Below, in pieces: positions 1-64,000 of a DNA stretch of 64,000 nt. The notes under the pieces were generated by a model that did no database searches, was not told where the DNA came from, and worked only from the letters and a program-made list of their open reading frames with translations. Both the position numbers and the translations under genes were made by a program. This DNA comes from Halapricum salinum (GTDB lineage: Archaea > Halobacteriota > Halobacteria > Halobacteriales > Haloarculaceae): NCBI RefSeq assembly GCF_004799665.1, contig NZ_CP031310.1, positions 240,887-304,886 of the forward strand, read 5' to 3'. The stretch's first letter is position 1, and the number at the start of each line of letters is the position of its first letter.

Positions 1-1660
1 GCTTCTCGACACGACTCTTCTCCGGTGTCGTTGTTTGGTCGGTACTCGACGACTCCTCGTCGTCTTCTTCCGTCTGTTCGCTCTGTATTTCCGGCTCAGA
101 GGGGGAAACCCCCGCACTGGGAATGATGATACCGTCATCGGTTACATCGACAACGGCAGGGGCCCCGTCTTCTAGAAGGTGGAACGCTTCCGCAAAGCGC
201 CGATCAACCGTGATTTGATCATCTTCAACGCGACCATACCATTTCGCTAAGTCCGCAAACTCTTCGGCCTCTTCGTACACTTCGTCTGCCGCGGATACGG
301 TATTCCGAAGCCGTCGGAGGGAGCTTGCGCTTGAGGGTGCTTTGGCATGACCTTCATACCACTCTTCCAGAACTTCGAAGATCTCCATAATATACTCTCG
401 CGGTGACTGCTGACTTTCGTCTAAGCCCGTGTAGATTCGGCGAAGGAAGGCTTGGTTAAACGGGAACAGGTCACGGAACGCTTCGTCGCAGAAGCCACAC
501 TCTGCACAGAGTGATCCGTCCGGTGCGGGCAGCAGTTCGAAGTCGCCATTCTCTCTATCGTATCGAACGCTATCGTCGTGGGCTTTGATATAGCCGAGAT
601 ATGGACGGGCGAAGTCAACAGCAGACGGCTCGTCGAGGAATAGAACGTTCTTCGAGTGCCGTTTGTTCGTTTGGAAGAACTCGAATCGATCCTCGGCCGT
701 CCGCGTATGGAGCACTTCCGTGGAGTCTCGCGTTCCCGCGACGATGAAATCCCAGTTGTCATCCGGTTTATCTCGCTCCATGTAGTTACGGAGCCGCTCG
801 GCCTCCATCGAGGCTATTGCGAAGTCCTCGAAAACGATGACTGGCCGGGTGTCCTCGAACTGACTGCCGACGTATTCGAGCACGTCGTCTAACGACGCGG
901 TGTCGTACCTGTCGCGGATTTCGCGCCACAACTCCTTATTAAAGGATTCGACCGCCTCATCAGCAGAGACCTGATCGGGGAAGACGCGGAGTTCTTCTTG
1001 TTGTTTGTACTCGCCCTCTGTGATGAATTTGATCTCACGAGCGTACTCCCCGCGTTCAACGAGGAGCTGTAGCTTTTCCTGGATGAAATCCCGAATGGCT
1101 TCCTCGTCTTCTCTTGTGTGGGTAGTCTCGTAGCCCTGTCTACCCAGGTTCAGTAGTGCACCTGAAGTAGCGTTGTTAGCGACAGTCTGGGGGTTGTTCG
1201 TGATATCGTCCCTGAGCTGTTTGAATTCAGACGCTCCTGGGAGACGCTCCTCAAAGTGCTCCTGATAGAACTCCGGAATACGTTCCGAGAGAATAGACAT
1301 GAGGTCGTCATCTTTGTCGATATGGAGGATGGGACGACCGTCGTCGTTCAGTTGATGGGAGAGATACGCGCATAGTTCGGATTTACCCGTCCCTACTTCA
1401 CCTTCGATGACAACAACGAAGTTCCCGAGTTCATCCTCGGAAAAGAGCTGATAGACCCTCTCTTCACCCCACTTTTCAGTGTCTTCTGTGCTCGTCCCAC
1501 GGAAAACTTCGATTCTACGGTGAGTGAAATCGAAGAGCTCTCGATTTTCGGATCGTACTGCTGCGACCTTACTGAAGAGTTGTCTCAGGGTTCGTTCATC
1601 GATCTTCTGGAAATGTGGACACCAGAGCGGCCCTCCCGGTATCTCTTCAGAAGAACTCAT
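1..1660 (-). CDS. P-loop ATPase, last visible gene of helicase cassette (C-terminus off window)
   Basis: An open frame starts at the ATG at 1658-1660 and runs off the left edge, giving at least 553 residues. A Walker A motif GEVGTGKS lies at residues 87-94, after a conserved-looking N-terminal extension. A hydrophobic strand ending in an acidic pair (PVIVFEDFAIAS, around 830-860) is a likely Walker B. A short Cys cluster (CAECGFC) near 490-510 may bind metal. The last visible stretch is a Glu/Ser/Thr-rich linker, so another domain may lie outside the window. Start and upstream stop overlap as ATGA, so translation is coupled to the 273-aa gene. The layout recalls ATPase subunits of modification-sensing restriction systems (DptF- or DpdH-like), but I could not assign a family. 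The ATPase call is firm; the role is inferred from its partners. Confidence 0.8.
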   Translation of the reverse strand, partial: MSSSEEIPGGPLWCPHFQKIDERTLRQLFSKVAAVRSENRELFDFTHRRIEVFRGTSTEDTEKWGEERVYQLFSEDELGNFVVVIEGEVGTGKSELCAYLSHQLNDDGRPILHIDKDDDLMSILSERIPEFYQEHFEERLPGASEFKQLRDDITNNPQTVANNATSGALLNLGRQGYETTHTREDEEAIRDFIQEKLQLLVERGEYAREIKFITEGEYKQQEELRVFPDQVSADEAVESFNKELWREIRDRYDTASLDDVLEYVGSQFEDTRPVIVFEDFAIASMEAERLRNYMERDKPDDNWDFIVAGTRDSTEVLHTRTAEDRFEFFQTNKRHSKNVLFLDEPSAVDFARPYLGYIKAHDDSVRYDRENGDFELLPAPDGSLCAECGFCDEAFRDLFPFNQAFLRRIYTGLDESQQSPREYIMEIFEVLEEWYEGHAKAPSSASSLRRLRNTVSAADEVYEEAEEFADLAKWYGRVEDDQITVDRRFAEAFHLLEDGAPAVVDVTDDGIIIPSAGVSPSEPEIQSEQTEEDDEESSSTDQTTTPEKSRVEK

Positions 1661-2478
1661 GCTATCACCTCGATTGAATTCGCGTCTTTCTCCATACCGG
1701 ACCGTCGTGGGGAGCGATCTAAACGGACTACGCCAGCATCACCATATTCGACCAGCTTGATTTTCTCCTCCCGGATCAAGTTGTAGAGTGTACGAGCGAA
1801 GGGTGCGGGGACATCCCGCTCACCAGTAAGATTGATCAGTAGAAGATTCTCCTGAAGCCAGTTTATGTACTCTTGGATGGCGATCCGTTTTTCGTCACCA
1901 GTGGCGATTCGGAGGGATTCTAAGATCATCTCAGGGTCGGGATATACGACGTATTCGCGGCCGGTGGCTTTCTCGATTAATCCGAGGAAACTAGCTAGTC
2001 GGGTCCAGTTGACGAACTTGGGCTCGTTGAGTGTGATTGGGCCCTGTTGGGACCGAGGTCGGTATTCGCGCTGTTCGTGTTCCCATTTGTCTATAGCCTC
2101 ATACAGAACTTGGTCACTCGCATGGAGGTGTTGGATGTCCTCCTGTAAGAGGTACTGATAGTTGAGCAGAACGACCGATTGCTTCCCCCACTCACCCGGT
2201 GTCGCTTCTATCGCCAAGTTGTGGAGTGCACTCATTCGGAAGTCAAGATCTCGATTACCCGTTTCCCAGGCAAACCCAGCCGTATAATAGTCGGGTTCCT
2301 GCCTCCCGATCATACCTAACTCCTGAAGACCCCGCATTCCCTGGCTGCGCAGGTCCTCTGGAAGATCAGTGTCGTCAGCGATCTCTTCTTCAGTCGTATT
2401 ACCCCGGTCTATTGAGTCATAGACTGTCCGTAAGGGGCCTGGGGTCTGAACCGTGTTGAGAATGTATCCTTCTGTCAT
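1657..2478 (-). CDS. Unknown 273-aa protein, possibly winged-helix, in helicase cassette
   Basis: No family recognised. The first about 60 residues read like a winged helix: a Thr/Glu-rich helix-turn-helix (TEEEIADDTDLPEDLRSQ) followed by LQELGMI, then an aromatic-rich turn (PDYYTAGFAWETG). The middle is helical, with many Trp, Tyr and Leu, and the C-terminus ends in a basic tail. There is no catalytic signature, signal peptide or membrane segment. Both junctions are 4-nt ATGA overlaps (with the 304-aa gene upstream and the P-loop ATPase downstream), which suggests equimolar synthesis and a complex. A DNA-binding adaptor for the ATPase or helicase is a guess from context only. Confidence 0.75.
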   Translation of the reverse strand: MTEGYILNTVQTPGPLRTVYDSIDRGNTTEEEIADDTDLPEDLRSQGMRGLQELGMIGRQEPDYYTAGFAWETGNRDLDFRMSALHNLAIEATPGEWGKQSVVLLNYQYLLQEDIQHLHASDQVLYEAIDKWEHEQREYRPRSQQGPITLNEPKFVNWTRLASFLGLIEKATGREYVVYPDPEMILESLRIATGDEKRIAIQEYINWLQENLLLINLTGERDVPAPFARTLYNLIREEKIKLVEYGDAGVVRLDRSPRRSGMEKDANSIEVIA

Positions 2479-3389
2479 AGTGCCTCCGTCATGAGAAAGT
2501 CCTGGTATCTGGCGTCGATAGGATTGTCTTGGGGGTCGAGTTTGCTCGTGCTATCTCTCGCGTTCTGCATCGCAGGGCTCCGCCGGGCATATGATGGGTC
2601 AAACACACTGCCGTCCCGTGAGACGGCCCGGTTCAACTCACGAGCGATTGAGGTACCCGTCTGCCGATCCCACTCGATACGCCGCCGAAGCCATCGTCCC
2701 AATCCAGGAACCTCGTCTTCCGTATTCAGTGGTACGCTTCCGTATTCATCCGGCCGTGCAAAGATGTCGCTGAAAACACTATATAAGGGCAGGTAAGGAG
2801 CATCGGGAAGGACGTCAAACAACTGTTCTGCGCGGCTAAGAGACTCTCCTGCCACAAGCTCGTAGAGGTTTGCGTTGTCCTGAATGAACACGTTCTTGGT
2901 ATCTATCAGAGGCATGTCCCAATCATACCTCCGATACTGTTGTTTGAATGCCTCGTAGAACGATTCGACGCTACCAATTCGTTCCGTAAACTGCTCCTGG
3001 TACAGTGGACGTTGTCCGCCGATGGGCGTGAATTGTGGAGAATCTGCGATCACTACGAGTGTGCCCTCTCTTGAGGTGAACCTATTGACTAAATGTTCGA
3101 TGGAGTACGATGTCTCAGTTTCGTAGTGTTCGTTTGTGATGACACAGAGGTCTGCGCCGTCCGGCAATTCCATGTTACCGGTGACGTGGTATTCGTAATC
3201 GAGGTAGTCGTACTGCGACCCTCCCTGTGCGAGCTGACGCCACGATGTGGGGAATGTGAAGTGATCGATCCCGAGATACTGTAATGCAGGGAGAGTTCGG
3301 AGCATCCACCAGCGTGAGTTGCTGACGGGCTCGTGAGCGAACGCGACCTGATTACGAGTCAATTTGTCCAAGAGCGATTCCGGTTTCAT
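2475..3389 (-). CDS. Unknown 304-aa protein of helicase cassette
   Basis: Start chosen at the ATG at 3387-3389 (protein begins MKPESLLDKL), because it overlaps the helicase stop as ATGA. The longer frame to 3497 lies inside the helicase C-terminus and reads as shadow. The protein has a Rossmann-like run of alternating strands and helices: a hydrophobic strand ending in an Asp/Thr turn (ADLCVITNEHY) and another ending GTLVVIADSPQF. There are no HKD, Walker or zinc motifs. Its fixed place between a DUF1998 helicase and two coupled genes makes it a cassette component. I cannot name a function. Confidence 0.75.
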   Translation of the reverse strand: MKPESLLDKLTRNQVAFAHEPVSNSRWWMLRTLPALQYLGIDHFTFPTSWRQLAQGGSQYDYLDYEYHVTGNMELPDGADLCVITNEHYETETSYSIEHLVNRFTSREGTLVVIADSPQFTPIGGQRPLYQEQFTERIGSVESFYEAFKQQYRRYDWDMPLIDTKNVFIQDNANLYELVAGESLSRAEQLFDVLPDAPYLPLYSVFSDIFARPDEYGSVPLNTEDEVPGLGRWLRRRIEWDRQTGTSIARELNRAVSRDGSVFDPSYARRSPAMQNARDSTSKLDPQDNPIDARYQDFLMTEAL

Positions 3390-6300
3390 ATGCTCTCCAC
3401 CTCTGCTTCGTCTTTCCCGACGGTGGCTGCGAGCATCCGGCGATCCAAGAGATCTTTTTCGAGGTAGTACGCAGGAGTGCGAGCCAGTAGGAGACACTCA
3501 TCGCAGTAATCCACGCAACGGTCACAATCGGCGACCTCAACGACCCTGGCTTCCAAATCAGACAGGCTCTGAAGAACCTGCCACGTGACCCCGTTTCCTC
3601 CTTGGCGGCTGTCCACGATATGGACGTCAACCGTGTTCGCCGTGCGCATTGCCTTGACCCGGAAGTCCGAGCGGTCACACTCTGCGACTATCGCAATCGC
3701 TTTTTCCAGTGCTTGTTGAAGACTGACGAGCGCCTGTGGCCAAGATTTCGTTTCGTGGGTCGTCCGTTCGTAGCGCTCTTCGAACGCGTCCCGCTCAAAG
3801 CTGACCGTTACACCCTGTGTGTGATATTGCTGACCAACGGGTCGATAGACTTCCTCTTCGACGTCTTCCAGCATCTCTTCCCAGCTCTGGTCCTCCGTAG
3901 AAGAACTCGACTCACGTTCGATTAGAGCCTCAGAGCGAAGGATCGTTTTGTCAGGACTGTTCGTGTGGCGGCGCTCGAAGGCATATACGAAGTCCGTGAC
4001 CTCCTGCTGACCATAGTTAACTTCTGCTGGCAGGCCGAATAGTTCGACGTCCTCAGTCTTCTGAGAAGCGTCGGTCTCCGAGACGTATGTTGACATAAGA
4101 GCACGAGTGCTATAGCCTCGCTGCCCGCCCATTGCCGTTTTGCACTCTACACTACTGATTCCGTGGACCTTCGTTTCCTCAAGTTCGGTTCCGCAGTGAG
4201 GGCATTCAGTCTCGCCCGGTGGAAAACTCTGGAAGGGACGGTCACATTCCTCGTTGTTGCATACCGATATCTCGGTGAGGGGTGTCGAAGATCCACGAAC
4301 GTCGTTGACGAGATATTTCGTTCCATGGAGTGTGGTCACTGCACCGTGATCGTTCTCCTCACCCGGGAACAGATCGTATAACCTTCCGGATGCCTCGAAC
4401 TCGATACTCTCACGCCGGCCAGTGAATTTGACGGGGAAGTCTTGACCGAAGTTCCGGTAGTTCGCTAGATAGCCCAATCGATCCAGCCAGCGATCAAGCC
4501 GTCCGTTCTGTTCCGTGATGTTCTTGTTCGTATCTGACGACCCTGACGCAGCAGTTAGCCGCGAGAACGTTTGTTCCGTCCGACGATCCATTGAGAGCGG
4601 TCCATCGGAATTAAACACCTCATCGAGAATCTCGACGCCCCGTTGTCCGAAGATTTCTCGGATATAGGAACTCAACGTATCCCACATCTCGTCACGGATG
4701 AATCTCTGGAGAATGTCGAGGTTCTTTTCGACAGCACTGACGAAGCTTCCCATATTCTCGTGTTTCGGCTCCGAGAGCGCGTACATCCGCTCGAAGACAC
4801 CGGACTCGTGCGGATTCCTGGCTAAATAGGCAAAGACCTCAGTCACGACATGCCCGGCAAGTAGTTCGTCGAAGTCCTCCGGATCAGGCACCCGTACGGG
4901 TTCGAAATCGTTGAGGAAGCTATCGAGGTTTGCGTAGTAGTGGCCATCAACGGGATGATTCCCCCGGATAACGGTCATAACAAGTGAGGAGCTACCCCGC
5001 GATCTCCCTGTCCGTCCGCTTCGTTGCACGTAGTTCGTCAAAGTTGGAGGGACTCCGACCTGGGCGACAGTGTCGAGCGTCCCGATATCGACCCCTAGCT
5101 CCATTGTGGGCGTCGCACTCACGATGTTGACATCCGGATCGTCTTTACGGAACCCTTCCTCGATAGCGCCGCGGAGGGTGTGGGGGATGTTACTTTTGTG
5201 AATCCCGACAGTGATGAACTCCGGTTCGCCTCCGTTCGTAAGCGGGCGCGTCACGTCGTGGGCCCAGTGGTCAATAGCGTAGTCCCAGCCAGACTCGACC
5301 TGTGCGTAGCCGGGATCGGCAGTTAGTTCACCATCGGAACCTCGGGTGAACCGTCTATAGGTTTCCAGGCTCGCACCGCAGTTGTGACATATCTCGACGC
5401 CTCTCCCATCACTCGTGGCTGGATACGCACTATAGCAGTCAGCACAGAACGCTGCAGTCTCGACAAGTTCCAGCGAAGAACTGTCTATACGCGGGATGCG
5501 GGTGAACACACCGCTTTCTGGCGGTTCAGACATAATACCCGCCGATTCGATTTGCTCACGCGCGCTTTCGATGTACTCCTTTACCTGTTTGCGCGGACCG
5601 TCATCGAGGTTCGCGTTCCGGACAGCGGTTTTCACTTCATCAAGTGGCTGCTCGGTTATGATATCGTCTTCCAAGAAGCTGCTTAGTAGACGATTCAACC
5701 GTTCGTCGATCCAGTCCTCGGTGAATCGGGTCCGAGATTCCAGCCTGTCGATTAGCTTCTCTCGTGTCAGGCCATCGATTGAGACCTTCTTGTAGGTGAA
5801 GCTGGCTCCTTGGCCGAGTGTGAATAGCTTGTATATCTCGTGTGCGAGAACTAACTCCTCCGGATCGTCGAGGTCAGCGACGACATCGGCTGTGACCAGA
5901 CCCCCATCCAACAAGCTCTCACAGTTGTACAGCATCGCGTGGGACTCGATGTCGTCGAGCAACGAGCGGAGGAAGTTATACGCCGTTCCGTCCTCGTCGA
6001 TCTCGTTCTGAATGAGGGGCTCCCAGTATTCCTCTCGAAGCCGAGTCGAGACAGTCTTGAAGAGCTCGTAATTGTCTTTCTTCCCACCGGCTTCGATTAA
6101 CTCCTGCAAATACAGCGTTTCAGCCATCAATCCGTACTCCGTATCGATTATCCGATCACCGACACTCTCAGCAGAGCTATGTGAGTCGGAGAACACGAGA
6201 GTCTTTTTTGATGGCGTGTGCCGGCAGACCTCCGTTAGCATATATGAAAGCAGAGATGATGTCGGAACACCCGCATCTGTAAGATTCACCCATTTTTCGC

Positions 6301-8122
6301 AGCCAGGACAAGAATCAACAGGAGATCCTACACTAATGGGTGCGAACTCCTCGTCACCGTTTCCGGGATCAATCTCAACATATGGTTCATGACAACGACG
6401 GCAAAACTGCACTTCAGGGAGACGGCGGTTACATTCGGGGCAACGGCTGTCGCGGAACACTTTCTCGCACTCTCGGCACCAGTACACCTTGTAAGGAGGT
6501 TTAAGGAAGACGTGATATTTCTCGGTCACGACGCCCGCGAGACGCCCGAATGCCATAACCGTCTCAATGACCCCTTCAGGGTCTTCGACGCCTTGGTTCC
6601 GAGCGCGAGTCAGCAACTGGTCGTAGGATTTGAAGCCAACGACGCCAGTGGTGTCCGTCTCGAACCACGTAGCAAACGCAGCGACTTCAGGGACGTTTGT
6701 CAGTACATATTCGTACCAGCCACTGTTGGTTCCGCTCTCGTCGATAACGGCCTCGACGAGTTCGTTCCGGCCCTTGACGGAGTTGAGTACTGACTCGACG
6801 TCATCAAACTCTGTTCTAGCCAGTGACAGGAGTCTCGTTTCGATAGCGTCAGTTGCCCACTCCCCGAGACTGGTCTCGATTTCAATTTTCTCGTCTGCTA
6901 CAAGGCCGACTTCACGCGCCGTTGAGAGCGCATCTTCGAGGTCGTATTCTCTAAGATGGCTCGTCGGATCATCGATGTCCCCGACTGCGAGTGCCAGTAC
7001 GTGAACAAGATCAGCGATGCCACAGGGAGAAAACCGTCCAAAATCAGGTTCGCCAAGAGTCGGAAAGTCTCTTCCAGTGAACCCGATTGTGTTAATTTCG
7101 TCTTCGTCCGTCCCAGTCAACGAACTCGCCAACTCTCGCGGGTTATCCACCGTGGCGGAGACCATCGATATCTGGGGGCCCCGGTCGTCGTAGAAGTGCT
7201 TGAGACGCCGGGAGAGAAGGGAAACTGCCGCACCTTGGATCCCGCTCCAAACGTGGGCCTCGTCGAAGACGATGTGCTCAACGGGATGTTCACCGGGCGT
7301 ATTTCCGAGTACATCTCGGGTTTCATCATTGTCACTGATGAACATATAGTCGAGTGCCTCCGGGACGGTCAGCAGAATATCAACCCCGCGCCGGATGCTA
7401 TCGCGGGTAACCCGTATCCAGGGGTACTGGTTATCGTCCGTCCCCACGTTCGTTTCGCCCAGCACACGGAGTTTGTCATCCGGGTTCCGTGGATCCTCAA
7501 GCCCACGGATGTAGGACCCCGGTTCGACTTCGTGGTCTCGTGTACCGACGCGGGTAGGCGTGTCGCCGTCCCAGATCCCGATTGTGATCCGTTCGTCGGA
7601 GTTTCGATAGCGATTGATTTGGTCGAGATAGGCGATGAATCGATTTAACTGATCCACGCCCAGGGTCTTCATCGGATAGAGAATGATCGACTTCAGCCCG
7701 TCCTCCTGGGTCGAGAGGCAGTGATTTAGAATAGGAAAAAAGAAGGCTTCTGTTTTCCCGGTAGCCGTCGGTACGGCGAGGACGTTGTCGCGGTCCGTCG
7801 TCTCGATCTGCTCGATCATTTCGGCCTGATGCTGATACAGTGACCCCTCTTTGCCACCGAAGAGTTCCTCGTTGACAGCATCGATTATCTCGTCACGGTA
7901 GCCGAGGGCCTTAAGAAACTCCGAGGCCGGCTGATCGTGGAACTCCGGAGCATCGACGAACTCGACGTATGGGCCCTTCTGTTCGATCAGGTCGTTCTCG
8001 ACGAACGACTGGGCATTCGTGATTCCGTTCACCTGGTTTAATTTCGTCATCCGGCGGTTCCACCAGGTAATTTCTGCGGCCCGATCTTTCGCACTTGTAA
8101 GCGTATCTTGAGGTGTTTGCAT
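3386..8122 (-). CDS. DEAH-box SF2 helicase with central zinc clusters and DUF1998-type C-terminus
   Basis: A 1578-aa protein. Helicase motif I is VPTATGKT at residues 117-124; motif II is DEAH near 286; motif III is SAT shortly after; motif V/VI (MELGVDIG, then QRSGRTGRS) lies near 1000-1040, with a very long insert between the RecA lobes. That insert holds a dense set of zinc knuckles (CREC, CPEC, CRRC, CPGC). The C-terminus holds further CxxC pairs and the DUF1998-like end (CDRCVDYCDEC). This layout is seen in Druantia DruE, DISARM DrmAB and DpdJ-type restriction proteins, and in DNA-translocating Hrq1-like helicases. It lies 81 bp after the Dna2-like gene; the gap carries TATA-like stretches, so an internal promoter is possible. 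The enzyme class is firm; the named system is not. Confidence 0.92.
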   Translation of the reverse strand: MQTPQDTLTSAKDRAAEITWWNRRMTKLNQVNGITNAQSFVENDLIEQKGPYVEFVDAPEFHDQPASEFLKALGYRDEIIDAVNEELFGGKEGSLYQHQAEMIEQIETTDRDNVLAVPTATGKTEAFFFPILNHCLSTQEDGLKSIILYPMKTLGVDQLNRFIAYLDQINRYRNSDERITIGIWDGDTPTRVGTRDHEVEPGSYIRGLEDPRNPDDKLRVLGETNVGTDDNQYPWIRVTRDSIRRGVDILLTVPEALDYMFISDNDETRDVLGNTPGEHPVEHIVFDEAHVWSGIQGAAVSLLSRRLKHFYDDRGPQISMVSATVDNPRELASSLTGTDEDEINTIGFTGRDFPTLGEPDFGRFSPCGIADLVHVLALAVGDIDDPTSHLREYDLEDALSTAREVGLVADEKIEIETSLGEWATDAIETRLLSLARTEFDDVESVLNSVKGRNELVEAVIDESGTNSGWYEYVLTNVPEVAAFATWFETDTTGVVGFKSYDQLLTRARNQGVEDPEGVIETVMAFGRLAGVVTEKYHVFLKPPYKVYWCRECEKVFRDSRCPECNRRLPEVQFCRRCHEPYVEIDPGNGDEEFAPISVGSPVDSCPGCEKWVNLTDAGVPTSSLLSYMLTEVCRHTPSKKTLVFSDSHSSAESVGDRIIDTEYGLMAETLYLQELIEAGGKKDNYELFKTVSTRLREEYWEPLIQNEIDEDGTAYNFLRSLLDDIESHAMLYNCESLLDGGLVTADVVADLDDPEELVLAHEIYKLFTLGQGASFTYKKVSIDGLTREKLIDRLESRTRFTEDWIDERLNRLLSSFLEDDIITEQPLDEVKTAVRNANLDDGPRKQVKEYIESAREQIESAGIMSEPPESGVFTRIPRIDSSSLELVETAAFCADCYSAYPATSDGRGVEICHNCGASLETYRRFTRGSDGELTADPGYAQVESGWDYAIDHWAHDVTRPLTNGGEPEFITVGIHKSNIPHTLRGAIEEGFRKDDPDVNIVSATPTMELGVDIGTLDTVAQVGVPPTLTNYVQRSGRTGRSRGSSSLVMTVIRGNHPVDGHYYANLDSFLNDFEPVRVPDPEDFDELLAGHVVTEVFAYLARNPHESGVFERMYALSEPKHENMGSFVSAVEKNLDILQRFIRDEMWDTLSSYIREIFGQRGVEILDEVFNSDGPLSMDRRTEQTFSRLTAASGSSDTNKNITEQNGRLDRWLDRLGYLANYRNFGQDFPVKFTGRRESIEFEASGRLYDLFPGEENDHGAVTTLHGTKYLVNDVRGSSTPLTEISVCNNEECDRPFQSFPPGETECPHCGTELEETKVHGISSVECKTAMGGQRGYSTRALMSTYVSETDASQKTEDVELFGLPAEVNYGQQEVTDFVYAFERRHTNSPDKTILRSEALIERESSSSTEDQSWEEMLEDVEEEVYRPVGQQYHTQGVTVSFERDAFEERYERTTHETKSWPQALVSLQQALEKAIAIVAECDRSDFRVKAMRTANTVDVHIVDSRQGGNGVTWQVLQSLSDLEARVVEVADCDRCVDYCDECLLLARTPAYYLEKDLLDRRMLAATVGKDEAEVESI

Positions 8123-8203
8123 TTGTGAGGCGTAGGTTGGTTGTCTGGTTGGTTTATGCGCGGGACATAAAACTGCTATCCGGTGACGGACGCAGTCGAA
8201 TCT

Positions 8204-11200
8204 TTAGTCGCTGAAGCCCGTGTACACCTCCAGATTCACCTCTCGTCCGTTCGCCAGTTCCGGCACCTCGGACTGCGTGAGCGTGGCCTCGCCGTCCGGT
8301 TGACGGTCAGCCACACCCAGAAGTTGATACAGTTTCTTCCAGGCCTTCTGACGCTCGTAGTCCTTGACGTCGGGACTGATTGCGCGGAATATCGACTTCG
8401 AGGCGATGATGAACACTTTCCGCTTCATCCGTGAGATGCCGACGTTGAATCGGTTCTCGTCGAGCAGGAAATCGGCGCGGGAGTTGACGTAGCCCTGGTT
8501 ACCTGCCGTCATTGATAGCACCATCACGTCCTTCTCGTCACCCTGGAAGCGCTCTACCGTGTCTGCCGTAACCCCCTGAGGGATACTGTCCTGCATCCTC
8601 CGGCGCTGAAGTCGGAAGGGTACGACAACTCCAGCAGTCACATCATTTGATCCGGTGCTCTGGCCCGAGGCGATGGGAAGTGCTTCTAATAGCGTGTTCG
8701 TTATCGCTTCTTCGACGGGGCTGTCTTTGGTGAACTGGTCGTCGTCGTGGAGGAGCAGCGTCACCCGCGGTTCGGGATCAAGTGCAGCCCGGGCCCAGTT
8801 GGGGAGACCTGAAGTACCGGTCACATCCGGAATCAAGGGCCTATCGACCCCAGACGAGAGTGACAGGCTGTCCTTATGATAGAACAGTTCTGTCTCCAGA
8901 TCAGCCATCGGGGTCGTGAACCGATACGTCGTGTCGAACTGCACGAGAGGAAGGACGCTATCGGGGTTCGACCACTGAGGGGGCTCACGCTCTAAGTACT
9001 CCAGCGTCTCGTCGTCGTCGGTCTGCCCTCGGAGGAAACGCATCAGGTTCAGCACTGAGAGCGATGGCGTGTGTTCCTCTATCGTCTTTCGGTCTTCCGA
9101 CTCCCAGTCGTGGCTCTGAATGGGACGCATCTGCCGATGATCGCCGATCAACATCAACTGACGACTCTCTCGCAGGAATGCACCGAGCAAGAACAGTAGC
9201 GGCAAATCCATCATACTCGCCTCATCGATCAGCGCATAGTCGAACACCCGGGCATCGCCGGATCGAATTAGTGCGTCAACGTTGTCCTCGTTGTCGAGCG
9301 TGATGTCGTCCACGTCCTCGTCAATGATCGAAGCAACTGCATCAGTCAGATTTCGGAGCGTCACAGGCGTCGTGAAAAATATGACCTGTTCGGCCTCGTC
9401 ACTTGCCATCGTCTCTTCCCAGAGTTCCCGCAGCCTCGACCGGTCTTCGTAGTACTGTAAGTCCTCGAAATTAGGATTCGAGTGACTGAGCCGCTCACCG
9501 GCTGAACGGACGCGAATCAACCGGAGACCGGTCAGCATACCCTTCTGATCCATTAGCCGTTCGTGGGCATCAGCGACCGCCTCAGCGGCTTCATCGACAG
9601 CTGTGTTCGAGTGCGCCGAAACTACGCCTCCGAACGACTCCTCATTCTGTTCGAACGTGTAGGCTCGACCGAGGGCCGCCGGTGCTTGGCCGTATGATGT
9701 CTTACCAGTCCCAGGAGGCCCCTGTGCCACGACCACAGAGTGATTCACGTGCTTCACGAACTTTTTCTGCTTCTTGTTCGTTGACTCGTCCATGACGTCG
9801 TCGAACTCGGTCAGGAACGCCTGCAGGGCAGTCTGAGAACAGAACGGCGTCGAGTACTGTAGCGCAGTCTGTTGGTTGTGGTCATAGAGATCTAGGAGGC
9901 GGTTGTGAATGTCGTTCTGACGCGCGTATCGGATGGCTTGACGAGCGCGAGAGCCGGAGAAGTCATCCACGGCCGGATCGAGTACCCACGCCGTACCGTC
10001 CTGAACGAGTTCGACATTGTCTTCCAACTCGTCAGAATCGTTCGTCCATCCCTTGTGCCACACCATACAGGGTTCACCACGTCGGCGATACCGCCACGGT
10101 GCACTGATGCTGACTGTTCCCGCAGTGGTGTTCACGTGATTAACGAACCCGAGTACGGAATTTGCATACTTCTTAGGCTTCTCGACCGTTTCCTCGTAGG
10201 ATCCATCAGACTGCTCTCGAAGCGGGGTCATCACGACCATATCACCCGCTTCGATTGCGAGCGGTGTCTCCGCCTGTAGCCCGCTATCAGGCCCGTCACC
10301 GATATCTCGGATAATCTGGCCGTTGATCTGACGGTCGTCGTCTTCAGGCGTCCGAGTGCATTCGAAGGGAATAGCACGACCGGCAGCGACACGTTCCGCT
10401 AGGGATTTCCGGTAGTGGTTTTCCCGGTCTCGCTGCCGGGTCCCGAATTCGAGATTCTGGTACTCAACGACGGTGGATTGGAGACTGCTGTTACCCAGCG
10501 AGAGATTGGCGAGATTCCCGATGTCGATTGCCTCCTTGGGAGTGAACGCGTCTTTACCGCCGATAGACCGCTCAATGTGCTGGTATGCACCACAGACGGC
10601 TTCGACCATCTCCTCTATGTCGTCGAGAGTGATCCGCTTCGACTGCTCGTCAGTGTGGTGACGGAACCGGATGATCCGGTCGCGGGTCTCCTGGTCGTCT
10701 GCCCAGTCGGGCTTCATCCGGTCTAATTCGTCGCAACCCCAGATGTACTCCAACGGAAGCCCGTCTTGATGGCGGCCTAGTATCGGATAATGATTTTTGA
10801 AGTAATCCTTGCCGTTCGCGTCCGGAACCTGATACCCTTGGTCGAATCGCGGGACGATACGGTCTCCTTGCTTCTCGAAAGGAACGCCGACTTCAAAGAA
10901 CCCCTCAGCGAAGGTAGTCTTCAGAGGAGTTCCGCCACTACGCGTGTCCTCCCACGAGAAGTCGGTCCCGCCGAAGAACTGAGTCGCCGTCTGGACGATC
11001 CCGAGGCCCGGATAACGTAGCGCGTGGCGCTGGCGGAAGTCATCCTGAAGGATGCTAACGGCCTCCTGATCGATGTCCGCACGGAATCCGAGCATCGTCT
11101 GGATGGCCTCGGAGCCGTACAGCTTGTCGTGCCGTTTGACCGCATCCATCAGCGCGTCACGCTGGCTGTTGGAATACGGGTAAAGGTGGATGTAGCCGTC

Positions 11201-12673
11201 ATTAGAGCCGTGGCCCGTATTACCTCCAAGATCAGGTGCTACCTGATCTACGGCGTTGGCCAGCTTCTTGAAGAAGTCTTCGAGGAGACGCTTTTCTTCG
11301 TCAGCGGCGTCGTCATGGTCGTCAGGAAGGCCCGACGGACGAGCGATGACGAACACGCCGTCGTCTCCCGTTTTTTCTTCATACCGAGTGGATGTTACCT
11401 TGGCTGCGAGGAGAACAACCCTGTCACGAACATGGTCTACCTGGACATAGGGGTATATCCGGATCAGCGACTTCCGGGGATACTCGTCCCAGCCCTTCAT
11501 ATTCGGGTCGTCATCGGGAAGGTTGCTTCCGGTTCCTATCAGATATTCGCTCCAGGGACCTACGCCCCCCGCTGTTCGCTCCCATTGTGAGTTGAACTCG
11601 GGATCGATCTCGCGGAGGAACCGATGGGCGACCTGTGCCAGGTCTGCGAGGTTTGAGATTTCCGTCTCTCGCTGGATGTCACGAACCTTATCGGGGTCTT
11701 TCGGTTCGATGTGGTCGTACCGATACGGTTTTCGTTCCCGTCCGTCTGTAGGGAGCTCGTAGAGATCGACGATGTCGTCGATTTCCGTGATTCCGAACTC
11801 ACGGAGGGATTCCTGAACACCCTCGGAAAGACCGAATGTACCTAGAAGTTCCAGTCCGTGGTTCGTTACGCCCCGAGCGAAACACTTCGCCTGCTTCGAA
11901 CAACCCTCACATCGCGCGTCGATCCGGTTATTCGGGGGGTCGTTCGGGTCCGCATTGTATAGGAGCTCGTCGAAGGTTCCGTTCTCTTCGAGCAGCAGAC
12001 CGATGTCGTTTTTCCGGGTGTCCAGTTCGAACGTCCCTAGACGGTCGAGTCGGAGACCGGACGGAGTCACGACTGCTGAGAGTGGAGAGTCCTGTGCGAC
12101 GATACTCGCAGCTATCTCTACCTCGATGTCCAACAGGTTCTCGAACTGCAGAACGTACACCGCGGCCTGCATTTGATGATGCGTCTTGGCAGTCGTCGCG
12201 GATTTGACCTCGATGACGCGGATACCTACCCCTGATTCAGTCGGATAGAGGATGACGACATCGACTTCGCTCCGGACAGGCCAAACACCGACGTCCACCT
12301 TTAGAGGAGTCTGATAGAGAACGACCGGTCGGTTGACCGTCCCGTCTTCGACGTGCTCTACCAGCTCTTGGATCCGCTGCATATCCCTTTTCGCGTCCCC
12401 GTGCCAGGTTTCGTCGAAATTCAGCGAACCAGATGATTGGTCTGTCCCTACACTATAGACGTCTTTTTCCAGCAGCGCCTCTAACTGCGACTGCTCGAAC
12501 TGCATCCCAGTCTCCGCGTACAGCGGACTGAGAGGCACATCGTCAACGTCGGCGTTGTCGAAGAACCCGTCCACATACTCGTGGAACAGGTACATCGAAC
12601 ACTGCCCTAATTTGCAGAACTGGGCGATACGCGACGGATGAAGTGTCTGGCGTTTCGAGCGCGTCTTACTCAT
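8204..12673 (-). CDS. Fe-S PD-(D/E)XK nuclease fused to SF1 helicase (Dna2-like)
   Basis: Start taken at the ATG at 12671-12673 (MSKTRSKRQT), overlapping the stop of the small gene by 8 nt; 1489 aa. The N-terminal domain has the RecB/Cas4/Dna2 pattern: Cys20 or Cys25, Asp138, E155-V-K157, Gln167, then Cys255-x2-Cys258-x5-Cys264, the spacing of a 4Fe-4S nuclease. After a long middle region comes a superfamily 1B helicase: Walker A GPPGTGKT near 983, Walker B IDEAS near 1143, GDHRQMRP just after, ERFQGDE as motif V and VGISRMKRK as motif VI near 1414. All catalytic residues are present, so a 5' or 3' flap/end nuclease coupled to unwinding is expected. Canonical Dna2 acts in replication; the cassette setting points to an accessory, probably defensive role. 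Confidence 0.92.
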   Translation of the reverse strand: MSKTRSKRQTLHPSRIAQFCKLGQCSMYLFHEYVDGFFDNADVDDVPLSPLYAETGMQFEQSQLEALLEKDVYSVGTDQSSGSLNFDETWHGDAKRDMQRIQELVEHVEDGTVNRPVVLYQTPLKVDVGVWPVRSEVDVVILYPTESGVGIRVIEVKSATTAKTHHQMQAAVYVLQFENLLDIEVEIAASIVAQDSPLSAVVTPSGLRLDRLGTFELDTRKNDIGLLLEENGTFDELLYNADPNDPPNNRIDARCEGCSKQAKCFARGVTNHGLELLGTFGLSEGVQESLREFGITEIDDIVDLYELPTDGRERKPYRYDHIEPKDPDKVRDIQRETEISNLADLAQVAHRFLREIDPEFNSQWERTAGGVGPWSEYLIGTGSNLPDDDPNMKGWDEYPRKSLIRIYPYVQVDHVRDRVVLLAAKVTSTRYEEKTGDDGVFVIARPSGLPDDHDDAADEEKRLLEDFFKKLANAVDQVAPDLGGNTGHGSNDGYIHLYPYSNSQRDALMDAVKRHDKLYGSEAIQTMLGFRADIDQEAVSILQDDFRQRHALRYPGLGIVQTATQFFGGTDFSWEDTRSGGTPLKTTFAEGFFEVGVPFEKQGDRIVPRFDQGYQVPDANGKDYFKNHYPILGRHQDGLPLEYIWGCDELDRMKPDWADDQETRDRIIRFRHHTDEQSKRITLDDIEEMVEAVCGAYQHIERSIGGKDAFTPKEAIDIGNLANLSLGNSSLQSTVVEYQNLEFGTRQRDRENHYRKSLAERVAAGRAIPFECTRTPEDDDRQINGQIIRDIGDGPDSGLQAETPLAIEAGDMVVMTPLREQSDGSYEETVEKPKKYANSVLGFVNHVNTTAGTVSISAPWRYRRRGEPCMVWHKGWTNDSDELEDNVELVQDGTAWVLDPAVDDFSGSRARQAIRYARQNDIHNRLLDLYDHNQQTALQYSTPFCSQTALQAFLTEFDDVMDESTNKKQKKFVKHVNHSVVVAQGPPGTGKTSYGQAPAALGRAYTFEQNEESFGGVVSAHSNTAVDEAAEAVADAHERLMDQKGMLTGLRLIRVRSAGERLSHSNPNFEDLQYYEDRSRLRELWEETMASDEAEQVIFFTTPVTLRNLTDAVASIIDEDVDDITLDNEDNVDALIRSGDARVFDYALIDEASMMDLPLLFLLGAFLRESRQLMLIGDHRQMRPIQSHDWESEDRKTIEEHTPSLSVLNLMRFLRGQTDDDETLEYLEREPPQWSNPDSVLPLVQFDTTYRFTTPMADLETELFYHKDSLSLSSGVDRPLIPDVTGTSGLPNWARAALDPEPRVTLLLHDDDQFTKDSPVEEAITNTLLEALPIASGQSTGSNDVTAGVVVPFRLQRRRMQDSIPQGVTADTVERFQGDEKDVMVLSMTAGNQGYVNSRADFLLDENRFNVGISRMKRKVFIIASKSIFRAISPDVKDYERQKAWKKLYQLLGVADRQPDGEATLTQSEVPELANGREVNLEVYTGFSD

Positions 12674-13073
12674 CGAAAACCACCTCCAGAGCGGCGCTCC
12701 ACGACGCGCGGTTATCCCGACACCACTGACACTCCCTGTCGTCCGGTAGCCGGTCGTAACGGTAGCCACACCGGTCACATACGCAGAGGTGGTCGTCGTT
12801 GAGCCGTTCGTCGCCCGTATAGACGACGGTAACGATAACTCCATCACGGGCGATAAGAACGGTCCCGCTCGGCTCGTGTAGGCGTCCCTTGGTTCCTACG
12901 TAATCCGGAACGCCGACACTCGGTGATCGATACCACGCCTCTCGGATATCGAACTCCGTCACGCCTGCACGTTGGAACCACCGCATACGTGCATGGTTAG
13001 ACGGGTGCGGGACGTTGCCCCGAGAGTCACTTGTTGCTCGTTTCCCCACTTGAGACTGAGCCTCGGTACTCAT
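12666..13073 (-). CDS. Small DUF4258-like protein with C-terminal zinc knuckles
   Basis: A 135-aa protein, first gene of the leftward cassette. The middle part (HARMRWFQRAGVTEFDI) matches the conserved His-Ala...Arg...Arg-Gly/Ala-Val/Ile-Thr pattern of DUF4258, a compact RelE/BrnT-like fold. The C-terminal third has CDRCGYRYDRLPDDRECQWC, two CxxC pairs that should bind one zinc. The stop (TAA at 12666-12668) lies inside the first codons of the Dna2-like gene, so the two are coupled. The ATG is followed upstream by a small inverted repeat (about 13078-13099, GCACC/GGTGC arms), which could form a hairpin at the RNA 5' end. Family call is tentative; a toxin role is possible but not shown. Confidence 0.7.
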   Translation of the reverse strand: MSTEAQSQVGKRATSDSRGNVPHPSNHARMRWFQRAGVTEFDIREAWYRSPSVGVPDYVGTKGRLHEPSGTVLIARDGVIVTVVYTGDERLNDDHLCVCDRCGYRYDRLPDDRECQWCRDNRASWSAALEVVFDE

Positions 13074-14560
13074 TCTGTGCGCACCCCCTTGGTGCGTGTA
13101 CGCCCACGCGTGTGAGCTAGTCCGCTAAGTGCGACCACACGAACCCCGGTCGCAAACTGCTGATCAGTCGTCTGTACGTCCATCGTGTTGTTGAATTTTC
13201 TAATGATCAAAGTGTTGAGGTAACGTCAGCATTGCTCACGGCCTGCAGCCGAGTCGAAGTGCTGACAGCCTTCGAGTAATTGGAAAACGATACTCTGGCG
13301 AGTGGCCAAACTCGCCGTCCCAGACGGATTACCACCATGAATGGAGGGTCCACCGGCTGGGGCCCGGCCAACAGCTTTGTCTTTGTGCGGCCGTCCTTAC
13401 GGTCAGTACCAAAACGAGGCTTGTTCACCCCGCGGACGGGACAGACCACGATTTTGTGGCTGCTGCGGGTCGCCACCAAGCAATAGTAGGTCACCAGAAG
13501 TTCCCTACCAGAACTGATGGCGGTTCGTGACGGTGAATCTCGCTGAGCTACTGGACTCGCAGAGGTACCCCTCTTCGATTGCGCAGAGGTGTCCCTCTCG
13601 ATCCCGAGCCTGCCGAGCAGATGTCAGCTGCTCGTAGCGAGCTATCGCCACGGGAAGGGGCGTACCAGAGTCCTGTGGGTTGGGACAAGCGAGCGTGTTC
13701 ATTCACGCGGCACACGGTTCGAGCGAGAACCGATTCAACACGCGATGCGGTGCGAACGCAGGCCCCCTAACACAGGACCGAAATTTTTGGTCATGCCACC
13801 GCAGTCACATTTATTCCAAGAAGCAGCGGATGGCGAAGGCTATTTACCAGTAGAACGCCTTGCGTAAACCACAGCAAGGCACTACGGTGGTGCCATCGTG
13901 CTGTCTTGTCAGCCCGTCCATCCTTCCTGCCAGGGCCGGTATGGGCGGGCGGGTCATAACTTTCCGAGTAGTGTCACCTCCGTTGTACCTCAACCGTAGA
14001 GGCGAGGGCATAAAAAAGTTCGCCCCGCAATTATTGCTTTAGAAGCTATGAGGTGCCCGATTTCAGGGGAATTAGTCTGTAGTGGTACGTATATAATCGA
14101 GTGGTTTTGTCGGAGTGATTATCCGATAATGACAAAATTAAATTATATATTGTATTCTGCCAATAGTTGCTGAGCCTACCGCATCTGAACTTTGGAAATG
14201 ACACTTATACTACCATTTGAAAATTGTCGGTAGTTAGTACGGGCTAAAAAGATACGAAATTATATCTGGTCCCTGGCTAATAGTGGTGCCAATATCAATT
14301 ACTATTTCAAATCAGATTTGATCTGAGTGTGAATTTAGAGTTAGTAGAGAGTCCACGAGGCATTTTTGCGGTTGGTTCGATTAGGGGGGAACCTTAGAAA
14401 CTCGCTGGGAAATTTTTCTCTCCATTCGTCCTCGGTAGCACATAGCAAGGCTACTGCCAATTATGGCAGATATTATATGTTTATCCTGAGCTGTCAACCC
14501 CATCTATCCAATATAACTATGAGAAAACAGGTATTACTCTGTTATCTTGTCCAGTGGTGG
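13074..14560. other. 1.5-kb gap without a convincing gene
   Basis: Only short conflicting frames occur here and none has recognisable composition or a neighbour-consistent start. The left part (13.1-13.9 kb) is GC-rich and could be decayed coding DNA. From about 14.04 kb base composition drops sharply to AT-rich with many TATA-like runs, up to the start of the PD-(D/E)XK gene. An inverted repeat of the form GGCACTAC..GTGGTGCC occurs near 13.88 kb. I see no RNA gene, CRISPR or transposase. The abrupt composition change marks a seam between separately acquired pieces. Confidence 0.6.
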
Positions 14561-15721
14561 ATGGTTCTCTATAAAAAGGCAGCTGTATTTACCCTCTCAA
14601 CCGATGAACTCGAAACACACGATTACCAGCCGCTGGTTCACGTGCCTGGATCGCATCAAGGTGTCTTGGATCGGTGCGAGACCCATCAGATCACGATTGG
14701 TGGGCGGTATCCGGATGTGCTCGGGTTCACGCATGCTGATCGCGTGTTTGCCGTCGAGGTGAAGGGGTCGAGCGGCCTCCTCCGCGGGATCGGGCAGGCG
14801 CTTACGTACCAGCAGGGCGCGCACGTCTCGTACCTCGCGGCGGCTGCTGATACTGTCGGGCAACATACTGATTTGCTCCGGTCGAAGGGTGTTGGTGTGA
14901 TTGGTGCGACGGATGATGGCGTGACGCGGTGGTCGGGCCCGCCGACGTCGGAGTCGCACGAGCAGGTCGTTGATATCGAGGGGCAGTTGTCGGTTCGACT
15001 GCGTCGCAGTGACATTTCCGGTGATATTGCGAGTCTCTCGCTTGCCCAACCACTGAATTATCTCGCACCGGTCGTCGCGGTTGATCAGCACGGCACGCTG
15101 GCTGGCGATGAGTTGGTGGATGTGATCGAAGCCGAGTACGGGTTCGGCGCGGGCACCCAGGCCCGGCGGAGTGCGCTGTCGCTCGGACTGTTGGAGGGTA
15201 CTGGTCGATTCACGCTGACTGACCAGGGAGAACTCGCGGCGACGGTGCTCCGCGGGTCCGGGATTTCGACGCTCGAAGAGCTTGATGCGATCAAGAGTGA
15301 TGTCGGCCGATCAACGGTCGTCGCGGAACATCAGCCGCTCGCCATTCTGCTGCGGAACTGCTACGAGCGACACCCCGAATTCCGGCTGTTACTTGATGCG
15401 CTGCGGAAAGAAGGCCCGCGGATTCACTTTCCCGACTTGATTCGCCGGTTGGTTCACGAGTATCCGAACGTCTTCCTGAACACGTTCTGCACGCGAGCGG
15501 GGCGTACACGGGCGCGGGAACTGATCGAGGCTGGCCAGGTATCTCGAATCTACGAGGAGGAAGCCGTCTGGAAGGACATCATCCGCACCAACGTGTTATT
15601 CAATTTCGTGCAGCAGCTCAAGCATATCGGTGTGCTTGCCGCGGAGACACGCAGTCACAGCGGGAAGATCAGCGAGTACGATCCGAATGCGAAGCCGTGG
15701 GTGTTGCGAGACGACCGGTGA
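14561..15721 (+). CDS. Predicted PD-(D/E)XK nuclease-like protein with C-terminal helical region
   Basis: About 386 aa from the ATG at 14561, preceded at once by GGTGG; the ATG at 14519 in the same frame is an alternative, and a TATA-like ATTATAT at about 14470 suits either. Residues about 50-85 carry the signature: PDVLGF, a strand FAVEVKGSSG and a following helix GQALTYQQGA, that is Asp...Glu-x-Lys...Gln of the restriction-endonuclease-like core. The rest contains winged-helix-like pieces (TLEELDAIKS; LLDALRKEG) and no second enzyme motif. No methylase adjoins it. Its place in the island suggests a stand-alone, perhaps modification-dependent, restriction protein. Fold call good; function inferred. 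Confidence 0.72.
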   Translation: MVLYKKAAVFTLSTDELETHDYQPLVHVPGSHQGVLDRCETHQITIGGRYPDVLGFTHADRVFAVEVKGSSGLLRGIGQALTYQQGAHVSYLAAAADTVGQHTDLLRSKGVGVIGATDDGVTRWSGPPTSESHEQVVDIEGQLSVRLRRSDISGDIASLSLAQPLNYLAPVVAVDQHGTLAGDELVDVIEAEYGFGAGTQARRSALSLGLLEGTGRFTLTDQGELAATVLRGSGISTLEELDAIKSDVGRSTVVAEHQPLAILLRNCYERHPEFRLLLDALRKEGPRIHFPDLIRRLVHEYPNVFLNTFCTRAGRTRARELIEAGQVSRIYEEEAVWKDIIRTNVLFNFVQQLKHIGVLAAETRSHSGKISEYDPNAKPWVLRDDR

Positions 15722-16010
15722 GGTAGTGAGGGAACTTAGAAATAGTCCGCACTTCGCTCCACGCGTGTCCTGCTGAGTGAGAAGTCGTGACCGCTGCGGG
15801 ACGAGGGTTTATACCTGACAGGTTCATTTGAGCAGTTAAGCGACGCCCGAGAATCCCCCCGCATCTACAAGCTGACGATGCATAGACCCTCTCTGGTACA
15901 CTAATTCGATACCGCAATCCCTGGTATCATAGACCCTTGCCGACGCGAGGCCAGCGCGTCGTCGGACGTCGCGTGTTAGCAGTACGATCAGCGGACAGCA
16001 CGCGACACCA

Positions 16011-16745
16011 ATGACACGAAAAACCGCATCTGAAGTCGGTGAAAGCACAGATCAGGGCAACGAGAAGAACGTGGCCCTTGAAACGGTAGAAGACAAAGCC
16101 AGGGAAGCTCTCAAACACGATCACCCAGGGAAGGCCTGTGACGTCACCGTTCGCGCTCATAACCGTGACCACGACTCCACTCACAGCGTGACTGACCACC
16201 TTATCAGAACCGGCGAGGAGTGGATCGGGGTTCAAACGTGGGCGGAGGCCGGCGGCGGAAGCGGCGTTGCAGTCAAAGATCACGGCGAAACTCTCCAAGT
16301 TGAAGCGCTGGAACTTGACCACGACCTCATCGCTGATCGTATCCGCAGCGAAGCGCTTGACGCAATCGACACTCACGAAGAGGTTGGGCGGCCGGTCAAA
16401 CCGTTCACCGCTCTCGTCCGAAACGTCACGGAGGTCGCGGACGACCTCGTAACCAGATGGCAGACTGGGTCGGAACAGGTCGTCAAGGAGAGGCTCTACG
16501 AAGGGCTCGCTGGATGGACCGGGCGCACTGCGTGGACCGCGCACGAAGATGAAGCCATCTACATTGAAGCAGACAGGGCGGCAACGTGGTTCATTGACGA
16601 GCACGTCACCGGTGATGTGAGTGACGACGTCGAAGCGACCATTCAGGACATCTACGTGGAGGCGTTATACGACGCTGTCGGCGATCACCGCAGCCGACAA
16701 ACACCGCATCTGGAATACGGAGTGGAGGTGACGCTCGTAGACTGA
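16011..16745 (+). CDS. Unknown 244-aa acidic protein
   Basis: I do not recognise this protein. It is His-, Asp- and Thr-rich, has no signal peptide or membrane segment, and begins with a hydrophilic Lys/Glu stretch. The middle looks like an alpha/beta domain (VTVRAHNRDHDSTH; GEEWIGVQTWAEAGGG); the C-terminal half is mostly helical. The last 28 codons (16659-16742) have a diverged second copy at 23291-23374 (19 of 28 residues alike), so the gene or its end has been duplicated in the island. It stands alone, with about 290 bp of non-coding DNA upstream. Confidence 0.65.
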   Translation: MTRKTASEVGESTDQGNEKNVALETVEDKAREALKHDHPGKACDVTVRAHNRDHDSTHSVTDHLIRTGEEWIGVQTWAEAGGGSGVAVKDHGETLQVEALELDHDLIADRIRSEALDAIDTHEEVGRPVKPFTALVRNVTEVADDLVTRWQTGSEQVVKERLYEGLAGWTGRTAWTAHEDEAIYIEADRAATWFIDEHVTGDVSDDVEATIQDIYVEALYDAVGDHRSRQTPHLEYGVEVTLVD

Positions 16746-16774
16746 GATCCCTCAAGCAATCCTGGTACATGGTA

Positions 16775-17635
16775 TCAGTCGGCGGCCGATTCTTCCGCAG
16801 AGGATCGTTTGTAGTGGTATCGGAGGCTTCCTGCAACTGCCATACCGAATAGGATGCCGACACCGTGCGCCACAATATTTGTCAATCCGCCGCCGGACGT
16901 AATATCTGACGGGAGCGAGGCAGTGAATCCGAGGACGCTCACGAGGATCGAAACTAAGAGTACCAAGCTCAGCCGACCGTTTTTATTCCCCCATTCAGAT
17001 AGTTCGGCGGCCGATGCCACGTATGTGGTTCGCGTACCGGCAAACATACCAAAGAGGATGAGTACGCCCACACTGATGACCACGCTCCGATTAGTCAGTA
17101 TACCGAACCCCAGCATCAGATACCCGAAGTAGAGTCCCATCGATAGCACGGCAACCGTTTCCTCCTGTTTCTGAGCGAACGTGTGAAGGATAGACATGAG
17201 CAGGAATCCGGCTAGAGCACCGACAACTCCGGAGAATCCTCGGTCGTTCTGGATCTCAAAGCTTAGGATTTCATAGAACGCAAGGTAGCTGCTGGCGCTG
17301 ATGATGAATGGACCGATCGCTAGGATAATACCCAATCCGGCCCAGAATCGACGTTCCTGCTCACAGTAAATCTGAAGGACCCAACAAGGGAAGACCAAGA
17401 GTAAGTAGCCACCGAGGTTGCCGATTAGGTGGCCGTCACCTGGTCGATGCTCGTGGACGAGTGCGTTCGTCCAGAAGTTGTAGAGACGGGGATTAGTATG
17501 ATCAAGAGATAGGGTCTGTTGGAACCGGAGGGAGGTGCCGTAGTAGATGACTGCCAGCATGGTGGGGATTGCCAGGAGAACGGCCATTTTGAGGACGTCC
17601 TGATAGGTGACCTGAGGTGTCTCTGGCAGTTCCAT
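16775..17635 (-). CDS. Rhomboid-family-like intramembrane protein
   Basis: A 286-aa protein with about seven hydrophobic helices. The rhomboid landmarks are present: a HLIGNLGGY segment (His...Asn pair), DRGFSGVVGAL with the GxSG serine, and a late helix carrying AHGVGILFG with the histidine of the Ser-His dyad. This supports an active intramembrane serine protease in the cytoplasmic membrane. The tail is basic then Glu/Ser-rich. It is convergent with the 244-aa gene (30-bp gap). A second rhomboid-like gene lies at 60228-61139 in the core half. Substrates are unknown. Confidence 0.75.
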   Translation of the reverse strand: MELPETPQVTYQDVLKMAVLLAIPTMLAVIYYGTSLRFQQTLSLDHTNPRLYNFWTNALVHEHRPGDGHLIGNLGGYLLLVFPCWVLQIYCEQERRFWAGLGIILAIGPFIISASSYLAFYEILSFEIQNDRGFSGVVGALAGFLLMSILHTFAQKQEETVAVLSMGLYFGYLMLGFGILTNRSVVISVGVLILFGMFAGTRTTYVASAAELSEWGNKNGRLSLVLLVSILVSVLGFTASLPSDITSGGGLTNIVAHGVGILFGMAVAGSLRYHYKRSSAEESAAD

Positions 17636-17756
17636 TATCCGTCAACAGGATGTCTGTTCGCATAATAGTTGTTGGAAGGTTACAGGTTAGTACCAGGGAG
17701 CGCTTGCGCACAATAGTCTAAATTATATTCACAGATGCAAGTTCCAGCAGATCCGT

Positions 17757-19484
17757 CTATTCTAACCGCGGTTGGTTCTCTTGCAGGTACGATTCGAGTT
17801 CATCAAGTGAGTCCGCCACCCCCTGGAAGGTATACCGATAGAGTTCTAGGATATCCGTATTTTCTTCTACATCCAGTTCGTCTAGAGCCTCTGTCCAGCC
17901 CGATTGGACTCTATCATGGCTTTCTTCGTTCCGGAAGTAATGGACTGCGTTGATCGGTGCCATCAGTTCTGCAGCACGGTCGGTATCTGCGAGAAACTCA
18001 TACAAATCAAATATAGCGTTTTTCGTCCCACCAGCATTCTGTCCTGTAATGGCTTCGATCGCACTCTGATTTACCCGTTCAACCAGGACATTATCCAGAT
18101 CTTGCATGATCTGCAGTAATTCGTTCCGGTCGTTCCGTACCGGGGTAAGCAGGTCCTCGGCGTGATGATCTGACGGAATATCCCGAAAGAGTGGGTCACC
18201 GCGGAGCGACTGGAATATGGAATCAGCCTCTCGCATCCCGTTGAGAACGGCTTGAGCGGGAGCGAAGGTATCTACCGGTTCTGCGTACACATAATTCTGC
18301 ACCATCTCCTCCGGCACCTCTCCTCCAGGAGTCACATTATGTTGATGCCAGTACGAGAGTTCCGTATCTCCGATACTAGTAAGATCATCGACCAGCAACA
18401 CAAGTTGTTCATTGTCACTACGATAGAGCCGCACCATCCACCGATCTAACCAATCTACTGTCAACCCTTGCTCCGACCACTCCTCCACACTTCCTCTCGG
18501 GTCGTTGCGGTATCGTTCCAGTACTGCCGGGTCGAAGTGTATGTAGTCGTGGTCCTCAGGACCGGCGGGCGGACGGCTAATCCCCGTCTCTCGAAAGGCA
18601 GACCCATCATCGACGGCTTGTTTTGTGACGGCGTGACCGTTCTGTGTCCGAAAAGAGAGGTGATCCCGGTGTTCGGCCATTTCGGACTCTCTTGACTGAG
18701 GAATATCGTCCGGAAGGATTGGGCACGTCCAATAGAACCAGCATGAATGACCTAACCCAGGCATTCGTTCGGGGTGGAATTCGCGTTTAGAGGTGCCATT
18801 TGAGACCGGCACTGACACCGACTCATCGATAGAAACGGCGTCGCTCGGCTCAACTGTCCGGCGCTGCATATACGAGAGTACGATCGCCTTCCCGCGTTCT
18901 TCCAGATACTCTTTCAAGAATGATGCGCGGACACGTTGTTCCCGGACTGAATGACCGGTCGATTCAGCTGTCAATCCATATTTTGCTCGCCAGATATCCG
19001 CGTTAAAACGGACCGCAACATCGTCGGACTCCAACTCCTTGAATTGGCGTTTGTCGGTTTCGACCAAGTTGTGGTACTCAATAAAACCGGTATCGATGAG
19101 TGGTGCCTCATATTCGAAATTCATAATGAATCTTGACACTGGAATTCCGTTGATCTCACGCGTCAGGTCTTCTTCCCAGTAGGGCTCCATTGGATCATCT
19201 AACGACTCTCGTCGTCGGCCATACCGCATTGGGCGGAATTCGATATCACCCATATCCGTGTCTGGATCGGCATCAAGGATAGGATCTAATTCGTCAACAT
19301 TGACGAGAAACGCCTGTGTGTCGAAGGCCTGTGTCAATTCACACTCCTGAATCTGTATAGAGGCCCGTCCCCGCTGATAAGGGTGGATCCAGCCGGCGTC
19401 AACGGGTGTTTGGTCGAGGTCTCCGAAGGCCAACCACGTCGTTGGATCTGTTCGCGGAGGGTCTTCTGAGATGATCTGGTACAT
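17757..19484 (-). CDS. 575-aa unknown protein with C-terminal HEPN-like RNEESH motif
   Basis: No family recognised along most of its length. The N-terminal about 230 residues are rich in aromatic and acidic residues and look beta-rich; the middle is mixed. The C-terminal about 120 residues are helical, and at residues 518-523 they carry RNEESH, which fits the R-(N/D/H)-x3-H form of the HEPN ribonuclease motif, with about 50 helical residues after it. Many HEPN defence proteins (for example ApeA) have a large N-terminal sensor plus a C-terminal HEPN, and this layout is similar, but I see no sequence link to ApeA. No partner gene overlaps it. CDS confidence is high, the HEPN call moderate. Confidence 0.7.
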   Translation of the reverse strand: MYQIISEDPPRTDPTTWLAFGDLDQTPVDAGWIHPYQRGRASIQIQECELTQAFDTQAFLVNVDELDPILDADPDTDMGDIEFRPMRYGRRRESLDDPMEPYWEEDLTREINGIPVSRFIMNFEYEAPLIDTGFIEYHNLVETDKRQFKELESDDVAVRFNADIWRAKYGLTAESTGHSVREQRVRASFLKEYLEERGKAIVLSYMQRRTVEPSDAVSIDESVSVPVSNGTSKREFHPERMPGLGHSCWFYWTCPILPDDIPQSRESEMAEHRDHLSFRTQNGHAVTKQAVDDGSAFRETGISRPPAGPEDHDYIHFDPAVLERYRNDPRGSVEEWSEQGLTVDWLDRWMVRLYRSDNEQLVLLVDDLTSIGDTELSYWHQHNVTPGGEVPEEMVQNYVYAEPVDTFAPAQAVLNGMREADSIFQSLRGDPLFRDIPSDHHAEDLLTPVRNDRNELLQIMQDLDNVLVERVNQSAIEAITGQNAGGTKNAIFDLYEFLADTDRAAELMAPINAVHYFRNEESHDRVQSGWTEALDELDVEENTDILELYRYTFQGVADSLDELESYLQENQPRLE

Positions 19485-19845
19485 GTTGTGAAAGTAAACT
19501 AAAGCAGACTAGTTGATAGTTCCGCTAGCCGCCCATCATATGTCTTAGCCAGAGGAACCCGTCACCAGACTACCCTCGTATGCGGTCTGTACAACGATTC
19601 CGTAATTTCCATTGTTGGCCACGCTGCTCTTTGGAGCTTCCCACGCAAATACGGGTGCTGTAACCCTAGTTCAAAAATATCCCTGTATCAGGCGCTATAA
19701 CGAGCGTATTCGATATTTCACGTATCGTCTCTTCTATCGTTGGGACTGGTTGGCCCCCTCTGTTCGCGTTCTATATAGGGTCTGGATCGGCTATGAGCCA
19801 GAGTTTTAAAAGTGGGTAGATTCTCAACCTGTTCGGGTCGAACCA
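19485..19845. promoter_or_regulatory. Divergent intergenic region with TATA box for the 93-aa gene
   Basis: This 361-bp AT-rich gap separates the leftward 575-aa gene from the rightward 93-aa gene. A TTTTAAA run at about 19803-19809 lies about 40 bp before the ATG at 19846 and is a likely archaeal TATA element. I see no gene in the gap. Confidence 0.5.
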
Positions 19846-20127
19846 ATGCAAGAAACAAACGCAAGCGTCCGAGTACAGAAACTCGACGAAGCAAAAGACA
19901 TCATCGTAGAGTTAGAAGAACAGAAAGGAATGGAATTAGGCGGACCGCGAGGTGCGTTGTTCCGTGCTGGTAGCACTGTGGATTCCGGGCAGGCCTACAT
20001 AGGGCATATGGAGAAGGCGATGGGACAAACAGCGGGGCTGGCTATCGAAGGCGGGTACGACTATGTCGCGTCAGAAGCTGCTCAGATCATCCGAGATCTC
20101 CAAGCAAGCCAGGCGAACGACGACTAA
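19846..20127 (+). CDS. Small unknown 93-aa protein
   Basis: A short acidic protein: an N-terminal helix (KLDEAKDIIVELEEQKG), a Gly-rich middle (ELGGPRGALFRAG) and a C-terminal helix ending ASQANDD. No membrane segment, cysteine or known motif. It has its own TATA-like promoter and a normal haloarchaeal stop, so I accept it as real. Gene function and family are unknown to me; it could be a small regulator or antitoxin, but nothing shows that. Confidence 0.6.
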   Translation: MQETNASVRVQKLDEAKDIIVELEEQKGMELGGPRGALFRAGSTVDSGQAYIGHMEKAMGQTAGLAIEGGYDYVASEAAQIIRDLQASQANDD

Positions 20128-20259
20128 GCGGTCGGTTCATTTACAGGCGATTGGCTGGGGTCGAATAAATCTTCGACACGCGTGATAATCCATCACATCG
20201 ATTACAGGCACAAGGAAAACTCGGACTGCGAGGTTTAGACGGCTCGCAGAAACCGAACG

Positions 20260-22389
20260 TTAGGTAGGAACTTCCACGGTAAGCGCCTCGTCGGTGGGCG
20301 ACCAGGTATGCTTGTTCTGCTCAGCGAGACCAACGTTTTGGAGGCGACTCAGAATCGAACCTACCTCGTTTCGCTCTGTACCGTTCGAATTTGGTTCTTT
20401 GAACGGTGAATCGGGAAGTTCGCACACATCCCCGTGGATGACACGACGAACCGCGCCGCCGGTGTTCTGTCGGAGTGCCTTGAGGACGAACTGTTCCTCC
20501 GCCGTCAGCTGGTCAATGGCGTCTGCAGGCTCTTCAACGCCGCCAAGACGTGTCTCAGGGGTCTCCCATTCTTCGAGAACGAACTCGATTATCGCCTCCT
20601 CACGGTCCTCGATATTTTCGACGGACCACTCGTCGTAGTTGTCCTGGATGTCCCACTGAACCCAGAGCTTCGACTTTACGTACCCTTCGTCGCGCTTTGT
20701 CTCGAACGCAGCGTTCCCCCATTTCGAGTTCCACGATCTGCTTGCCAACGTGAGGTTCCCGAGGCGGTGAATATATGCGTCGTACCGAGCTTCGGGACTT
20801 GGATAGTCGTCGGCATCCTGGATCGGGAGTTCGTCAGGGCTCTGTGGCCAGATGTGTTCGACTGTGTATTCGTTGCTCATTGCTTCCGAGAGCGTTGGTC
20901 CCCCACGTTCACCCTTCTCGTCAGCTCGGTGTGCGTTGTAGAAGTAGAAGAGGTACCGGAGATCCTGTGAGCTTGCTTTCGAGTAGAGGTCTGCAGCGGA
21001 CAAGGACCGTCGGAACTGGGAGTCGTCCTCGTATCGATTCATCAGGGAGACGACTTTGCTTACCCAGACATCGGCAGGGCTGTCCTTGCTGAGGTTCCGA
21101 GTGCGGACGTAGAGGCTGGATTCACCAGTGTGGCTTCGATGGTTGCCAATGGAGTAGACGCGGAAGATGTACGTCTCAATGGCGTTCAGGAGCTCCTGTC
21201 TTCCGTCCTCATCGAGGGTCGGCCAGGCTTTGAGGAGCAATGGGTAGAACTTCGTCGCATGACGCAGGCGATGTATCCGCTGGACAAGCGTCGAGATGTC
21301 GTCGTCGCCAGTACGGTCGAGTACTTTCGCTAACGCGTTGAACCCGCGCTCCAAGCTGTTGGTGTAGTCGCGGATGTATTCCAAGCACGCTTGAGGGTCT
21401 TCCCTTCGAAGCGTGCGGACGTGTTCTTTCAGTTCGGTGAGGAATGCGGGATCGCTGTACTCGTCGGAGTTCGACCAGTCGAAGTATGAGATGAAGTGGT
21501 ACCGCTGGACCGCATCGTCGCTGATGTCGGTGACGTACGGTGACTCCAGCATTGTCTGGTGATCGTTGTACATCTCTCCGAAGGACTGCCGGATGCGGCG
21601 AATGGTGGCTTGGGCCTCACCTTCGTTGTCAGCAGCGAGGTAGGCCATCCGCATCAGGAAGGACTTCGTCTTGTCGAACGTTGAGAGTGACCGGCCGCGG
21701 TCGTTGACGCTGTCGAAGATGAGTGTCGCCTTCTCCGGGTTGGCTGCGTCAACGACGTACACCATCAGTTCGAGTTCGAGGATGGTCTCCCAGAGCTGTT
21801 TGAGTTCGGTGGCGACGTCTACTGGATTAACATCAGGGGACGCAGTGAGAGCATCGAGTTGCTCGTCGAAGTATTCCTTCGCCTCGATCATCTTCCGCTG
21901 GGACGGGCGCTCCGGTTCGTGAACGTCGTGCCCGGTAAGCAGCCATTCGAGATACTTGTTGTCCTCCTCGTCAAGTAATTGGAGCTGGTAGATGTTGTCC
22001 TCAATGAGAAGCGTCTCGCGCATCTCTTCGACGTCACCGAGTATCTCGGCCTCGTGATCCGTCTCCGGTGCGATCTCTTCTAGACACTCCGTCATTGAGC
22101 GCACCAGCAGTGCAAGTGAGGTGAGGCGCTGTTGGCCATCGATAAGGAGGTTGATCGGTTTCTCTCTGGACGAGCCGTATCCACCAGTACTCCCGCCGCT
22201 TTCCGTTTCGTCCGTCTTCTGGATGATGATCGTCCCGAAGTAGTGCTGTTTGTCCGGCGGTAGCGTGTAGAGGTCAGTCCACAGGTCGTCCCACTCCGGC
22301 TCGGTCCACGAGTAGTACCGCTGATATTCCGGAACGTGGAACACCCCTGCTGTCGTCAGTTCTTCTAACGATTTCTTTCCCGATTCCAT
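20260..22389 (-). CDS. GmrSD-type DUF262/DUF1524 nuclease (type IV restriction-like)
   Basis: A 709-aa protein. The N-terminal DUF262 (ParB/Srx-like) domain shows VPEYQRYYSW at about 19-28 and IDGQQRLTSL at 83-92, the NTP-binding/hydrolysing core. The C-terminal DUF1524 His-Me finger shows VEHIWPQSP near 514, then HRLGNLTL and a downstream Asn, the complete HNH-type set. The tail after about 640 is an acidic helix plus a winged-helix-like end. Characterised relatives (GmrSD, BrxU, SspE) cut DNA with modified bases or phosphorothioates, or are inhibited by them. The gene is head-to-head with the HhH-GPD gene (103-bp gap), so shared control is possible. No methylase is adjacent. Confidence 0.9.
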   Translation of the reverse strand: MESGKKSLEELTTAGVFHVPEYQRYYSWTEPEWDDLWTDLYTLPPDKQHYFGTIIIQKTDETESGGSTGGYGSSREKPINLLIDGQQRLTSLALLVRSMTECLEEIAPETDHEAEILGDVEEMRETLLIEDNIYQLQLLDEEDNKYLEWLLTGHDVHEPERPSQRKMIEAKEYFDEQLDALTASPDVNPVDVATELKQLWETILELELMVYVVDAANPEKATLIFDSVNDRGRSLSTFDKTKSFLMRMAYLAADNEGEAQATIRRIRQSFGEMYNDHQTMLESPYVTDISDDAVQRYHFISYFDWSNSDEYSDPAFLTELKEHVRTLRREDPQACLEYIRDYTNSLERGFNALAKVLDRTGDDDISTLVQRIHRLRHATKFYPLLLKAWPTLDEDGRQELLNAIETYIFRVYSIGNHRSHTGESSLYVRTRNLSKDSPADVWVSKVVSLMNRYEDDSQFRRSLSAADLYSKASSQDLRYLFYFYNAHRADEKGERGGPTLSEAMSNEYTVEHIWPQSPDELPIQDADDYPSPEARYDAYIHRLGNLTLASRSWNSKWGNAAFETKRDEGYVKSKLWVQWDIQDNYDEWSVENIEDREEAIIEFVLEEWETPETRLGGVEEPADAIDQLTAEEQFVLKALRQNTGGAVRRVIHGDVCELPDSPFKEPNSNGTERNEVGSILSRLQNVGLAEQNKHTWSPTDEALTVEVPT

Positions 22390-22492
22390 ACACCTGATTG
22401 CTCAGAGAAGGCAGAAAGTTCCTGTGGGAATCACGCTACTGGAGTTGAAACATCCTCAACAGAGTTTTCGGCAGTGCATATGACGGATACAT

Positions 22493-23290
22493 ATGGCTCA
22501 GGTCGAATGGACGTTCTCGGACGAGGAGATAGGCAACGTTCTTGAGATAATCGCCAACCAAGAAGACGATCCATTTGTGCAGAAACGACGGGAACAGAAC
22601 GTGTCCAAAGCCGATATCGAAATCACTCCGGATCAGTTCTGGGATGCGCATCTCGCAGCACTACTCACCTCCCAGCAGCGCTCGGGACCGGACAGTCACG
22701 TCTCCAAATTTCTGAAGAACAAAATTCAGACGGTGAGTCTCGATCAGTGTCGGGATGTCGATGACGTCAGCGGATTCGTTTCTGAGACGCTCGAAGAACA
22801 CGGAGGGATTCGGTACTACAACAACATCGGTGACGCCTGTGAGACGAATCTCGAACGTCTGGACTCTGGCGGGTGGGACGAACTGTGGAGTGAACTGGAG
22901 CTGTTACGGGAGGCACGAACGCGAGAGCCGAAAGCCGGTGATCCGGGGACGGAGCGTGAAGCAGCGACTTACCTGTCCGAACGACTCGCTGGTGATGGAC
23001 TCCACAGAGTGGGATCGAAGCAAGCGCGGAACGTCCTCCAGATTCTCGGTCTAACGAGGTTCGAGATTCCACTCGACTCTCGTATCACGAAATGGCTGAA
23101 CAAGAACTTCGATCTTCCCTACCACATTTCCGGGTCAGGACTCAGCACGCCGGAGTATTACCACTTCATCATGGACATCGTTCAAGACGGCTGTGCAACA
23201 GCCGATGTGCTCCCCTGTGTCTTCGACGCCGCAGTGTTCTCAAGCTACGATACGAACTGGACAGAGAGTGATGCCGATGCGATCTTCTAA
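22493..23290 (+). CDS. HhH-GPD (OGG/AGOG-like) DNA glycosylase-like protein
   Basis: A 265-aa protein. An N-terminal helix with LLTSQQRSG (58-65) matches the start of the HhH-GPD fold. The hairpin reads HRVGSKQARNVLQILG (171-186) with Lys176 where OGG1 has its catalytic lysine, followed by EIPLDSRITKWLNK with Asp195 at the conserved catalytic aspartate. Both residues of a bifunctional glycosylase/AP lyase are thus present. There is no Fe-S cluster of the MutY/Nth type. It is divergent from the GmrSD-like gene, which also belongs to a family that recognises altered bases. Base repair or attack on modified invader DNA are both possible. In-frame after its stop lies a remnant of another gene (23291-23374). 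Confidence 0.8.
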   Translation: MAQVEWTFSDEEIGNVLEIIANQEDDPFVQKRREQNVSKADIEITPDQFWDAHLAALLTSQQRSGPDSHVSKFLKNKIQTVSLDQCRDVDDVSGFVSETLEEHGGIRYYNNIGDACETNLERLDSGGWDELWSELELLREARTREPKAGDPGTEREAATYLSERLAGDGLHRVGSKQARNVLQILGLTRFEIPLDSRITKWLNKNFDLPYHISGSGLSTPEYYHFIMDIVQDGCATADVLPCVFDAAVFSSYDTNWTESDADAIF

Positions 23291-23374
23291 GAGGCATTAT
23301 ACGACACCGTTGCCGATCACCGCGGCTGCAGAACTCCGCACCTAGATTACGCAGCGGAGGTGACGCTCACAGAC
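23291..23374 (+). pseudogene. Remnant of the 3' end of a 16011-16745-like gene
   Basis: Directly after the stop of the HhH-GPD gene, and in the same frame, 28 codons encode a diverged copy of the last 28 residues of the 244-aa protein (19 identical, for example EALYD-V-DHR...TPHL-Y...EVTL-D). No start and no upstream part of that gene remain. The frame then runs on without the expected stop. This is a duplication or recombination scar inside the island. Confidence 0.75.
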
Positions 23375-23473
23375 GAACAAGCCGGACGACATGCTGTGGT
23401 GGGATTTTGCTCACAGACTGGATCGACAATAGCACGAAGTATTACGGCTGACGAGACAACCTATGCTTCTCTC

Positions 23474-25360
23474 TCAGTTCTGGCTACAGTATTCATGAAT
23501 ATGTTCCATAATATCGACAATCTTGGATGGGTGTTCCACGTCATCTAATCTCCCCATCTTAAGCCCTATGTTCGGTTTAGTCACACTGGGACAGTCTTGG
23601 AGATTCCGCGCGCAACCAGTTTGAATGGTGTCAACGATTTTTCCACTCGGTTTTTCCGCCTCGTCTACTGACTGGAAATGGACTTCATCCCAGTCATTGC
23701 CATCCGCACGTGGCCAATGTTCTTCAGCGAGTCGGGCTAAGTCGTCCTTCTCCCACGTGTCTTCAAGTTCCTTGTCACCGATCCAGACGAGTTCTGGCTC
23801 CGAACCTCCGACTTCATACATATCTTCAAGATGGTCTTCAAGAGTATCCTCAGAATAGGTCCGCTCTTTCGCGTCGGAATCCAGGATAACGAACGTTCGT
23901 GCTCGCCCACTGTCCTGAAGGCGCTCAAGGGTTTTTACGATATGGCCACACCCCTGACTATCCCAGACTTGAACGCCATCCTCTACGAGGGTGCTACCGG
24001 TGACTTGGTGGTATAATTCTTCGATATATTTGTGTTCAGTTGCTCCCTCTACGACAATCATCGCCCGTTCAAGATAGACCCAGCTAGCAGAAAGACCCAG
24101 GCCTGCCATGATGTTGCCCATGAAATCCTCAGCCTCTGCTTCGTCCTTTGAAACTAGCGGCGCTCGCTCGTCGTTGGTATCCACTTCTTCAGGGAGATAT
24201 ACTACTTCGTGTAAGGGAGTCCCATCGACCATAATCAAACTATGAGTCGAGACGATACACTGGGAGAGATAACTATCTTCATCTGAGATGTCGCTCCGGA
24301 GAAGATTGATCAGCCTCCGTTGGACGTCAAAATGGAGGCGATGGTCCGGTTCGTCCATCGTCCGGATGACGGATTCTTTTCCTTCGTTGGCCTCTGCGCT
24401 CCATTCAAGCATCGAGAGGGCCGAACGGGCATTAGTTCCGCCACCCAGTTCTTGAAGCGGAATCTGTTCACCATCTCGGCGAAGCACGATATTGGAGAGA
24501 TCTGCCCCGTTGACAAAACTCCAATCAGGATCTACTGTGATCTGGTCCAGACCGGGGAGGTATCGCTCCATCCTGTCGGAAAGGCTTTCGAGTCGTTCGT
24601 TAAGCGCATCCGTCGCCTGTTCTTCAATTTCGACAAGCTCGTCAACTCCCGTTTTTTCACCATCCTCATCCTCGGCATAGAGGAACGATTTGGTTTCTTG
24701 ACGGAGTAGTTTTGAGAGTAACTTGATTGGACTGTCTACATCCTCGGTATCGATTTGCTCACTGGCTGGAGCTAAACGACCGAATTCTCTGGTTCCGCAA
24801 GAGATCCAATCAAGACAGGTGTCTTCGGGATTTTCGAGGATCTCAGCCTTCAATTCTTCAAACTGTTCTTCCCGCTCATCAGCGTTGCTTCCTGGCTCAA
24901 TATCGTAATCCTCCAAAATCTCCTTTTCGCCATCCGCATAATAATCCCATTCGTGGAGCCGTTCATCTTCCGGAACCCGCTCTCGGAGATAGTGGTCTGG
25001 AGACTCCAGATAAACATCCTCTTCTGAATCCCCAGTCACTTCCCATTCGATCTTCAGCCCTGCAGCATCGCCCTCCTCAAGATTGGCACGATCTGCCAGA
25101 TCGTCCGGCGGGTTTTCAATGATCGCCTCGATTGAGGCGTCGGGTGCTCTTCCGGTGTCTCGTGTCACATCACGCCGGATCTGCTTAATGTCTAGACTCG
25201 AATGATCGCATACAGTCTGTAATGCCTCCAAGAGAGTGGTTTTTCCGGCGTCGTTAGGGCCCACTAAGAGTGTGAACGGGGTTAGCTGGAGTGTTAAGTC
25301 CTCAAATTTCCCGATGTTCTCAACCGAGAGTCGTGAAACGTGAGTCCGTCCATCACTCAC
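23474..25360 (-). CDS. OLD-family nuclease: ABC-type ATPase plus TOPRIM
   Basis: A 628-aa protein. N-terminal ABC ATPase: Walker A GPNDAGKTT at 34-42, an ELGGGTNARSAL signature-like segment, Walker B around VIRTMDEPDHRLH, and switch IVSTHS. The C-terminal TOPRIM begins near 435 (MIVVEGATEH, catalytic Glu) and has VILDSDA near 491-497 (DxD). Coiled-coil helices lie between. This is the order of OLD and of Gabija GajA; there is no UvrD-type GajB next to it, so I do not call Gabija. The KTSC gene lies 52 bp upstream on the same strand and may be co-transcribed. OLD proteins act as metal-dependent DNases, often anti-phage. Confidence 0.9.
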   Translation of the reverse strand: MSDGRTHVSRLSVENIGKFEDLTLQLTPFTLLVGPNDAGKTTLLEALQTVCDHSSLDIKQIRRDVTRDTGRAPDASIEAIIENPPDDLADRANLEEGDAAGLKIEWEVTGDSEEDVYLESPDHYLRERVPEDERLHEWDYYADGEKEILEDYDIEPGSNADEREEQFEELKAEILENPEDTCLDWISCGTREFGRLAPASEQIDTEDVDSPIKLLSKLLRQETKSFLYAEDEDGEKTGVDELVEIEEQATDALNERLESLSDRMERYLPGLDQITVDPDWSFVNGADLSNIVLRRDGEQIPLQELGGGTNARSALSMLEWSAEANEGKESVIRTMDEPDHRLHFDVQRRLINLLRSDISDEDSYLSQCIVSTHSLIMVDGTPLHEVVYLPEEVDTNDERAPLVSKDEAEAEDFMGNIMAGLGLSASWVYLERAMIVVEGATEHKYIEELYHQVTGSTLVEDGVQVWDSQGCGHIVKTLERLQDSGRARTFVILDSDAKERTYSEDTLEDHLEDMYEVGGSEPELVWIGDKELEDTWEKDDLARLAEEHWPRADGNDWDEVHFQSVDEAEKPSGKIVDTIQTGCARNLQDCPSVTKPNIGLKMGRLDDVEHPSKIVDIMEHIHEYCSQN

Positions 25361-25412
25361 AGCTCCGCCCTCTCGATTCGAAAATCTTGGCTACGGACTA
25401 AATTGACACGCA

Positions 25413-25625
25413 TTATTTGACCTGATCGTATCGGTATTTATCTTCGATATTCCGATGGAAGTATTTCCCGTGCGAACCGGCGTTCATGAGTTCCTGGTGA
25501 ATGCGCTGGGGGACATCAAAATACTGGTAGACTCTTCCACCGTGGAACTCAATCTCTAGAACCTGATTCGACTCGTCGTACCCTACACTGCTGAGGTTAC
25601 TTGAGGAGACGGGGACCCGATTCAT
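25413..25625 (-). CDS. KTSC-domain small protein
   Basis: A 70-aa protein. It shows the KTSC pattern: a start with SSNLSSVGYD, then a beta hairpin LEIEFHGGRVYQYFDVP, then a helix and HGKYFHRNIEDKY. KTSC proteins are small RNA- or DNA-binding-like domains, often fused to tRNA/ribosome proteins or encoded in mobile DNA. It lies between herA (61 bp upstream) and the OLD gene (52 bp downstream), all leftward, so it may be the end of the mre11-to-OLD transcript. Function in this setting is unknown. Confidence 0.85.
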   Translation of the reverse strand: MNRVPVSSSNLSSVGYDESNQVLEIEFHGGRVYQYFDVPQRIHQELMNAGSHGKYFHRNIEDKYRYDQVK

Positions 25626-25686
25626 ACTGCATTATGTGGCAGAATAGTCATTTAGTTCTATCCATTAAATGACGATTCGTCTAGCC

Positions 25687-27567
25687 TCAGTTGCTGTGTT
25701 GGGTGAGGCAGTAGGGGAGTCCTTTGACTTCGACGGCTTCGACGTCTGGGGCTTTGATGACGGCTTGGCCTTTGCCGTATTTTTGGAGGTCTTGTTCGTA
25801 GCCGCGGGGGATAGAGGGGACTTTGGTGATGACTTCTTCGCGGAGACCGAGGAAGATGTTGGTGTTGGTTTGTTTGAGGATGTCACCGTCGATGTCTTCG
25901 GGGTTTTGGGTGATCATGAAGAGGCCGAGTTTGTCTTTGCGGCCTTGTTTGACGGCGTCACGAGCGCGGTTGACGATGTATTGTTCCCGGAGAGTGTTGG
26001 GGTCGGAGACGTAGTTGTGGGCTTCGTCAACGGCGACGAGGAGTGGAGTGTCTTTGACGTTGGGATCGACGTTGTAGTCGTCGATTTTGTTGTCGATGAT
26101 GTAGGAAAGGATGGAGAGGACGGTGAGTTCTTCTTTTGCCCCGTGGAGGTGACTGGTTGGGATGACAGTGACTTGGCCTTCGCGGAACACGGCGTTTGAC
26201 ACGTCGGGGAGGGGGTTTGTGCCGTGGTCGAAGACGTCGCGGTAGGCGGCGTCGGTGACGCGACGCATGATTGCGCTCCACGTACCGTCCTCGATATTGT
26301 ACCGCTGACGAAGAGGACTCTCTGAATCCTCGTTAGTGCGGAGGTACTGGAGGAAGTTGTCGTACGTCGGCGCATCAGTATCGTCAAAGTAGGCTTGGAT
26401 ACAGTTTTCGAGGGCTCCGCGTGTGACTTCCGTCGGTGTGTACGGCATGAGGAGTTGCGGGCGGTGTTCAACGAGGGAGAACGGGATCGTCAGGTTCCGG
26501 CTTTCTCCGGTTGTCGGTGCGTTGGTGTTCCCGATGTCCGGGATGAATGTCTCGAAGTTATCGATACCGCCAACCTCGATACCTTGCCGTTCGAGTCGCT
26601 GAACGAGTTCGTCCTCGTCACGAAGTTCGGGGTTGCCGTTCCGCATTTCGGAGTACTCGTTTTCGGGATCGAGGATGACGAGGTTGAGGCGGCTGTGTTC
26701 GGTGTCGCCGGTCTGGTGGTTCTCTATCGGGTACCGCTTGTCCGTGGCGAACTGTCGGAGTAGGTTCTTCGTGAAGTGTGTCTTGCCCTTCCCGGTGGAG
26801 CCGGCAACGAGAGTGTGCCGGAAGATCGCGGGTTCGCCAGATTCTATTTCCTCAGTAACGGGGTCGATGCCGGGGTTGTTGATGAAGTAGGGGAGCGGGT
26901 CGCCGTCAACGGTCATGCGGTCACCGCCAACGGAGAGGTAGCCGGCGAACACACCGTCTTGTGGGATGTTGAGGCCGGTGCGGAGATACTCCTCGTCAAG
27001 GGAGAACGCGACAGGCGTGTTGGGTTTCGGGATTTTGTTGACGATGCTGCGTTCGAGTCCGTCATCGGTTGAGGAGATGATGGCGATGGGTTCGAGTTCG
27101 GCGACGAGGACGAACTCTGTCTCGTCGAGGGCGTGGACTGACGCGATCCGGTTGTGGGTGTCCGATTTGTCGTCGAGTTCCGTGTAGGGTTCGTATCGGA
27201 GCCCATCGACGACGGCGAACAGTTCGTCAGCTTGCTCGGTTGGGTCTGACCCAGGGTATGGGATTTGGACGTAATCGCCGACGCGGACGTCATCACGGCA
27301 GTCGGTTTTCACGAACGCGTTGACGGTATACTCGCTACGCGTGACGTGGATTTCTTCACTGGCAACGACGTGTCCGAGTTCGTCCTCGTCGGCGTCAGTC
27401 AGCGAGTTCGGAACCGTCGTTTCTGGGACGGTGGTCTGATCGTCCGTCTCCCTGTCTGTAGTGTCCGTCTCGTTATCGGTGGGTTCGTCGGTGCCGGTGT
27501 CGGCACTCGTTGATTCGTCGTTACTGACGGGATCGCGGTCGAGGATGTCGTCTGTGTTGTCGCTCAT
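25687..27567 (-). CDS. herA: HerA-like hexameric DNA translocase
   Basis: A 626-aa protein. A long acidic Thr/Asp-rich N-terminal tail (about 70 residues) precedes the HAS-barrel-like region. Walker A AGSTGKGKTHF lies at about 253-264; Walker B VAVDEAHNYV at about 505-514; an arginine-finger region (NRARDAVKQGRKD) and ITQNPEDID follow. HerA pumps DNA and works with the NurA nuclease. Start and nurA stop overlap by 1 nt. The 3' half uses A-ending codons (AAA, CAA, GAA) and C-ending wobble unusually strictly compared with the neighbouring OLD gene, which suggests a separate origin or recombination. Fourth gene of the mre11-rad50-nurA-herA operon. Confidence 0.93.
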   Translation of the reverse strand: MSDNTDDILDRDPVSNDESTSADTGTDEPTDNETDTTDRETDDQTTVPETTVPNSLTDADEDELGHVVASEEIHVTRSEYTVNAFVKTDCRDDVRVGDYVQIPYPGSDPTEQADELFAVVDGLRYEPYTELDDKSDTHNRIASVHALDETEFVLVAELEPIAIISSTDDGLERSIVNKIPKPNTPVAFSLDEEYLRTGLNIPQDGVFAGYLSVGGDRMTVDGDPLPYFINNPGIDPVTEEIESGEPAIFRHTLVAGSTGKGKTHFTKNLLRQFATDKRYPIENHQTGDTEHSRLNLVILDPENEYSEMRNGNPELRDEDELVQRLERQGIEVGGIDNFETFIPDIGNTNAPTTGESRNLTIPFSLVEHRPQLLMPYTPTEVTRGALENCIQAYFDDTDAPTYDNFLQYLRTNEDSESPLRQRYNIEDGTWSAIMRRVTDAAYRDVFDHGTNPLPDVSNAVFREGQVTVIPTSHLHGAKEELTVLSILSYIIDNKIDDYNVDPNVKDTPLLVAVDEAHNYVSDPNTLREQYIVNRARDAVKQGRKDKLGLFMITQNPEDIDGDILKQTNTNIFLGLREEVITKVPSIPRGYEQDLQKYGKGQAVIKAPDVEAVEVKGLPYCLTQHSN

Positions 27568-28853
27568 TATTGGAGTTGGGTGTCGGGTGCTTGTTCGATG
27601 TCGTTCCAGCGGCCGTCCCAGTTGTAGTCGTGGGCGTAGTCGGCGGTCGTGAGGAAGTCCCGGATTGTGTCCCGGTTGTCACGGCTGATCCGGGCGATCC
27701 GGTCGGCGCGCCCGACGGCCTGTGGGACGTCCTGGGTCTGCGCAATCTCTTTCAGGACTTTGTACTGGATCTGGTTGCGGGTCTGTTCGTCGTTGATCAT
27801 GAGCCGCGGTGTTTCCACGCGGAGTACGTCACCGGTTTTCGGGAGTCGGACGTAGAAGAACGCTCGTCGGTAGTCTTCGGGGTCTCCGTGTGATAGGTTG
27901 TCGCTGTACGGTTCTAGGAGTTCGAACGATTGGCCGTCAACAGGGGCTTGCTTGTGGACAAACCATGACGTGTACGTGAGGTGTTCGAGGCTGTCGTCGC
28001 GTAACACTTCGGCGACGAACTGATGGTCGCGTGTCCACGGGACATCGAGCTGCCCACCGTGGTCGTTCGTCACGTGATTCGCGGCGAGTTTCGCGTCCAG
28101 GGCATCGAGGAGTTGACTGATCGTGGAGGTCTTCACGACGCCGATGACTGGATACCCGTGTTCGTACTGGGTGTCGATGACGTCGATATAGTTCCGAATG
28201 ATCTCGTCGGGCTTGTTCCATGCGCCGGCGGGTGTAGTGCGGCCGACTTGGTCAAGAAGAACCCAGTAGAGGATGCCAAGCGGGTAGACTGCACCGTCGA
28301 TGAACAGTAAGCCATCAAGATCGTCAACGTGAGTCGCGGCGTGAGTACTCTCTGCAAGGCCTTGCGCGGCGCTGGCAACTGACTTTGAGAGAGTCGCAGA
28401 GCGATCTGTCGGTGGGAACTGCACGACTTCGCCGGTGACGCGATCGGCTTCGAACTGTTCGGCGTGGAGCGTGCTTTCGCTGTCTGCGAGGTACACGACC
28501 GTTTCGACAGTGCCGGTCTCCTCGATTCGCTTATCGGTGTCAGCGCCGGCGACGCCGAGCTTGGCGTACGCGGTGTCCACGATGAGTCCGTTGTTGAACT
28601 CCAACGGGCGAGTGGTGCTGGCATCGAGCCCATAGGTCGGTGTCCCCCACGGGTCGCCGGTCCACGTGCCGAGTTCGTCGATCCGCGTCTTCTGGTAGGT
28701 CGGGTCACCGAGTGTGGTGACGCGTCCACCGTCCTGTGAGAGGTGCTCGAAGAGCCGGCGGGCGTAGTTGGCTTGTGGGGTGACATCGCGCGGAATGTTC
28801 GTGTCGATGTGGTCGAAGATGTCTTCGACGATGCTGAGTGCGTTCGTGTCCAT
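27567..28853 (-). CDS. nurA: NurA-like nuclease
   Basis: Start at the ATG at 28851-28853 (428 aa), overlapping the rad50 stop as TGATG. NurA acidic positions are visible: TYGLDASTTR (first Asp), a hydrophobic strand with VVYLADSES, and LLFIDGAVYP (second Asp), then VIGVVKTS. NurA is a 5'-3' exonuclease/endonuclease that resects ends inside a HerA hexamer. The acidic C-terminus ends IEQAPDTQLQ. The 1-nt overlaps on both sides support a fixed complex with HerA. It is longer than common thermophile NurA (about 340 aa), mostly through acidic insertions. Confidence 0.88.
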   Translation of the reverse strand: MDTNALSIVEDIFDHIDTNIPRDVTPQANYARRLFEHLSQDGGRVTTLGDPTYQKTRIDELGTWTGDPWGTPTYGLDASTTRPLEFNNGLIVDTAYAKLGVAGADTDKRIEETGTVETVVYLADSESTLHAEQFEADRVTGEVVQFPPTDRSATLSKSVASAAQGLAESTHAATHVDDLDGLLFIDGAVYPLGILYWVLLDQVGRTTPAGAWNKPDEIIRNYIDVIDTQYEHGYPVIGVVKTSTISQLLDALDAKLAANHVTNDHGGQLDVPWTRDHQFVAEVLRDDSLEHLTYTSWFVHKQAPVDGQSFELLEPYSDNLSHGDPEDYRRAFFYVRLPKTGDVLRVETPRLMINDEQTRNQIQYKVLKEIAQTQDVPQAVGRADRIARISRDNRDTIRDFLTTADYAHDYNWDGRWNDIEQAPDTQLQ

Positions 28854-31800
28854 CAATCAGCCCCCGCGGTACGCATCGTGATCTGACTCGTGTTGTCCGA
28901 CTCGTCGATGGTCACGTGGCATTCGTGATCGGCCCCGTGGATGAGGGCTTCATCGTGGGAGACAACGATGATCTGCGGGACATCCCACTCCTTGATGGTC
29001 GTCAGCATTTGTTCGAGTTGCCCGACGTGTCCTTCGTCCAGAAACGTCGTCGGCTCGTCAAGAATGAACGGTGGGAGTTGCCCGCGGTTCCCACCGTGCA
29101 GTTCGGCGATGAGTTTGTAGATCCCGGCGCGTAGCGCGAGGTTCACGATTGCGCGCTCGCCGCCGCTCGCGTTGCTCGGGTCTTCGGTTGTCCCGTCGTC
29201 ACGGAGCAGCCGAATGTCGTACTCGTAGCTGTCTCGCCGGTCGTCGTACGTCTCCTCGATGATGACCTGCTGGTAGCTACTGTTCTTGTATATCTCTTTG
29301 AAGATGTCGTTCGTGTACTCGTTGATGTAGGCGAGGTACTGCTCGCGGAGATCGGATTTCGTGCTTTCGTAGACCGAGATGACCGCATCAAGTTCGTCGT
29401 AAACCTCCTTTGCCCACTGCTCTTTGTCCTCATACAGTTCGATCTGCGCCTTCGTCTCACGCAATGATTCAAGCTCCGCTTCGAGCCGTGTGCGCTCGTC
29501 ACGTGTCTCCTGTAGGTCCTGTTGGTACTCGTCACGCGTCTCCTGGCGCTGCTCAATCCGAGTGTTGACGCGCTCCAGGTCCTCACGCAGGTCTTCGACG
29601 TCTTCGTCGCCGAGTTGCTCCTCGATGTCTTCCTTTTCGTCTTGGAGGCGAGCGATCTGACCGTTCAGGTCGTCAATCCGATCACGAGCGTGCTGGATGG
29701 CTTGCTGTTCTTGCTCAATCGTCGTCCGTAACTCCCTGATCGTATCGTACTTCCCAACCGCGTCTTCAACGGTTTCCTGAACAGCTTCGACGTCTTCGAC
29801 GCGCTCCTCGGCAGCTTCAAGCGCGGCCTCACAGTCGCCAACGACAGTCTCCTGTTCTTCAATATCGTCTTCCAGTCCCTCGATTTCCTCTTCAACGTCC
29901 GCGAGATCGTCGTTGATGTCCTCGATGTCTCTCTCGATATCGCTAATCTCGTCTTCGAGATTGGCCACCGTTTCTTGCTGGTCAGCCACCTGCTCGAACG
30001 CGTCTAAGACATCTTCCCCAGTCTCGATGGCGTCGTTGACCTCAGAGAGTTCCGCATCGAGCCTTCCTTCCTGCTCTTCGAGGTCATCGATGTTTGCCTC
30101 TAAGTCTGCGATAGTGGATTCGTGGTCCTGGATAGTGTCCTCCAACTCCTCAATACGGGACTGCAGCTCGTCCGCGTCGTCACGAAGGGATTCCACCTCG
30201 TCTCGTACCGTTGCCAGCGTCTCGTCACGATAGGTGATCGTGTCCAGCAAGCCCTCACGGAACGCCTGCAACTCATCTTTCCGTGACTGCAGGCCCGCCT
30301 CAGTCTTTTGGGAGTCTTCCACAGCCTCCTGTACAGCGGCAATCGAAGCTTCCAACTCCTCAACCTCACTCTCGATGTGTGCGTCCTCAACAGTCTTCCC
30401 ACACTTCGGGCACTTATCCTGCTCACCGAGTTCCTTGATCTCCGCGAGGTCCTCTTCGTAACGCTGCTTGTCGTTTCGATGTTCAGCGATGGCGTTCCCG
30501 ATGTCGTTCAGGTCCGCATTGGTGTCCTCAATGAGTTCCGGGACCACCGTGTCACGAAGCTCGTCTAAGTTCTCAGCTGTGACCTCCACATCGAACTCGG
30601 AGGCTTGGTCCGCGAGCGTCTCGACACGTCCTTCGAACTCCGCTTCGGCAGCCGTAAGATCATCTTCAGCAGTTGCCAGTTCGGACTGCACCGTTCCGAG
30701 GTCGGACTCTGCTTCCTCGAAGTCATCAGTTGCCGTCTCCAGTTCCGCACGCGCTGTTTCGAGGTCCTCTTCGGCACGGTTGCGCTTCGTCGTGACTTCC
30801 CGCTTGGTCGCGGTTACGTCTTCTCGCTCGTCGCGGAGCTCTGCAAGCCGCGCCTCGACCGCCTCCTCGTGGTCATCTGTGACCTCGTCCCCATCAGCAA
30901 CCGCGGGGAGGAACGCAGCCACGCTCTCGTTCCGCTCAGCCGTGAGCGATTCGCGTTCTGCTTCCGCGTCGGTGAGACGGTCAGTAGCGTCGTCGAAATC
31001 CGACTGCAGGTCGTCACGCTTCTCTATGAGATCCTCACGCTCGGTCTTGGCCTCAGAGAGGTCGTCTTCGAGGCGGTCCAGTTCTTGCTGGGCGTTCTGA
31101 AGGTCGTTCTCGCAATCGTTGCGTTCCGTTGTCGCCTCTAAGAAGGATTCCTGCACGGCCTCGTTCGCGTCCGCTGCGCTCTCTTCAGAATTCAGGTCGT
31201 ACTCGACCTCTGTATCGAGGGCTTCGATGTCACTTTCGAGCGTGCCGATCTCGTCCTGTGCCTCCTCGATGGTGGTCTCACTCTTGTCGATGTTGGACTG
31301 TTGATCAGCCCGCTTCGATCTTGTCTCCTTGATCCGTTCTTGCTTCTCGTCCTTGCGTTCCCGCAGGTCTTCGTGGTCCTCGATGTCGCTCTTGATGCTG
31401 GTTCGGTGGTTTTTCAGCTCGTCAATGAACTCCTCGATTTCCTCGATGTCTGCTTCCAGGTTGGCGATGTCGTCGGTGAGCGAGTGGATCTCGTCTTCGT
31501 ACTCAGATTCCGTTTTTCCGATGTTATCGAGGTCCTCTTGGTAGTTCTCCCGACTCGTTTTGTTCTGGTCTTGGACGCGACCGGCACCGCGGCGTGCCGC
31601 CTTCATCCGTTCGATGTGCTCGTCAAGTTCATCTAATCCGAGGAGGCTGTCGATCATCTCCGCGCGATCACCTGCTTCGATGAGACGGTCGATTTCGCCT
31701 TGCTTGACGTAGACAGAGCTGGAGAAGTCGTCTTCATCCATCCCAAGTAACCCAATCACCTCTTCCCGGACGTCTTCGATACCGGTTACTGGATCCGAGA

Positions 31801-32122
31801 ACGACTCGGAGTCCAACGTCGCACTGTTCTGGGTACTCGTCGTGTACAACTCCCAGGTCACCGTGAACTCTGTCCCGTCAATCTCGAAGACCAGTTCTAC
31901 GACACCCTTGTCTTCACCGCGCCGGACTAAATCATCGAGATTGAAATCGTTCGTTCCGACGTTCCGAATCTTCGAGAGGAACAGCCCGCCGAAGATCCCC
32001 ATCAAGAGGGAGGTTTTCCCGGCACCGTTGTCGCCTCGAATGAGGATAGTTCCATCGGGGAATTCGACTGTTTGATCCTCGTAACTCCGGATATTCTGCA
32101 GCGTAAGTGCCTTGATCTTCAT
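28853..32122 (-). CDS. rad50: Rad50-like SMC ATPase with zinc hook
   Basis: A 1089-aa protein. Walker A GDNGAGKTS at about 34-42, Q-loop VKQGEIDRLI near 150, long acidic coiled coils, a zinc hook CPKC near residues 570-573, second coiled coil, then signature ASGGERAIVNL, Walker B PPFILDEPTTFLD and switch VVSHDE. The set is complete. The hook is off-centre only slightly. It overlaps mre11 upstream by ATGA and nurA downstream by 1 nt. This is an accessory copy: the context is the island, not replication or repair genes. Length is 150-200 aa above many archaeal Rad50, through coiled coil. Confidence 0.95.
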   Translation of the reverse strand: MKIKALTLQNIRSYEDQTVEFPDGTILIRGDNGAGKTSLLMGIFGGLFLSKIRNVGTNDFNLDDLVRRGEDKGVVELVFEIDGTEFTVTWELYTTSTQNSATLDSESFSDPVTGIEDVREEVIGLLGMDEDDFSSSVYVKQGEIDRLIEAGDRAEMIDSLLGLDELDEHIERMKAARRGAGRVQDQNKTSRENYQEDLDNIGKTESEYEDEIHSLTDDIANLEADIEEIEEFIDELKNHRTSIKSDIEDHEDLRERKDEKQERIKETRSKRADQQSNIDKSETTIEEAQDEIGTLESDIEALDTEVEYDLNSEESAADANEAVQESFLEATTERNDCENDLQNAQQELDRLEDDLSEAKTEREDLIEKRDDLQSDFDDATDRLTDAEAERESLTAERNESVAAFLPAVADGDEVTDDHEEAVEARLAELRDEREDVTATKREVTTKRNRAEEDLETARAELETATDDFEEAESDLGTVQSELATAEDDLTAAEAEFEGRVETLADQASEFDVEVTAENLDELRDTVVPELIEDTNADLNDIGNAIAEHRNDKQRYEEDLAEIKELGEQDKCPKCGKTVEDAHIESEVEELEASIAAVQEAVEDSQKTEAGLQSRKDELQAFREGLLDTITYRDETLATVRDEVESLRDDADELQSRIEELEDTIQDHESTIADLEANIDDLEEQEGRLDAELSEVNDAIETGEDVLDAFEQVADQQETVANLEDEISDIERDIEDINDDLADVEEEIEGLEDDIEEQETVVGDCEAALEAAEERVEDVEAVQETVEDAVGKYDTIRELRTTIEQEQQAIQHARDRIDDLNGQIARLQDEKEDIEEQLGDEDVEDLREDLERVNTRIEQRQETRDEYQQDLQETRDERTRLEAELESLRETKAQIELYEDKEQWAKEVYDELDAVISVYESTKSDLREQYLAYINEYTNDIFKEIYKNSSYQQVIIEETYDDRRDSYEYDIRLLRDDGTTEDPSNASGGERAIVNLALRAGIYKLIAELHGGNRGQLPPFILDEPTTFLDEGHVGQLEQMLTTIKEWDVPQIIVVSHDEALIHGADHECHVTIDESDNTSQITMRTAGAD

Positions 32123-33303
32123 TCTTCGCTCACCTCCGTGTCCGCCTCATCGAGATCGGGCTTAGTGTCACGCTCGTCGAAGGCGTCCGCTTGGGCGTCC
32201 TTGATCAGTGCTTCCATGGTGTCGTCGATAGCTGTCTGTGCGAGATCGTCGTCTGTCCGAACTCGTGCTTCGACATCAGTAGCGATGTCACTCAGATTCT
32301 GGTCGGCAAGCTTCTCCTCGATGAGTTTATCGGCGCTCTGGATGTCTCCTTGCGGCCCACCATCCAGATCGAGTTGTCTGCGGCCGCGACTGTCATCCAC
32401 CTTGCAGACCGCCGCACCCTTGTCTATCGCTATGTCGTACACGTCGCTTGATGTGACGGGTGTCCGCTCACCAGTGAGCGTCACAATGGCGACTTTGCCA
32501 TCAAGCTGATGCCGGTCAAGTTCATCGCGGGCGTACCCGTGACTATCATTGTCATCGAATTCGATACGGATCGACTCGAACTCCCGGGTGTCGATTTCGA
32601 GTTCCCGTCGTTCAAGATCTCCGTCTTCAATTTCGAGGAGGGAGACGGTTCGGGGTTCGATTTCGTCTGTCGCACAGCGCTCGGTTGACCCGGCATACCA
32701 CGCTGGAACGTCATCGACGATGCGGCTCTCAGTCTTGTGGTAGTCCCCGAGCGCGAGCGCGTCAATGTCGATACCCACCCGTTCAAGAACCTCGGTCAGG
32801 TCGTGGTCTGCGTAGAACTCGGGCACAAGTGGCTCGAAGAGTTGGTGCATGCCCAGCAATCGGAATGCGTCAGGGTTCGGTGGCTCTTCGAGTGTGAAGT
32901 CTGCTGCGTGCCAGGCGGGTTTGGTGACGGCGTCGATCCCGTAGAGGGCGACGTCATCGTTCACCATCGTCGGTGTCTGGTCAAGACGCTGTGCAGTTCC
33001 TGTCTCGCGGATGAGATCGAGCCACTGTTGATCCATTTTCCGGTCGTGGTTCCCGACAATCCCGTAGAACGGGATATCCTCATCAGCGAGTTCTCTGAGG
33101 ATCTCGATACAGTCTGTGACGATAGGGAGTGACGGCGTTCGGCGATGGAACAGATCGCCTGTATGAATGACTGCATCGACGTTCTCTTCGAGTGCTTGGT
33201 CAATGGCGGCCTCGAAAGCGCGTGTGAAGTCGTCCCTGCGAGTGTCGCTTCCGTATTGTCGATTTCCGAGATGCGTATCACTTAGATGGAGGATCTTGGT
33301 CAT
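32119..33303 (-). CDS. mre11: Mre11-like nuclease
   Basis: Start at the ATG at 33301-33303 (MTKILHLSDTHLG); the longer frame to 33360 lacks sense. 394 aa. Phosphoesterase motifs are LHLSDTHLG, VIHTGDLFH, GIVGNHDR, LLGMHQ, and LALGDYH, where the usual GHxH reads GDYH. The acidic tail (DEADTEVSEE) is typical of haloarchaea. First gene of the operon; it overlaps rad50 by 4 nt. It is divergent from the HNH-like gene, with 182 bp between starts. With Rad50 it should open and nick DNA ends for HerA-NurA. Confidence 0.93.
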   Translation of the reverse strand: MTKILHLSDTHLGNRQYGSDTRRDDFTRAFEAAIDQALEENVDAVIHTGDLFHRRTPSLPIVTDCIEILRELADEDIPFYGIVGNHDRKMDQQWLDLIRETGTAQRLDQTPTMVNDDVALYGIDAVTKPAWHAADFTLEEPPNPDAFRLLGMHQLFEPLVPEFYADHDLTEVLERVGIDIDALALGDYHKTESRIVDDVPAWYAGSTERCATDEIEPRTVSLLEIEDGDLERRELEIDTREFESIRIEFDDNDSHGYARDELDRHQLDGKVAIVTLTGERTPVTSSDVYDIAIDKGAAVCKVDDSRGRRQLDLDGGPQGDIQSADKLIEEKLADQNLSDIATDVEARVRTDDDLAQTAIDDTMEALIKDAQADAFDERDTKPDLDEADTEVSEE

Positions 33304-33485
33304 TGGTATCCGAATTACTGTAACCTGACAGCGGAGGGTACAATAACGTATGGCAACCAAGGTGAAAGTAAAGAGTTGCTGAATCTGACATAGAACGGAC
33401 GGTACCGGTGCCGCTTCTCTTTCTGATCTGAGGGACGAGAATTGTTCCAGTACGTCTTTGTCCGGGGGTTGAAACAGAATCGAAT

Positions 33486-34172
33486 ATGTATGTCACGACG
33501 TATTTTGAAGAGGGAGAGCACCACCACAATCGGAAACCGCATCTGGTATTCGTACTCGCTAATGCAGAATCGCATGGACTCAGACGTATTGAGCCTGAGC
33601 CGTATACGTGCGAGTGTGGCGCGGAATTGACCCCAGAGGCGCTTGATGCCGGTGACGAGGGGAAAGCTTCGTGGCCGAACTGTAAATCGTGGCGCAACGG
33701 TGGACAGAAGCGTTGTCCAGAGTGCGGTGAATACCCGTCTATCGGTCGGGAACAACATATTCGAGCGCGTGGGTATTGTCCCACACCCAAGGATGAAATC
33801 AAGCAGGTGACGGCCAAACAGCGTGAGGATGCGATGGAGAAGACGGAAGGTCGATGCTTGACCTGCGGTGAGGAGGCGTCGTATGTTGTCCGAATGGTTT
33901 CACCTCGATACGGTGGCTCCAGAGAGCTGGAGAATCTCGCGCCGCTATGTGATCATCACTATGAGGACTACGGACACATGTTCGCCGACATCCTCGTCCC
34001 GCCAGAATGGAACAAAATCCACGGTGCGGAGTGGCGAACGCTCGCCACGGAGCTCAGAGATCAGTTCGATGAGATGGATGTGGACGGGATGGTAGAAACG
34101 CTGAACCAAGTACTGGCCGCAGACCAGGAGGAAGAATGGGACGACCCGTTCCTATACCTTGACCATCAGTGA
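33486..34172 (+). CDS. Zinc-rich protein with degenerate HNH-type centre
   Basis: A 228-aa protein. It has two N-terminal knuckles (CECG; CPECG), then CLTCG, and an HNH-like centre in which VVRMVSPRYGGSRELEN is followed by LAPLCDHHYEDYGH. The leading catalytic histidine of HNH is replaced (Val/Arg/Met), while the Gly-Gly...Asn-Leu...Leu-Cys...His part is kept. So it could be a structural zinc protein, or use another His (in HHYEDYGH). It is divergent from mre11 and may share control. A DNA-binding partner of the operon is inference. Confidence 0.7.
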   Translation: MYVTTYFEEGEHHHNRKPHLVFVLANAESHGLRRIEPEPYTCECGAELTPEALDAGDEGKASWPNCKSWRNGGQKRCPECGEYPSIGREQHIRARGYCPTPKDEIKQVTAKQREDAMEKTEGRCLTCGEEASYVVRMVSPRYGGSRELENLAPLCDHHYEDYGHMFADILVPPEWNKIHGAEWRTLATELRDQFDEMDVDGMVETLNQVLAADQEEEWDDPFLYLDHQ

Positions 34173-34179
34173 TCCAGTA

Positions 34180-34938
34180 TTACGGAACTTCATTTACGAC
34201 ATCGCGTAGGTCATCTGGACTTGACCAGGCGAAGCACTGGTCGTGAAGTTCGAAAAGACGGAACTCGTTGAGGTGAACCCAGCTGTATGAGACAGGTGCC
34301 AGTTCGCTGTCCTCTCGATTCTCTAATCGGTCAATGACATCGGGCGTTGTGAGGCTAATATCGTTCTTGTTCGCTGTGGCGATGAGCGAGTCCAGCTCTT
34401 CTTTGGTAGCCGCTTCGTCAAGATCGTCGCTGAAGTAGATCGTCGCGGCAGCCGCGATGACATCTGCTTCCGTGTCGAGGTTCTGTTCGGTCATCCACGC
34501 GTAGTCCCGCGGCAGCACGTATGATTTATCGAAGTATGGTGTCGTACTGATTTTCCCGAGTTCGGTGACTTCGCCCCCAGCATCCTGTTCATACACAGCG
34601 ACGATGGTATCAGCATGCGCGGCGAGGAGAGTGAATCGGATACGGAAGATGGGGAGCCGGTCGATATCCAACTCGGAAAGATCGGCCATCAGGAACGGGT
34701 ACGTACCAAGGCGCTTGTCCAGTTCGTTCTGGACGATGCGGAGCCGTCGAAGATATGGGTCGCGGTAGCTGCCGAGGATAAAATACGAGTCTTCAGGAGT
34801 GTGGAGGTGCGGAAGTTCTCGGTTGGCGAACCCCAGTATGTCCGATGTTTCGTGCGGTTCTAATTCGAGACCCTGGAGCGCATCGTTCACGCTCTCCATG
34901 ATCTCCGCTGCATCCGGAGGCGGGCCGGGGTCAGCCAT
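34180..34938 (-). CDS. Unknown 252-aa protein with NDT/TIR-like Rossmannoid region
   Basis: I do not recognise a named family. Residues about 50-130 read like a small Rossmann-type fold: YFILGSYRDPYLRRLRIVQN, FLMADLSEL, then HADTIVAVYEQ and GGEVTELGKIS. The last piece resembles the glycine-Glu-Leu-Gly motif of nucleoside deoxyribosyltransferases and TIR-like NADases (hydrophobic strand, small loop, Glu in a helix start). The C-terminal third is helical with a Trp/Phe-rich end. It is convergent with the HNH-like gene (7-bp gap). A nucleotide- or NAD-cleaving effector is a hypothesis only. Confidence 0.65.
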   Translation of the reverse strand: MADPGPPPDAAEIMESVNDALQGLELEPHETSDILGFANRELPHLHTPEDSYFILGSYRDPYLRRLRIVQNELDKRLGTYPFLMADLSELDIDRLPIFRIRFTLLAAHADTIVAVYEQDAGGEVTELGKISTTPYFDKSYVLPRDYAWMTEQNLDTEADVIAAAATIYFSDDLDEAATKEELDSLIATANKNDISLTTPDVIDRLENREDSELAPVSYSWVHLNEFRLFELHDQCFAWSSPDDLRDVVNEVP

Positions 34939-35059
34939 GCTGTGTGCTCCTTGGGGAGTGAATAAATAGGTTGCTAACTAGTATGGCTAATACGCTGATT
35001 AACCACATCAGTTGACCCAAAGTATTATTCGCGTCGCCGAGGTACTCTCAGGTGAGACT

Positions 35060-36175
35060 ATGAGTGATGCGCCTGCCGCGGAGGGTGGCGGCCCGTTTGA
35101 AGAACAGCGGCAAATCTACGACCTTCTCTCCCAGGAGACGCGACACTTGATTCTGCAGTTCATCCTTGGCCACCCAGAGCATCTCCCCTCACTCGATGAG
35201 TTGGCGTACATGATGCCGAAGAACAAGGCCGCAATCCGGGATCAGTTGGAAGTTCTCAGTGACGACGATATCATCGACTGTTATCGGTACCCGCCGAATG
35301 AGGACGCGCGCGATCTCCCCAGTCAGTTCTACGGCCTGACTGAATACGGTGTGGAGATTCTCTACGAGTACAATTATCTCCGTGGGCTCCCCGTCGCGCG
35401 TGCGCTCTACGATAACACCCGCCTGTCGGAGAAAGCCCAGCGGCACCGTGATGCGCCGCGTCCAGAACTTCCAGACACAGTCAGAGGTGCGCTCACGATT
35501 GACGAGGAAGACGACGCTGATTTCGACCGTTTGGAGCAGTATATCCGGGAACGAAAGGGGAACACGCACAGCGTCGCCGATCAGGTAACCGTCGCAAAAG
35601 CGTTCTACAACGCGGGGATCGGTCCCGAAAAAGGTGGGATCAAGCGAACGGAACTGCTTGACTCGCTTGATATCGATATTGAGTACCAGCCGCGAACAGT
35701 GCTGAATCACCTTGTCGATGCTGGAGTGCTTGCCCAGACCGCACCCCCTGGACCGGATGTCTTTGCGATTAGCGAGCGGCTTGATGATATCGTGAACGGG
35801 CAGGTGACTGAGGAAGCGGAAGCGAATCTGGACGCGCTGGTCGCGCATATTGACGACGAACTCCAGGTTACGGCGCTTTCTGAAGACGCTGCAGAGCGGG
35901 ACGGCCCGCAGGCCCGGGTGTCAGCACCGTCTGTCGCCGTCGCTGACGGTGCTGGGCGGACAATCCGAAGTATCCTCGCAGCGGAGTTCGGTATCGAACC
36001 CGAGCAAGTCATCAACTTTCTCCGGTCCGGTGACCCATTGGACCGACTCAATACGGCTGTCGAAGCGATTGAGTCCTCTGAAGAGGTCACGAAATCGGAA
36101 GACTACGGGCAGATCGTGTTTGTCAACCCAGCGTATCGCTATCGCTTGACCGAGCAGGCGATAGAGTTCGTGTAG
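35060..36175 (+). CDS. Winged-helix (ArsR-like) regulator-type protein
   Basis: Start chosen at the ATG at 35060 (MSDAPAAEGG; GGTGAG just upstream) rather than the in-frame ATG at 35012. 371 aa. The N-terminal winged helix (YDLLSQETRHLILQFILGHP, then SLDELAYMM...LSDDDII) is ArsR-like and is followed by an aromatic wing (FYGLTEYGVEIL). A second winged helix sits near residues 190-245 (GIKRTELLDSLDIDIEYQP..VLNHLVDAGVL). The C-terminus may hold a third HTH-like unit. It is convergent with the PLD-ATPase gene (34-bp gap). It probably regulates neighbouring island genes; the target is unknown. Confidence 0.8.
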   Translation: MSDAPAAEGGGPFEEQRQIYDLLSQETRHLILQFILGHPEHLPSLDELAYMMPKNKAAIRDQLEVLSDDDIIDCYRYPPNEDARDLPSQFYGLTEYGVEILYEYNYLRGLPVARALYDNTRLSEKAQRHRDAPRPELPDTVRGALTIDEEDDADFDRLEQYIRERKGNTHSVADQVTVAKAFYNAGIGPEKGGIKRTELLDSLDIDIEYQPRTVLNHLVDAGVLAQTAPPGPDVFAISERLDDIVNGQVTEEAEANLDALVAHIDDELQVTALSEDAAERDGPQARVSAPSVAVADGAGRTIRSILAAEFGIEPEQVINFLRSGDPLDRLNTAVEAIESSEEVTKSEDYGQIVFVNPAYRYRLTEQAIEFV

Positions 36176-36209
36176 TCTCCGACGAAAGCCGGGCAGATAA
36201 TTGAGGGAG

Positions 36210-38483
36210 CTAGTCCCCGAACAACCGGGATAGGAATCCTCCGGAGTCGTCCGTATCCGACTCGTTTTCCGTGGTGGCTGACTGCTCGGTGTCCGTGCCG
36301 GTTTCGGCTGCCCCGTTCAACAGGTCGGGGACAGAGTATCCGATCCACTCTGCGAATTCTTCAGGTGCGCCGATGTAGACGCTCGTGGAGGATTTCTCGG
36401 ACATGAATCGTTTGGGGAGACGTTTCTCGTAGTCGTACACCTCGTATTCTTCGCGGTCGAAGTCAGCTGTGATGGCATTCGGCTCCGATTCGAACGTGAC
36501 ACGGCCGCCCTGAATGTCGCGCTGCCACTTCAACCGCCCTGTGTCGTACGTCTTCTCGGCTGGCTCATCGGCGGGGAAGTACTCGGGCTGCTCTCGACCG
36601 GCTTCGTTGTAGAATTCGCGGACAATCCGGCGGACGTCTTCGATCGTGCCGTTCCCGTCTGTCCACGGTTGTTCGGTGAGCATGCGGCGGGCCACGTAAC
36701 TGAAGATCGGGTTTTGCCGTTCCAGCACGCCCGACAGGTCTTCTTGTGCTATGCGGAACCCTGGATCTTCCGGGTTGGAGGGGAAGGAGACGTCCATGCT
36801 CAGGATTTTCATTCGGTTTCGGAACTCGGATTTTGGGAGTGCGTCGTTGGTCGTGAAGATAAGGCACGGCTGATCGACGCTGGTGGGCGTCCAGTCCCCC
36901 CAGTAGTTTCGGATCGGGCTCCATCGCTGGATCTTCTCTTTCTCCGCGTCGATGATGGCGTAGGGGAAGCACGTGTCCCACTCGCGGACGCCGCGGACTT
37001 CCTTGACGCCGACGTCGTCTGCGTCTACCCCGGAGATGACCGTGTTGTCGGAGACGAGTCGCAGGATGTACTCGGTGAGTTTGTCCTTCCCCGCGTCGCT
37101 CTTCCCTTCGATATAGAGGTGCTGCAGGACGTTGTCCAGCGTCCGTGACGGTGACGACAGTGCCTCGGCGTACTGGTTGGCGAACGGGGCCCAGAACCCG
37201 TAGAGGAACGCCTCGTACATCTGCGCCATCACTGCGGTCTCGGATTGCGTGTGACCGTGGTTCTGGACGGTCTCGATGTAGTCTTCGATGGTTTTGAGGC
37301 AATGATCCAGGACTTCGGGGGTCGGCTCGTCGGTGGCGACGAGAATCATCTCGTCGTCCTCACCGATCACGACTTGCTCTGCCTCTGGGAGGACGGACAT
37401 CGTCGGGATGGACGTCGATTCCTTGACCTGGTTGTTGTACGCGCTCAGCGGCGCGGTGATGCTGTGGTCCTCAACGGTCGCGCCACGGTCGCGGAGCCCG
37501 GCCCCGAACTCGTCGGCAGTGTCTTTGTCCACCTTGCTGGTTCCCATCCGTATCTTCTCGTCGGGCGCACGAACCCGCGGCCGGTCGAGTCCATCCGTCA
37601 ACCCCGTCTCGTGATCTGACTCAACGAGTCCGACATCCGGAGACTCGTCCTCGTCCGGAGCATTGGGTGAGTCGTCCTCGTCCGAGGAGTCCTCTGGTTC
37701 GATGACGTTGCGGTCGGCGTTCTCAGGGTCTTCGACAAACGCGACTGTCTCCTCGGCCTCCTCAGGGTCGTCAACGACGGCGGTAACCTGATCAGCGACG
37801 TCTTTCAGGTCCTCGACGGCGTCCTGATTCAGGGCAGCATTGTCGCTCACGTCAAGGTCACCCGCACCAACCCAGTACTCGATACGGTTCTCCCGCTCTT
37901 CCGCTGAATCGGCCTCCTCCAGTGCTTCAACAAGCCCTTCGAGGAGTGTCTGGTCGCTGTACCCGTCACGGTACTCGTCGATGAACCGCTCGAACTCCTC
38001 GTCCAGTTCGGTCCCGACATCGGTCGTAATGACGGAGATCTGGTTCGTGTGGTACTCCCAAGAGTTCCGTGAGAGGTTCGCTGACCCTTGGACGAGCTTC
38101 ACCGTGTCGTCCGGCATCACGATTCGGTAAATCTTCGAGTGGACTGTCTTCCGGTTCTTCAATCGAATCGTGAGTCGGTCGTCCTGTCGCAGTCGCACGA
38201 GCGACCTCGCTGTCGATACTTCGCTCACCTGGTCAGCGTAGTCTTCGGCGTTCCCGATGAGTACGTCCAGTGAACCAATGTCGTACTCGGTCAGCATCTT
38301 CACCATCAGATCGGGCGTTTCCGCGTACGTCACGGCATCCACGTGACGAGCGCCTGCGAACAGATCAAGAAAGTCAGCGCGCTCTTTCACCATCGCCAGA
38401 CGGTATTCTGCAGCACCGGAGCCGTAGAATTCCGGCATATCTGCGAATCGGTCGAACGAGATATTCGCTGTCAGTTCGTCCAT
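36210..38483 (-). CDS. PLD-family nuclease fused to SF3/AAA-type ATPase
   Basis: Start at the ATG at 38481-38483 (MDELTANISF), 757 aa; the longer frame to 38786 only reads through the palindrome. Residues 1-220 form a PLD domain with one HSK-IYRI...GSANLS motif, so the active site would need a dimer. Then an acidic low-complexity linker of about 100 residues. The C-terminal half is a helicase-like ATPase: a P-loop-like EGKSDAGKDK with Asp where Ser/Thr is usual, a Walker B-like strand (YAIIDAEKEK) and sensor LIFTTND, as in SF3/D5-like viral helicases. The Ser/Thr-poor Walker A may weaken ATPase. The upstream palindrome (38731-38814) suggests an origin or operator. An element replication/defence enzyme is inference. 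Confidence 0.82.
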   Translation of the reverse strand: MDELTANISFDRFADMPEFYGSGAAEYRLAMVKERADFLDLFAGARHVDAVTYAETPDLMVKMLTEYDIGSLDVLIGNAEDYADQVSEVSTARSLVRLRQDDRLTIRLKNRKTVHSKIYRIVMPDDTVKLVQGSANLSRNSWEYHTNQISVITTDVGTELDEEFERFIDEYRDGYSDQTLLEGLVEALEEADSAEERENRIEYWVGAGDLDVSDNAALNQDAVEDLKDVADQVTAVVDDPEEAEETVAFVEDPENADRNVIEPEDSSDEDDSPNAPDEDESPDVGLVESDHETGLTDGLDRPRVRAPDEKIRMGTSKVDKDTADEFGAGLRDRGATVEDHSITAPLSAYNNQVKESTSIPTMSVLPEAEQVVIGEDDEMILVATDEPTPEVLDHCLKTIEDYIETVQNHGHTQSETAVMAQMYEAFLYGFWAPFANQYAEALSSPSRTLDNVLQHLYIEGKSDAGKDKLTEYILRLVSDNTVISGVDADDVGVKEVRGVREWDTCFPYAIIDAEKEKIQRWSPIRNYWGDWTPTSVDQPCLIFTTNDALPKSEFRNRMKILSMDVSFPSNPEDPGFRIAQEDLSGVLERQNPIFSYVARRMLTEQPWTDGNGTIEDVRRIVREFYNEAGREQPEYFPADEPAEKTYDTGRLKWQRDIQGGRVTFESEPNAITADFDREEYEVYDYEKRLPKRFMSEKSSTSVYIGAPEEFAEWIGYSVPDLLNGAAETGTDTEQSATTENESDTDDSGGFLSRLFGD

Positions 38484-38865
38484 ACACACGGCAGCAGTCT
38501 GAAACGAATAAAACCGTGCCGCAGGGCGGTAGTAGAATATACGTAGCCGACACTTGGTGACACTTCGACAGCGATGAACGAGACGGACATATTCCCCCGT
38601 CCGGAGACGAGGAAATCCCACGGCACTACACCGCTGGATTGGATTGTTAATACGTAGGTTGGTTCTGGTCGCGTTCCGTCCATGATCGCTATCAGTACCT
38701 CGATATCGGATCTCCGCTGGGAGTACTAACGTTCGGCAGAATGTACGTACACACGTACTTGTGGACGTACACATGGATGTACACAAGTACGTACCCAGAG
38801 ACGTACTGCCGAACGCTTGCCATCCTCATCCCAGTGCCGTCGTTGAGGGATTCGAAAGCACCGAG
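38484..38865. promoter_or_regulatory. 382-bp upstream region of the PLD-ATPase gene
   Basis: No gene is supported here. The half nearest the PLD gene is mixed GC with no clear TATA box. The other half holds a large imperfect palindrome (listed separately). It separates two leftward genes, so a promoter for the PLD-ATPase gene must lie in it. Confidence 0.55.
38731..38814. repeat. 84-bp imperfect palindrome with repeated GTAC units
   Basis: Outer arms GTTCGGCAG (38731-38739) and CTGCCGAAC (38806-38814) are exact complements. Between them ACGTAC-type units recur, and an inner pair sharing ACGTACTTGTG faces the other way. So the site is symmetrical at two scales, as in iterons of an origin or a multi-site operator. 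It could also make a cruciform. Confidence 0.8.
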
Positions 38866-39741
38866 TTAGTTGGACGAGGGGTGAACAGTATCCCCTTCTC
38901 GGTCAAGAATTTCCTTTTCGACGAGACGATCGATCCCAGCAGACACCGCCTCCTCGTCGCCAACGGAGAGCTCTCGGACGTTCGAAAGAACACGTTCGCT
39001 GATCGCGCGTGGACTCCGGAGCCCCTCATCGACCGCTTCCAAGATACCATACTCGACCTCGAATTCGGTTGCGAACTCCGACACGCGATCCGTAAACGAG
39101 GATGGCAGCCCGGAAAGCGACTGTACAGCCACCTCGATAGTAAACAACGGGTGAGATTGATTACGGATATGCGTCGCTTCAATTGACCCCGTATTGAACG
39201 GGCGCTGTTCCTCAATCTCGTTGAGGATCACTTCGTAGGCAAGTCCACGCTGCGCGTACGTCCGCATATCCTCAATGTCGCGCCGTCTGCCAGCCCCTAA
39301 GTCACCGCCGGACACTGCCTTCAACAAGAACAAATCCTCATCAGCGAGCACGTACGCCGTTGCATACTCCCCTGTCCAGAACTCGTCCGCCCGGTCGTGC
39401 ATGCTCTCTGTGATCCAGACTTTCCCGACAACCTGTTGTTCGAACAAGTCAACCCGAAACCCGCGGTCGGGATGGTGGAGCTCAACCGTTTTTCCAACCC
39501 CTTCGAATGAAGCGGTCGGCTCACCCGTCACCTGAAACCCTTGTTCTCGAAGGGCGTGGTAGACGTGTTCGAATTCGGTTGGCACGCCGAGGGCCAAGTC
39601 GATATCTTCGGTTTGGTCTTTCAGCCCGCGAACTGTCATTGCAGACCCGCCAAGGAGGTACACGTCCACCGATTCTGAGAGCCACTCGTCAAATTCGGCA
39701 AGAAACGTCTTGATGGCCTCTTCGCCACTAAAGACGGTCAT
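38866..39741 (-). CDS. AbiEii-like nucleotidyltransferase (putative toxin)
   Basis: A 291-aa protein. Nucleotidyltransferase core: YLLGGSAMTVRG at 28-39 and DIDLAL with the metal-binding Asp pair at 46 and 48; a third acidic residue is in FRVDLF. The C-terminal half is helical, ending in a winged-helix-like part (RAISERVLSNVRELSVGDEEAV). Its start abuts the stop of the winged-helix gene (39741/39742), the usual order antitoxin then toxin in AbiE/MenAT systems. Such toxins add nucleotides to tRNA. The call rests on motif and pairing. Confidence 0.8.
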   Translation of the reverse strand: MTVFSGEEAIKTFLAEFDEWLSESVDVYLLGGSAMTVRGLKDQTEDIDLALGVPTEFEHVYHALREQGFQVTGEPTASFEGVGKTVELHHPDRGFRVDLFEQQVVGKVWITESMHDRADEFWTGEYATAYVLADEDLFLLKAVSGGDLGAGRRRDIEDMRTYAQRGLAYEVILNEIEEQRPFNTGSIEATHIRNQSHPLFTIEVAVQSLSGLPSSFTDRVSEFATEFEVEYGILEAVDEGLRSPRAISERVLSNVRELSVGDEEAVSAGIDRLVEKEILDREGDTVHPSSN

Positions 39742-40698
39742 TTATGCGACTCCATACTGGTCTTTCAGCGCCGCGTATTCTTGAGCCCCCGGCAAGGGAC
39801 TTCCCGCCTCCATCTCATCGGCGGCGTCGGTGCCTTCGTCTATAAGACGATACATCCGGGGTATCATTGAGTCCAGACCGTACCAGGTCGCAGTCTCGGT
39901 GAGTGTTTCCTGTTCGATTCGTTCCTGTTCGATGAGCAGCATCGCGTAGCTCACGCGTCGGGAGTCAGTGTTGAGGACGAGCGTATGGCAAACGATGTCT
40001 GCAAGAGTGAGATCGTCGTCTGGCGCGTACCAGAAAGCGGGTTCCCCTGCAAGGAAGAACTGCAGGCCGTACGCCTGGAATTCCGCTAACCCAGTCACAT
40101 CCCAGTCGTCGGCGTTCTGGAGTTTCTCCGTGTCTTCGGAGGTTTGTACTTGGACGAGCGCGCGTTTCGGGTCATACCACGCAATTGTGGCACTGGGCGC
40201 GAGTCGCCGAACACGGTTGCGGTGGCCATGCCTGACGACGGTGTTGGCGAATTCGAGTAAGGGGTGAAGGTCGTCGGCGAGTGCGTACTCTGGGCCGGCG
40301 GGAGCGAGCATCGCTCGGTTCTTCAACGGGGATAACGCCTTGTGGACAGCCTGTCGCGTAATTCCTAATCGGTCAGCGATCGTGGTGATGCGGCGTGGTT
40401 CATCAAGGTACCAGCAGACCTGTATCGTGGCCGGTGAGAGGAGGTCCGCCCAGTCCACGTGCCCGAGGTTCGATGTCAGGTCCCGGTACGCTTCGACAAT
40501 CGGATCATCAGAGGCGCGCAGGACACGCTGATTGTGCTGCGCTCTGGACTCGTCCAGTACCCCTTTGTCGAGTAAGTCGTCAACGACGCGGTAGACCTGC
40601 TTGCGACTATACCCGGTTTCTGCGGCCAGCTCTTGTGCGGTTGCGTCCGCCCCGGAACTTAGCACGTCTAGAATAGCGAGCCCGGCCTTCGTAAGCAT
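39742..40698 (-). CDS. Winged-helix DNA-binding protein (putative AbiEi-like antitoxin)
   Basis: A 318-aa protein with two helix-turn-helix units: TAQELAAETGYSRKQVYRVV near 20-40 and TTIADRLGITRQAVHKALSP near 105-125, then a mixed C-terminal domain. The start ATG (40696-40698) sits two bases from an inverted-repeat arm (40701-40710). With the nucleotidyltransferase gene directly downstream it forms a two-gene unit. Autorepression through the repeat is likely. It is the last protein gene before the tRNA-Phe. Confidence 0.8.
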   Translation of the reverse strand: MLTKAGLAILDVLSSGADATAQELAAETGYSRKQVYRVVDDLLDKGVLDESRAQHNQRVLRASDDPIVEAYRDLTSNLGHVDWADLLSPATIQVCWYLDEPRRITTIADRLGITRQAVHKALSPLKNRAMLAPAGPEYALADDLHPLLEFANTVVRHGHRNRVRRLAPSATIAWYDPKRALVQVQTSEDTEKLQNADDWDVTGLAEFQAYGLQFFLAGEPAFWYAPDDDLTLADIVCHTLVLNTDSRRVSYAMLLIEQERIEQETLTETATWYGLDSMIPRMYRLIDEGTDAADEMEAGSPLPGAQEYAALKDQYGVA

Positions 40699-40700
40699 CC

Positions 40701-40754
40701 TTGTAAACTATATTGTCTTAACAGTTAAAAGAGTTTCCGCATTTTAGTTTACAA
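40701..40754 (-). promoter_or_regulatory. Promoter with 10+10 bp operator-like inverted repeat for the AbiE-like pair
   Basis: Arms TTGTAAACTA (40701-40710) and TAGTTTACAA (40745-40754) are perfect complements, 34 bp apart. Between them on the minus strand a CTTTTAAC box (40724-40731) lies about 26-33 bp before the ATG, as in a leaderless archaeal promoter with a BRE-like purine run next to it. The arms therefore cover the TSS and the zone upstream of BRE, a good autorepressor layout. Confidence 0.8.
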
Positions 40755-40942
40755 CCAGCCTCTATACCGTCGGAATCCCCCGGGTGAAGGATTGTGACTT
40801 CCATCCTCTTCTCAGTTGGAACACAGACGAGAATCCGCGCGGGACGCGAAGAGTACCGAGTCGAGTTTAACGAATTGGTCGTGAGGAAATCTGAGGGGGT
40901 CGCCCACGCACCGCTCCGTGGGCATTTGAACCGTGAGTATGA

Positions 40943-41016
40943 TGCCGCCTCCCCGATTTGAACGGGGGACAGCTCGATCTTCAGTCGAGTGCTCTCCCAG
41001 TCTGAGCTAAGGCGGC
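40943..41016 (-). tRNA. tRNA-Phe (GAA)
   Basis: All arms fold on the minus strand: acceptor GCCGCCT/AGGCGGC, D arm, anticodon stem CTCGA/TCGAG around CTGAAGA (anticodon GAA), T arm CCCCG-TTCAAAT-CGGGG, discriminator A. 74 nt, no CCA encoded, no intron. The 3' end points left, towards the accessory half, which is the position of an integrase attB site. Confidence 0.97.
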
Positions 41017-41128
41017 GCGCACTCCAACGTGAGGGGGACCCAGAAAAAAGGATTTCGAATGACGGCCGCCGATTTTCACAGTGGATGGAAATTCATTTAT
41101 ATCGTTATCCGAGAAGCAACGCAGGCAG

Positions 41129-41488
41129 ATGCGGACACACACGACGCGACTCACAGGAGTCGTCGCTGCATTGGTCGTCCTCTCCGCATTCGCGGGCTGC
41201 TCCGCTCTGGGTGGGGGCAGTGGGTCCGGCTGTGGACCTGGGGACTCGAAAATAGAGAATCTCGAACCGGGAACCACCGGCGTCTCGGTCGAAGGTGAAG
41301 TCGTCGAAACGAGCCAAGTGTCGTTCGCGATCGACGACGGGACTGGCAAGGCATTCATCATGCCAGCGTCAGGCTCACACGCTGTCGAAGAGGGTGACTG
41401 CGTCACTATCGACGGCCGAGCCCAATCGGGTGGCATGGGCGGACCCGCCGATATCAGTATCATCGGTCAGAACGTCACGAGCGCCTAA
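41129..41488 (+). CDS. Small haloarchaeal lipoprotein
   Basis: Start at the ATG at 41129 (119 aa). The signal peptide MRTHTTRLTGVVAALVVLSA ends in the lipobox FAGC, after which a Gly/Ser-rich linker begins, so the Cys is probably lipidated outside the cell. The mature domain resembles a small OB-like beta barrel (SVEGEVVETSQVSFAIDDGTG; VTIDGRAQSGG). A TTTATA box at about 41095-41100 gives a near-leaderless transcript. Function unknown; divergent from the tRNA. Longer frame from 41081 includes the promoter and is rejected. Confidence 0.8.
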   Translation: MRTHTTRLTGVVAALVVLSAFAGCSALGGGSGSGCGPGDSKIENLEPGTTGVSVEGEVVETSQVSFAIDDGTGKAFIMPASGSHAVEEGDCVTIDGRAQSGGMGGPADISIIGQNVTSA

Positions 41489-41513
41489 CTGGGCGCATCC
41501 CGATACCGGTTTT

Positions 41514-41903
41514 TCACTGCAGTTCGACGCCGTCCTCCAGCGCGACGCCCGTCAGCAGATACTCCGCCGACTTTCTGGTCGTCGCCATCGGCGTGTCGTG
41601 GACGTCACAGATCCGCAACAACGCCGAGATGTCCGGCTCGTGTGGCTGTGCCGTGAGGGGATCTCGCAGGAAGATGATCCCATCGAGTTTATCGTCGGCG
41701 ACTTCCGCCCCGATCTGGAGGTCCCCACCCAGCGGGCCGGACTGCTTGCGGTCGACGTCGATCCCCACCTCGTCCTCGATTCGCTTGCCGGTGGTCCCGG
41801 TCGTCACGATCTCGATGTCCTGCAGGTAGGACTGGTGCTCGCTCGCGAAGTCGATCATCTCTGGTTTCTCGTCGTCGTGGGCGATCAACGCGATCCGAGT
41901 CAT
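41514..41903 (-). CDS. mgsA: Methylglyoxal synthase
   Basis: 129 aa from the ATG at 41901-41903. It converts dihydroxyacetone phosphate to methylglyoxal and phosphate. Family marks: MTRIALIAHDDEKPEM at the start, TGTTGKRIED, GPLGGDLQIGA, then LRDPLTAQPHEPDISALLR with the catalytic Asp/His set. Convergent with the lipoprotein. Cytosolic; usual length. Confidence 0.92.
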   Translation of the reverse strand: MTRIALIAHDDEKPEMIDFASEHQSYLQDIEIVTTGTTGKRIEDEVGIDVDRKQSGPLGGDLQIGAEVADDKLDGIIFLRDPLTAQPHEPDISALLRICDVHDTPMATTRKSAEYLLTGVALEDGVELQ

Positions 41904-41944
41904 ACTCCGTACCTCTCGCCCCAACGAAAAAGCGTTTTCGCGGC

Positions 41945-42412
41945 TCAGGGCGAGACAGTCACGGATCCGTCGGCAGAAACTGTCACCTCGATTTCTTCGA
42001 CAGTAAACGTGAGCGTGTCCGCCTCGGAATCGCCAGCGAGGAGTTCGTGCAATCGCTCGAAATCGACGTGCTCGCCCAGCGGTTCGACGTCCTCACGCGA
42101 GAGATCGGTCGAATCGAGAACCTCGGCGACAATCACTTCGTCCGCTGGCTCGGGCGCAAGCCACCCCTCTGTCTCGCTTTCGGCCGCGTCCTCGCGTATC
42201 AGATAGAAAGAACGCTCCCGTGGATTTCGACGTCTGGGCTTTCCCGAGGGTAAATTTCCTTTCGAGATGGAAACAACGCAACTGCCGGCCCATCGGTTGA
42301 GACGGATGTGACTCGTGTCACTATTCGACCCCGGAAGGTGCACTACTGACGAGATGATCGTCACTGTACGTGTAGAGTCCTCAAGAACGGGGTATGGAAT
42401 CCCCGAATCCAC
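41945..42412 (-). CDS. HalOD1 output-domain protein (start uncertain)
   Basis: The last about 85 residues (VIVAEVLDSTDLSREDVEPL..DFERLHELL..LTFTVEEIEVTVSADGSV) match the halobacterial output domain HalOD1, a haloarchaeal signalling output of unknown partner. The first about 65 residues to the ATG at 42412 look less protein-like; a GTG at 42343 is an alternative and no in-frame start lies closer to the domain. So the true 5' end is unsure. Separated from mgsA by 41 bp on the same strand. Confidence 0.7.
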   Translation of the reverse strand: MDSGIPYPVLEDSTRTVTIISSVVHLPGSNSDTSHIRLNRWAGSCVVSISKGNLPSGKPRRRNPRERSFYLIREDAAESETEGWLAPEPADEVIVAEVLDSTDLSREDVEPLGEHVDFERLHELLAGDSEADTLTFTVEEIEVTVSADGSVTVSP

Positions 42413-42591
42413 ATCGGTGTTGAGGGTGGCCGGTGAGAGTCATGTCAGAGGCACGTCATCCGGTTTCTCCCAACACCATTTCAACTGTACTCAAGATGTC
42501 CATAAAGTGATGTGACCTGTATATTCAAGCGTTTATATGTGGGCAAGGCGACCGAATGGATCGACGGACGGCAAATGTCTTCAGACTCGAT

Positions 42592-43068
42592 TCACTCCGG
42601 TTCTCGATGGATGTTCTCGCCCTGATACGAACCAGTGTACGTACTATCGTGGCTCGCACGCGCGAGCACCAGTTGCGCGATTCGAGCCCCTCTTTCGATT
42701 TCGATGTCGTGATGCACTTCGAGCAATCCCTCACCGCGGCCCTCGTAGCCGGCGTCCCAGACGGCCGTATCGAGCATGCACGAATTTCGCAGCAACGACG
42801 ACCGAGGATACAGGAACCCCACGTGATCTTCGGGAATCCTGATCTGGTCAGCGTAGCGGACGACGTATCCACCCGGTTCGAGCGCGAAGACGTCGTTCGC
42901 TGCGTCGACTTCCTTCCGGTCACCGATGGTCTTCCCGTCGGTACTGATTCGCCCCGGCGAGACTTGCTCGAACACTGCATCGAGCGTCAGGTCGACGCCG
43001 TTGGGCTGGACTTGCGCTGGCTGGACGTCTTCGAGGTGCTCGGCCACGAATCGGCCACTCCGGAACAT
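42592..43068 (-). CDS. dUTPase/dCTP-deaminase family enzyme
   Basis: 158 aa from the ATG at 43066-43068 (MFRSGRFVAEH). Motifs: QPNGVDLTLD near the start, YPRSSLLRNSC, and WDAGYEGRGEGLLEVH, with the catalytic Glu and trimer-interface residues. It keeps dUTP low, either by hydrolysing dUTP or by deaminating dCTP; the short length favours the haloarchaeal dUTPase-type branch. Divergent from acn (158-bp gap). Confidence 0.85.
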   Translation of the reverse strand: MFRSGRFVAEHLEDVQPAQVQPNGVDLTLDAVFEQVSPGRISTDGKTIGDRKEVDAANDVFALEPGGYVVRYADQIRIPEDHVGFLYPRSSLLRNSCMLDTAVWDAGYEGRGEGLLEVHHDIEIERGARIAQLVLARASHDSTYTGSYQGENIHREPE

Positions 43069-43226
43069 GCTCCTACAGGGCACAGGCGACGACAAAACCC
43101 TGCTGATCGCAGAGCCAACGTTCATCGTCAATACCTATCAACTAACAAAACCGCAAGACGTGGGCGGGGCATTATTCGTGGCAACACGCGGGATTTATAT
43201 CCGTCGGCGGACGATTACAGCACGTT

Positions 43227-45200
43227 ATGGGACAGACACTCACGGAAAAGATCCTCTCCGATCATCTCGTCGAAGGTGAACTCGAACCCGGCGAGGAGAT
43301 CGGGATCGAGATCGATCAGGTCCTCACGCAGGACACGACAGGAACTCTCGTATGGCTGCAGTTCGAGGCGCTCGGCCTCGAAGAGGTCCAGACGGAACTC
43401 GCAGCGCAGTACTGTGACCACCAGACCTATCAGTTCGACTTCAAGAACACGGACGACCACCGCTTCCTCCGCTCTGCGGCGGGCACGTTCGGCGCGCACT
43501 TCTCGCGACCCGGCAACGGTATCTGTCACAACGTCCACAAGGAGAACTTCGCCGCCCCCGGCAAGACGATGCTCGGCAGCGACTCGCACACACCGACTCC
43601 CGGTGGTCTGGGCGAACTCGCCATCGGTTCGGGCGGACTGGACGTCGCCGTCGCGATGGGTGGCGGCGCGTACTACATCGATATGCCCGAGGTCGTCAAC
43701 GTCCGACTCGAAGGCGAACTCCCCGAGTGGGCGACCGCCAAGGACGTCATCCTCGAGATGCTGCGCCGCCTCTCCGTGAAGGGGGGCGTCGGCAAGGTGC
43801 TCGAATACACCGGCCCCGGCGTCGAGACCCTCTCGGTGCCCGAGCGAACGACGATCACCAACATGGGGACCGAACTCGGCGCGACCTCCTCGATCTTCCC
43901 GACCGACGAGAAGACCAAGGACTACCTCGCCCGACAGGGTCGCGAGGATGCCTTCGAAGAGGTCGGCCCCGACGAAGATGCAGAATACCACGACGAGATC
44001 GTCGTCGACCTCTCGGAGCTCGAGCCGCTCATCGCCGAGCCGTCGATGCCCGACAACGTCGTCCCCGTCCGCGAGGCCGCGGGCCAGGACGTCGAGCAGG
44101 TCATGATCGGCTCCTGTACCAACGGTGGCTACGAGGACATCCTCCCGGCCGCGAAGATGCTCGAAGGCCGCGAGATCGACAAGAAGACCGAGATGATCGT
44201 CGCGCCCGGCTCCAAGCAGGCGAGCGAGATGCTCGCACGTGACGGCTGGGCCGCCGAACTGATGGCCGCCGGGGTCAACTTCTCCGAATCCACCTGCGGT
44301 GCCTGTATCGGGATCGGCCACGTGCCCGCAAGCGACTCGGTGTCACTGCGGACCTTCAACCGCAACTTCGAGGGCCGCTCGGGTCTGGAAGACGACAACG
44401 TCTACCTCTGCTCGCCCGAGGTCGCAGCCGCCGCGGCGCTCGCCGGCGAGATCGTCGACCCGCGCGACCTGGCCGACGAACTCGGCGACCTCGACGCACC
44501 CGGCTTCGAACTGCCCGACGCCTACGACGGCTCGAAGGCCGACCTCATCGCGCCCGACGAGGCCGTCGACGACGGGCTCGTCAAGGGGCCGAACATCGGT
44601 GACGTGCCGCTGAAGGACCCGCTCGACTCCAAGCTCGAAGGGCCGACCCTCCTGAAGATGGAGGACAACATCACGACCGACCACATCATCCCGGCGACAC
44701 AGGACATCCTGATGTACCGGTCGAACATCCCGAAACTCTCGGAGTTTACCCTCTCGCGGGTCGACGAGAGCTTCGCCGACCGCGCACTGGAGAGCGACGG
44801 CGGCTTCCTCGTCGCCGGTGAGAACTACGGCCAGGGCTCCTCGCGTGAACACGCGGCCCTCTGTCCGATGTTCCTCGGTGTCGAAGGCGTGCTCGCCCAG
44901 AGCTTCGCCCGGATCCACAAGGCGAACCTGTTCAACTTCGGCCTCCTGCCCCTGGAGATCGACGAGGACACCTACGCGAAGATCGAGCAGGGCGACGACA
45001 TCGAAATCGTCGACGACGTCGCCGAGGCCGTCCGCTCCGGTCAGGAAGAGTTCACCATCCGCGTCAACGACGACTGGGAAGCGACCGGCCACCTCGACGC
45101 CTCCGCTCGCGAGCGCGAAATCCTCGCAGACGGTGGCAAACTGTCGCACACGAAAAAGCAGTACGAGCAGGAAGACGGCGCGACGCCCGCTGACGACTGA
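43227..45200 (+). CDS. acn: Aconitate hydratase
   Basis: 657 aa, full length. Converts citrate to isocitrate in the TCA cycle. Motifs: SDSHTPTPGGLG, IGSCTNGGYED and ESTCGACIGIGH (the three Fe-S cysteines), and the swivel-domain FLVAGENYGQGSSREHAAL. Promoter: TTTATAT at 43193-43199 about 30 bp upstream, giving a nearly leaderless RNA. The stop lies inside the first unit of a 35-nt tandem repeat. Confidence 0.97.
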   Translation: MGQTLTEKILSDHLVEGELEPGEEIGIEIDQVLTQDTTGTLVWLQFEALGLEEVQTELAAQYCDHQTYQFDFKNTDDHRFLRSAAGTFGAHFSRPGNGICHNVHKENFAAPGKTMLGSDSHTPTPGGLGELAIGSGGLDVAVAMGGGAYYIDMPEVVNVRLEGELPEWATAKDVILEMLRRLSVKGGVGKVLEYTGPGVETLSVPERTTITNMGTELGATSSIFPTDEKTKDYLARQGREDAFEEVGPDEDAEYHDEIVVDLSELEPLIAEPSMPDNVVPVREAAGQDVEQVMIGSCTNGGYEDILPAAKMLEGREIDKKTEMIVAPGSKQASEMLARDGWAAELMAAGVNFSESTCGACIGIGHVPASDSVSLRTFNRNFEGRSGLEDDNVYLCSPEVAAAAALAGEIVDPRDLADELGDLDAPGFELPDAYDGSKADLIAPDEAVDDGLVKGPNIGDVPLKDPLDSKLEGPTLLKMEDNITTDHIIPATQDILMYRSNIPKLSEFTLSRVDESFADRALESDGGFLVAGENYGQGSSREHAALCPMFLGVEGVLAQSFARIHKANLFNFGLLPLEIDEDTYAKIEQGDDIEIVDDVAEAVRSGQEEFTIRVNDDWEATGHLDASAREREILADGGKLSHTKKQYEQEDGATPADD

Positions 45201-45270
45201 CCTGTCGTCAGCCGGCAGCGCCCTCCGACGACTGAATTGTCGTCAGCCGGCAGCGCCCTCCGACGACTGA
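45192..45270 (+). repeat. 35-nt tandem repeat, 2.3 copies, at the end of acn
   Basis: Unit 1 is 45192-45226, unit 2 is 45227-45261 and the first 9 nt of unit 3 follow. Units differ by two bases. Each starts GACGACTGA and holds TGTCGTCAGCCGGCAG, so GACGAC and GTCGTC can pair as a hairpin within a unit. The acn stop codon is the TGA of unit 1. A terminator or slipped-strand duplication is likely. Confidence 0.85.
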
Positions 45271-45576
45271 TCTGAGACGAAAGGTACTGACCTCGCAGGT
45301 CCTGTAATTAGATACCGACGCCGTTTTTTCACAGACGAGAACACGTTAGCCGCTGCCGATTTTCGTGTCGTGACTCACGTGCTGGACGTGGCAGTGGCTG
45401 GACGATCAGTACACAGAAAACGGGTAGAGAGGGGGTGGGGGGTGTTGGGGTGGCACCCAAAACTGGGTGCAACTCAGTCTTGGCCGCCGATATTTAAGAA
45501 CTTTGCGGCCAACGTGGCGGAGTCCGTGACTTTCAGGGACAATAGCCATATATTTCGAGAGGTTCAACTCCCTCCT

Positions 45577-46077
45577 GTGACGACGACCGCACCGGGAGCC
45601 GAGTCGCCGAGCCCGACCATCCGCCAGGCGGTGCGTGCCGACCTCCTGGCAGTGTTCCAGATCGAGCAGGCGTCGTTTCCCCAGCCGTGGCCGTTCTCGG
45701 CGTTCGAGCAGTTCCTGGAGACGCCAGGATTTCTCGTGGCCGAAACGGGCGCATCCGACAGCGGTCACGACCACGTCGACCGCTCGGGGATCGTCGGCTA
45801 CGTCGTGGCCGACGCCATCCCGAACCACGGGACGCCGCTCGGGCACGTCAAGGACCTGGCGGTGCACCCGGAGTTCCGTAGTGAGGGGATCGGCAAACGG
45901 CTGCTGAGTGAGGCGTTGACGATCCTCGATTCCCAGGGCGTCGACTCGGTGAAACTCGAAGTGCGAGCGACCAACGACCGGGCACGCAGTCTGTATCGCT
46001 CCTTTGGATTCGAGCACTGCCGGACGATCCCGAACTACTACGACAACGGCGAGGACGCGCTCGTTCTGTTGCGGTGA
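45577..46077 (+). CDS. rimI: RimI-type N-acetyltransferase
   Basis: Start taken at the GTG at 45577, 22-28 bp after the TATA-like TATATTT (45549-45555); the longer frame from 45370 covers promoter DNA. 166 aa. GNAT motifs: IRQAVRADLLAVFQIEQASF, the acetyl-CoA loop VHPEFRSEGIGKRLL, then RATNDRARSLYRSFGFE and ending YYDNGEDALVL. It acetylates protein N-termini (RimI/Ard1 class in archaea). Confidence 0.88.
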   Translation: MTTTAPGAESPSPTIRQAVRADLLAVFQIEQASFPQPWPFSAFEQFLETPGFLVAETGASDSGHDHVDRSGIVGYVVADAIPNHGTPLGHVKDLAVHPEFRSEGIGKRLLSEALTILDSQGVDSVKLEVRATNDRARSLYRSFGFEHCRTIPNYYDNGEDALVLLR

Positions 46078-46166
46078 TCGGCTGCGGGCCGTCGACCGGT
46101 GCCGAAAGTTCGATCGTCGCGGGACCGTTCGTTAGTCTTTAGCCCACCGCTCACGAACCGAGGATA

Positions 46167-47684
46167 ATGACTGCCCAAGCCGCCGAATCCCGCGAACTGG
46201 CGGTCGTCATCGGCCTGGAGGTCCACGTTCAGGTCGAGACGGCGACGAAGATCTTCTGTAGCTGCTCGACCGACGTCGGCGACGACGAGCCCAACACCCA
46301 CACCTGTCCGGTGTGTCTGGGCCTTCCGGGATCACTCCCGGTGCTCAACGAGGGAGCCGTCGAGGCTGCCGTCAAGATCGGGAAGGCCATCGACGCCGAC
46401 ATCCCCGAGGAGACCACCTTCCACCGCAAGAACTACTACTATCCCGACCTGCCGAAGAACTTTCAGATCACGCAGTACGACGCCCCGATCTGTCAGGACG
46501 GCGAACTGGAGTTCAGCCACGAGGGCAGCCGCCGTTCCGTGGGGATCCGGCGAGCACACCTCGAAGAAGATCCCGGCTCGATCAAACACGTCCGCGAGGG
46601 GACCGAGAGCCTGGAAGCCCGGACGTGCTCGATCGATCGGGCGGACTACACGCTGATCGACTACAACCGTGCGGGCACGCCGCTGATGGAGATCGTGACT
46701 CGGCCGGACTTCCGCGACCCCGCCGAAGTGCGGGCCTTCCTCGAAAAGCTCGAAGAGGTCCTCGAATACCTGGGCGTGTTCGACCCCACCCGCGACGGCT
46801 CACTGCGGATCGACGCCAACCTCTCGGTCGTCGACGCCGCAGAGGTCGGGGAGGATGGCGAAATTAGCGAGGACGTACTGGAGGAAGCCAACCGCACGGA
46901 GGTCAAGAACATCTCCAGTCACAAGGGTGCCGAGCAAGCGCTCTCGTTCGAAGCCTCCCGCCAGAAGAAACTCATCGAGTCGGGCCGGGCGGTCGAACAG
47001 GAGACGCGGCACTTCAACGAGACCCACGGCAACACCGTCGGGATGCGCTCGAAAGAAGAGGAGAAGGACTACCGGTACTTCCGGGAAGCCGACCTCCCGC
47101 CGTTGCAGGTCAGCGACTGGAAGGAGACGATTCCGATTCCGGAACTCCCGGACGCCCGACGCAAGCGCTTCCAGAGCGAGTACGGCCTGAGCGAAGAAGC
47201 GGCCTCGAAACTCACCTCGACGAAACAGGTCGCGGATTTCTACGAGGAACTCGCCAGCGAGTACGACGCCGACCTGGTGGCGACGTGGGTCGCGGACAAC
47301 CTCCTCGGAGAGCTGAACTACCGCGACATGGCGATCACGGACATCGAAGATCGACTGAACGAGGTCGCAACGCTCGTCGAACTCGTGGCGGACGAGGAGA
47401 TTACCGCCAAGAACGCCCGTGAGATCGTCCTCCGGGATATGCTCGACGAGGGCGACGACCCCGAGACGGTCGTCGAGCGCGAGGGTCTAGGCAAGTCCTC
47501 GGGAGACGAAGTCCAGCAAGCCGTCGAGGAAGCCATCGAAGAGAACCCCGACGCCGTCGAGGACTATCACAGCGGCGAGGGCGGCGCGATCAACTTCCTG
47601 GTCGGCCAGGTCATGCAAAAGACGGGAGGGAGTGCGGATCCGAGTGACGTAAACGGCCGCCTCCGCGAGGAACTCGACGAATGA
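46167..47684 (+). CDS. gatB: Asp/Glu-tRNA amidotransferase subunit B
   Basis: 505 aa. Subunit of GatCAB that makes Gln-tRNA or Asn-tRNA from the misacylated forms. Marks: VIGLEVHVQVETATKIFC, the zinc site (FCSCS...CPVCLG), YYYPDLPKNFQITQYD, and the C-terminal YqeY-like GEGGAINFLVGQVMQKTGG. Its last bases overlap hisA as ATGA, so the two are coupled. GAGG lies just before the start. Confidence 0.97.
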   Translation: MTAQAAESRELAVVIGLEVHVQVETATKIFCSCSTDVGDDEPNTHTCPVCLGLPGSLPVLNEGAVEAAVKIGKAIDADIPEETTFHRKNYYYPDLPKNFQITQYDAPICQDGELEFSHEGSRRSVGIRRAHLEEDPGSIKHVREGTESLEARTCSIDRADYTLIDYNRAGTPLMEIVTRPDFRDPAEVRAFLEKLEEVLEYLGVFDPTRDGSLRIDANLSVVDAAEVGEDGEISEDVLEEANRTEVKNISSHKGAEQALSFEASRQKKLIESGRAVEQETRHFNETHGNTVGMRSKEEEKDYRYFREADLPPLQVSDWKETIPIPELPDARRKRFQSEYGLSEEAASKLTSTKQVADFYEELASEYDADLVATWVADNLLGELNYRDMAITDIEDRLNEVATLVELVADEEITAKNAREIVLRDMLDEGDDPETVVEREGLGKSSGDEVQQAVEEAIEENPDAVEDYHSGEGGAINFLVGQVMQKTGGSADPSDVNGRLREELDE

Positions 47685-48415
47685 ACCGGGCGTTCGAAAC
47701 GTTCGAGGTGATCCCGGCAGTCGACATGCAGGACGGGCAAGTGGTCCAGCTGGTCGGCGGCGAGCGCGGCACGGGAAAGACCTACGGCGACCCCGTCGAA
47801 GCCGCCCGGCGATGGGTCGACGCCGGCGCGGAGACGCTCCATCTGGTCGATCTCGACGGCGCGTTCGAAGGCGAACGGGAGAACGCCCCCGCGATCGAGG
47901 CGATCCTCGACGCAGTCGACGTCGACGTCCAGCTGGGTGGTGGAATCCGCACTGCCGAGGGCGCGATCGACCTCCTGGATTCTGGCGTCGATCGCGTGAT
48001 TCTCGGGACGGCCGCCGTCGAGAACCCCGAGATCGTCGCCGAGATCAGCGAGGAACATCCCGAAAGTGTGCTCGTCAGCCTCGACGCCAAAGACGGCGAG
48101 GTCGTCGTTTCGGGCTGGACCGAAGGCACAGGGTTAGATCCCGCCGACGCGGCCGGCCGCTACGAGGAGCTGGGCGCTGGCGGGATCCTCTTCACTGACG
48201 TCGACGTCGAGGGGCAACTGGAAGGCGTCCGCACGGAACCAGTCCGGCGCGTCGTCGATGCCGTCGGCATCCCCGTAATCGCCAGCGGCGGGGTCGCAAC
48301 GATCGAGGACGTCCGGGCCCTGCAAGACGCGGGCGCGGCCGCAGTCGTGGTCGGTAGTGCGCTCTACGAGGGTGCATTCACGCTCGAAGACGCGATGGCC
48401 GCCGTCGCTGAGTGA
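47681..48415 (+). CDS. hisA: HisA isomerase of histidine synthesis
   Basis: 244 aa. Isomerises ProFAR to PRFAR. TIM-barrel marks: VIPAVDMQDGQVVQL with the catalytic Asp, ADLVDLDGAFEG-like LHLVDLDGAF, QLGGGIRT, GTAAVENPE, GILFTDVDVEG with the second Asp, and VIASGGVATIEDV. ATGA overlap with gatB. Confidence 0.95.
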   Translation: MNRAFETFEVIPAVDMQDGQVVQLVGGERGTGKTYGDPVEAARRWVDAGAETLHLVDLDGAFEGERENAPAIEAILDAVDVDVQLGGGIRTAEGAIDLLDSGVDRVILGTAAVENPEIVAEISEEHPESVLVSLDAKDGEVVVSGWTEGTGLDPADAAGRYEELGAGGILFTDVDVEGQLEGVRTEPVRRVVDAVGIPVIASGGVATIEDVRALQDAGAAAVVVGSALYEGAFTLEDAMAAVAE

Positions 48416-48485
48416 TTCCCAATCGGTTCGAAGGCAACGAAGAGCGGACGAACAGACTTTTCTCACCCACGGGGTGAATCTGAGT

Positions 48486-49667
48486 ATGGACGAGTCGAGT
48501 ACCGACGAGCGGGCGGTTCGATCCCGGCGATTGTGGACGGCTGCGATCGTCCTGTTCGTGGCGCTCGAAGGACTCGGCCTGCAGATGCGCGGTCCGCTGC
48601 TCCCGATTCTCGAAACCGAGTGGGGAATTTCCAAGAGCTTGCAGGGACTGGTCAGCCCCGCCGGGACGCTCGGCTTTGCACTGACAGTCTTGGGCATCGG
48701 AGCCGTCGCCGGGCGAGTCGACACCCGTCGGTACTTCTTCGCGGGCGTCGCACTGACGATGGTGGGAGTCGTCGGGATGGCGCTGGCCCCGATTTTCGTC
48801 GCGTATCTCGGCTTTCTCGTCGTCCGCGGCCTCGGAACCGGCGTCTCGCGAGGGCTCGATAGGCCGTTGCTGGGCCACCTCTATCCGAATGCTCGAGGGC
48901 GCGTGTTCAATCTCTACGATATGGCCTGGGCGGTCGGCGCGGCCGCCGGACCGGCGGTGTTGAGCCTGGCAGTCGCACAGGGGGACTGGCGCTACGCATA
49001 CGGTGGGCTGGCGGTGGCGTTCGGCCTCGTCGCACTCCTGGTCTGGCGGCTGCGGCCGCCGGAGGTCGATGCGGAGGCTCAGCTCGACATCGGGGCAGCG
49101 AAAGCCCTCCTGCAGATGCCCGCGGTCGCAGCGACGACCATCGCGCTGGTCTTTCACACAGGTCTGGAAGGCGCGATGTTCATCTGGTTGTCGACCTTCG
49201 GCAGAGAGATTGCGGGGTTCAGCCAGGAGACAGCGAGCCTCCTCTTGAGTGTGTTCCTCGTCGCGTACGTCCCGGGTCGGTTGGTCTATACGATCATCGC
49301 CGAACGGGTCGGCTACGGCCCGCTGGTCGTCATCCTGGAAGTGCTGATCGTCCCGACGTTCCTCTGGACCTTTTTCGTCGCCGACGGGCTAGCGACGTTC
49401 GCCGGGGTCGCGGTCCTCGGCGCACTCGTCTCGGGGATCTTCCCGACGCTGCTGGCGTTCGGGACCCAGGTCGCGCCCGAGTACAGCGGGCCGATCAACG
49501 GTCTCACGACCGCCACGGCGTCGGTGAGCATCGCGATCGTTCCGGTCGCGATGGGCGTGCTGGCCGACGCCAGTTCCATCAGATCCGCGATGTGGATCCC
49601 GCTCGCGCTCACCCTTCTCGTCGCGCCCACAGTCGTGATCGCCCGACGGATCGATCCCAATATCTGA
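48486..49667 (+). CDS. MFS transporter
   Basis: 393 aa from the ATG at 48486 (MDESSTDERA); the frame from 48357 overlaps hisA and is rejected. About 12 hydrophobic helices, with the loop after TM2 (AGRVDTRRYF) and central loop typical of the major facilitator superfamily. Substrate unknown. It sits between hisA and hisB, but histidine synthesis is not shown. Confidence 0.88.
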   Translation: MDESSTDERAVRSRRLWTAAIVLFVALEGLGLQMRGPLLPILETEWGISKSLQGLVSPAGTLGFALTVLGIGAVAGRVDTRRYFFAGVALTMVGVVGMALAPIFVAYLGFLVVRGLGTGVSRGLDRPLLGHLYPNARGRVFNLYDMAWAVGAAAGPAVLSLAVAQGDWRYAYGGLAVAFGLVALLVWRLRPPEVDAEAQLDIGAAKALLQMPAVAATTIALVFHTGLEGAMFIWLSTFGREIAGFSQETASLLLSVFLVAYVPGRLVYTIIAERVGYGPLVVILEVLIVPTFLWTFFVADGLATFAGVAVLGALVSGIFPTLLAFGTQVAPEYSGPINGLTTATASVSIAIVPVAMGVLADASSIRSAMWIPLALTLLVAPTVVIARRIDPNI

Positions 49668-49727
49668 CGTGGGTGGGAGTGACGAAGACCAGTCACATTC
49701 TTCACTGGGGCCGGCGTGAATCGAGAT

Positions 49728-50315
49728 ATGACCGACCGAACCGCAGCCGTCACGCGCGAGACTGCCGAGACCGACATCGAGGTCGTCCTCGACGTCGACG
49801 GCGACGGTGACTCGACCGTCGAGACGGGGATCGGCTTCTTCGATCACATGCTGGATTCGTTTGCCACGCACGGCCTGTTCGACCTCACGGTCCAGTGTGA
49901 CGGCGACCTGGAGATCGACGACCACCACACCGTCGAGGACGTCGCGATCACGCTCGGCGACGCCTTCGCGGAGGCGCTGGGCGAGAAGCGAGGTATCGTC
50001 CGCTACGCCGACCGGAAGGTCCCGCTGGACGAAGCGGTCGCAGGGATCGTCCTCGACATCTCGGGCCGGCCGTACTTCGAATTCGACGGCGAGTTCTCCC
50101 AGGACTCCGTGGGAGACTTTACGAGCCACATGGCCGAGCACTTCGCGATGTCACTGGCGATGAACGCCGGACTCACCCTCCACGCCCAAATCGAGGGCGA
50201 CAACGCCCACCACGAAATCGAGGCGCTGTTCAAGTGTCTCGCCCGCAGTCTCGACGACGCGACCCGGATCGACGAGCGCCGCAGCGACGTGGCCTCGACG
50301 AAGGGCGAACTCTGA
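49728..50315 (+). CDS. hisB: Imidazoleglycerol-phosphate dehydratase
   Basis: 195 aa from the ATG at 49728. Marks: [46 protein letters not shown] and [17 protein letters not shown], all metal-binding histidine sets present. Dehydrates IGP in histidine synthesis. Mono-functional, as usual in archaea. Confidence 0.96.
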
Positions 50316-50372
50316 GAGTACCTAACTATTTGCCCACGATAGTTATTCAAGAATATACTAGAATTGTTTGGC

Positions 50373-51338
50373 ATGGCAGATTCCGGCATCGACTCAGATA
50401 TCGACCAAGAGGTCGACGAACTGGAAGAGAACATCGACCGAGACGCGGGCTACGACCACGAGGCGGCCAGCGAGATCCAGACGTCGATCGCCAAACTGGA
50501 GAACTCCTCGGTCGAGATCGCCGAGCGAGCCGACTACATCAAAGACCTGACCGCCGAACAGTACACGGGGATGGACAAGGTCGCGAACGAGGTCTCGAAC
50601 CTCAGTGCGGCCATCGAGGAGGTTGCCTCCTCGACCGAGGAGGTTTCGGCGTCGAGCCAGGAAGCCGAACGACTGGCCGAGCGTGGGCAGGCGGCCGCCG
50701 ACGAGACGATCGACGTGATGGAGTCGATCAATGACGCCTCCGACAGCGTCAGCCAGGACGTCAGGACGATCCAGCGCAGCGTCGAAGAGATCGACGAGGT
50801 CGTCGAGATCATCAACGACATCGCCGACCAGACGAACATGCTCGCGCTCAACGCCTCGATCGAGGCCGCCCGTGCCGGGGAAGCCGGCGAGGGCTTCGCC
50901 GTCGTCGCAGATGAAGTCAAGTCCCTGGCCGAGCAGGCCCAGCAAGAGGCATCGCGGATCGAAGGGATGGTCGCCGACATCCAGGACGACACTGACAACG
51001 CCGTGCGCAGTTTGGAAAAAAGCAACGAGCAGATCGACCGCGGGATCGACACGGTTGGAGAAGCCATGGAGATCCTCGAATCGCTCGGCGAGGCCGTCCA
51101 AGAGATCAACGCCGGAATCCAGGAAGTCGCGAGCGCCACCGACCAGCAGGCCGCTTCCGCTGAGGAAGTGGCGAGTATGGTCGACCAATCGACGATGAAC
51201 GCCGAGGAGATAGCGGACGAAGTCGAGGACGTCGTCGAGGAGATCGACGATCAAACCGGACAGATCGTCGACGTCAACCAGGCTGTCGACGAACTGGTCG
51301 ACGATCTGCAACGCAATGCAGTAACTGCTGACGACTGA
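50373..51338 (+). CDS. Soluble methyl-accepting transducer (Htr-like)
   Basis: 321 aa from the ATG at 50373. No membrane segment, HAMP or sensor domain is visible: nearly the whole protein is an acidic coiled coil with the highly conserved tip [19 protein letters not shown] and [15 protein letters not shown], which binds CheA/CheW. So it is a cytoplasmic chemoreceptor-like signaller, with an input that is either short (first about 60 residues) or another protein. A/T-rich promoter just upstream. A block of repeated hairpins follows. Confidence 0.9.
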
Positions 51339-51340
51339 GT

Positions 51341-51540
51341 TGTCGACGGCCGGCTCGCGAGCAGTCTCGTCTGCGAGCAGTCCAGCCGGGAGACCTGAAT
51401 TATCGACGGCCGACACGACTGCGCGTTCATGCGCAGTCAGTCCAGCCGGGAGAAGCATTGTCGACGGCCGGCTCACGAGCGCTCCCGTGCGCGAGTAGTC
51501 CAGCGGAGAGCAGCAGTGTCGACGGCCGACTCGTGAGCCG
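51341..51540 (+). repeat. Repeated hairpins with conserved flanks and changing stems
   Basis: About 3.5 units of roughly 58-61 bp. Each unit starts TGTCGACGGCCG (or TATCGACGGCCG) and ends AGTCCAGCCGGGAGA (one unit lacks a base). Between them each has its own stem: the second is perfect (GACTGCGC-GTTCAT-GCGCAGTC), the first and third are different in sequence but still fold. Conserved edges with covarying centres point to selection for structure. It may be a terminator array or a binding platform. Confidence 0.8.
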
Positions 51541-51648
51541 ATTCTCTCAAGTGACTCTCACGCCCGTAGAGCTATATCGACTGCTGGGAGTCGGTCTGGT
51601 ATCGATGTCTCGAACGATACATACTCCATGTCGCCGCGGTGAGCGCCG

Positions 51649-52401
51649 ATGACGAACCTCGCGATCGCCGGCTTTTTCGCCGTGTTCGCGGCCCTGACAG
51701 GCTACGGGTTCGTCAGCCAGCGGCGTCGCACCCGTCGGATGGCCGAGACCGAGACCACTCGCTCCGATCAGGTGCTGGAGGGACTGGTCGAACTGAAAGG
51801 CACGGTTCGGGCCCGCGAGACCGTCCGTGATCCGCTCTCGAACGACGAGGCGGTGCTGGTCGACTGGGAACTCACGAAGCAGGAGCTGGACGCCGACGGC
51901 GATATCCAGGACCGGACGATCGCGAGTGGTCGCCGCGAGGCCGTCTTCGACCTCGAAGACGAGGGCGGCACGATCCGCGTCGATCCCGAGGGCGCGACGC
52001 TCAAGATGTCTGGGTCGAACCGGCACAAAGAGACGCTACGAGGCCACGACGATCGGCTGACGAGCCTCAGAGAGGGAACCGAGAGCGATCAGGGCGGCAC
52101 CGAGCGGGCCGGCGTCTCGATCCGGGCCGACGGCGTCAGCACCCTGATCGACTTCGACACGGACGACCGGCGGACCTATCGCGCGGAGACGCTCACACCC
52201 GGCGACGGCGTCTACGTCCTCGGGACGGCGACGCGAGACGGGGAGGAGACAATCGTCGGCAGGGGCGACACCCGCGGCAAGTACTTCCTCTCGGATATGA
52301 GCGAGGCGGAGCTGTCGGACACCTTCGCGAGCAACCAGTTGCTGCTCGGCGTGATCGCGCTCGGCTCTGCCGCCGCGATGGTCTGGTTCCTGCTGCCGTA
52401 G
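51649..52401 (+). CDS. GIDE-like two-helix membrane protein
   Basis: 250 aa. An N-terminal helix (AIAGFFAVFAALTGYGF) and a C-terminal helix (LLLGVIALGSAAAMVWFLL) frame a soluble beta-rich domain; the ending YFLSDMSEAEL before the second helix fits the GIDE/E3-ligase-like transmembrane family without a RING. Function in archaea unknown. Alone after the hairpin repeats. Confidence 0.75.
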   Translation: MTNLAIAGFFAVFAALTGYGFVSQRRRTRRMAETETTRSDQVLEGLVELKGTVRARETVRDPLSNDEAVLVDWELTKQELDADGDIQDRTIASGRREAVFDLEDEGGTIRVDPEGATLKMSGSNRHKETLRGHDDRLTSLREGTESDQGGTERAGVSIRADGVSTLIDFDTDDRRTYRAETLTPGDGVYVLGTATRDGEETIVGRGDTRGKYFLSDMSEAELSDTFASNQLLLGVIALGSAAAMVWFLLP

Positions 52402-52471
52402 CTTCGAGCGCGCCTCGACAGCTATCCACAGTGACCACAAGAACAAGGCACTCCCCGGTCGACACCCCGGT

Positions 52472-53623
52472 ATGGACGTCGCTATCGTCGCCGCGTCGAT
52501 GACAGATTTCGGCGAGCACGACAGCTGGATACGGGATCTACTGGCCGAGGCTGGCCAGTCGTGCCTCGACGCCGCGCCACTCGATCGGGAGGCGGTCGAA
52601 CACTGCTACGTCTCGAACATGGCCAGCGGCGAGTTCGAGGGGCAGACCGGCGTGATGAACGCGCTGGCACACGATCTCGGACTCATCGGGACCTACACCC
52701 AGCGCGTCGACCAGACGAGTGCTTCGGGCGGCGCGGGGGTCTACGCGGCCTGGCAGTCGATCGCCAGCGGCGCGAGCGACTGCACCCTCCTCGTCGGCGG
52801 CGAGAAGATGACCCACCGCTCGACCGGCGAGGCCACGGACGTCATCGCCTCGCTCACCCATCCTGTCGAGTACAAACACGGCGTGACGCTGCCGAGCTTT
52901 GCGGGACTGACCGCCCGCCGGTACATGGACCGCTTCGACGCACCGCGGGAGAGTCTCGCCGAAGTAGCGGTGAAGAACCACGCCCACGGCGCGATGAACC
53001 CCCACGCCCAGTTCCAGAGAGAGATCGACGTCCAGACGGTACTCGAGAGTCCGATCGTCGCCGACCCCCTGCGGCTGTACGACTTCTGCCCCATCACCGA
53101 CGGCGCGGCGGGGTTGCTCTTCTGCCCAGTCGAGGTGGCCGCAGAACACACGGACGACTACGTCGTCGTCTCGGGAATCGCAGGGGCGACCGACACCCAC
53201 GTCGTCCACGAGCGCGCCGAGCCGACGTGGATGGCAGGCGTCGCCGAAAGCGGTGACGAGGCACTGGCGATGGCCGACCGCGAAATCGACGCGGTCGACG
53301 TCGCGGAACTGCACGACATGTTCACCATCCTCGAAGTGCTACAACTGGAAGCCCTGGGGATCGCCGAGCGGGGGGAGGGCTGGCAACTGGCTCGGGAGGG
53401 TGTGACGACGCTCGACGGCGACCTGCCGGTCAATCCCTCGGGCGGACTCAAGTCCAAGGGCCATCCCCTCGGAGCAAGTGGCGTCGCACAGGTGGTCGAA
53501 TTGTACGAGCAGCTGCTCGGCGGCGCGGGCGAGCGGCAGGTCGACGCCGACGTCGCCCTGGCGTGTAACGTCGGGGGGTTCGGAAACTGCGTGACGACGA
53601 CGGTGCTGGAGGGGGCACGATGA
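52472..53623 (+). CDS. Thiolase-fold protein (acetyl-CoA acetyltransferase-like)
   Basis: 383 aa with thiolase layout: LLVGGEKMTHRS, AELHDMFTILEVL with the conserved His, PSGGLKSKGHPLGASG and NVGGFGNC at the end. The usual nucleophile loop (C-A/S-S-G-G) reads TSASGGAG, so the first Cys is Ser. It overlaps a DUF35 gene by ATGA, as in archaeal thiolase/HMG-CoA-synthase complexes. Substrate uncertain; may be inactive in the acyl-Cys step. Confidence 0.85.
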   Translation: MDVAIVAASMTDFGEHDSWIRDLLAEAGQSCLDAAPLDREAVEHCYVSNMASGEFEGQTGVMNALAHDLGLIGTYTQRVDQTSASGGAGVYAAWQSIASGASDCTLLVGGEKMTHRSTGEATDVIASLTHPVEYKHGVTLPSFAGLTARRYMDRFDAPRESLAEVAVKNHAHGAMNPHAQFQREIDVQTVLESPIVADPLRLYDFCPITDGAAGLLFCPVEVAAEHTDDYVVVSGIAGATDTHVVHERAEPTWMAGVAESGDEALAMADREIDAVDVAELHDMFTILEVLQLEALGIAERGEGWQLAREGVTTLDGDLPVNPSGGLKSKGHPLGASGVAQVVELYEQLLGGAGERQVDADVALACNVGGFGNCVTTTVLEGAR

Positions 53624-54021
53624 GCGACAATGCGGCGAGTGGGGACGAGAACGACCGGCCCGGCCTACTCGCTCACCGCTGTCCGAACGGCCACCTCACG
53701 TATCCCGGCCACCCGTGCTGTCCGGAGTGTGGCGAGACCCAGACCGAGACGGTCGATCTGTCCGATCGAGTTGGTGAGGTCGTCACCTGGACCGAGAGTA
53801 CGGCCACGCCGCCCGGCGTTCGCGAGCCGAACACGCTCGCGATTGTCGTCTTCGAGGTCGACGACCAACAGGTGCGTGCGATCGGTCAAGTAGCGGGGAC
53901 AGTCGAGATCGGTGACACGGTCGAAGCGGTCTACGTCGAACAGTTGCGCGACCCCGAGGCGGGGATCCGCGAGCCGGACAGTCAACGCTGGGACGGCTAT
54001 CGGTTCCGCCGCGTCGATTAG
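53620..54021 (+). CDS. DUF35 zinc-ribbon/OB-fold partner of thiolase
   Basis: 133 aa. A rubredoxin-like ribbon (HRCPNGH...CCPECG) then an OB fold (VVTWTESTAT, VVFEVDDQQVRAIG). In archaea DUF35 links acetoacetyl-CoA thiolase and HMG-CoA synthase and channels the CoA intermediate. Coupled to the thiolase gene by a 4-nt overlap. Its end overlaps the convergent 159-aa gene by 4 nt. Confidence 0.88.
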   Translation: MSDNAASGDENDRPGLLAHRCPNGHLTYPGHPCCPECGETQTETVDLSDRVGEVVTWTESTATPPGVREPNTLAIVVFEVDDQQVRAIGQVAGTVEIGDTVEAVYVEQLRDPEAGIREPDSQRWDGYRFRRVD

Positions 54022-54497
54022 GGCGTCAGTTCTGACCGGGTACGTTCACGGCCGGTCATGGCAGTCTCGTCGGCCCGGATCCGGTCGATCGCGTCGGCGA
54101 TCGTCCGCACGCCGTCGTCGTCACGGTGGGGATAGACCACTTCGAGATCGTCGTCTCGGGTGATCGCCAGACACGCGACCGGCAAGACGAGGGCGTCACA
54201 GGGGTCGCCACTCGTCCAGCTATAACAGCGCCGCGTTTCGAAACACGGGTCGAGCGAAACGTCGACCTGTCTCGCCCAGGCCGAAAACGCCGAATAGACG
54301 TGCTCGACGACCGAGTCGGTCGCTTCGTCGTCGGTCAGTTCGACCTTGGCCGGCCAGCGGGTCACGCCGACGGTCCAGCCGCGGGCGTCTACCAGAGCCT
54401 CCAGTTCCGACTGGAGGGCGTCGAGTCTGGCGCGAGTGGGGTCGGGGAGGTGTGTTCGGACGTACAGTTCGAGGTGGACATCGGTGGATGGTGTCAT
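54018..54497 (-). CDS. Unknown haloarchaeal protein, paralogue 1
   Basis: 159 aa, paralogous to the next gene: both have an N-terminal beta strand (LELYVRTHLPDPTRARLD), an aromatic helix (FSAWARQVDVSLDP.F), CYSWTSGDPC and LVLPVACLAITRDDDLEVVYPH. No enzyme motif. I do not know the function. Confidence 0.75.
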   Translation of the reverse strand: MTPSTDVHLELYVRTHLPDPTRARLDALQSELEALVDARGWTVGVTRWPAKVELTDDEATDSVVEHVYSAFSAWARQVDVSLDPCFETRRCYSWTSGDPCDALVLPVACLAITRDDDLEVVYPHRDDDGVRTIADAIDRIRADETAMTGRERTRSELTP

Positions 54498-54543
54498 GCG
54501 TGCTGGTGGTGTGGGACGTTCGAAACGCGCGAGTTGAGTGCGG

Positions 54544-55008
54544 TCAGTCGGCCGTTCCCGACTCCGGGGTCGAGGGAAGCGAGTCGTGAACGGGCCCCGA
54601 GAGTGCAGCGAGACCGTCCGCGACCGTCCGTGGTTCGGCCCCGACGTGCGGGTAGACTGCCTCGATCTCGTCGCCGTCGTAGACGGCCAGGCAGACGACT
54701 GGGACCACCAGCGATTGCTCGCACTCGCCAGTCACCATCGAGTAACACGCCCGGCTGTCGAATCCGGGCGAAAGTTGGACGCCAGCGTCTCGGGCCCACT
54801 CACGAAACGAGACATAGCGCGACTCCGCGGCGTCGAACGACTGGTGTTTCGACCAGCGATAGCGTGCGTAGGAGTCGATCTCCGAGGCCGCTACCAGCTG
54901 GTCGAGTCGTGCCGAGAGCCGCTCCAGACGGCTCTCGACCGGTTCCGGGAGGTCGTCTCTGACGACCAGTTCGACACGCCGCTGCCCGCCGCGAGTGGTC
55001 TCGGGCAT
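54544..55008 (-). CDS. Unknown haloarchaeal protein, paralogue 2
   Basis: 154 aa, the tandem copy upstream of paralogue 1 (46-bp gap). Shared points: VELVVRDDLPEPV, FREWARDAGVQLSPGF, ACYSMVTGEC and LVVPVVCLAVYDGDEIEAVYPH. Two conserved Cys and a final strand. Similarity is clear but distant, so the duplication is old. Function unknown. Confidence 0.75.
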   Translation of the reverse strand: MPETTRGGQRRVELVVRDDLPEPVESRLERLSARLDQLVAASEIDSYARYRWSKHQSFDAAESRYVSFREWARDAGVQLSPGFDSRACYSMVTGECEQSLVVPVVCLAVYDGDEIEAVYPHVGAEPRTVADGLAALSGPVHDSLPSTPESGTAD

Positions 55009-55062
55009 GGGTACGTCTAGCCAGCACGTCTACAATAATAAATCATTATTGTCTATATTTGA

Positions 55063-55587
55063 CTATTCGTCGTCGCTGTCGACCTGGTCCTTGATCGACC
55101 GGAGTTCGGCTTCGACGTCGACACTGGGGCCAGTTTCGAGGGTGTCGAGTTCCTCGTCAGTGAGTCGATCCTGGATCTCCTGCTGGAGAGTACGGGCGTC
55201 GTCGAGGAGTTCGCGCGCTTCGCTGTCCGGCGGCTCGGCCGCGAGCGCCGACTGTGCCTCGGCGAGCGCGTCGTCCAATCGTGCGAGCGCAGCCGCGCCG
55301 AGTTCGCTCGCGCGGTCGGCCGCCGCAGTACCCCGCGACTCGCTCGCCTCGGCCGTTCGCAGCGTCCGCTGGAGGAGTCTGAGTGCGCGGACGTTCGTCT
55401 CCAGCAGCAAGATGATCCCCGGAATCGCCACGTCGGTGGTGAACTGCCGCAGTTCGTCGGCCCGGGGCGGCCGCGGGACCAGTGGCGGTCGCCGCGACCG
55501 CTCCAGTTCACGCTGGAGTCGGTCGAGACGGTCGGTGAGTGCAGCCAGTTGCTGGTCGACTGATGGCGGGGACTCCTCGTCGCTCAT
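55063..55587 (-). CDS. Coiled-coil haloarchaeal protein
   Basis: 174 aa. A basic-acidic N-terminal helix (QQLAALTDRLDRLQRELERS), a Pro/Arg break, a hydrophobic amphipathic part (FTTDVAIPGIILLLE) that could touch membrane, then long Ala/Glu coiled coil. No catalytic motif. Function unknown. Confidence 0.7.
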   Translation of the reverse strand: MSDEESPPSVDQQLAALTDRLDRLQRELERSRRPPLVPRPPRADELRQFTTDVAIPGIILLLETNVRALRLLQRTLRTAEASESRGTAAADRASELGAAALARLDDALAEAQSALAAEPPDSEARELLDDARTLQQEIQDRLTDEELDTLETGPSVDVEAELRSIKDQVDSDDE

Positions 55588-55656
55588 ACTGGATCGTTCG
55601 GGAGACGACCGCTAAAATACCGGTGGTCGATCCGTCCTGCGAGCCCCGCAGCGACA

Positions 55657-56250
55657 CTAGCTGATGAATTCGTTGTCGCGCCAGTCGACGCCGTTCTTGC
55701 CCTGATCCTCTTTCGGGTCTTCGGTGACGGTGATCGTCGCCGGACGCTCTTCACCGTCGACGATCCGAACGGCTTCGAGTTCGTCGTCTTCGTTGGCGAC
55801 GATAGCCGTCAGCGTCCCCTTCTCGGCGATCCGGGCGATCTGACAGAGAACGGTGAACATCGGGTACTGGACGGCCGTGTTCTGGAGGACAGTCTCGCGG
55901 TCGCCTTTGAAGCAGGCGTACTCGACGAGTTCGGATTCGATCTCCTCTTCTTCCTCTTCGAGCGCACCCCACTGCGGGCCGCCGCCCATCGAGGACCCCG
56001 GTCCTTCCATCTCTTCGGGGTCTTCCTCGTAGACGCGGTTCTCGGTGACGCTGGCCTTGAGCTGAGCCGTCGGGGTGTACTTGCTCATCTCCTGGTCGGC
56101 GGCGACGGCACTCAGGATGAGCGTGTTGTTCCGACGGGTGATGTCGACGTCTGTGATCTCTTCGGGGAGGTCTGGATCCTCGAAGTGATCGTAGACATCT
56201 TCGAGTGGCAGTTCGAGTGTCGAATGGAGTCGGTATACGCGGCTGGACAT
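55657..56250 (-). CDS. Conserved haloarchaeal protein (DUF7110-like)
   Basis: 197 aa from the ATG at 56248-56250 (MSSRVYRLHSTLEL); the longer frame to 56406 passes through an AT-rich promoter. Starts with a strand-helix pattern (HSTLELPLEDVYDHFEDPDL), then an acidic middle with a Glu run. I recall a haloarchaeal family of this shape, DUF7110, but cannot confirm it. Function unknown. Confidence 0.75.
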   Translation of the reverse strand: MSSRVYRLHSTLELPLEDVYDHFEDPDLPEEITDVDITRRNNTLILSAVAADQEMSKYTPTAQLKASVTENRVYEEDPEEMEGPGSSMGGGPQWGALEEEEEEIESELVEYACFKGDRETVLQNTAVQYPMFTVLCQIARIAEKGTLTAIVANEDDELEAVRIVDGEERPATITVTEDPKEDQGKNGVDWRDNEFIS

Positions 56251-56462
56251 AGTTGGTGATGGGGGATGTGCGGTCACGCCGGGCCGCTGGCGCTGGTAGT
56301 CGTCTCTGTATAGGATACCATCGCTTATATGGCCTGCTCTTTTTGATGTGGCGTGCCAACACGGAACAGATATCGATCCGACGCGGGGCAGTATGACCCA
56401 CGTCACCGGGTGAGCGACGGCTTACCTGATAATTATGTGTGCCCGCCGGATAGGATAGGCCG

Positions 56463-57497
56463 ATGAGCGAGCACTATCAGGTCACGGTCGTCGGCGGCGG
56501 TCCCGCCGGCCTGACGACCGCGCTGTACACGACCCGCCTCGGACACGACACGGCCATGATCAACCGCGGTGGCGGTCGCGCGGCGATGATGAAAGACACC
56601 CACAACGTCATCGGCGTTACCGAGGACGTCTCGGGCAACGAGTTCCTCCAGACTGCGATCGAGCAGATTCAAGAATACGGTGCGGACTACTACCGCGATT
56701 TCGTCCAGTCCGCAGAGCGCCTCGACGACGGCCGCTTCCGGCTGGAGGCCGGTGACGTCACCGTCGAGACCGACGCGGTCGTCCTGGCGACGGGCTTCAG
56801 CGACAAACGCCCCGATCCACCTCTTCCGCGCACTGGCGCAGGGCTGCACTACTGTCTGCACTGCGACGCTTACATGTTTGTCGACGAACCGGTCTACGTG
56901 ATGGGCCACAGCGACTCGGTCGCCTACGTCGCGATGATCATGCTCAACTTCACCGACGAGGTCGACATCCTCCTGCGCGGCGACGAGCCGACGTGGTCGG
57001 CCGAGACCCAGGCGATGGTCGAGGCCCACCCGATCGACGTCATCGACACCGAGATCGAAAGTGTCGAGAACGGCGCGGACGGCTGGCTCGAAGCCATCGA
57101 GTTCGAAGATGGGACCCGGCGAGAGTACCGCGGCGGCTTCGCGATGTACGGCTCGGAGTTCAATACCGAACTGGCCGAACAGCTCGGCTGTGATCTCACC
57201 GACAGCGGCGAGATCGAGGTCGGCGACCACGGGAAGACCAGCGTCGAGAACGTCTGGGCCGTCGGCGACGTCACCCCGGGACACAACCAGATCCCGGTCG
57301 CGATGGGCCAGGGCGCGAAAGCCGGAATCGACATCCACTACGATCTCCGAACCTTCCCGATGTCAGTCGAGGAGATCGAGGCGCGCGGTGGACTCTCGAA
57401 AGACGACGTGCCGGCGATTTCGGATCGGCTCCGCGAGCGCGCGGCGGCCCACGAGGGCGGGCCCGGCGAAGAAGAGCAGGCCGCAGCCGACGACTGA
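56463..57497 (+). CDS. Thioredoxin-reductase-like flavoprotein
   Basis: 344 aa. FAD site VTVVGGGPAGLTTALYTT, redox pair YCLHCDAY (CxxC), an NADPH-site-like VYVMGHSDSVAY with fewer glycines than normal, and VWAVGDVTPGHNQIPVAMGQG at the FAD end. It probably reduces a thioredoxin-like protein; the changed NAD(P) loop may change the donor (NADH, ferredoxin or none). Acidic C-terminus. It is convergent with the DUF5305 gene. Confidence 0.9.
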   Translation: MSEHYQVTVVGGGPAGLTTALYTTRLGHDTAMINRGGGRAAMMKDTHNVIGVTEDVSGNEFLQTAIEQIQEYGADYYRDFVQSAERLDDGRFRLEAGDVTVETDAVVLATGFSDKRPDPPLPRTGAGLHYCLHCDAYMFVDEPVYVMGHSDSVAYVAMIMLNFTDEVDILLRGDEPTWSAETQAMVEAHPIDVIDTEIESVENGADGWLEAIEFEDGTRREYRGGFAMYGSEFNTELAEQLGCDLTDSGEIEVGDHGKTSVENVWAVGDVTPGHNQIPVAMGQGAKAGIDIHYDLRTFPMSVEEIEARGGLSKDDVPAISDRLRERAAAHEGGPGEEEQAAADD

Positions 57498-57499
57498 CG

Positions 57500-58963
57500 T
57501 CACGTCTCCTCGGCGTCGCTTTCACTGTCGTCATCTGCGCCCGCAGCGTCGGCATCGCTGTCGTCTTCGCCTGCCCGGCCGACGTCTTTTTCGTGACTGT
57601 GCGTCTCGTCAACATCGCTTTGGCCGCTGTTCGACTCGACAGTCTCGTTGTCGTTCGCGGATTCGTCACTCGTTGACGCACCGTCACTACCGAGGTCGGC
57701 GCGGTGGCGGAGCCGCTCGAAGACTGACTGGGCGTCGCCGTCAGCGTCGGCTTCCTGCGTGGCCTCGTCGTCTCGCGCCTGTTCGGACGCCCGTTCTGCG
57801 TCCGTCTCCGAGTCGGTCAGGCTGGCGACTGCGTCGCTCGGCTCGAGCAGGTCGTCGGCCGCCGACAGCGTCGGTGCGTCGTAGTAGTAGACGACGTCGC
57901 CGTCCAGCACGAGATAGGACTCGTCGTCTGCCACCTCGATCACGCGGCGGTCGGTGTCGATCGCGAGATCGACCAGCCCGGAGAGACTCGTCGTCTCGAT
58001 ACTGGTATCGGCGTCCTCGACACGACCAGCCGGGAATCGAGCTTCAGAGATCCACTCGTCGAACTCCGCGCGATCGGCGCGATAGTCGAGGTACGCGTGT
58101 TCGCGTTCGGTGACCAGTAGCAGTCCGCTGTAGCGGCCGTATCCCAGGCCGATCAGCCCGACCACCCCGACGAATAGCGCCAGCGGTCCGCCGTATCGCC
58201 ACAGGGGACCCGGCGGGACCATAACCTCCTCTCGGTCCCGGACAGTTCGCTCACCCCGTTCCACGACCGGACCGCTGTCGTTCACGCGATAGAGGTCGTT
58301 CTCTATCGTCAGTGGCAACCGATAGGTCCGGTTGGTCTCGACTGGCTGTCCGCTGCGAGTGCCGTCGAGTTGGACTCTCGTGACGAACGTCGTCTCGATG
58401 GTGCCGGCCGATGTCCCGAGTTCGGTCTGGATCTGCTCGATCTCTCTCTCGAGCCGGGAGACGTTCTGCGCGAACGACTGCCGGAGCGTCTCGCCCGGCG
58501 CGAGCGTCGCCGTAGTCTTCTCGAGTGGGCGCTCGATCCGCCAGTAGTCTCGCTGTGTCACCTGGCCCCCGTCCGCGACTGACCGGACCACCAGCGTCGT
58601 CGATGCCTCTGCAGTGAGTTCGCCGCTGTCGGAAGTGTAGTTGTAGACGAACGATCCGTTCAGTCTGGGCGCGATCTTCCGGAAGTACGCCGAGCGGTTC
58701 TCCAGCGTCTCCCCGACGTCGAAGACTCGCGTGTCGTTGATGACGGTCGCCTGGTGGGCGAACTGCCCGGTCGACGTCCAGGTCACCTCCGTGTCGACCG
58801 TCGTCTCCGTCCGTTCGTTCGTCTGCCCGTACGCCCCGTACGTCATAAAAACGCCCAGTCCGACCAGCGCGACGAGTACGACGACCACGACTGCGACGTT
58901 CTCATCAGCGACTGCACGGACGCGAAGTCCCCCGTCGTCCATCGTGTCACTCGTTCTTGTCAT
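57500..58963 (-). CDS. DUF5305-like membrane protein of surface cluster
   Basis: 487 aa from the ATG at 58961-58963; GTG at 58969 and ATG at 58942 also fit. An N-terminal helix (VVVVVLVALVGLGVFMTYG), a large extracellular beta region with Tyr/Thr-rich strands, a second helix (GPLALFVGVVGLIGLGYG), then a cytoplasmic acidic tail. It lies with SipW-like, rhomboid and PT-rich genes; such DUF5305 genes occur with signal peptidase in haloarchaea. Confidence 0.8.
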   Translation of the reverse strand: MTRTSDTMDDGGLRVRAVADENVAVVVVVLVALVGLGVFMTYGAYGQTNERTETTVDTEVTWTSTGQFAHQATVINDTRVFDVGETLENRSAYFRKIAPRLNGSFVYNYTSDSGELTAEASTTLVVRSVADGGQVTQRDYWRIERPLEKTTATLAPGETLRQSFAQNVSRLEREIEQIQTELGTSAGTIETTFVTRVQLDGTRSGQPVETNRTYRLPLTIENDLYRVNDSGPVVERGERTVRDREEVMVPPGPLWRYGGPLALFVGVVGLIGLGYGRYSGLLLVTEREHAYLDYRADRAEFDEWISEARFPAGRVEDADTSIETTSLSGLVDLAIDTDRRVIEVADDESYLVLDGDVVYYYDAPTLSAADDLLEPSDAVASLTDSETDAERASEQARDDEATQEADADGDAQSVFERLRHRADLGSDGASTSDESANDNETVESNSGQSDVDETHSHEKDVGRAGEDDSDADAAGADDDSESDAEET

Positions 58964-59022
58964 CCCCACTAATCGATTCCGTATTCTTTCTCGAATCTAC
59001 CTGTGAGGAGAACTATTCGCAT

Positions 59023-60168
59023 CTATCTGAATCGTGCGAGCAAGCGGTCGGTCGCAGTGGGTCCGTCTCTGGATCGCCTGCGGACGCGTCCAGTCCCGAC
59101 CAGCGTGACGCCGACGACGTAGAAGGGGACGCCGATTAGCGCGTCGATGACGACGATAGGTACCCACGGATGGATAGCGTACAACGATTCGACGTGTGAC
59201 TGCGGGAGCAAGGCCAGATATCGATGTTCGGTGAGAAACAGCCGGTAGGAGCCTGTCTCGGGCGGTGCAGTGAGCGTGAGAGTCCCGTTTCGGTAGTCGG
59301 TGCCGCCGACCCGGAACCGCTCTGGTTCGATGTCGACGTTCTCGCTTCCCTCCTCGAAGAACACGTAGACGGGGACCTGTCCCCCGTTGCCGACAGTGAA
59401 CTGCAGTGTTTCGCTGGTCCCCTGCTGGATGATGTCAGAGCGCTCGGACGCGAACTCCGAACTGATGACCTGATAGGACTGCGGGCCGGCGGGCGCGACC
59501 ATCGTCGCCGTCGCCGCCAGGACGAGCGCTGCGGCCATCACTCCGATCAGTAGACGGGCACTGAGCCCGCTGTCACGTTCGCGGCCCCTGTCGCGACGCC
59601 TGTCGTTGCTGAGGTAGACGTCGAGGGCGTACAGGACGACAGTCAGCCCGAAGATGAGATAGGCGATGCCCTGCGTACCGAGCAACGCCCGAGAGCCGAA
59701 CAGCTGTGCGAGCCGGAGCTGCAGCGTCTCCAGAACCCCCTGGACGCCCTCGACGACGGTGCCCAGATACGGGATGACAATCGGGTCAGATCCGGGTTGC
59801 CAGGCGACTGCGACTATCTGCTCGCGCTTGACCGGCGGCTCCCCGCTGTCCTGGTCGGTAAAGGGGTTGTTGTCCCCGCGCGTGATGAACCCCTGGTCGG
59901 TCTCACCGACGATCCGGTGGGTCGTCAGCCCGCCGCCCTCGATCTGCTCGGCGTCGAAGACGACCACGTCACCCTCTTCGACTGGTCCGGCGACTGCGGC
60001 GGGGACGGCGACGAACCCGTCGCCGGTCTGGATGGTCGGCGCCATGCTCTCGCTGGTGACGTAGCTCAACAGCACTGGCTGGCCGAGTACCTGCCCTACC
60101 AGTAACCCGAGAACGACGACCACGAGTATCGCTCCCACGCTCTTCTTGAGCACACCCCGCCAGTCCAT
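59023..60168 (-). CDS. SipW-like archaeal type I signal peptidase
   Basis: 381 aa. N-terminal membrane helix, then SYVTSESMAPTIQTGD with catalytic Ser, LTTHRIVGET with the His that replaces Lys in archaeal/ER enzymes, and ITRGDNNPFTDQD with the Asp. Four or more further helices and a soluble beta domain follow, much longer than a plain signal peptidase. Likely serves the neighbouring exported PT-rich/DUF proteins. Confidence 0.9.
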   Translation of the reverse strand: MDWRGVLKKSVGAILVVVVLGLLVGQVLGQPVLLSYVTSESMAPTIQTGDGFVAVPAAVAGPVEEGDVVVFDAEQIEGGGLTTHRIVGETDQGFITRGDNNPFTDQDSGEPPVKREQIVAVAWQPGSDPIVIPYLGTVVEGVQGVLETLQLRLAQLFGSRALLGTQGIAYLIFGLTVVLYALDVYLSNDRRRDRGRERDSGLSARLLIGVMAAALVLAATATMVAPAGPQSYQVISSEFASERSDIIQQGTSETLQFTVGNGGQVPVYVFFEEGSENVDIEPERFRVGGTDYRNGTLTLTAPPETGSYRLFLTEHRYLALLPQSHVESLYAIHPWVPIVVIDALIGVPFYVVGVTLVGTGRVRRRSRDGPTATDRLLARFR

Positions 60169-60227
60169 CGTGCAGTCGTTATGTCCCAGTTGATAAATAA
60201 TTGAGGGGATTCGCGTCGGTGAGCCGT

Positions 60228-61139
60228 TTACAGCGTGTGATAGACGTACGTCGAGATGAACCCGAGTGCGTACCCGACGAAGTGGACGTAGAGGTTGAAC
60301 ACCCGCTGTCCGGCGATCGGGTCGACCGGGAACGTCACGAACGGCATCGCGACGAGTACCAGCAGAGCGACGATGGTCAGATCAGCTCGGCTGCCGCGCT
60401 CGAACGCCCGTCTGGCGCTAGCTCTGAGTCGCTCATACGAGCCGGAACCCGACAGCGAGTAGAACACGATGACGAGCAGCAACAGCACGACTACTTCCGC
60501 TAGCGTCGCGACGAGGACCCACGTGACGGAGGCAGGAGCACCGTCGACGGCGACAGTGACGGGATTCGCGACGACGGCCCTGAGCAACTGAACTGTCGCA
60601 AGCAGAAGTCCGAGAAAGAACAGCAGGGGTGCGGCAGTGCGCGTATCTCCGAGTTGCAGCCGAGTCGTAGCGTGTTTTGCCACGACCAGTGGCAGGTAGC
60701 CGTAGTAGGCCATCAGGACACCCGAGAATCCGAAGGTGACGCCGCTGCGGAGGATTGTGAGATTGAGATACGACAGCAAAATGGGGCTGCTCGCCAGCAG
60801 GGCGACGAATACGACGCGAAACTCCCAGTCGTCGCCGGCGTCGAGACTCAGCGCGTACAGGATCGGAACGACCAGCGTGTATCCGACGAGATTGAACAGT
60901 AGATGGCCGCTATCGAAGTGGACGAACGGGGCGGTAAACGCCGTTGGAATCGACGGGGTCGTGTACTGGAACACGAGCGTCCCTCGAGTCGCCGGGGAAA
61001 GTGCAAAGACGCCGAGTATCGCGACCGGAACGCTCGCGAGCAGCAGGACGTCGACCGGATGGAATCCGCGCCGCAACGCCTGCCACAGCGATTCGTCGGT
61101 CTCGAGCGTGTCCTCAGCCATCCGATTCAGGTTGGCCAT
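60228..61139 (-). CDS. Rhomboid-like membrane protein
   Basis: 303 aa from the ATG at 61137-61139 (61121 also fits). About seven helices. HFDSGHLLFNL (His...Asn), TFGFSGVLMAYYGY with GxSG serine and VHFVGYALGF with the His. So an active rhomboid protease is plausible. In the same leftward cluster as the signal peptidase. A second rhomboid is at 16775-17635. Confidence 0.82.
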   Translation of the reverse strand: MANLNRMAEDTLETDESLWQALRRGFHPVDVLLLASVPVAILGVFALSPATRGTLVFQYTTPSIPTAFTAPFVHFDSGHLLFNLVGYTLVVPILYALSLDAGDDWEFRVVFVALLASSPILLSYLNLTILRSGVTFGFSGVLMAYYGYLPLVVAKHATTRLQLGDTRTAAPLLFFLGLLLATVQLLRAVVANPVTVAVDGAPASVTWVLVATLAEVVVLLLLVIVFYSLSGSGSYERLRASARRAFERGSRADLTIVALLVLVAMPFVTFPVDPIAGQRVFNLYVHFVGYALGFISTYVYHTL

Positions 61140-61205
61140 CGGCCCCCGCTCCTGTATCCTTGGCGGTCGCGTCGCCACCGATTCGAGCAGCCCGGCACGC
61201 GTCCG

Positions 61206-62072
61206 TCACCGGGCCCGATACCGGCGATAGGCTGTCAGTGACGCCAGAGCGACCAACAGCAATATGAGCAGTCCCACGGCCCGCGTCGCATCGAGACTGC
61301 CGATCTCTGCGGGGAACCCACCGGAGTCGTCGTCGGTCGTCTGTGACTCGACCGGGTCCGTCGTGGAGTCGGTCGGCCCGACCGTGGTCGTCACGCTACT
61401 CGGCGGCCCCGTGGGTCCGTTTCCGGCCGTGGTGGTGACAGTCGGCTCTGGCGTCGGTTCCGGGGTCGGTTCCGGCGTCGGCTCTGGTGTTGGTTCCAGC
61501 GTCGGTTCCGGCGTGGGCGTGGGCGTCGGCTCTGGTGTTGGTTCCGGCGTCGGCTCTGGTGTTGGTTCCAGCGTCGGAGTCGGCGTTTCCTGTTCGACGT
61601 GAACAGTGAACCCGGAAACGCTCTCGACGTCGTGTTCGCCACGGGTGTCGACGAGGAGGCCGACGGCCACAGACTCCGCCGGCGACAACTCGATCATGTT
61701 CGTCGGCCCTTCGAGACTGTCGGCCGGATCGTCGTCGTGATAGAATCGGACGTCTTCCGCGTCGTCGGAGATCCAGATCCGCGCCGTCCCGGTTCCAGTA
61801 TTCGTGATCGTGAACACGCGATGGAGCGGCGTCCGCGAGCCGTCGGCGATACCGCCGCCGTCGAGATCCGGATTCGCACTGGAGAGCATGAGCTCGATCT
61901 CGCCCGCGTCGTTGATCACCGCATACCTGCCGTTTTGTCCGTCGGCCGGCGACATCTCGATGTCGACCTGATCGACGTCGTCGGTCCCCATCGACAGCGG
62001 GACCGCTCCCGTCGAGACGAGCATGGCTGTCGAGGCGACGAGCGCGGCGACGAGGAGGACAGTTCGGGTCAC
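61206..62072 (-). CDS. Exported PT-repeat protein (DUF1102-like)
   Basis: 288 aa, GTG start. Signal peptide LLVAALVASTAMLVSTGAV, then a beta domain with FTITNTGTGTARIWISDD, as in DUF1102/camelysin-like proteins, then a Pro-Thr-Glu repeat (EPTP units, about 165-218), likely cell-wall spacer or glycosylation site, and a C-terminal membrane helix with RRYRAR tail. Probably processed by the SipW-like enzyme next door. Confidence 0.85.
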   Translation of the reverse strand: MTRTVLLVAALVASTAMLVSTGAVPLSMGTDDVDQVDIEMSPADGQNGRYAVINDAGEIELMLSSANPDLDGGGIADGSRTPLHRVFTITNTGTGTARIWISDDAEDVRFYHDDDPADSLEGPTNMIELSPAESVAVGLLVDTRGEHDVESVSGFTVHVEQETPTPTLEPTPEPTPEPTPEPTPTPTPEPTLEPTPEPTPEPTPEPTPEPTVTTTAGNGPTGPPSSVTTTVGPTDSTTDPVESQTTDDDSGGFPAEIGSLDATRAVGLLILLLVALASLTAYRRYRAR

Positions 62073-62267
62073 GGATATCCAACGCTCCGGCAGGGAAGCT
62101 CTGTTCCGTACGAGGGGGCCGACGACCCTTGTATTGATGTGCTTGAACGCTTCTGACTACCGTAGACATCCGCGGTATGGCAGTGACTGAGTGCATGTGA
62201 TGGCCATCCAACAGCGTTCACGCACACCAATACAAGGTAGGATCCGTCCGAGTCTTCGGACGGGAGG

Positions 62268-62420
62268 ATGTCACTGCAAGAACCAACCGAGCGGGTGAAT
62301 CTGTCGTCGCTTCAGGAACACCTCACCGAAGCACTCGAACAGACGGACAACGAGCCAGCGAGGTATCACCTCAGAGAAGCGTATCAGAAAGTCATTATCA
62401 TAGACGAAGAACGATCGTGA
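62268..62420 (+). CDS. Small 50-aa acidic helical protein
   Basis: ATG at 62268, GGGAGG just before it, stop at 62418-62420. Sequence is amphipathic helices (SSLQEHLTEALEQ; ARYHLREAYQKVIIID). This size and composition are common among haloarchaeal small proteins. Function unknown. Confidence 0.6.
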   Translation: MSLQEPTERVNLSSLQEHLTEALEQTDNEPARYHLREAYQKVIIIDEERS

Positions 62421-62470
62421 AGATCACGAACAGTAGATTTTGTGAAAGAAAGTCGACAGGATTCTGATCG

Positions 62471-64000
62471 CTAAATACTACTGCTCGACCACGGATCGAA
62501 GCGGAACGAGCCGCCTTCGACCTGCACTGAGACCGCACTACCTGCGCCGTTCGCGACCGCACCTGTGCTCGCATCTTCGACGGGATTGCCGACTAGCGTC
62601 CCGGGACCCGTGTCGTCTCCCCACCAGTTCTGCGTGACGTCGAGCGTATGGTCCGGGTCCTTGGTTACGGCACCGATGGGGACCTGGACGAAGTTGTTGT
62701 TCGTGACCGACACCAGATCGGCGTCTGCGTTCCCGTCGACGCCGAACGCGCTCCCTGGATAGGGCGCACTCGTCGGGTCAGTCGTGGGACTGAACTGCGA
62801 TCCAGCCGTGTTCAGCCGGCGGATCGAATTGCCCTCTACAGCGACACTCTTTGGTGACACGCTACCGTAGCCGTCAGTAGTGGTGTGGGTCGATACGATC
62901 CCCCAGGTCCATCCAGCAGAGTAGACGTCCTCGACAGTGTTTCCGAAGATATCGACACCGTCGACGGTTCCTTGCACCTTGATCGCCGATGCGCCACCGT
63001 AGTGTGGCCATTCTTTCGAGACGTCACCGTCGTTGACGATGTCACGGACGGTGTTATCCTGGACGACGACGCCACCGACGGGAGACTCACTGGCGTCGAA
63101 CACGTGGATCGCGTTGATCGTGGCCGGAGTGTCTATCCCGTCCGGAACTGTCGTGTTGTCCGCCCGGATCCCCTCAAGGAGGTTCGCCTCGACTGTGACG
63201 TCGTCTCCGGTGACCAGCAGCACGCTCGGATCGATGCCACCGGGCTGGAACACAGTTGAGGGCGCAAACCGGACCTTCCGAACAGTCGCGCCGTCAGCCT
63301 GGACCGACACTGTCCCGTCTACAGTAGCTGGATCACCGTCAGTCGGATCGGTCACTCCTTCGAGCGTCACGCGTTCGTCGACAGTGAGCGTCTCTTCGTA
63401 GGACCCGGGCGCGACGAGGACCGTATCATCGGTCGCTGCCCGGTCGAGCTGTTCACTGATTTGCGTGCCGATCTCTCTGGTCGGATAGGTGACGGTCTCT
63501 GCCGATTCGTCACCATCGTAGTCGTACTCGAACTCGGAGGTGGTTGCACGAGCGTCACTGCCAGTCCACGCGAGCACGCCACCGTTTTCGAAGCTATTCG
63601 CCTCGATCCACGTCGCCCAGGGCCACGGTGCGTCGTGAAGTGTTCCGATCCCCCACACGGGAGGAGTGTCGTCTGCAGTGAACTCGTTGTCTTCGAGCGT
63701 GGCTCCTCCGGCTGCCTTGTTCAACCACTCGATGTGATCGATCGCGCCCTGGAACCCGACCTCCGAAAGGGTATTGTTCTGCAGGACACGGTTGGAGGCG
63801 GACGAGTCGTTACCGGCCCCGTTGTTGACGGTCACACCACCCTCGATCAGATTGTTCTCTAAGGAGAACGACTGGACTCCCGAGTCGTTGAAGTAGACGC
63901 CACCGCCGCCATCGTTCGGGACGACCACAGAGTGTCTGAGGGTGAAGTTGTCCCCCGAGACCTCGACGTTCTTGTTCGGAGATGCTTCGGGATTCGCCCG
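62471..64000 (-). CDS. Large beta-helix surface protein (N-terminus off window)
   Basis: At least 509 residues; the frame runs past 63928 to the right edge. Repeated strand-turn units with Asn ladders (FSLENNLIEGG, VLQNNTLSE, VVQDNTVRDIVN) give a right-handed parallel beta helix of the pectate-lyase type, with NNWWGDDTGPGT-like QNWWGDDTGPG near the end, found in surface and carbohydrate-binding beta-helix proteins. Very acidic, probably exported. No membrane anchor at the C-terminus. Confidence 0.85.
   Translation of the reverse strand, partial: RANPEASPNKNVEVSGDNFTLRHSVVVPNDGGGGVYFNDSGVQSFSLENNLIEGGVTVNNGAGNDSSASNRVLQNNTLSEVGFQGAIDHIEWLNKAAGGATLEDNEFTADDTPPVWGIGTLHDAPWPWATWIEANSFENGGVLAWTGSDARATTSEFEYDYDGDESAETVTYPTREIGTQISEQLDRAATDDTVLVAPGSYEETLTVDERVTLEGVTDPTDGDPATVDGTVSVQADGATVRKVRFAPSTVFQPGGIDPSVLLVTGDDVTVEANLLEGIRADNTTVPDGIDTPATINAIHVFDASESPVGGVVVQDNTVRDIVNDGDVSKEWPHYGGASAIKVQGTVDGVDIFGNTVEDVYSAGWTWGIVSTHTTTDGYGSVSPKSVAVEGNSIRRLNTAGSQFSPTTDPTSAPYPGSAFGVDGNADADLVSVTNNNFVQVPIGAVTKDPDHTLDVTQNWWGDDTGPGTLVGNPVEDASTGAVANGAGSAVSVQVEGGSFRFDPWSSSSI

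Follow-up and report, generated by a model that had tools for sequence, protein, structure and literature searches.

A probably mobile, REP-like hairpin repeat restricted to one haloarchaeal genus and often arrayed behind stop codons

Bacterial REPs are moved by transposases of the Y1/RAYT family. The REP/BIME elements, which fall into the GTAG and CGTC superfamilies, can form clusters of singletons or dimers repeated in tandem together with flanking DNA; because they lie mostly 3' of coding regions, with GTAG termini that often supply the stop codon, they provide a precedent for the placement of the array described here (PMC3733652). This array was found in a window of 64,000 nucleotides (the whole stretch of DNA analyzed) from a haloarchaeal chromosome of 3.45 Mb that is assembled as one contig. 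The array probably represents one copy of a REP-like mobile repeat that is confined to the genus, has no coding capacity, and is non-autonomous. The dispersal of the unit, its uneven copy number, and the presence of empty sites in relatives lead us to this reading rather than to that of a terminator or a fixed small-RNA gene.

The array (positions 51341 to 51543; Table 1) consists of three complete hairpin units and a cut-off fourth, with start-to-start distances of 60, 58, and 58 nt, and begins 2 nt past the TGA of a gene for a protein with an MCP signaling domain. The original prediction of a hairpin array with constant edges and changing stems was accurate, with units 2 and 3 deviating slightly: the left edge, TGTCGACGGCCG, is identical in units 1, 3, and 4 and reads TATCGACGGCCG in unit 2, and the right edge, AGTCCAGCCGGGAGA, is identical in units 1 and 2 and reads AGTCCAGCGGAGAG in unit 3, unit 4 having no right edge. 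The inner stems of these units do vary and still pair, as had been claimed. The units stand out from chance, with a Tandem Repeats Finder score of 189, and 20 more arrays are present in the genome.

Table 1. Positions of the hairpin array, its parts, and the neighboring genes in the window
Feature	Position	Strand	Description
Upstream gene, MCP signaling-domain protein (chemotaxis-transducer-like)	50364..51338	+	PF00015, E 2.1e-48
Docking flank GACGAC-TGA-GT	51330..51340	+	Two final Asp codons, stop codon at 51336-51338, and 2 nt before unit 1
Hairpin unit 1	51341..51393	+	Inner stem GC-GA-GCAG / CUGC-GA-GC, with a tandem GA/GA internal loop
Spacer, units 1/2	51394..51400	+	
Hairpin unit 2	51401..51453	+	Inner stem paired throughout, GACUGCGC / GCGCAGUC
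Spacer, units 2/3	51454-51458	+	
Hairpin unit 3	51459..51509	+	Inner stem AC-GA-GCGC / GCGC-GA-GU; right edge imperfect
Spacer, units 3/4	51510-51516	+	
Unit 4	51517..51543	+	Cut short after some 23-27 nt
Downstream same-strand gene, weakly GIDE-like membrane protein	51649..52401	+	PF12483, E 5.6e-11

Each unit is an irregular hairpin of about 54 nt (53 columns in the profile model). The outer part of the consensus comprises GUC/GAC, an internal loop GA/GGA, CGGC/GCCG, GG/CC, and an internal loop CUC/AGU, and the inner part comprises a six-base loop on a stem that in 52 distinct units contains a tandem GA/GA loop and in 15 is paired throughout. Folding-energy z-scores for the four window units are -0.93, -3.49, +0.73, and +1.77, with -0.65 for the whole array. 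Thermodynamic folding by itself is unexceptional in this GC-rich DNA, and the structural claim rests on covariation, not on folding energy. Unsupervised mutual information computed on the units of the host genome placed the inner-stem pairs 18-37, 23-32, and 24-31 within the top four column pairs. Pairing holds in 88.5% of the cells of 28 units, against 25 to 41% when the strands are slid out of register, and double changes number 35 where shuffling gives 8.5. In a larger set of 69 distinct units, drawn from five species of the genus and including 37 distinct inner stems, 93.3% of cells are paired over 15 pairs. The covariance analysis that had been proposed as a check gave 96.9% pairing for the six inner pairs, against 9 to 61% when slid, and 99 double-change cells (shuffled mean, 28; maximum, 44), although the units are related paralogues and covariation p values are therefore nominal. 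At the closing pair 3-53, 43 of the 51 distinct units of the host genome have T-A and 16 of the 18 units of relatives have A-T, a compensatory change between species. Since pairing has been kept through strong compensatory change across the 69 units, selection acts on the hairpin structure, and this part of the original prediction is borne out. Wobble cells in the inner stem are G.T in 34 cases and A.C in 8 (48 versus 42 over all pairs), which favors the given strand as the folded one, the asymmetry being confined to the inner helix. The tandem GA/GA loops prompted us to consider a kink-turn (L7Ae) site; this candidate is excluded by the fully paired class of inner stems and by the pairs flanking the loop, in the sense that no canonical kink-turn register is present.

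A DNA search of the host genome recovered the window unit at many sites, and a profile search of the stretches retrieved put the total at about 66 units, some of them partial, in 21 dispersed arrays, each with 1 to 5 units set head-to-tail. The conserved edges, for which a genome search had been suggested, are thus not peculiar to this locus, the same unit being found in 21 arrays, nor is covariation lacking. Searched with a covariance model (R1), five genomes of the genus yielded 60, 16, 5, 2, and 2 units, and the sixth (G004; relatives are designated G001 to G005) yielded none at E <= 0.001. Outside the genus, no convincing unit was recovered from 76 genomes at the family level or 243 at the order level (77 genera sampled), the family's other genera giving two single matches near E 1e-4 that are weak and have no supporting array. 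Within this sample the element is restricted to the genus, none being seen in the genomes of the order's 76 other genera. A search of plasmids gave zero matches. Viral contigs were also rejected: they contained 53 single pattern matches, of which three had E < 0.1 by the covariance model, and the best of these (L148; E 2e-6) falls within what looks like coding sequence, has a GC content of 77% in its matched part, and was treated as a chance match. Weak model matches in the host genome and in G004 were also set aside, lying within apparent coding sequence.

For eight array loci, the ends of the orthologous genes were compared in up to five relatives, and all of those that could be read (31/31) are without a unit. 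At one of these sites (L015), G002, G003, and G004 have the same gene downstream, so that only the array is missing. In four relatives, the orthologue of the window's MCP gene ends in GACGAC plus a stop codon with the array absent, and therefore the docking sequence belongs to the host. Filled and empty versions of the same orthologous site, a feature of mobile elements, are thus both present. The sole shared site lies upstream of hemL, where four relatives have arrays and the host genome has a decayed pair of units; in G004, only the first few bases are in common. Since this site is common to five species, some of the family is old and could be functional. In the host genome (L024), the decayed array at hemL is followed by a partly repeated tRNA-like sequence and then by an apparent tRNA gene. 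Arrays also look like rearrangement breakpoints when L030, L031, and L032 of G001 are compared with L033 of G005 and L034 of G002: hemL, the array, and dhaK are contiguous in G005, hemL-array and array-dhaK are separate loci in G001, and the gene past the G001 array in L032 is the gene past the hemL array in G002.

In 13 of the 21 arrays, the first unit begins 2 to 5 nt past a stop codon that belongs to a gene on the same strand (ten arrays at exactly 2 nt, two at 3 nt, and one at 5 nt), and several of the 21 are not behind any stop codon. All three kinds of stop codon are found upstream of arrays, and the functions of the upstream genes are unrelated. Seven of these 13 genes have GAC as their last sense codon, compared to 8 of 86 mechanically called long ORFs. 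A stop-motif pattern, GAYTRANNTGTCG, had nine matches in the host genome, versus three for its reversed control, and is only mildly informative, since the bases concerned vary among arrays. We know of no precedent for so fixed a distance from the stop codon. The position might, however, be set by selection and not by insertion bias, were the hairpins host 3'-UTR elements recruited to stabilize, process, or terminate the upstream mRNA. The 13 arrays behind same-strand stop codons are in line with such a role, as are the inner-stem wobbles that favor the mRNA-sense strand and the termination of 59% of transcripts by a hairpin in a Haloferax volcanii reporter (PMC7237163). We nevertheless regard it as unlikely, given that orthologous genes lack arrays, that several arrays lie away from stop codons, that the upstream genes are functionally unrelated, and that the T-run, the main intergenic termination motif in Haloferax (PMC7237163), is missing. 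No terminator-like site was found at 51341-51543, with no T-run after the hairpins, and Rfam yielded no family at the gathering score (best, SorX, with 17.1 bits against a cut-off of 46.6). As the arrays are also not conserved at orthologous genes, which weakens the case for a fixed terminator or small-RNA gene, none of the roles first suggested for the locus (terminator array, small-RNA locus, or protein-binding RNA) is supported. An RNA effect after insertion is possible, and a side effect in the 3' UTR is plausible because of the termination by a hairpin in Haloferax (PMC7237163).

The spacers provide information on how the arrays grow. Spacers agree at 7.2 of 9 positions within arrays and at 4.4 of 9 between arrays, and the flank before the first unit matches the spacers of its own array at 6.2 of 9 positions, versus 4.5 of 9 for those of other arrays, a likeness reached by none of 5,000 permutations. 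The right-most unit covers 50 or fewer of the 53 model columns in 11 of the 18 multi-unit arrays, the left-most in only 1 of the 18. Truncation therefore falls mainly on the right-hand units, so that the left end is fixed and the right end ragged, and since the spacers also copy the array's own left flank, the arrays look polar. Judging from these alignments, the growth pattern would fit either left-end insertion with duplication of the flank or local duplication with gene conversion; no clean target-site duplication was seen on the right side of the arrays. Copying of the sense RNA by target-primed reverse transcription was rejected, as it predicts left-end truncation, the opposite of what is observed, and so was en-bloc copying of whole arrays, no unit order shared between arrays being apparent by eye. 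Spacers that copy the local flank could also have arisen purely by slippage, as local tandem duplications at gene ends prone to forming hairpins, with gene conversion keeping the units alike and with no true mobility; unrelated short tandem repeats likewise occur behind stop codons in the genus (L100; aconitase). This explanation is highly unlikely, because one and the same 53-nt unit is found at 21 unrelated sites and is missing at their orthologues, and slippage alone cannot seed new sites. We also think it improbable that dedicated machinery of a new archaeal kind targets the stop codon itself, building polar arrays 2 nt behind it without a Y1 transposase. If it did, each new hairpin would join at the fixed left end, with the stop-side flank being duplicated as the spacer, and the oldest units would decay on the right.

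According to the REP-like mobile-repeat reading, which we prefer, the single strand that corresponds to the mRNA of the upstream gene would, once folded, be the substrate of a putative trans-acting enzyme, which would set units at short targets such as GAC-stop, where they may be harmless for the host. Arrays could then extend from their fixed left end, each round of insertion or each local duplication copying about 8-10 nt of flank, and gene conversion could reshuffle the units. The hairpins would join the 3' UTR of the host gene, any effect on the mRNA being secondary. We found no mobilizing enzyme: Y1_Tnp (PF01797) is absent from the host genome, control genomes being positive, and mobilization by a RAYT was rejected on these grounds. 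The enzyme must therefore be outside the Y1 family or have been lost since. Y1 transposases do occur in relatives G001, G002, G004, and G005 (five in G004), and the host genome has TnpB-like genes, as might be expected if the units were PATE-like remnants of IS200/IS605-type elements, with fused ends bearing near-terminal palindromes and with the TnpA present earlier or elsewhere. Haloquadratum has many such transposase-free PATEs from IS605-type elements, some of only 52 bp (PMC3119063). However, the 11 TnpB-like loci of the host genome showed no convincing unit-like end (best E 0.026), the array-richest species has no Y1 transposase, and G004, with its five, has no arrays, leaving such an origin distinctly doubtful.

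Several related or similar short repeats were also observed. In the window, the 3' end of the aconitase gene carries a distinct but related 35-nt tandem repeat (45184-45274; 2.6 copies) that runs from the stop codon, with the part behind that codon at 45198..45274 on the + strand; its units read TGA-N2-TGTCG, like those studied here, and can form the hairpin GACGAC-TGAATT-GTCGTC, whose loop holds the stop codon. The aconitase 3' end of G002 (L036 / L188) has three copies of a 33-nt tandem repeat, TGTCGACCGGCAGTCCAGCCGGGAGACGAGTAG, equivalent to the studied unit without its inner stem, and that of four other relatives has no repeat. In G003 (L100), a MATE-like gene is followed, right after its stop codon, by a 34-nt tandem repeat that is unrelated in sequence, yet has GACGACTGA and GTCG. 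A shorter hairpin, TGTCGACGGTCGGCTGAATTGCCGACCGTCC, beside or among full units at L035 and L019 is another reduced form. Gene ends in the genus seem prone to gaining such repeats. Elsewhere in the window (61441-61586), a nested 24/36/72-nt tandem repeat is probably a Gly/Ser-rich coding repeat.

If our reading is correct, archaea gain a REP-like repeat family with a fixed distance from the stop codon and with spacers that copy its own insertion flank. As the mobilizing enzyme is outside the Y1 family or lost, the genus offers a clean comparison (60 versus 0 copies) for an enzyme search. Many genes would have acquired an identical, very stable structured 3' UTR, allowing a direct test of how 3' hairpins affect archaeal mRNA.

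Set against known systems, the element resembles REP/BIME in being a short, extragenic, multicopy hairpin repeat with constant parts and varying stems that is unevenly distributed between related species. It differs in being archaeal, in its length of about 54 nt (20-40 in REPs [PMC3733652]), in forming only head-to-tail multi-unit arrays where REPs form mostly head-to-head dimers, and in that neither unit edge bears an unpaired GTAG or CGTC in the unit alignments; furthermore, whereas the Y1/RAYT genes of GTAG-type REPs are flanked by the repeats, the host genome has no such gene. On the three features tested, namely, tag, array orientation, and Y1/RAYT gene, the element falls outside the REPs. 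Like intrinsic or clustered-hairpin terminators, it places hairpins directly past stop codons on the mRNA strand, but it lacks a T-run, forms one dispersed sequence family, and is absent at orthologous genes. PATEs share palindromes with IS605-type transposons, and no convincing sharing of this kind was seen at the 11 TnpB-like loci of the host genome. Nor does the element match SMRs, which insert into other elements and bear conspicuous terminal inverted repeats; the unit has only a 3-bp closing stem, GTC/GAC. With both the PATEs and the SMRs of Haloquadratum walsbyi (PMC3119063), it nonetheless shares a haloarchaeal host, a tiny size, a non-coding and multicopy nature, the lack of a target duplication, and mobilization that would occur in trans or by undescribed means.
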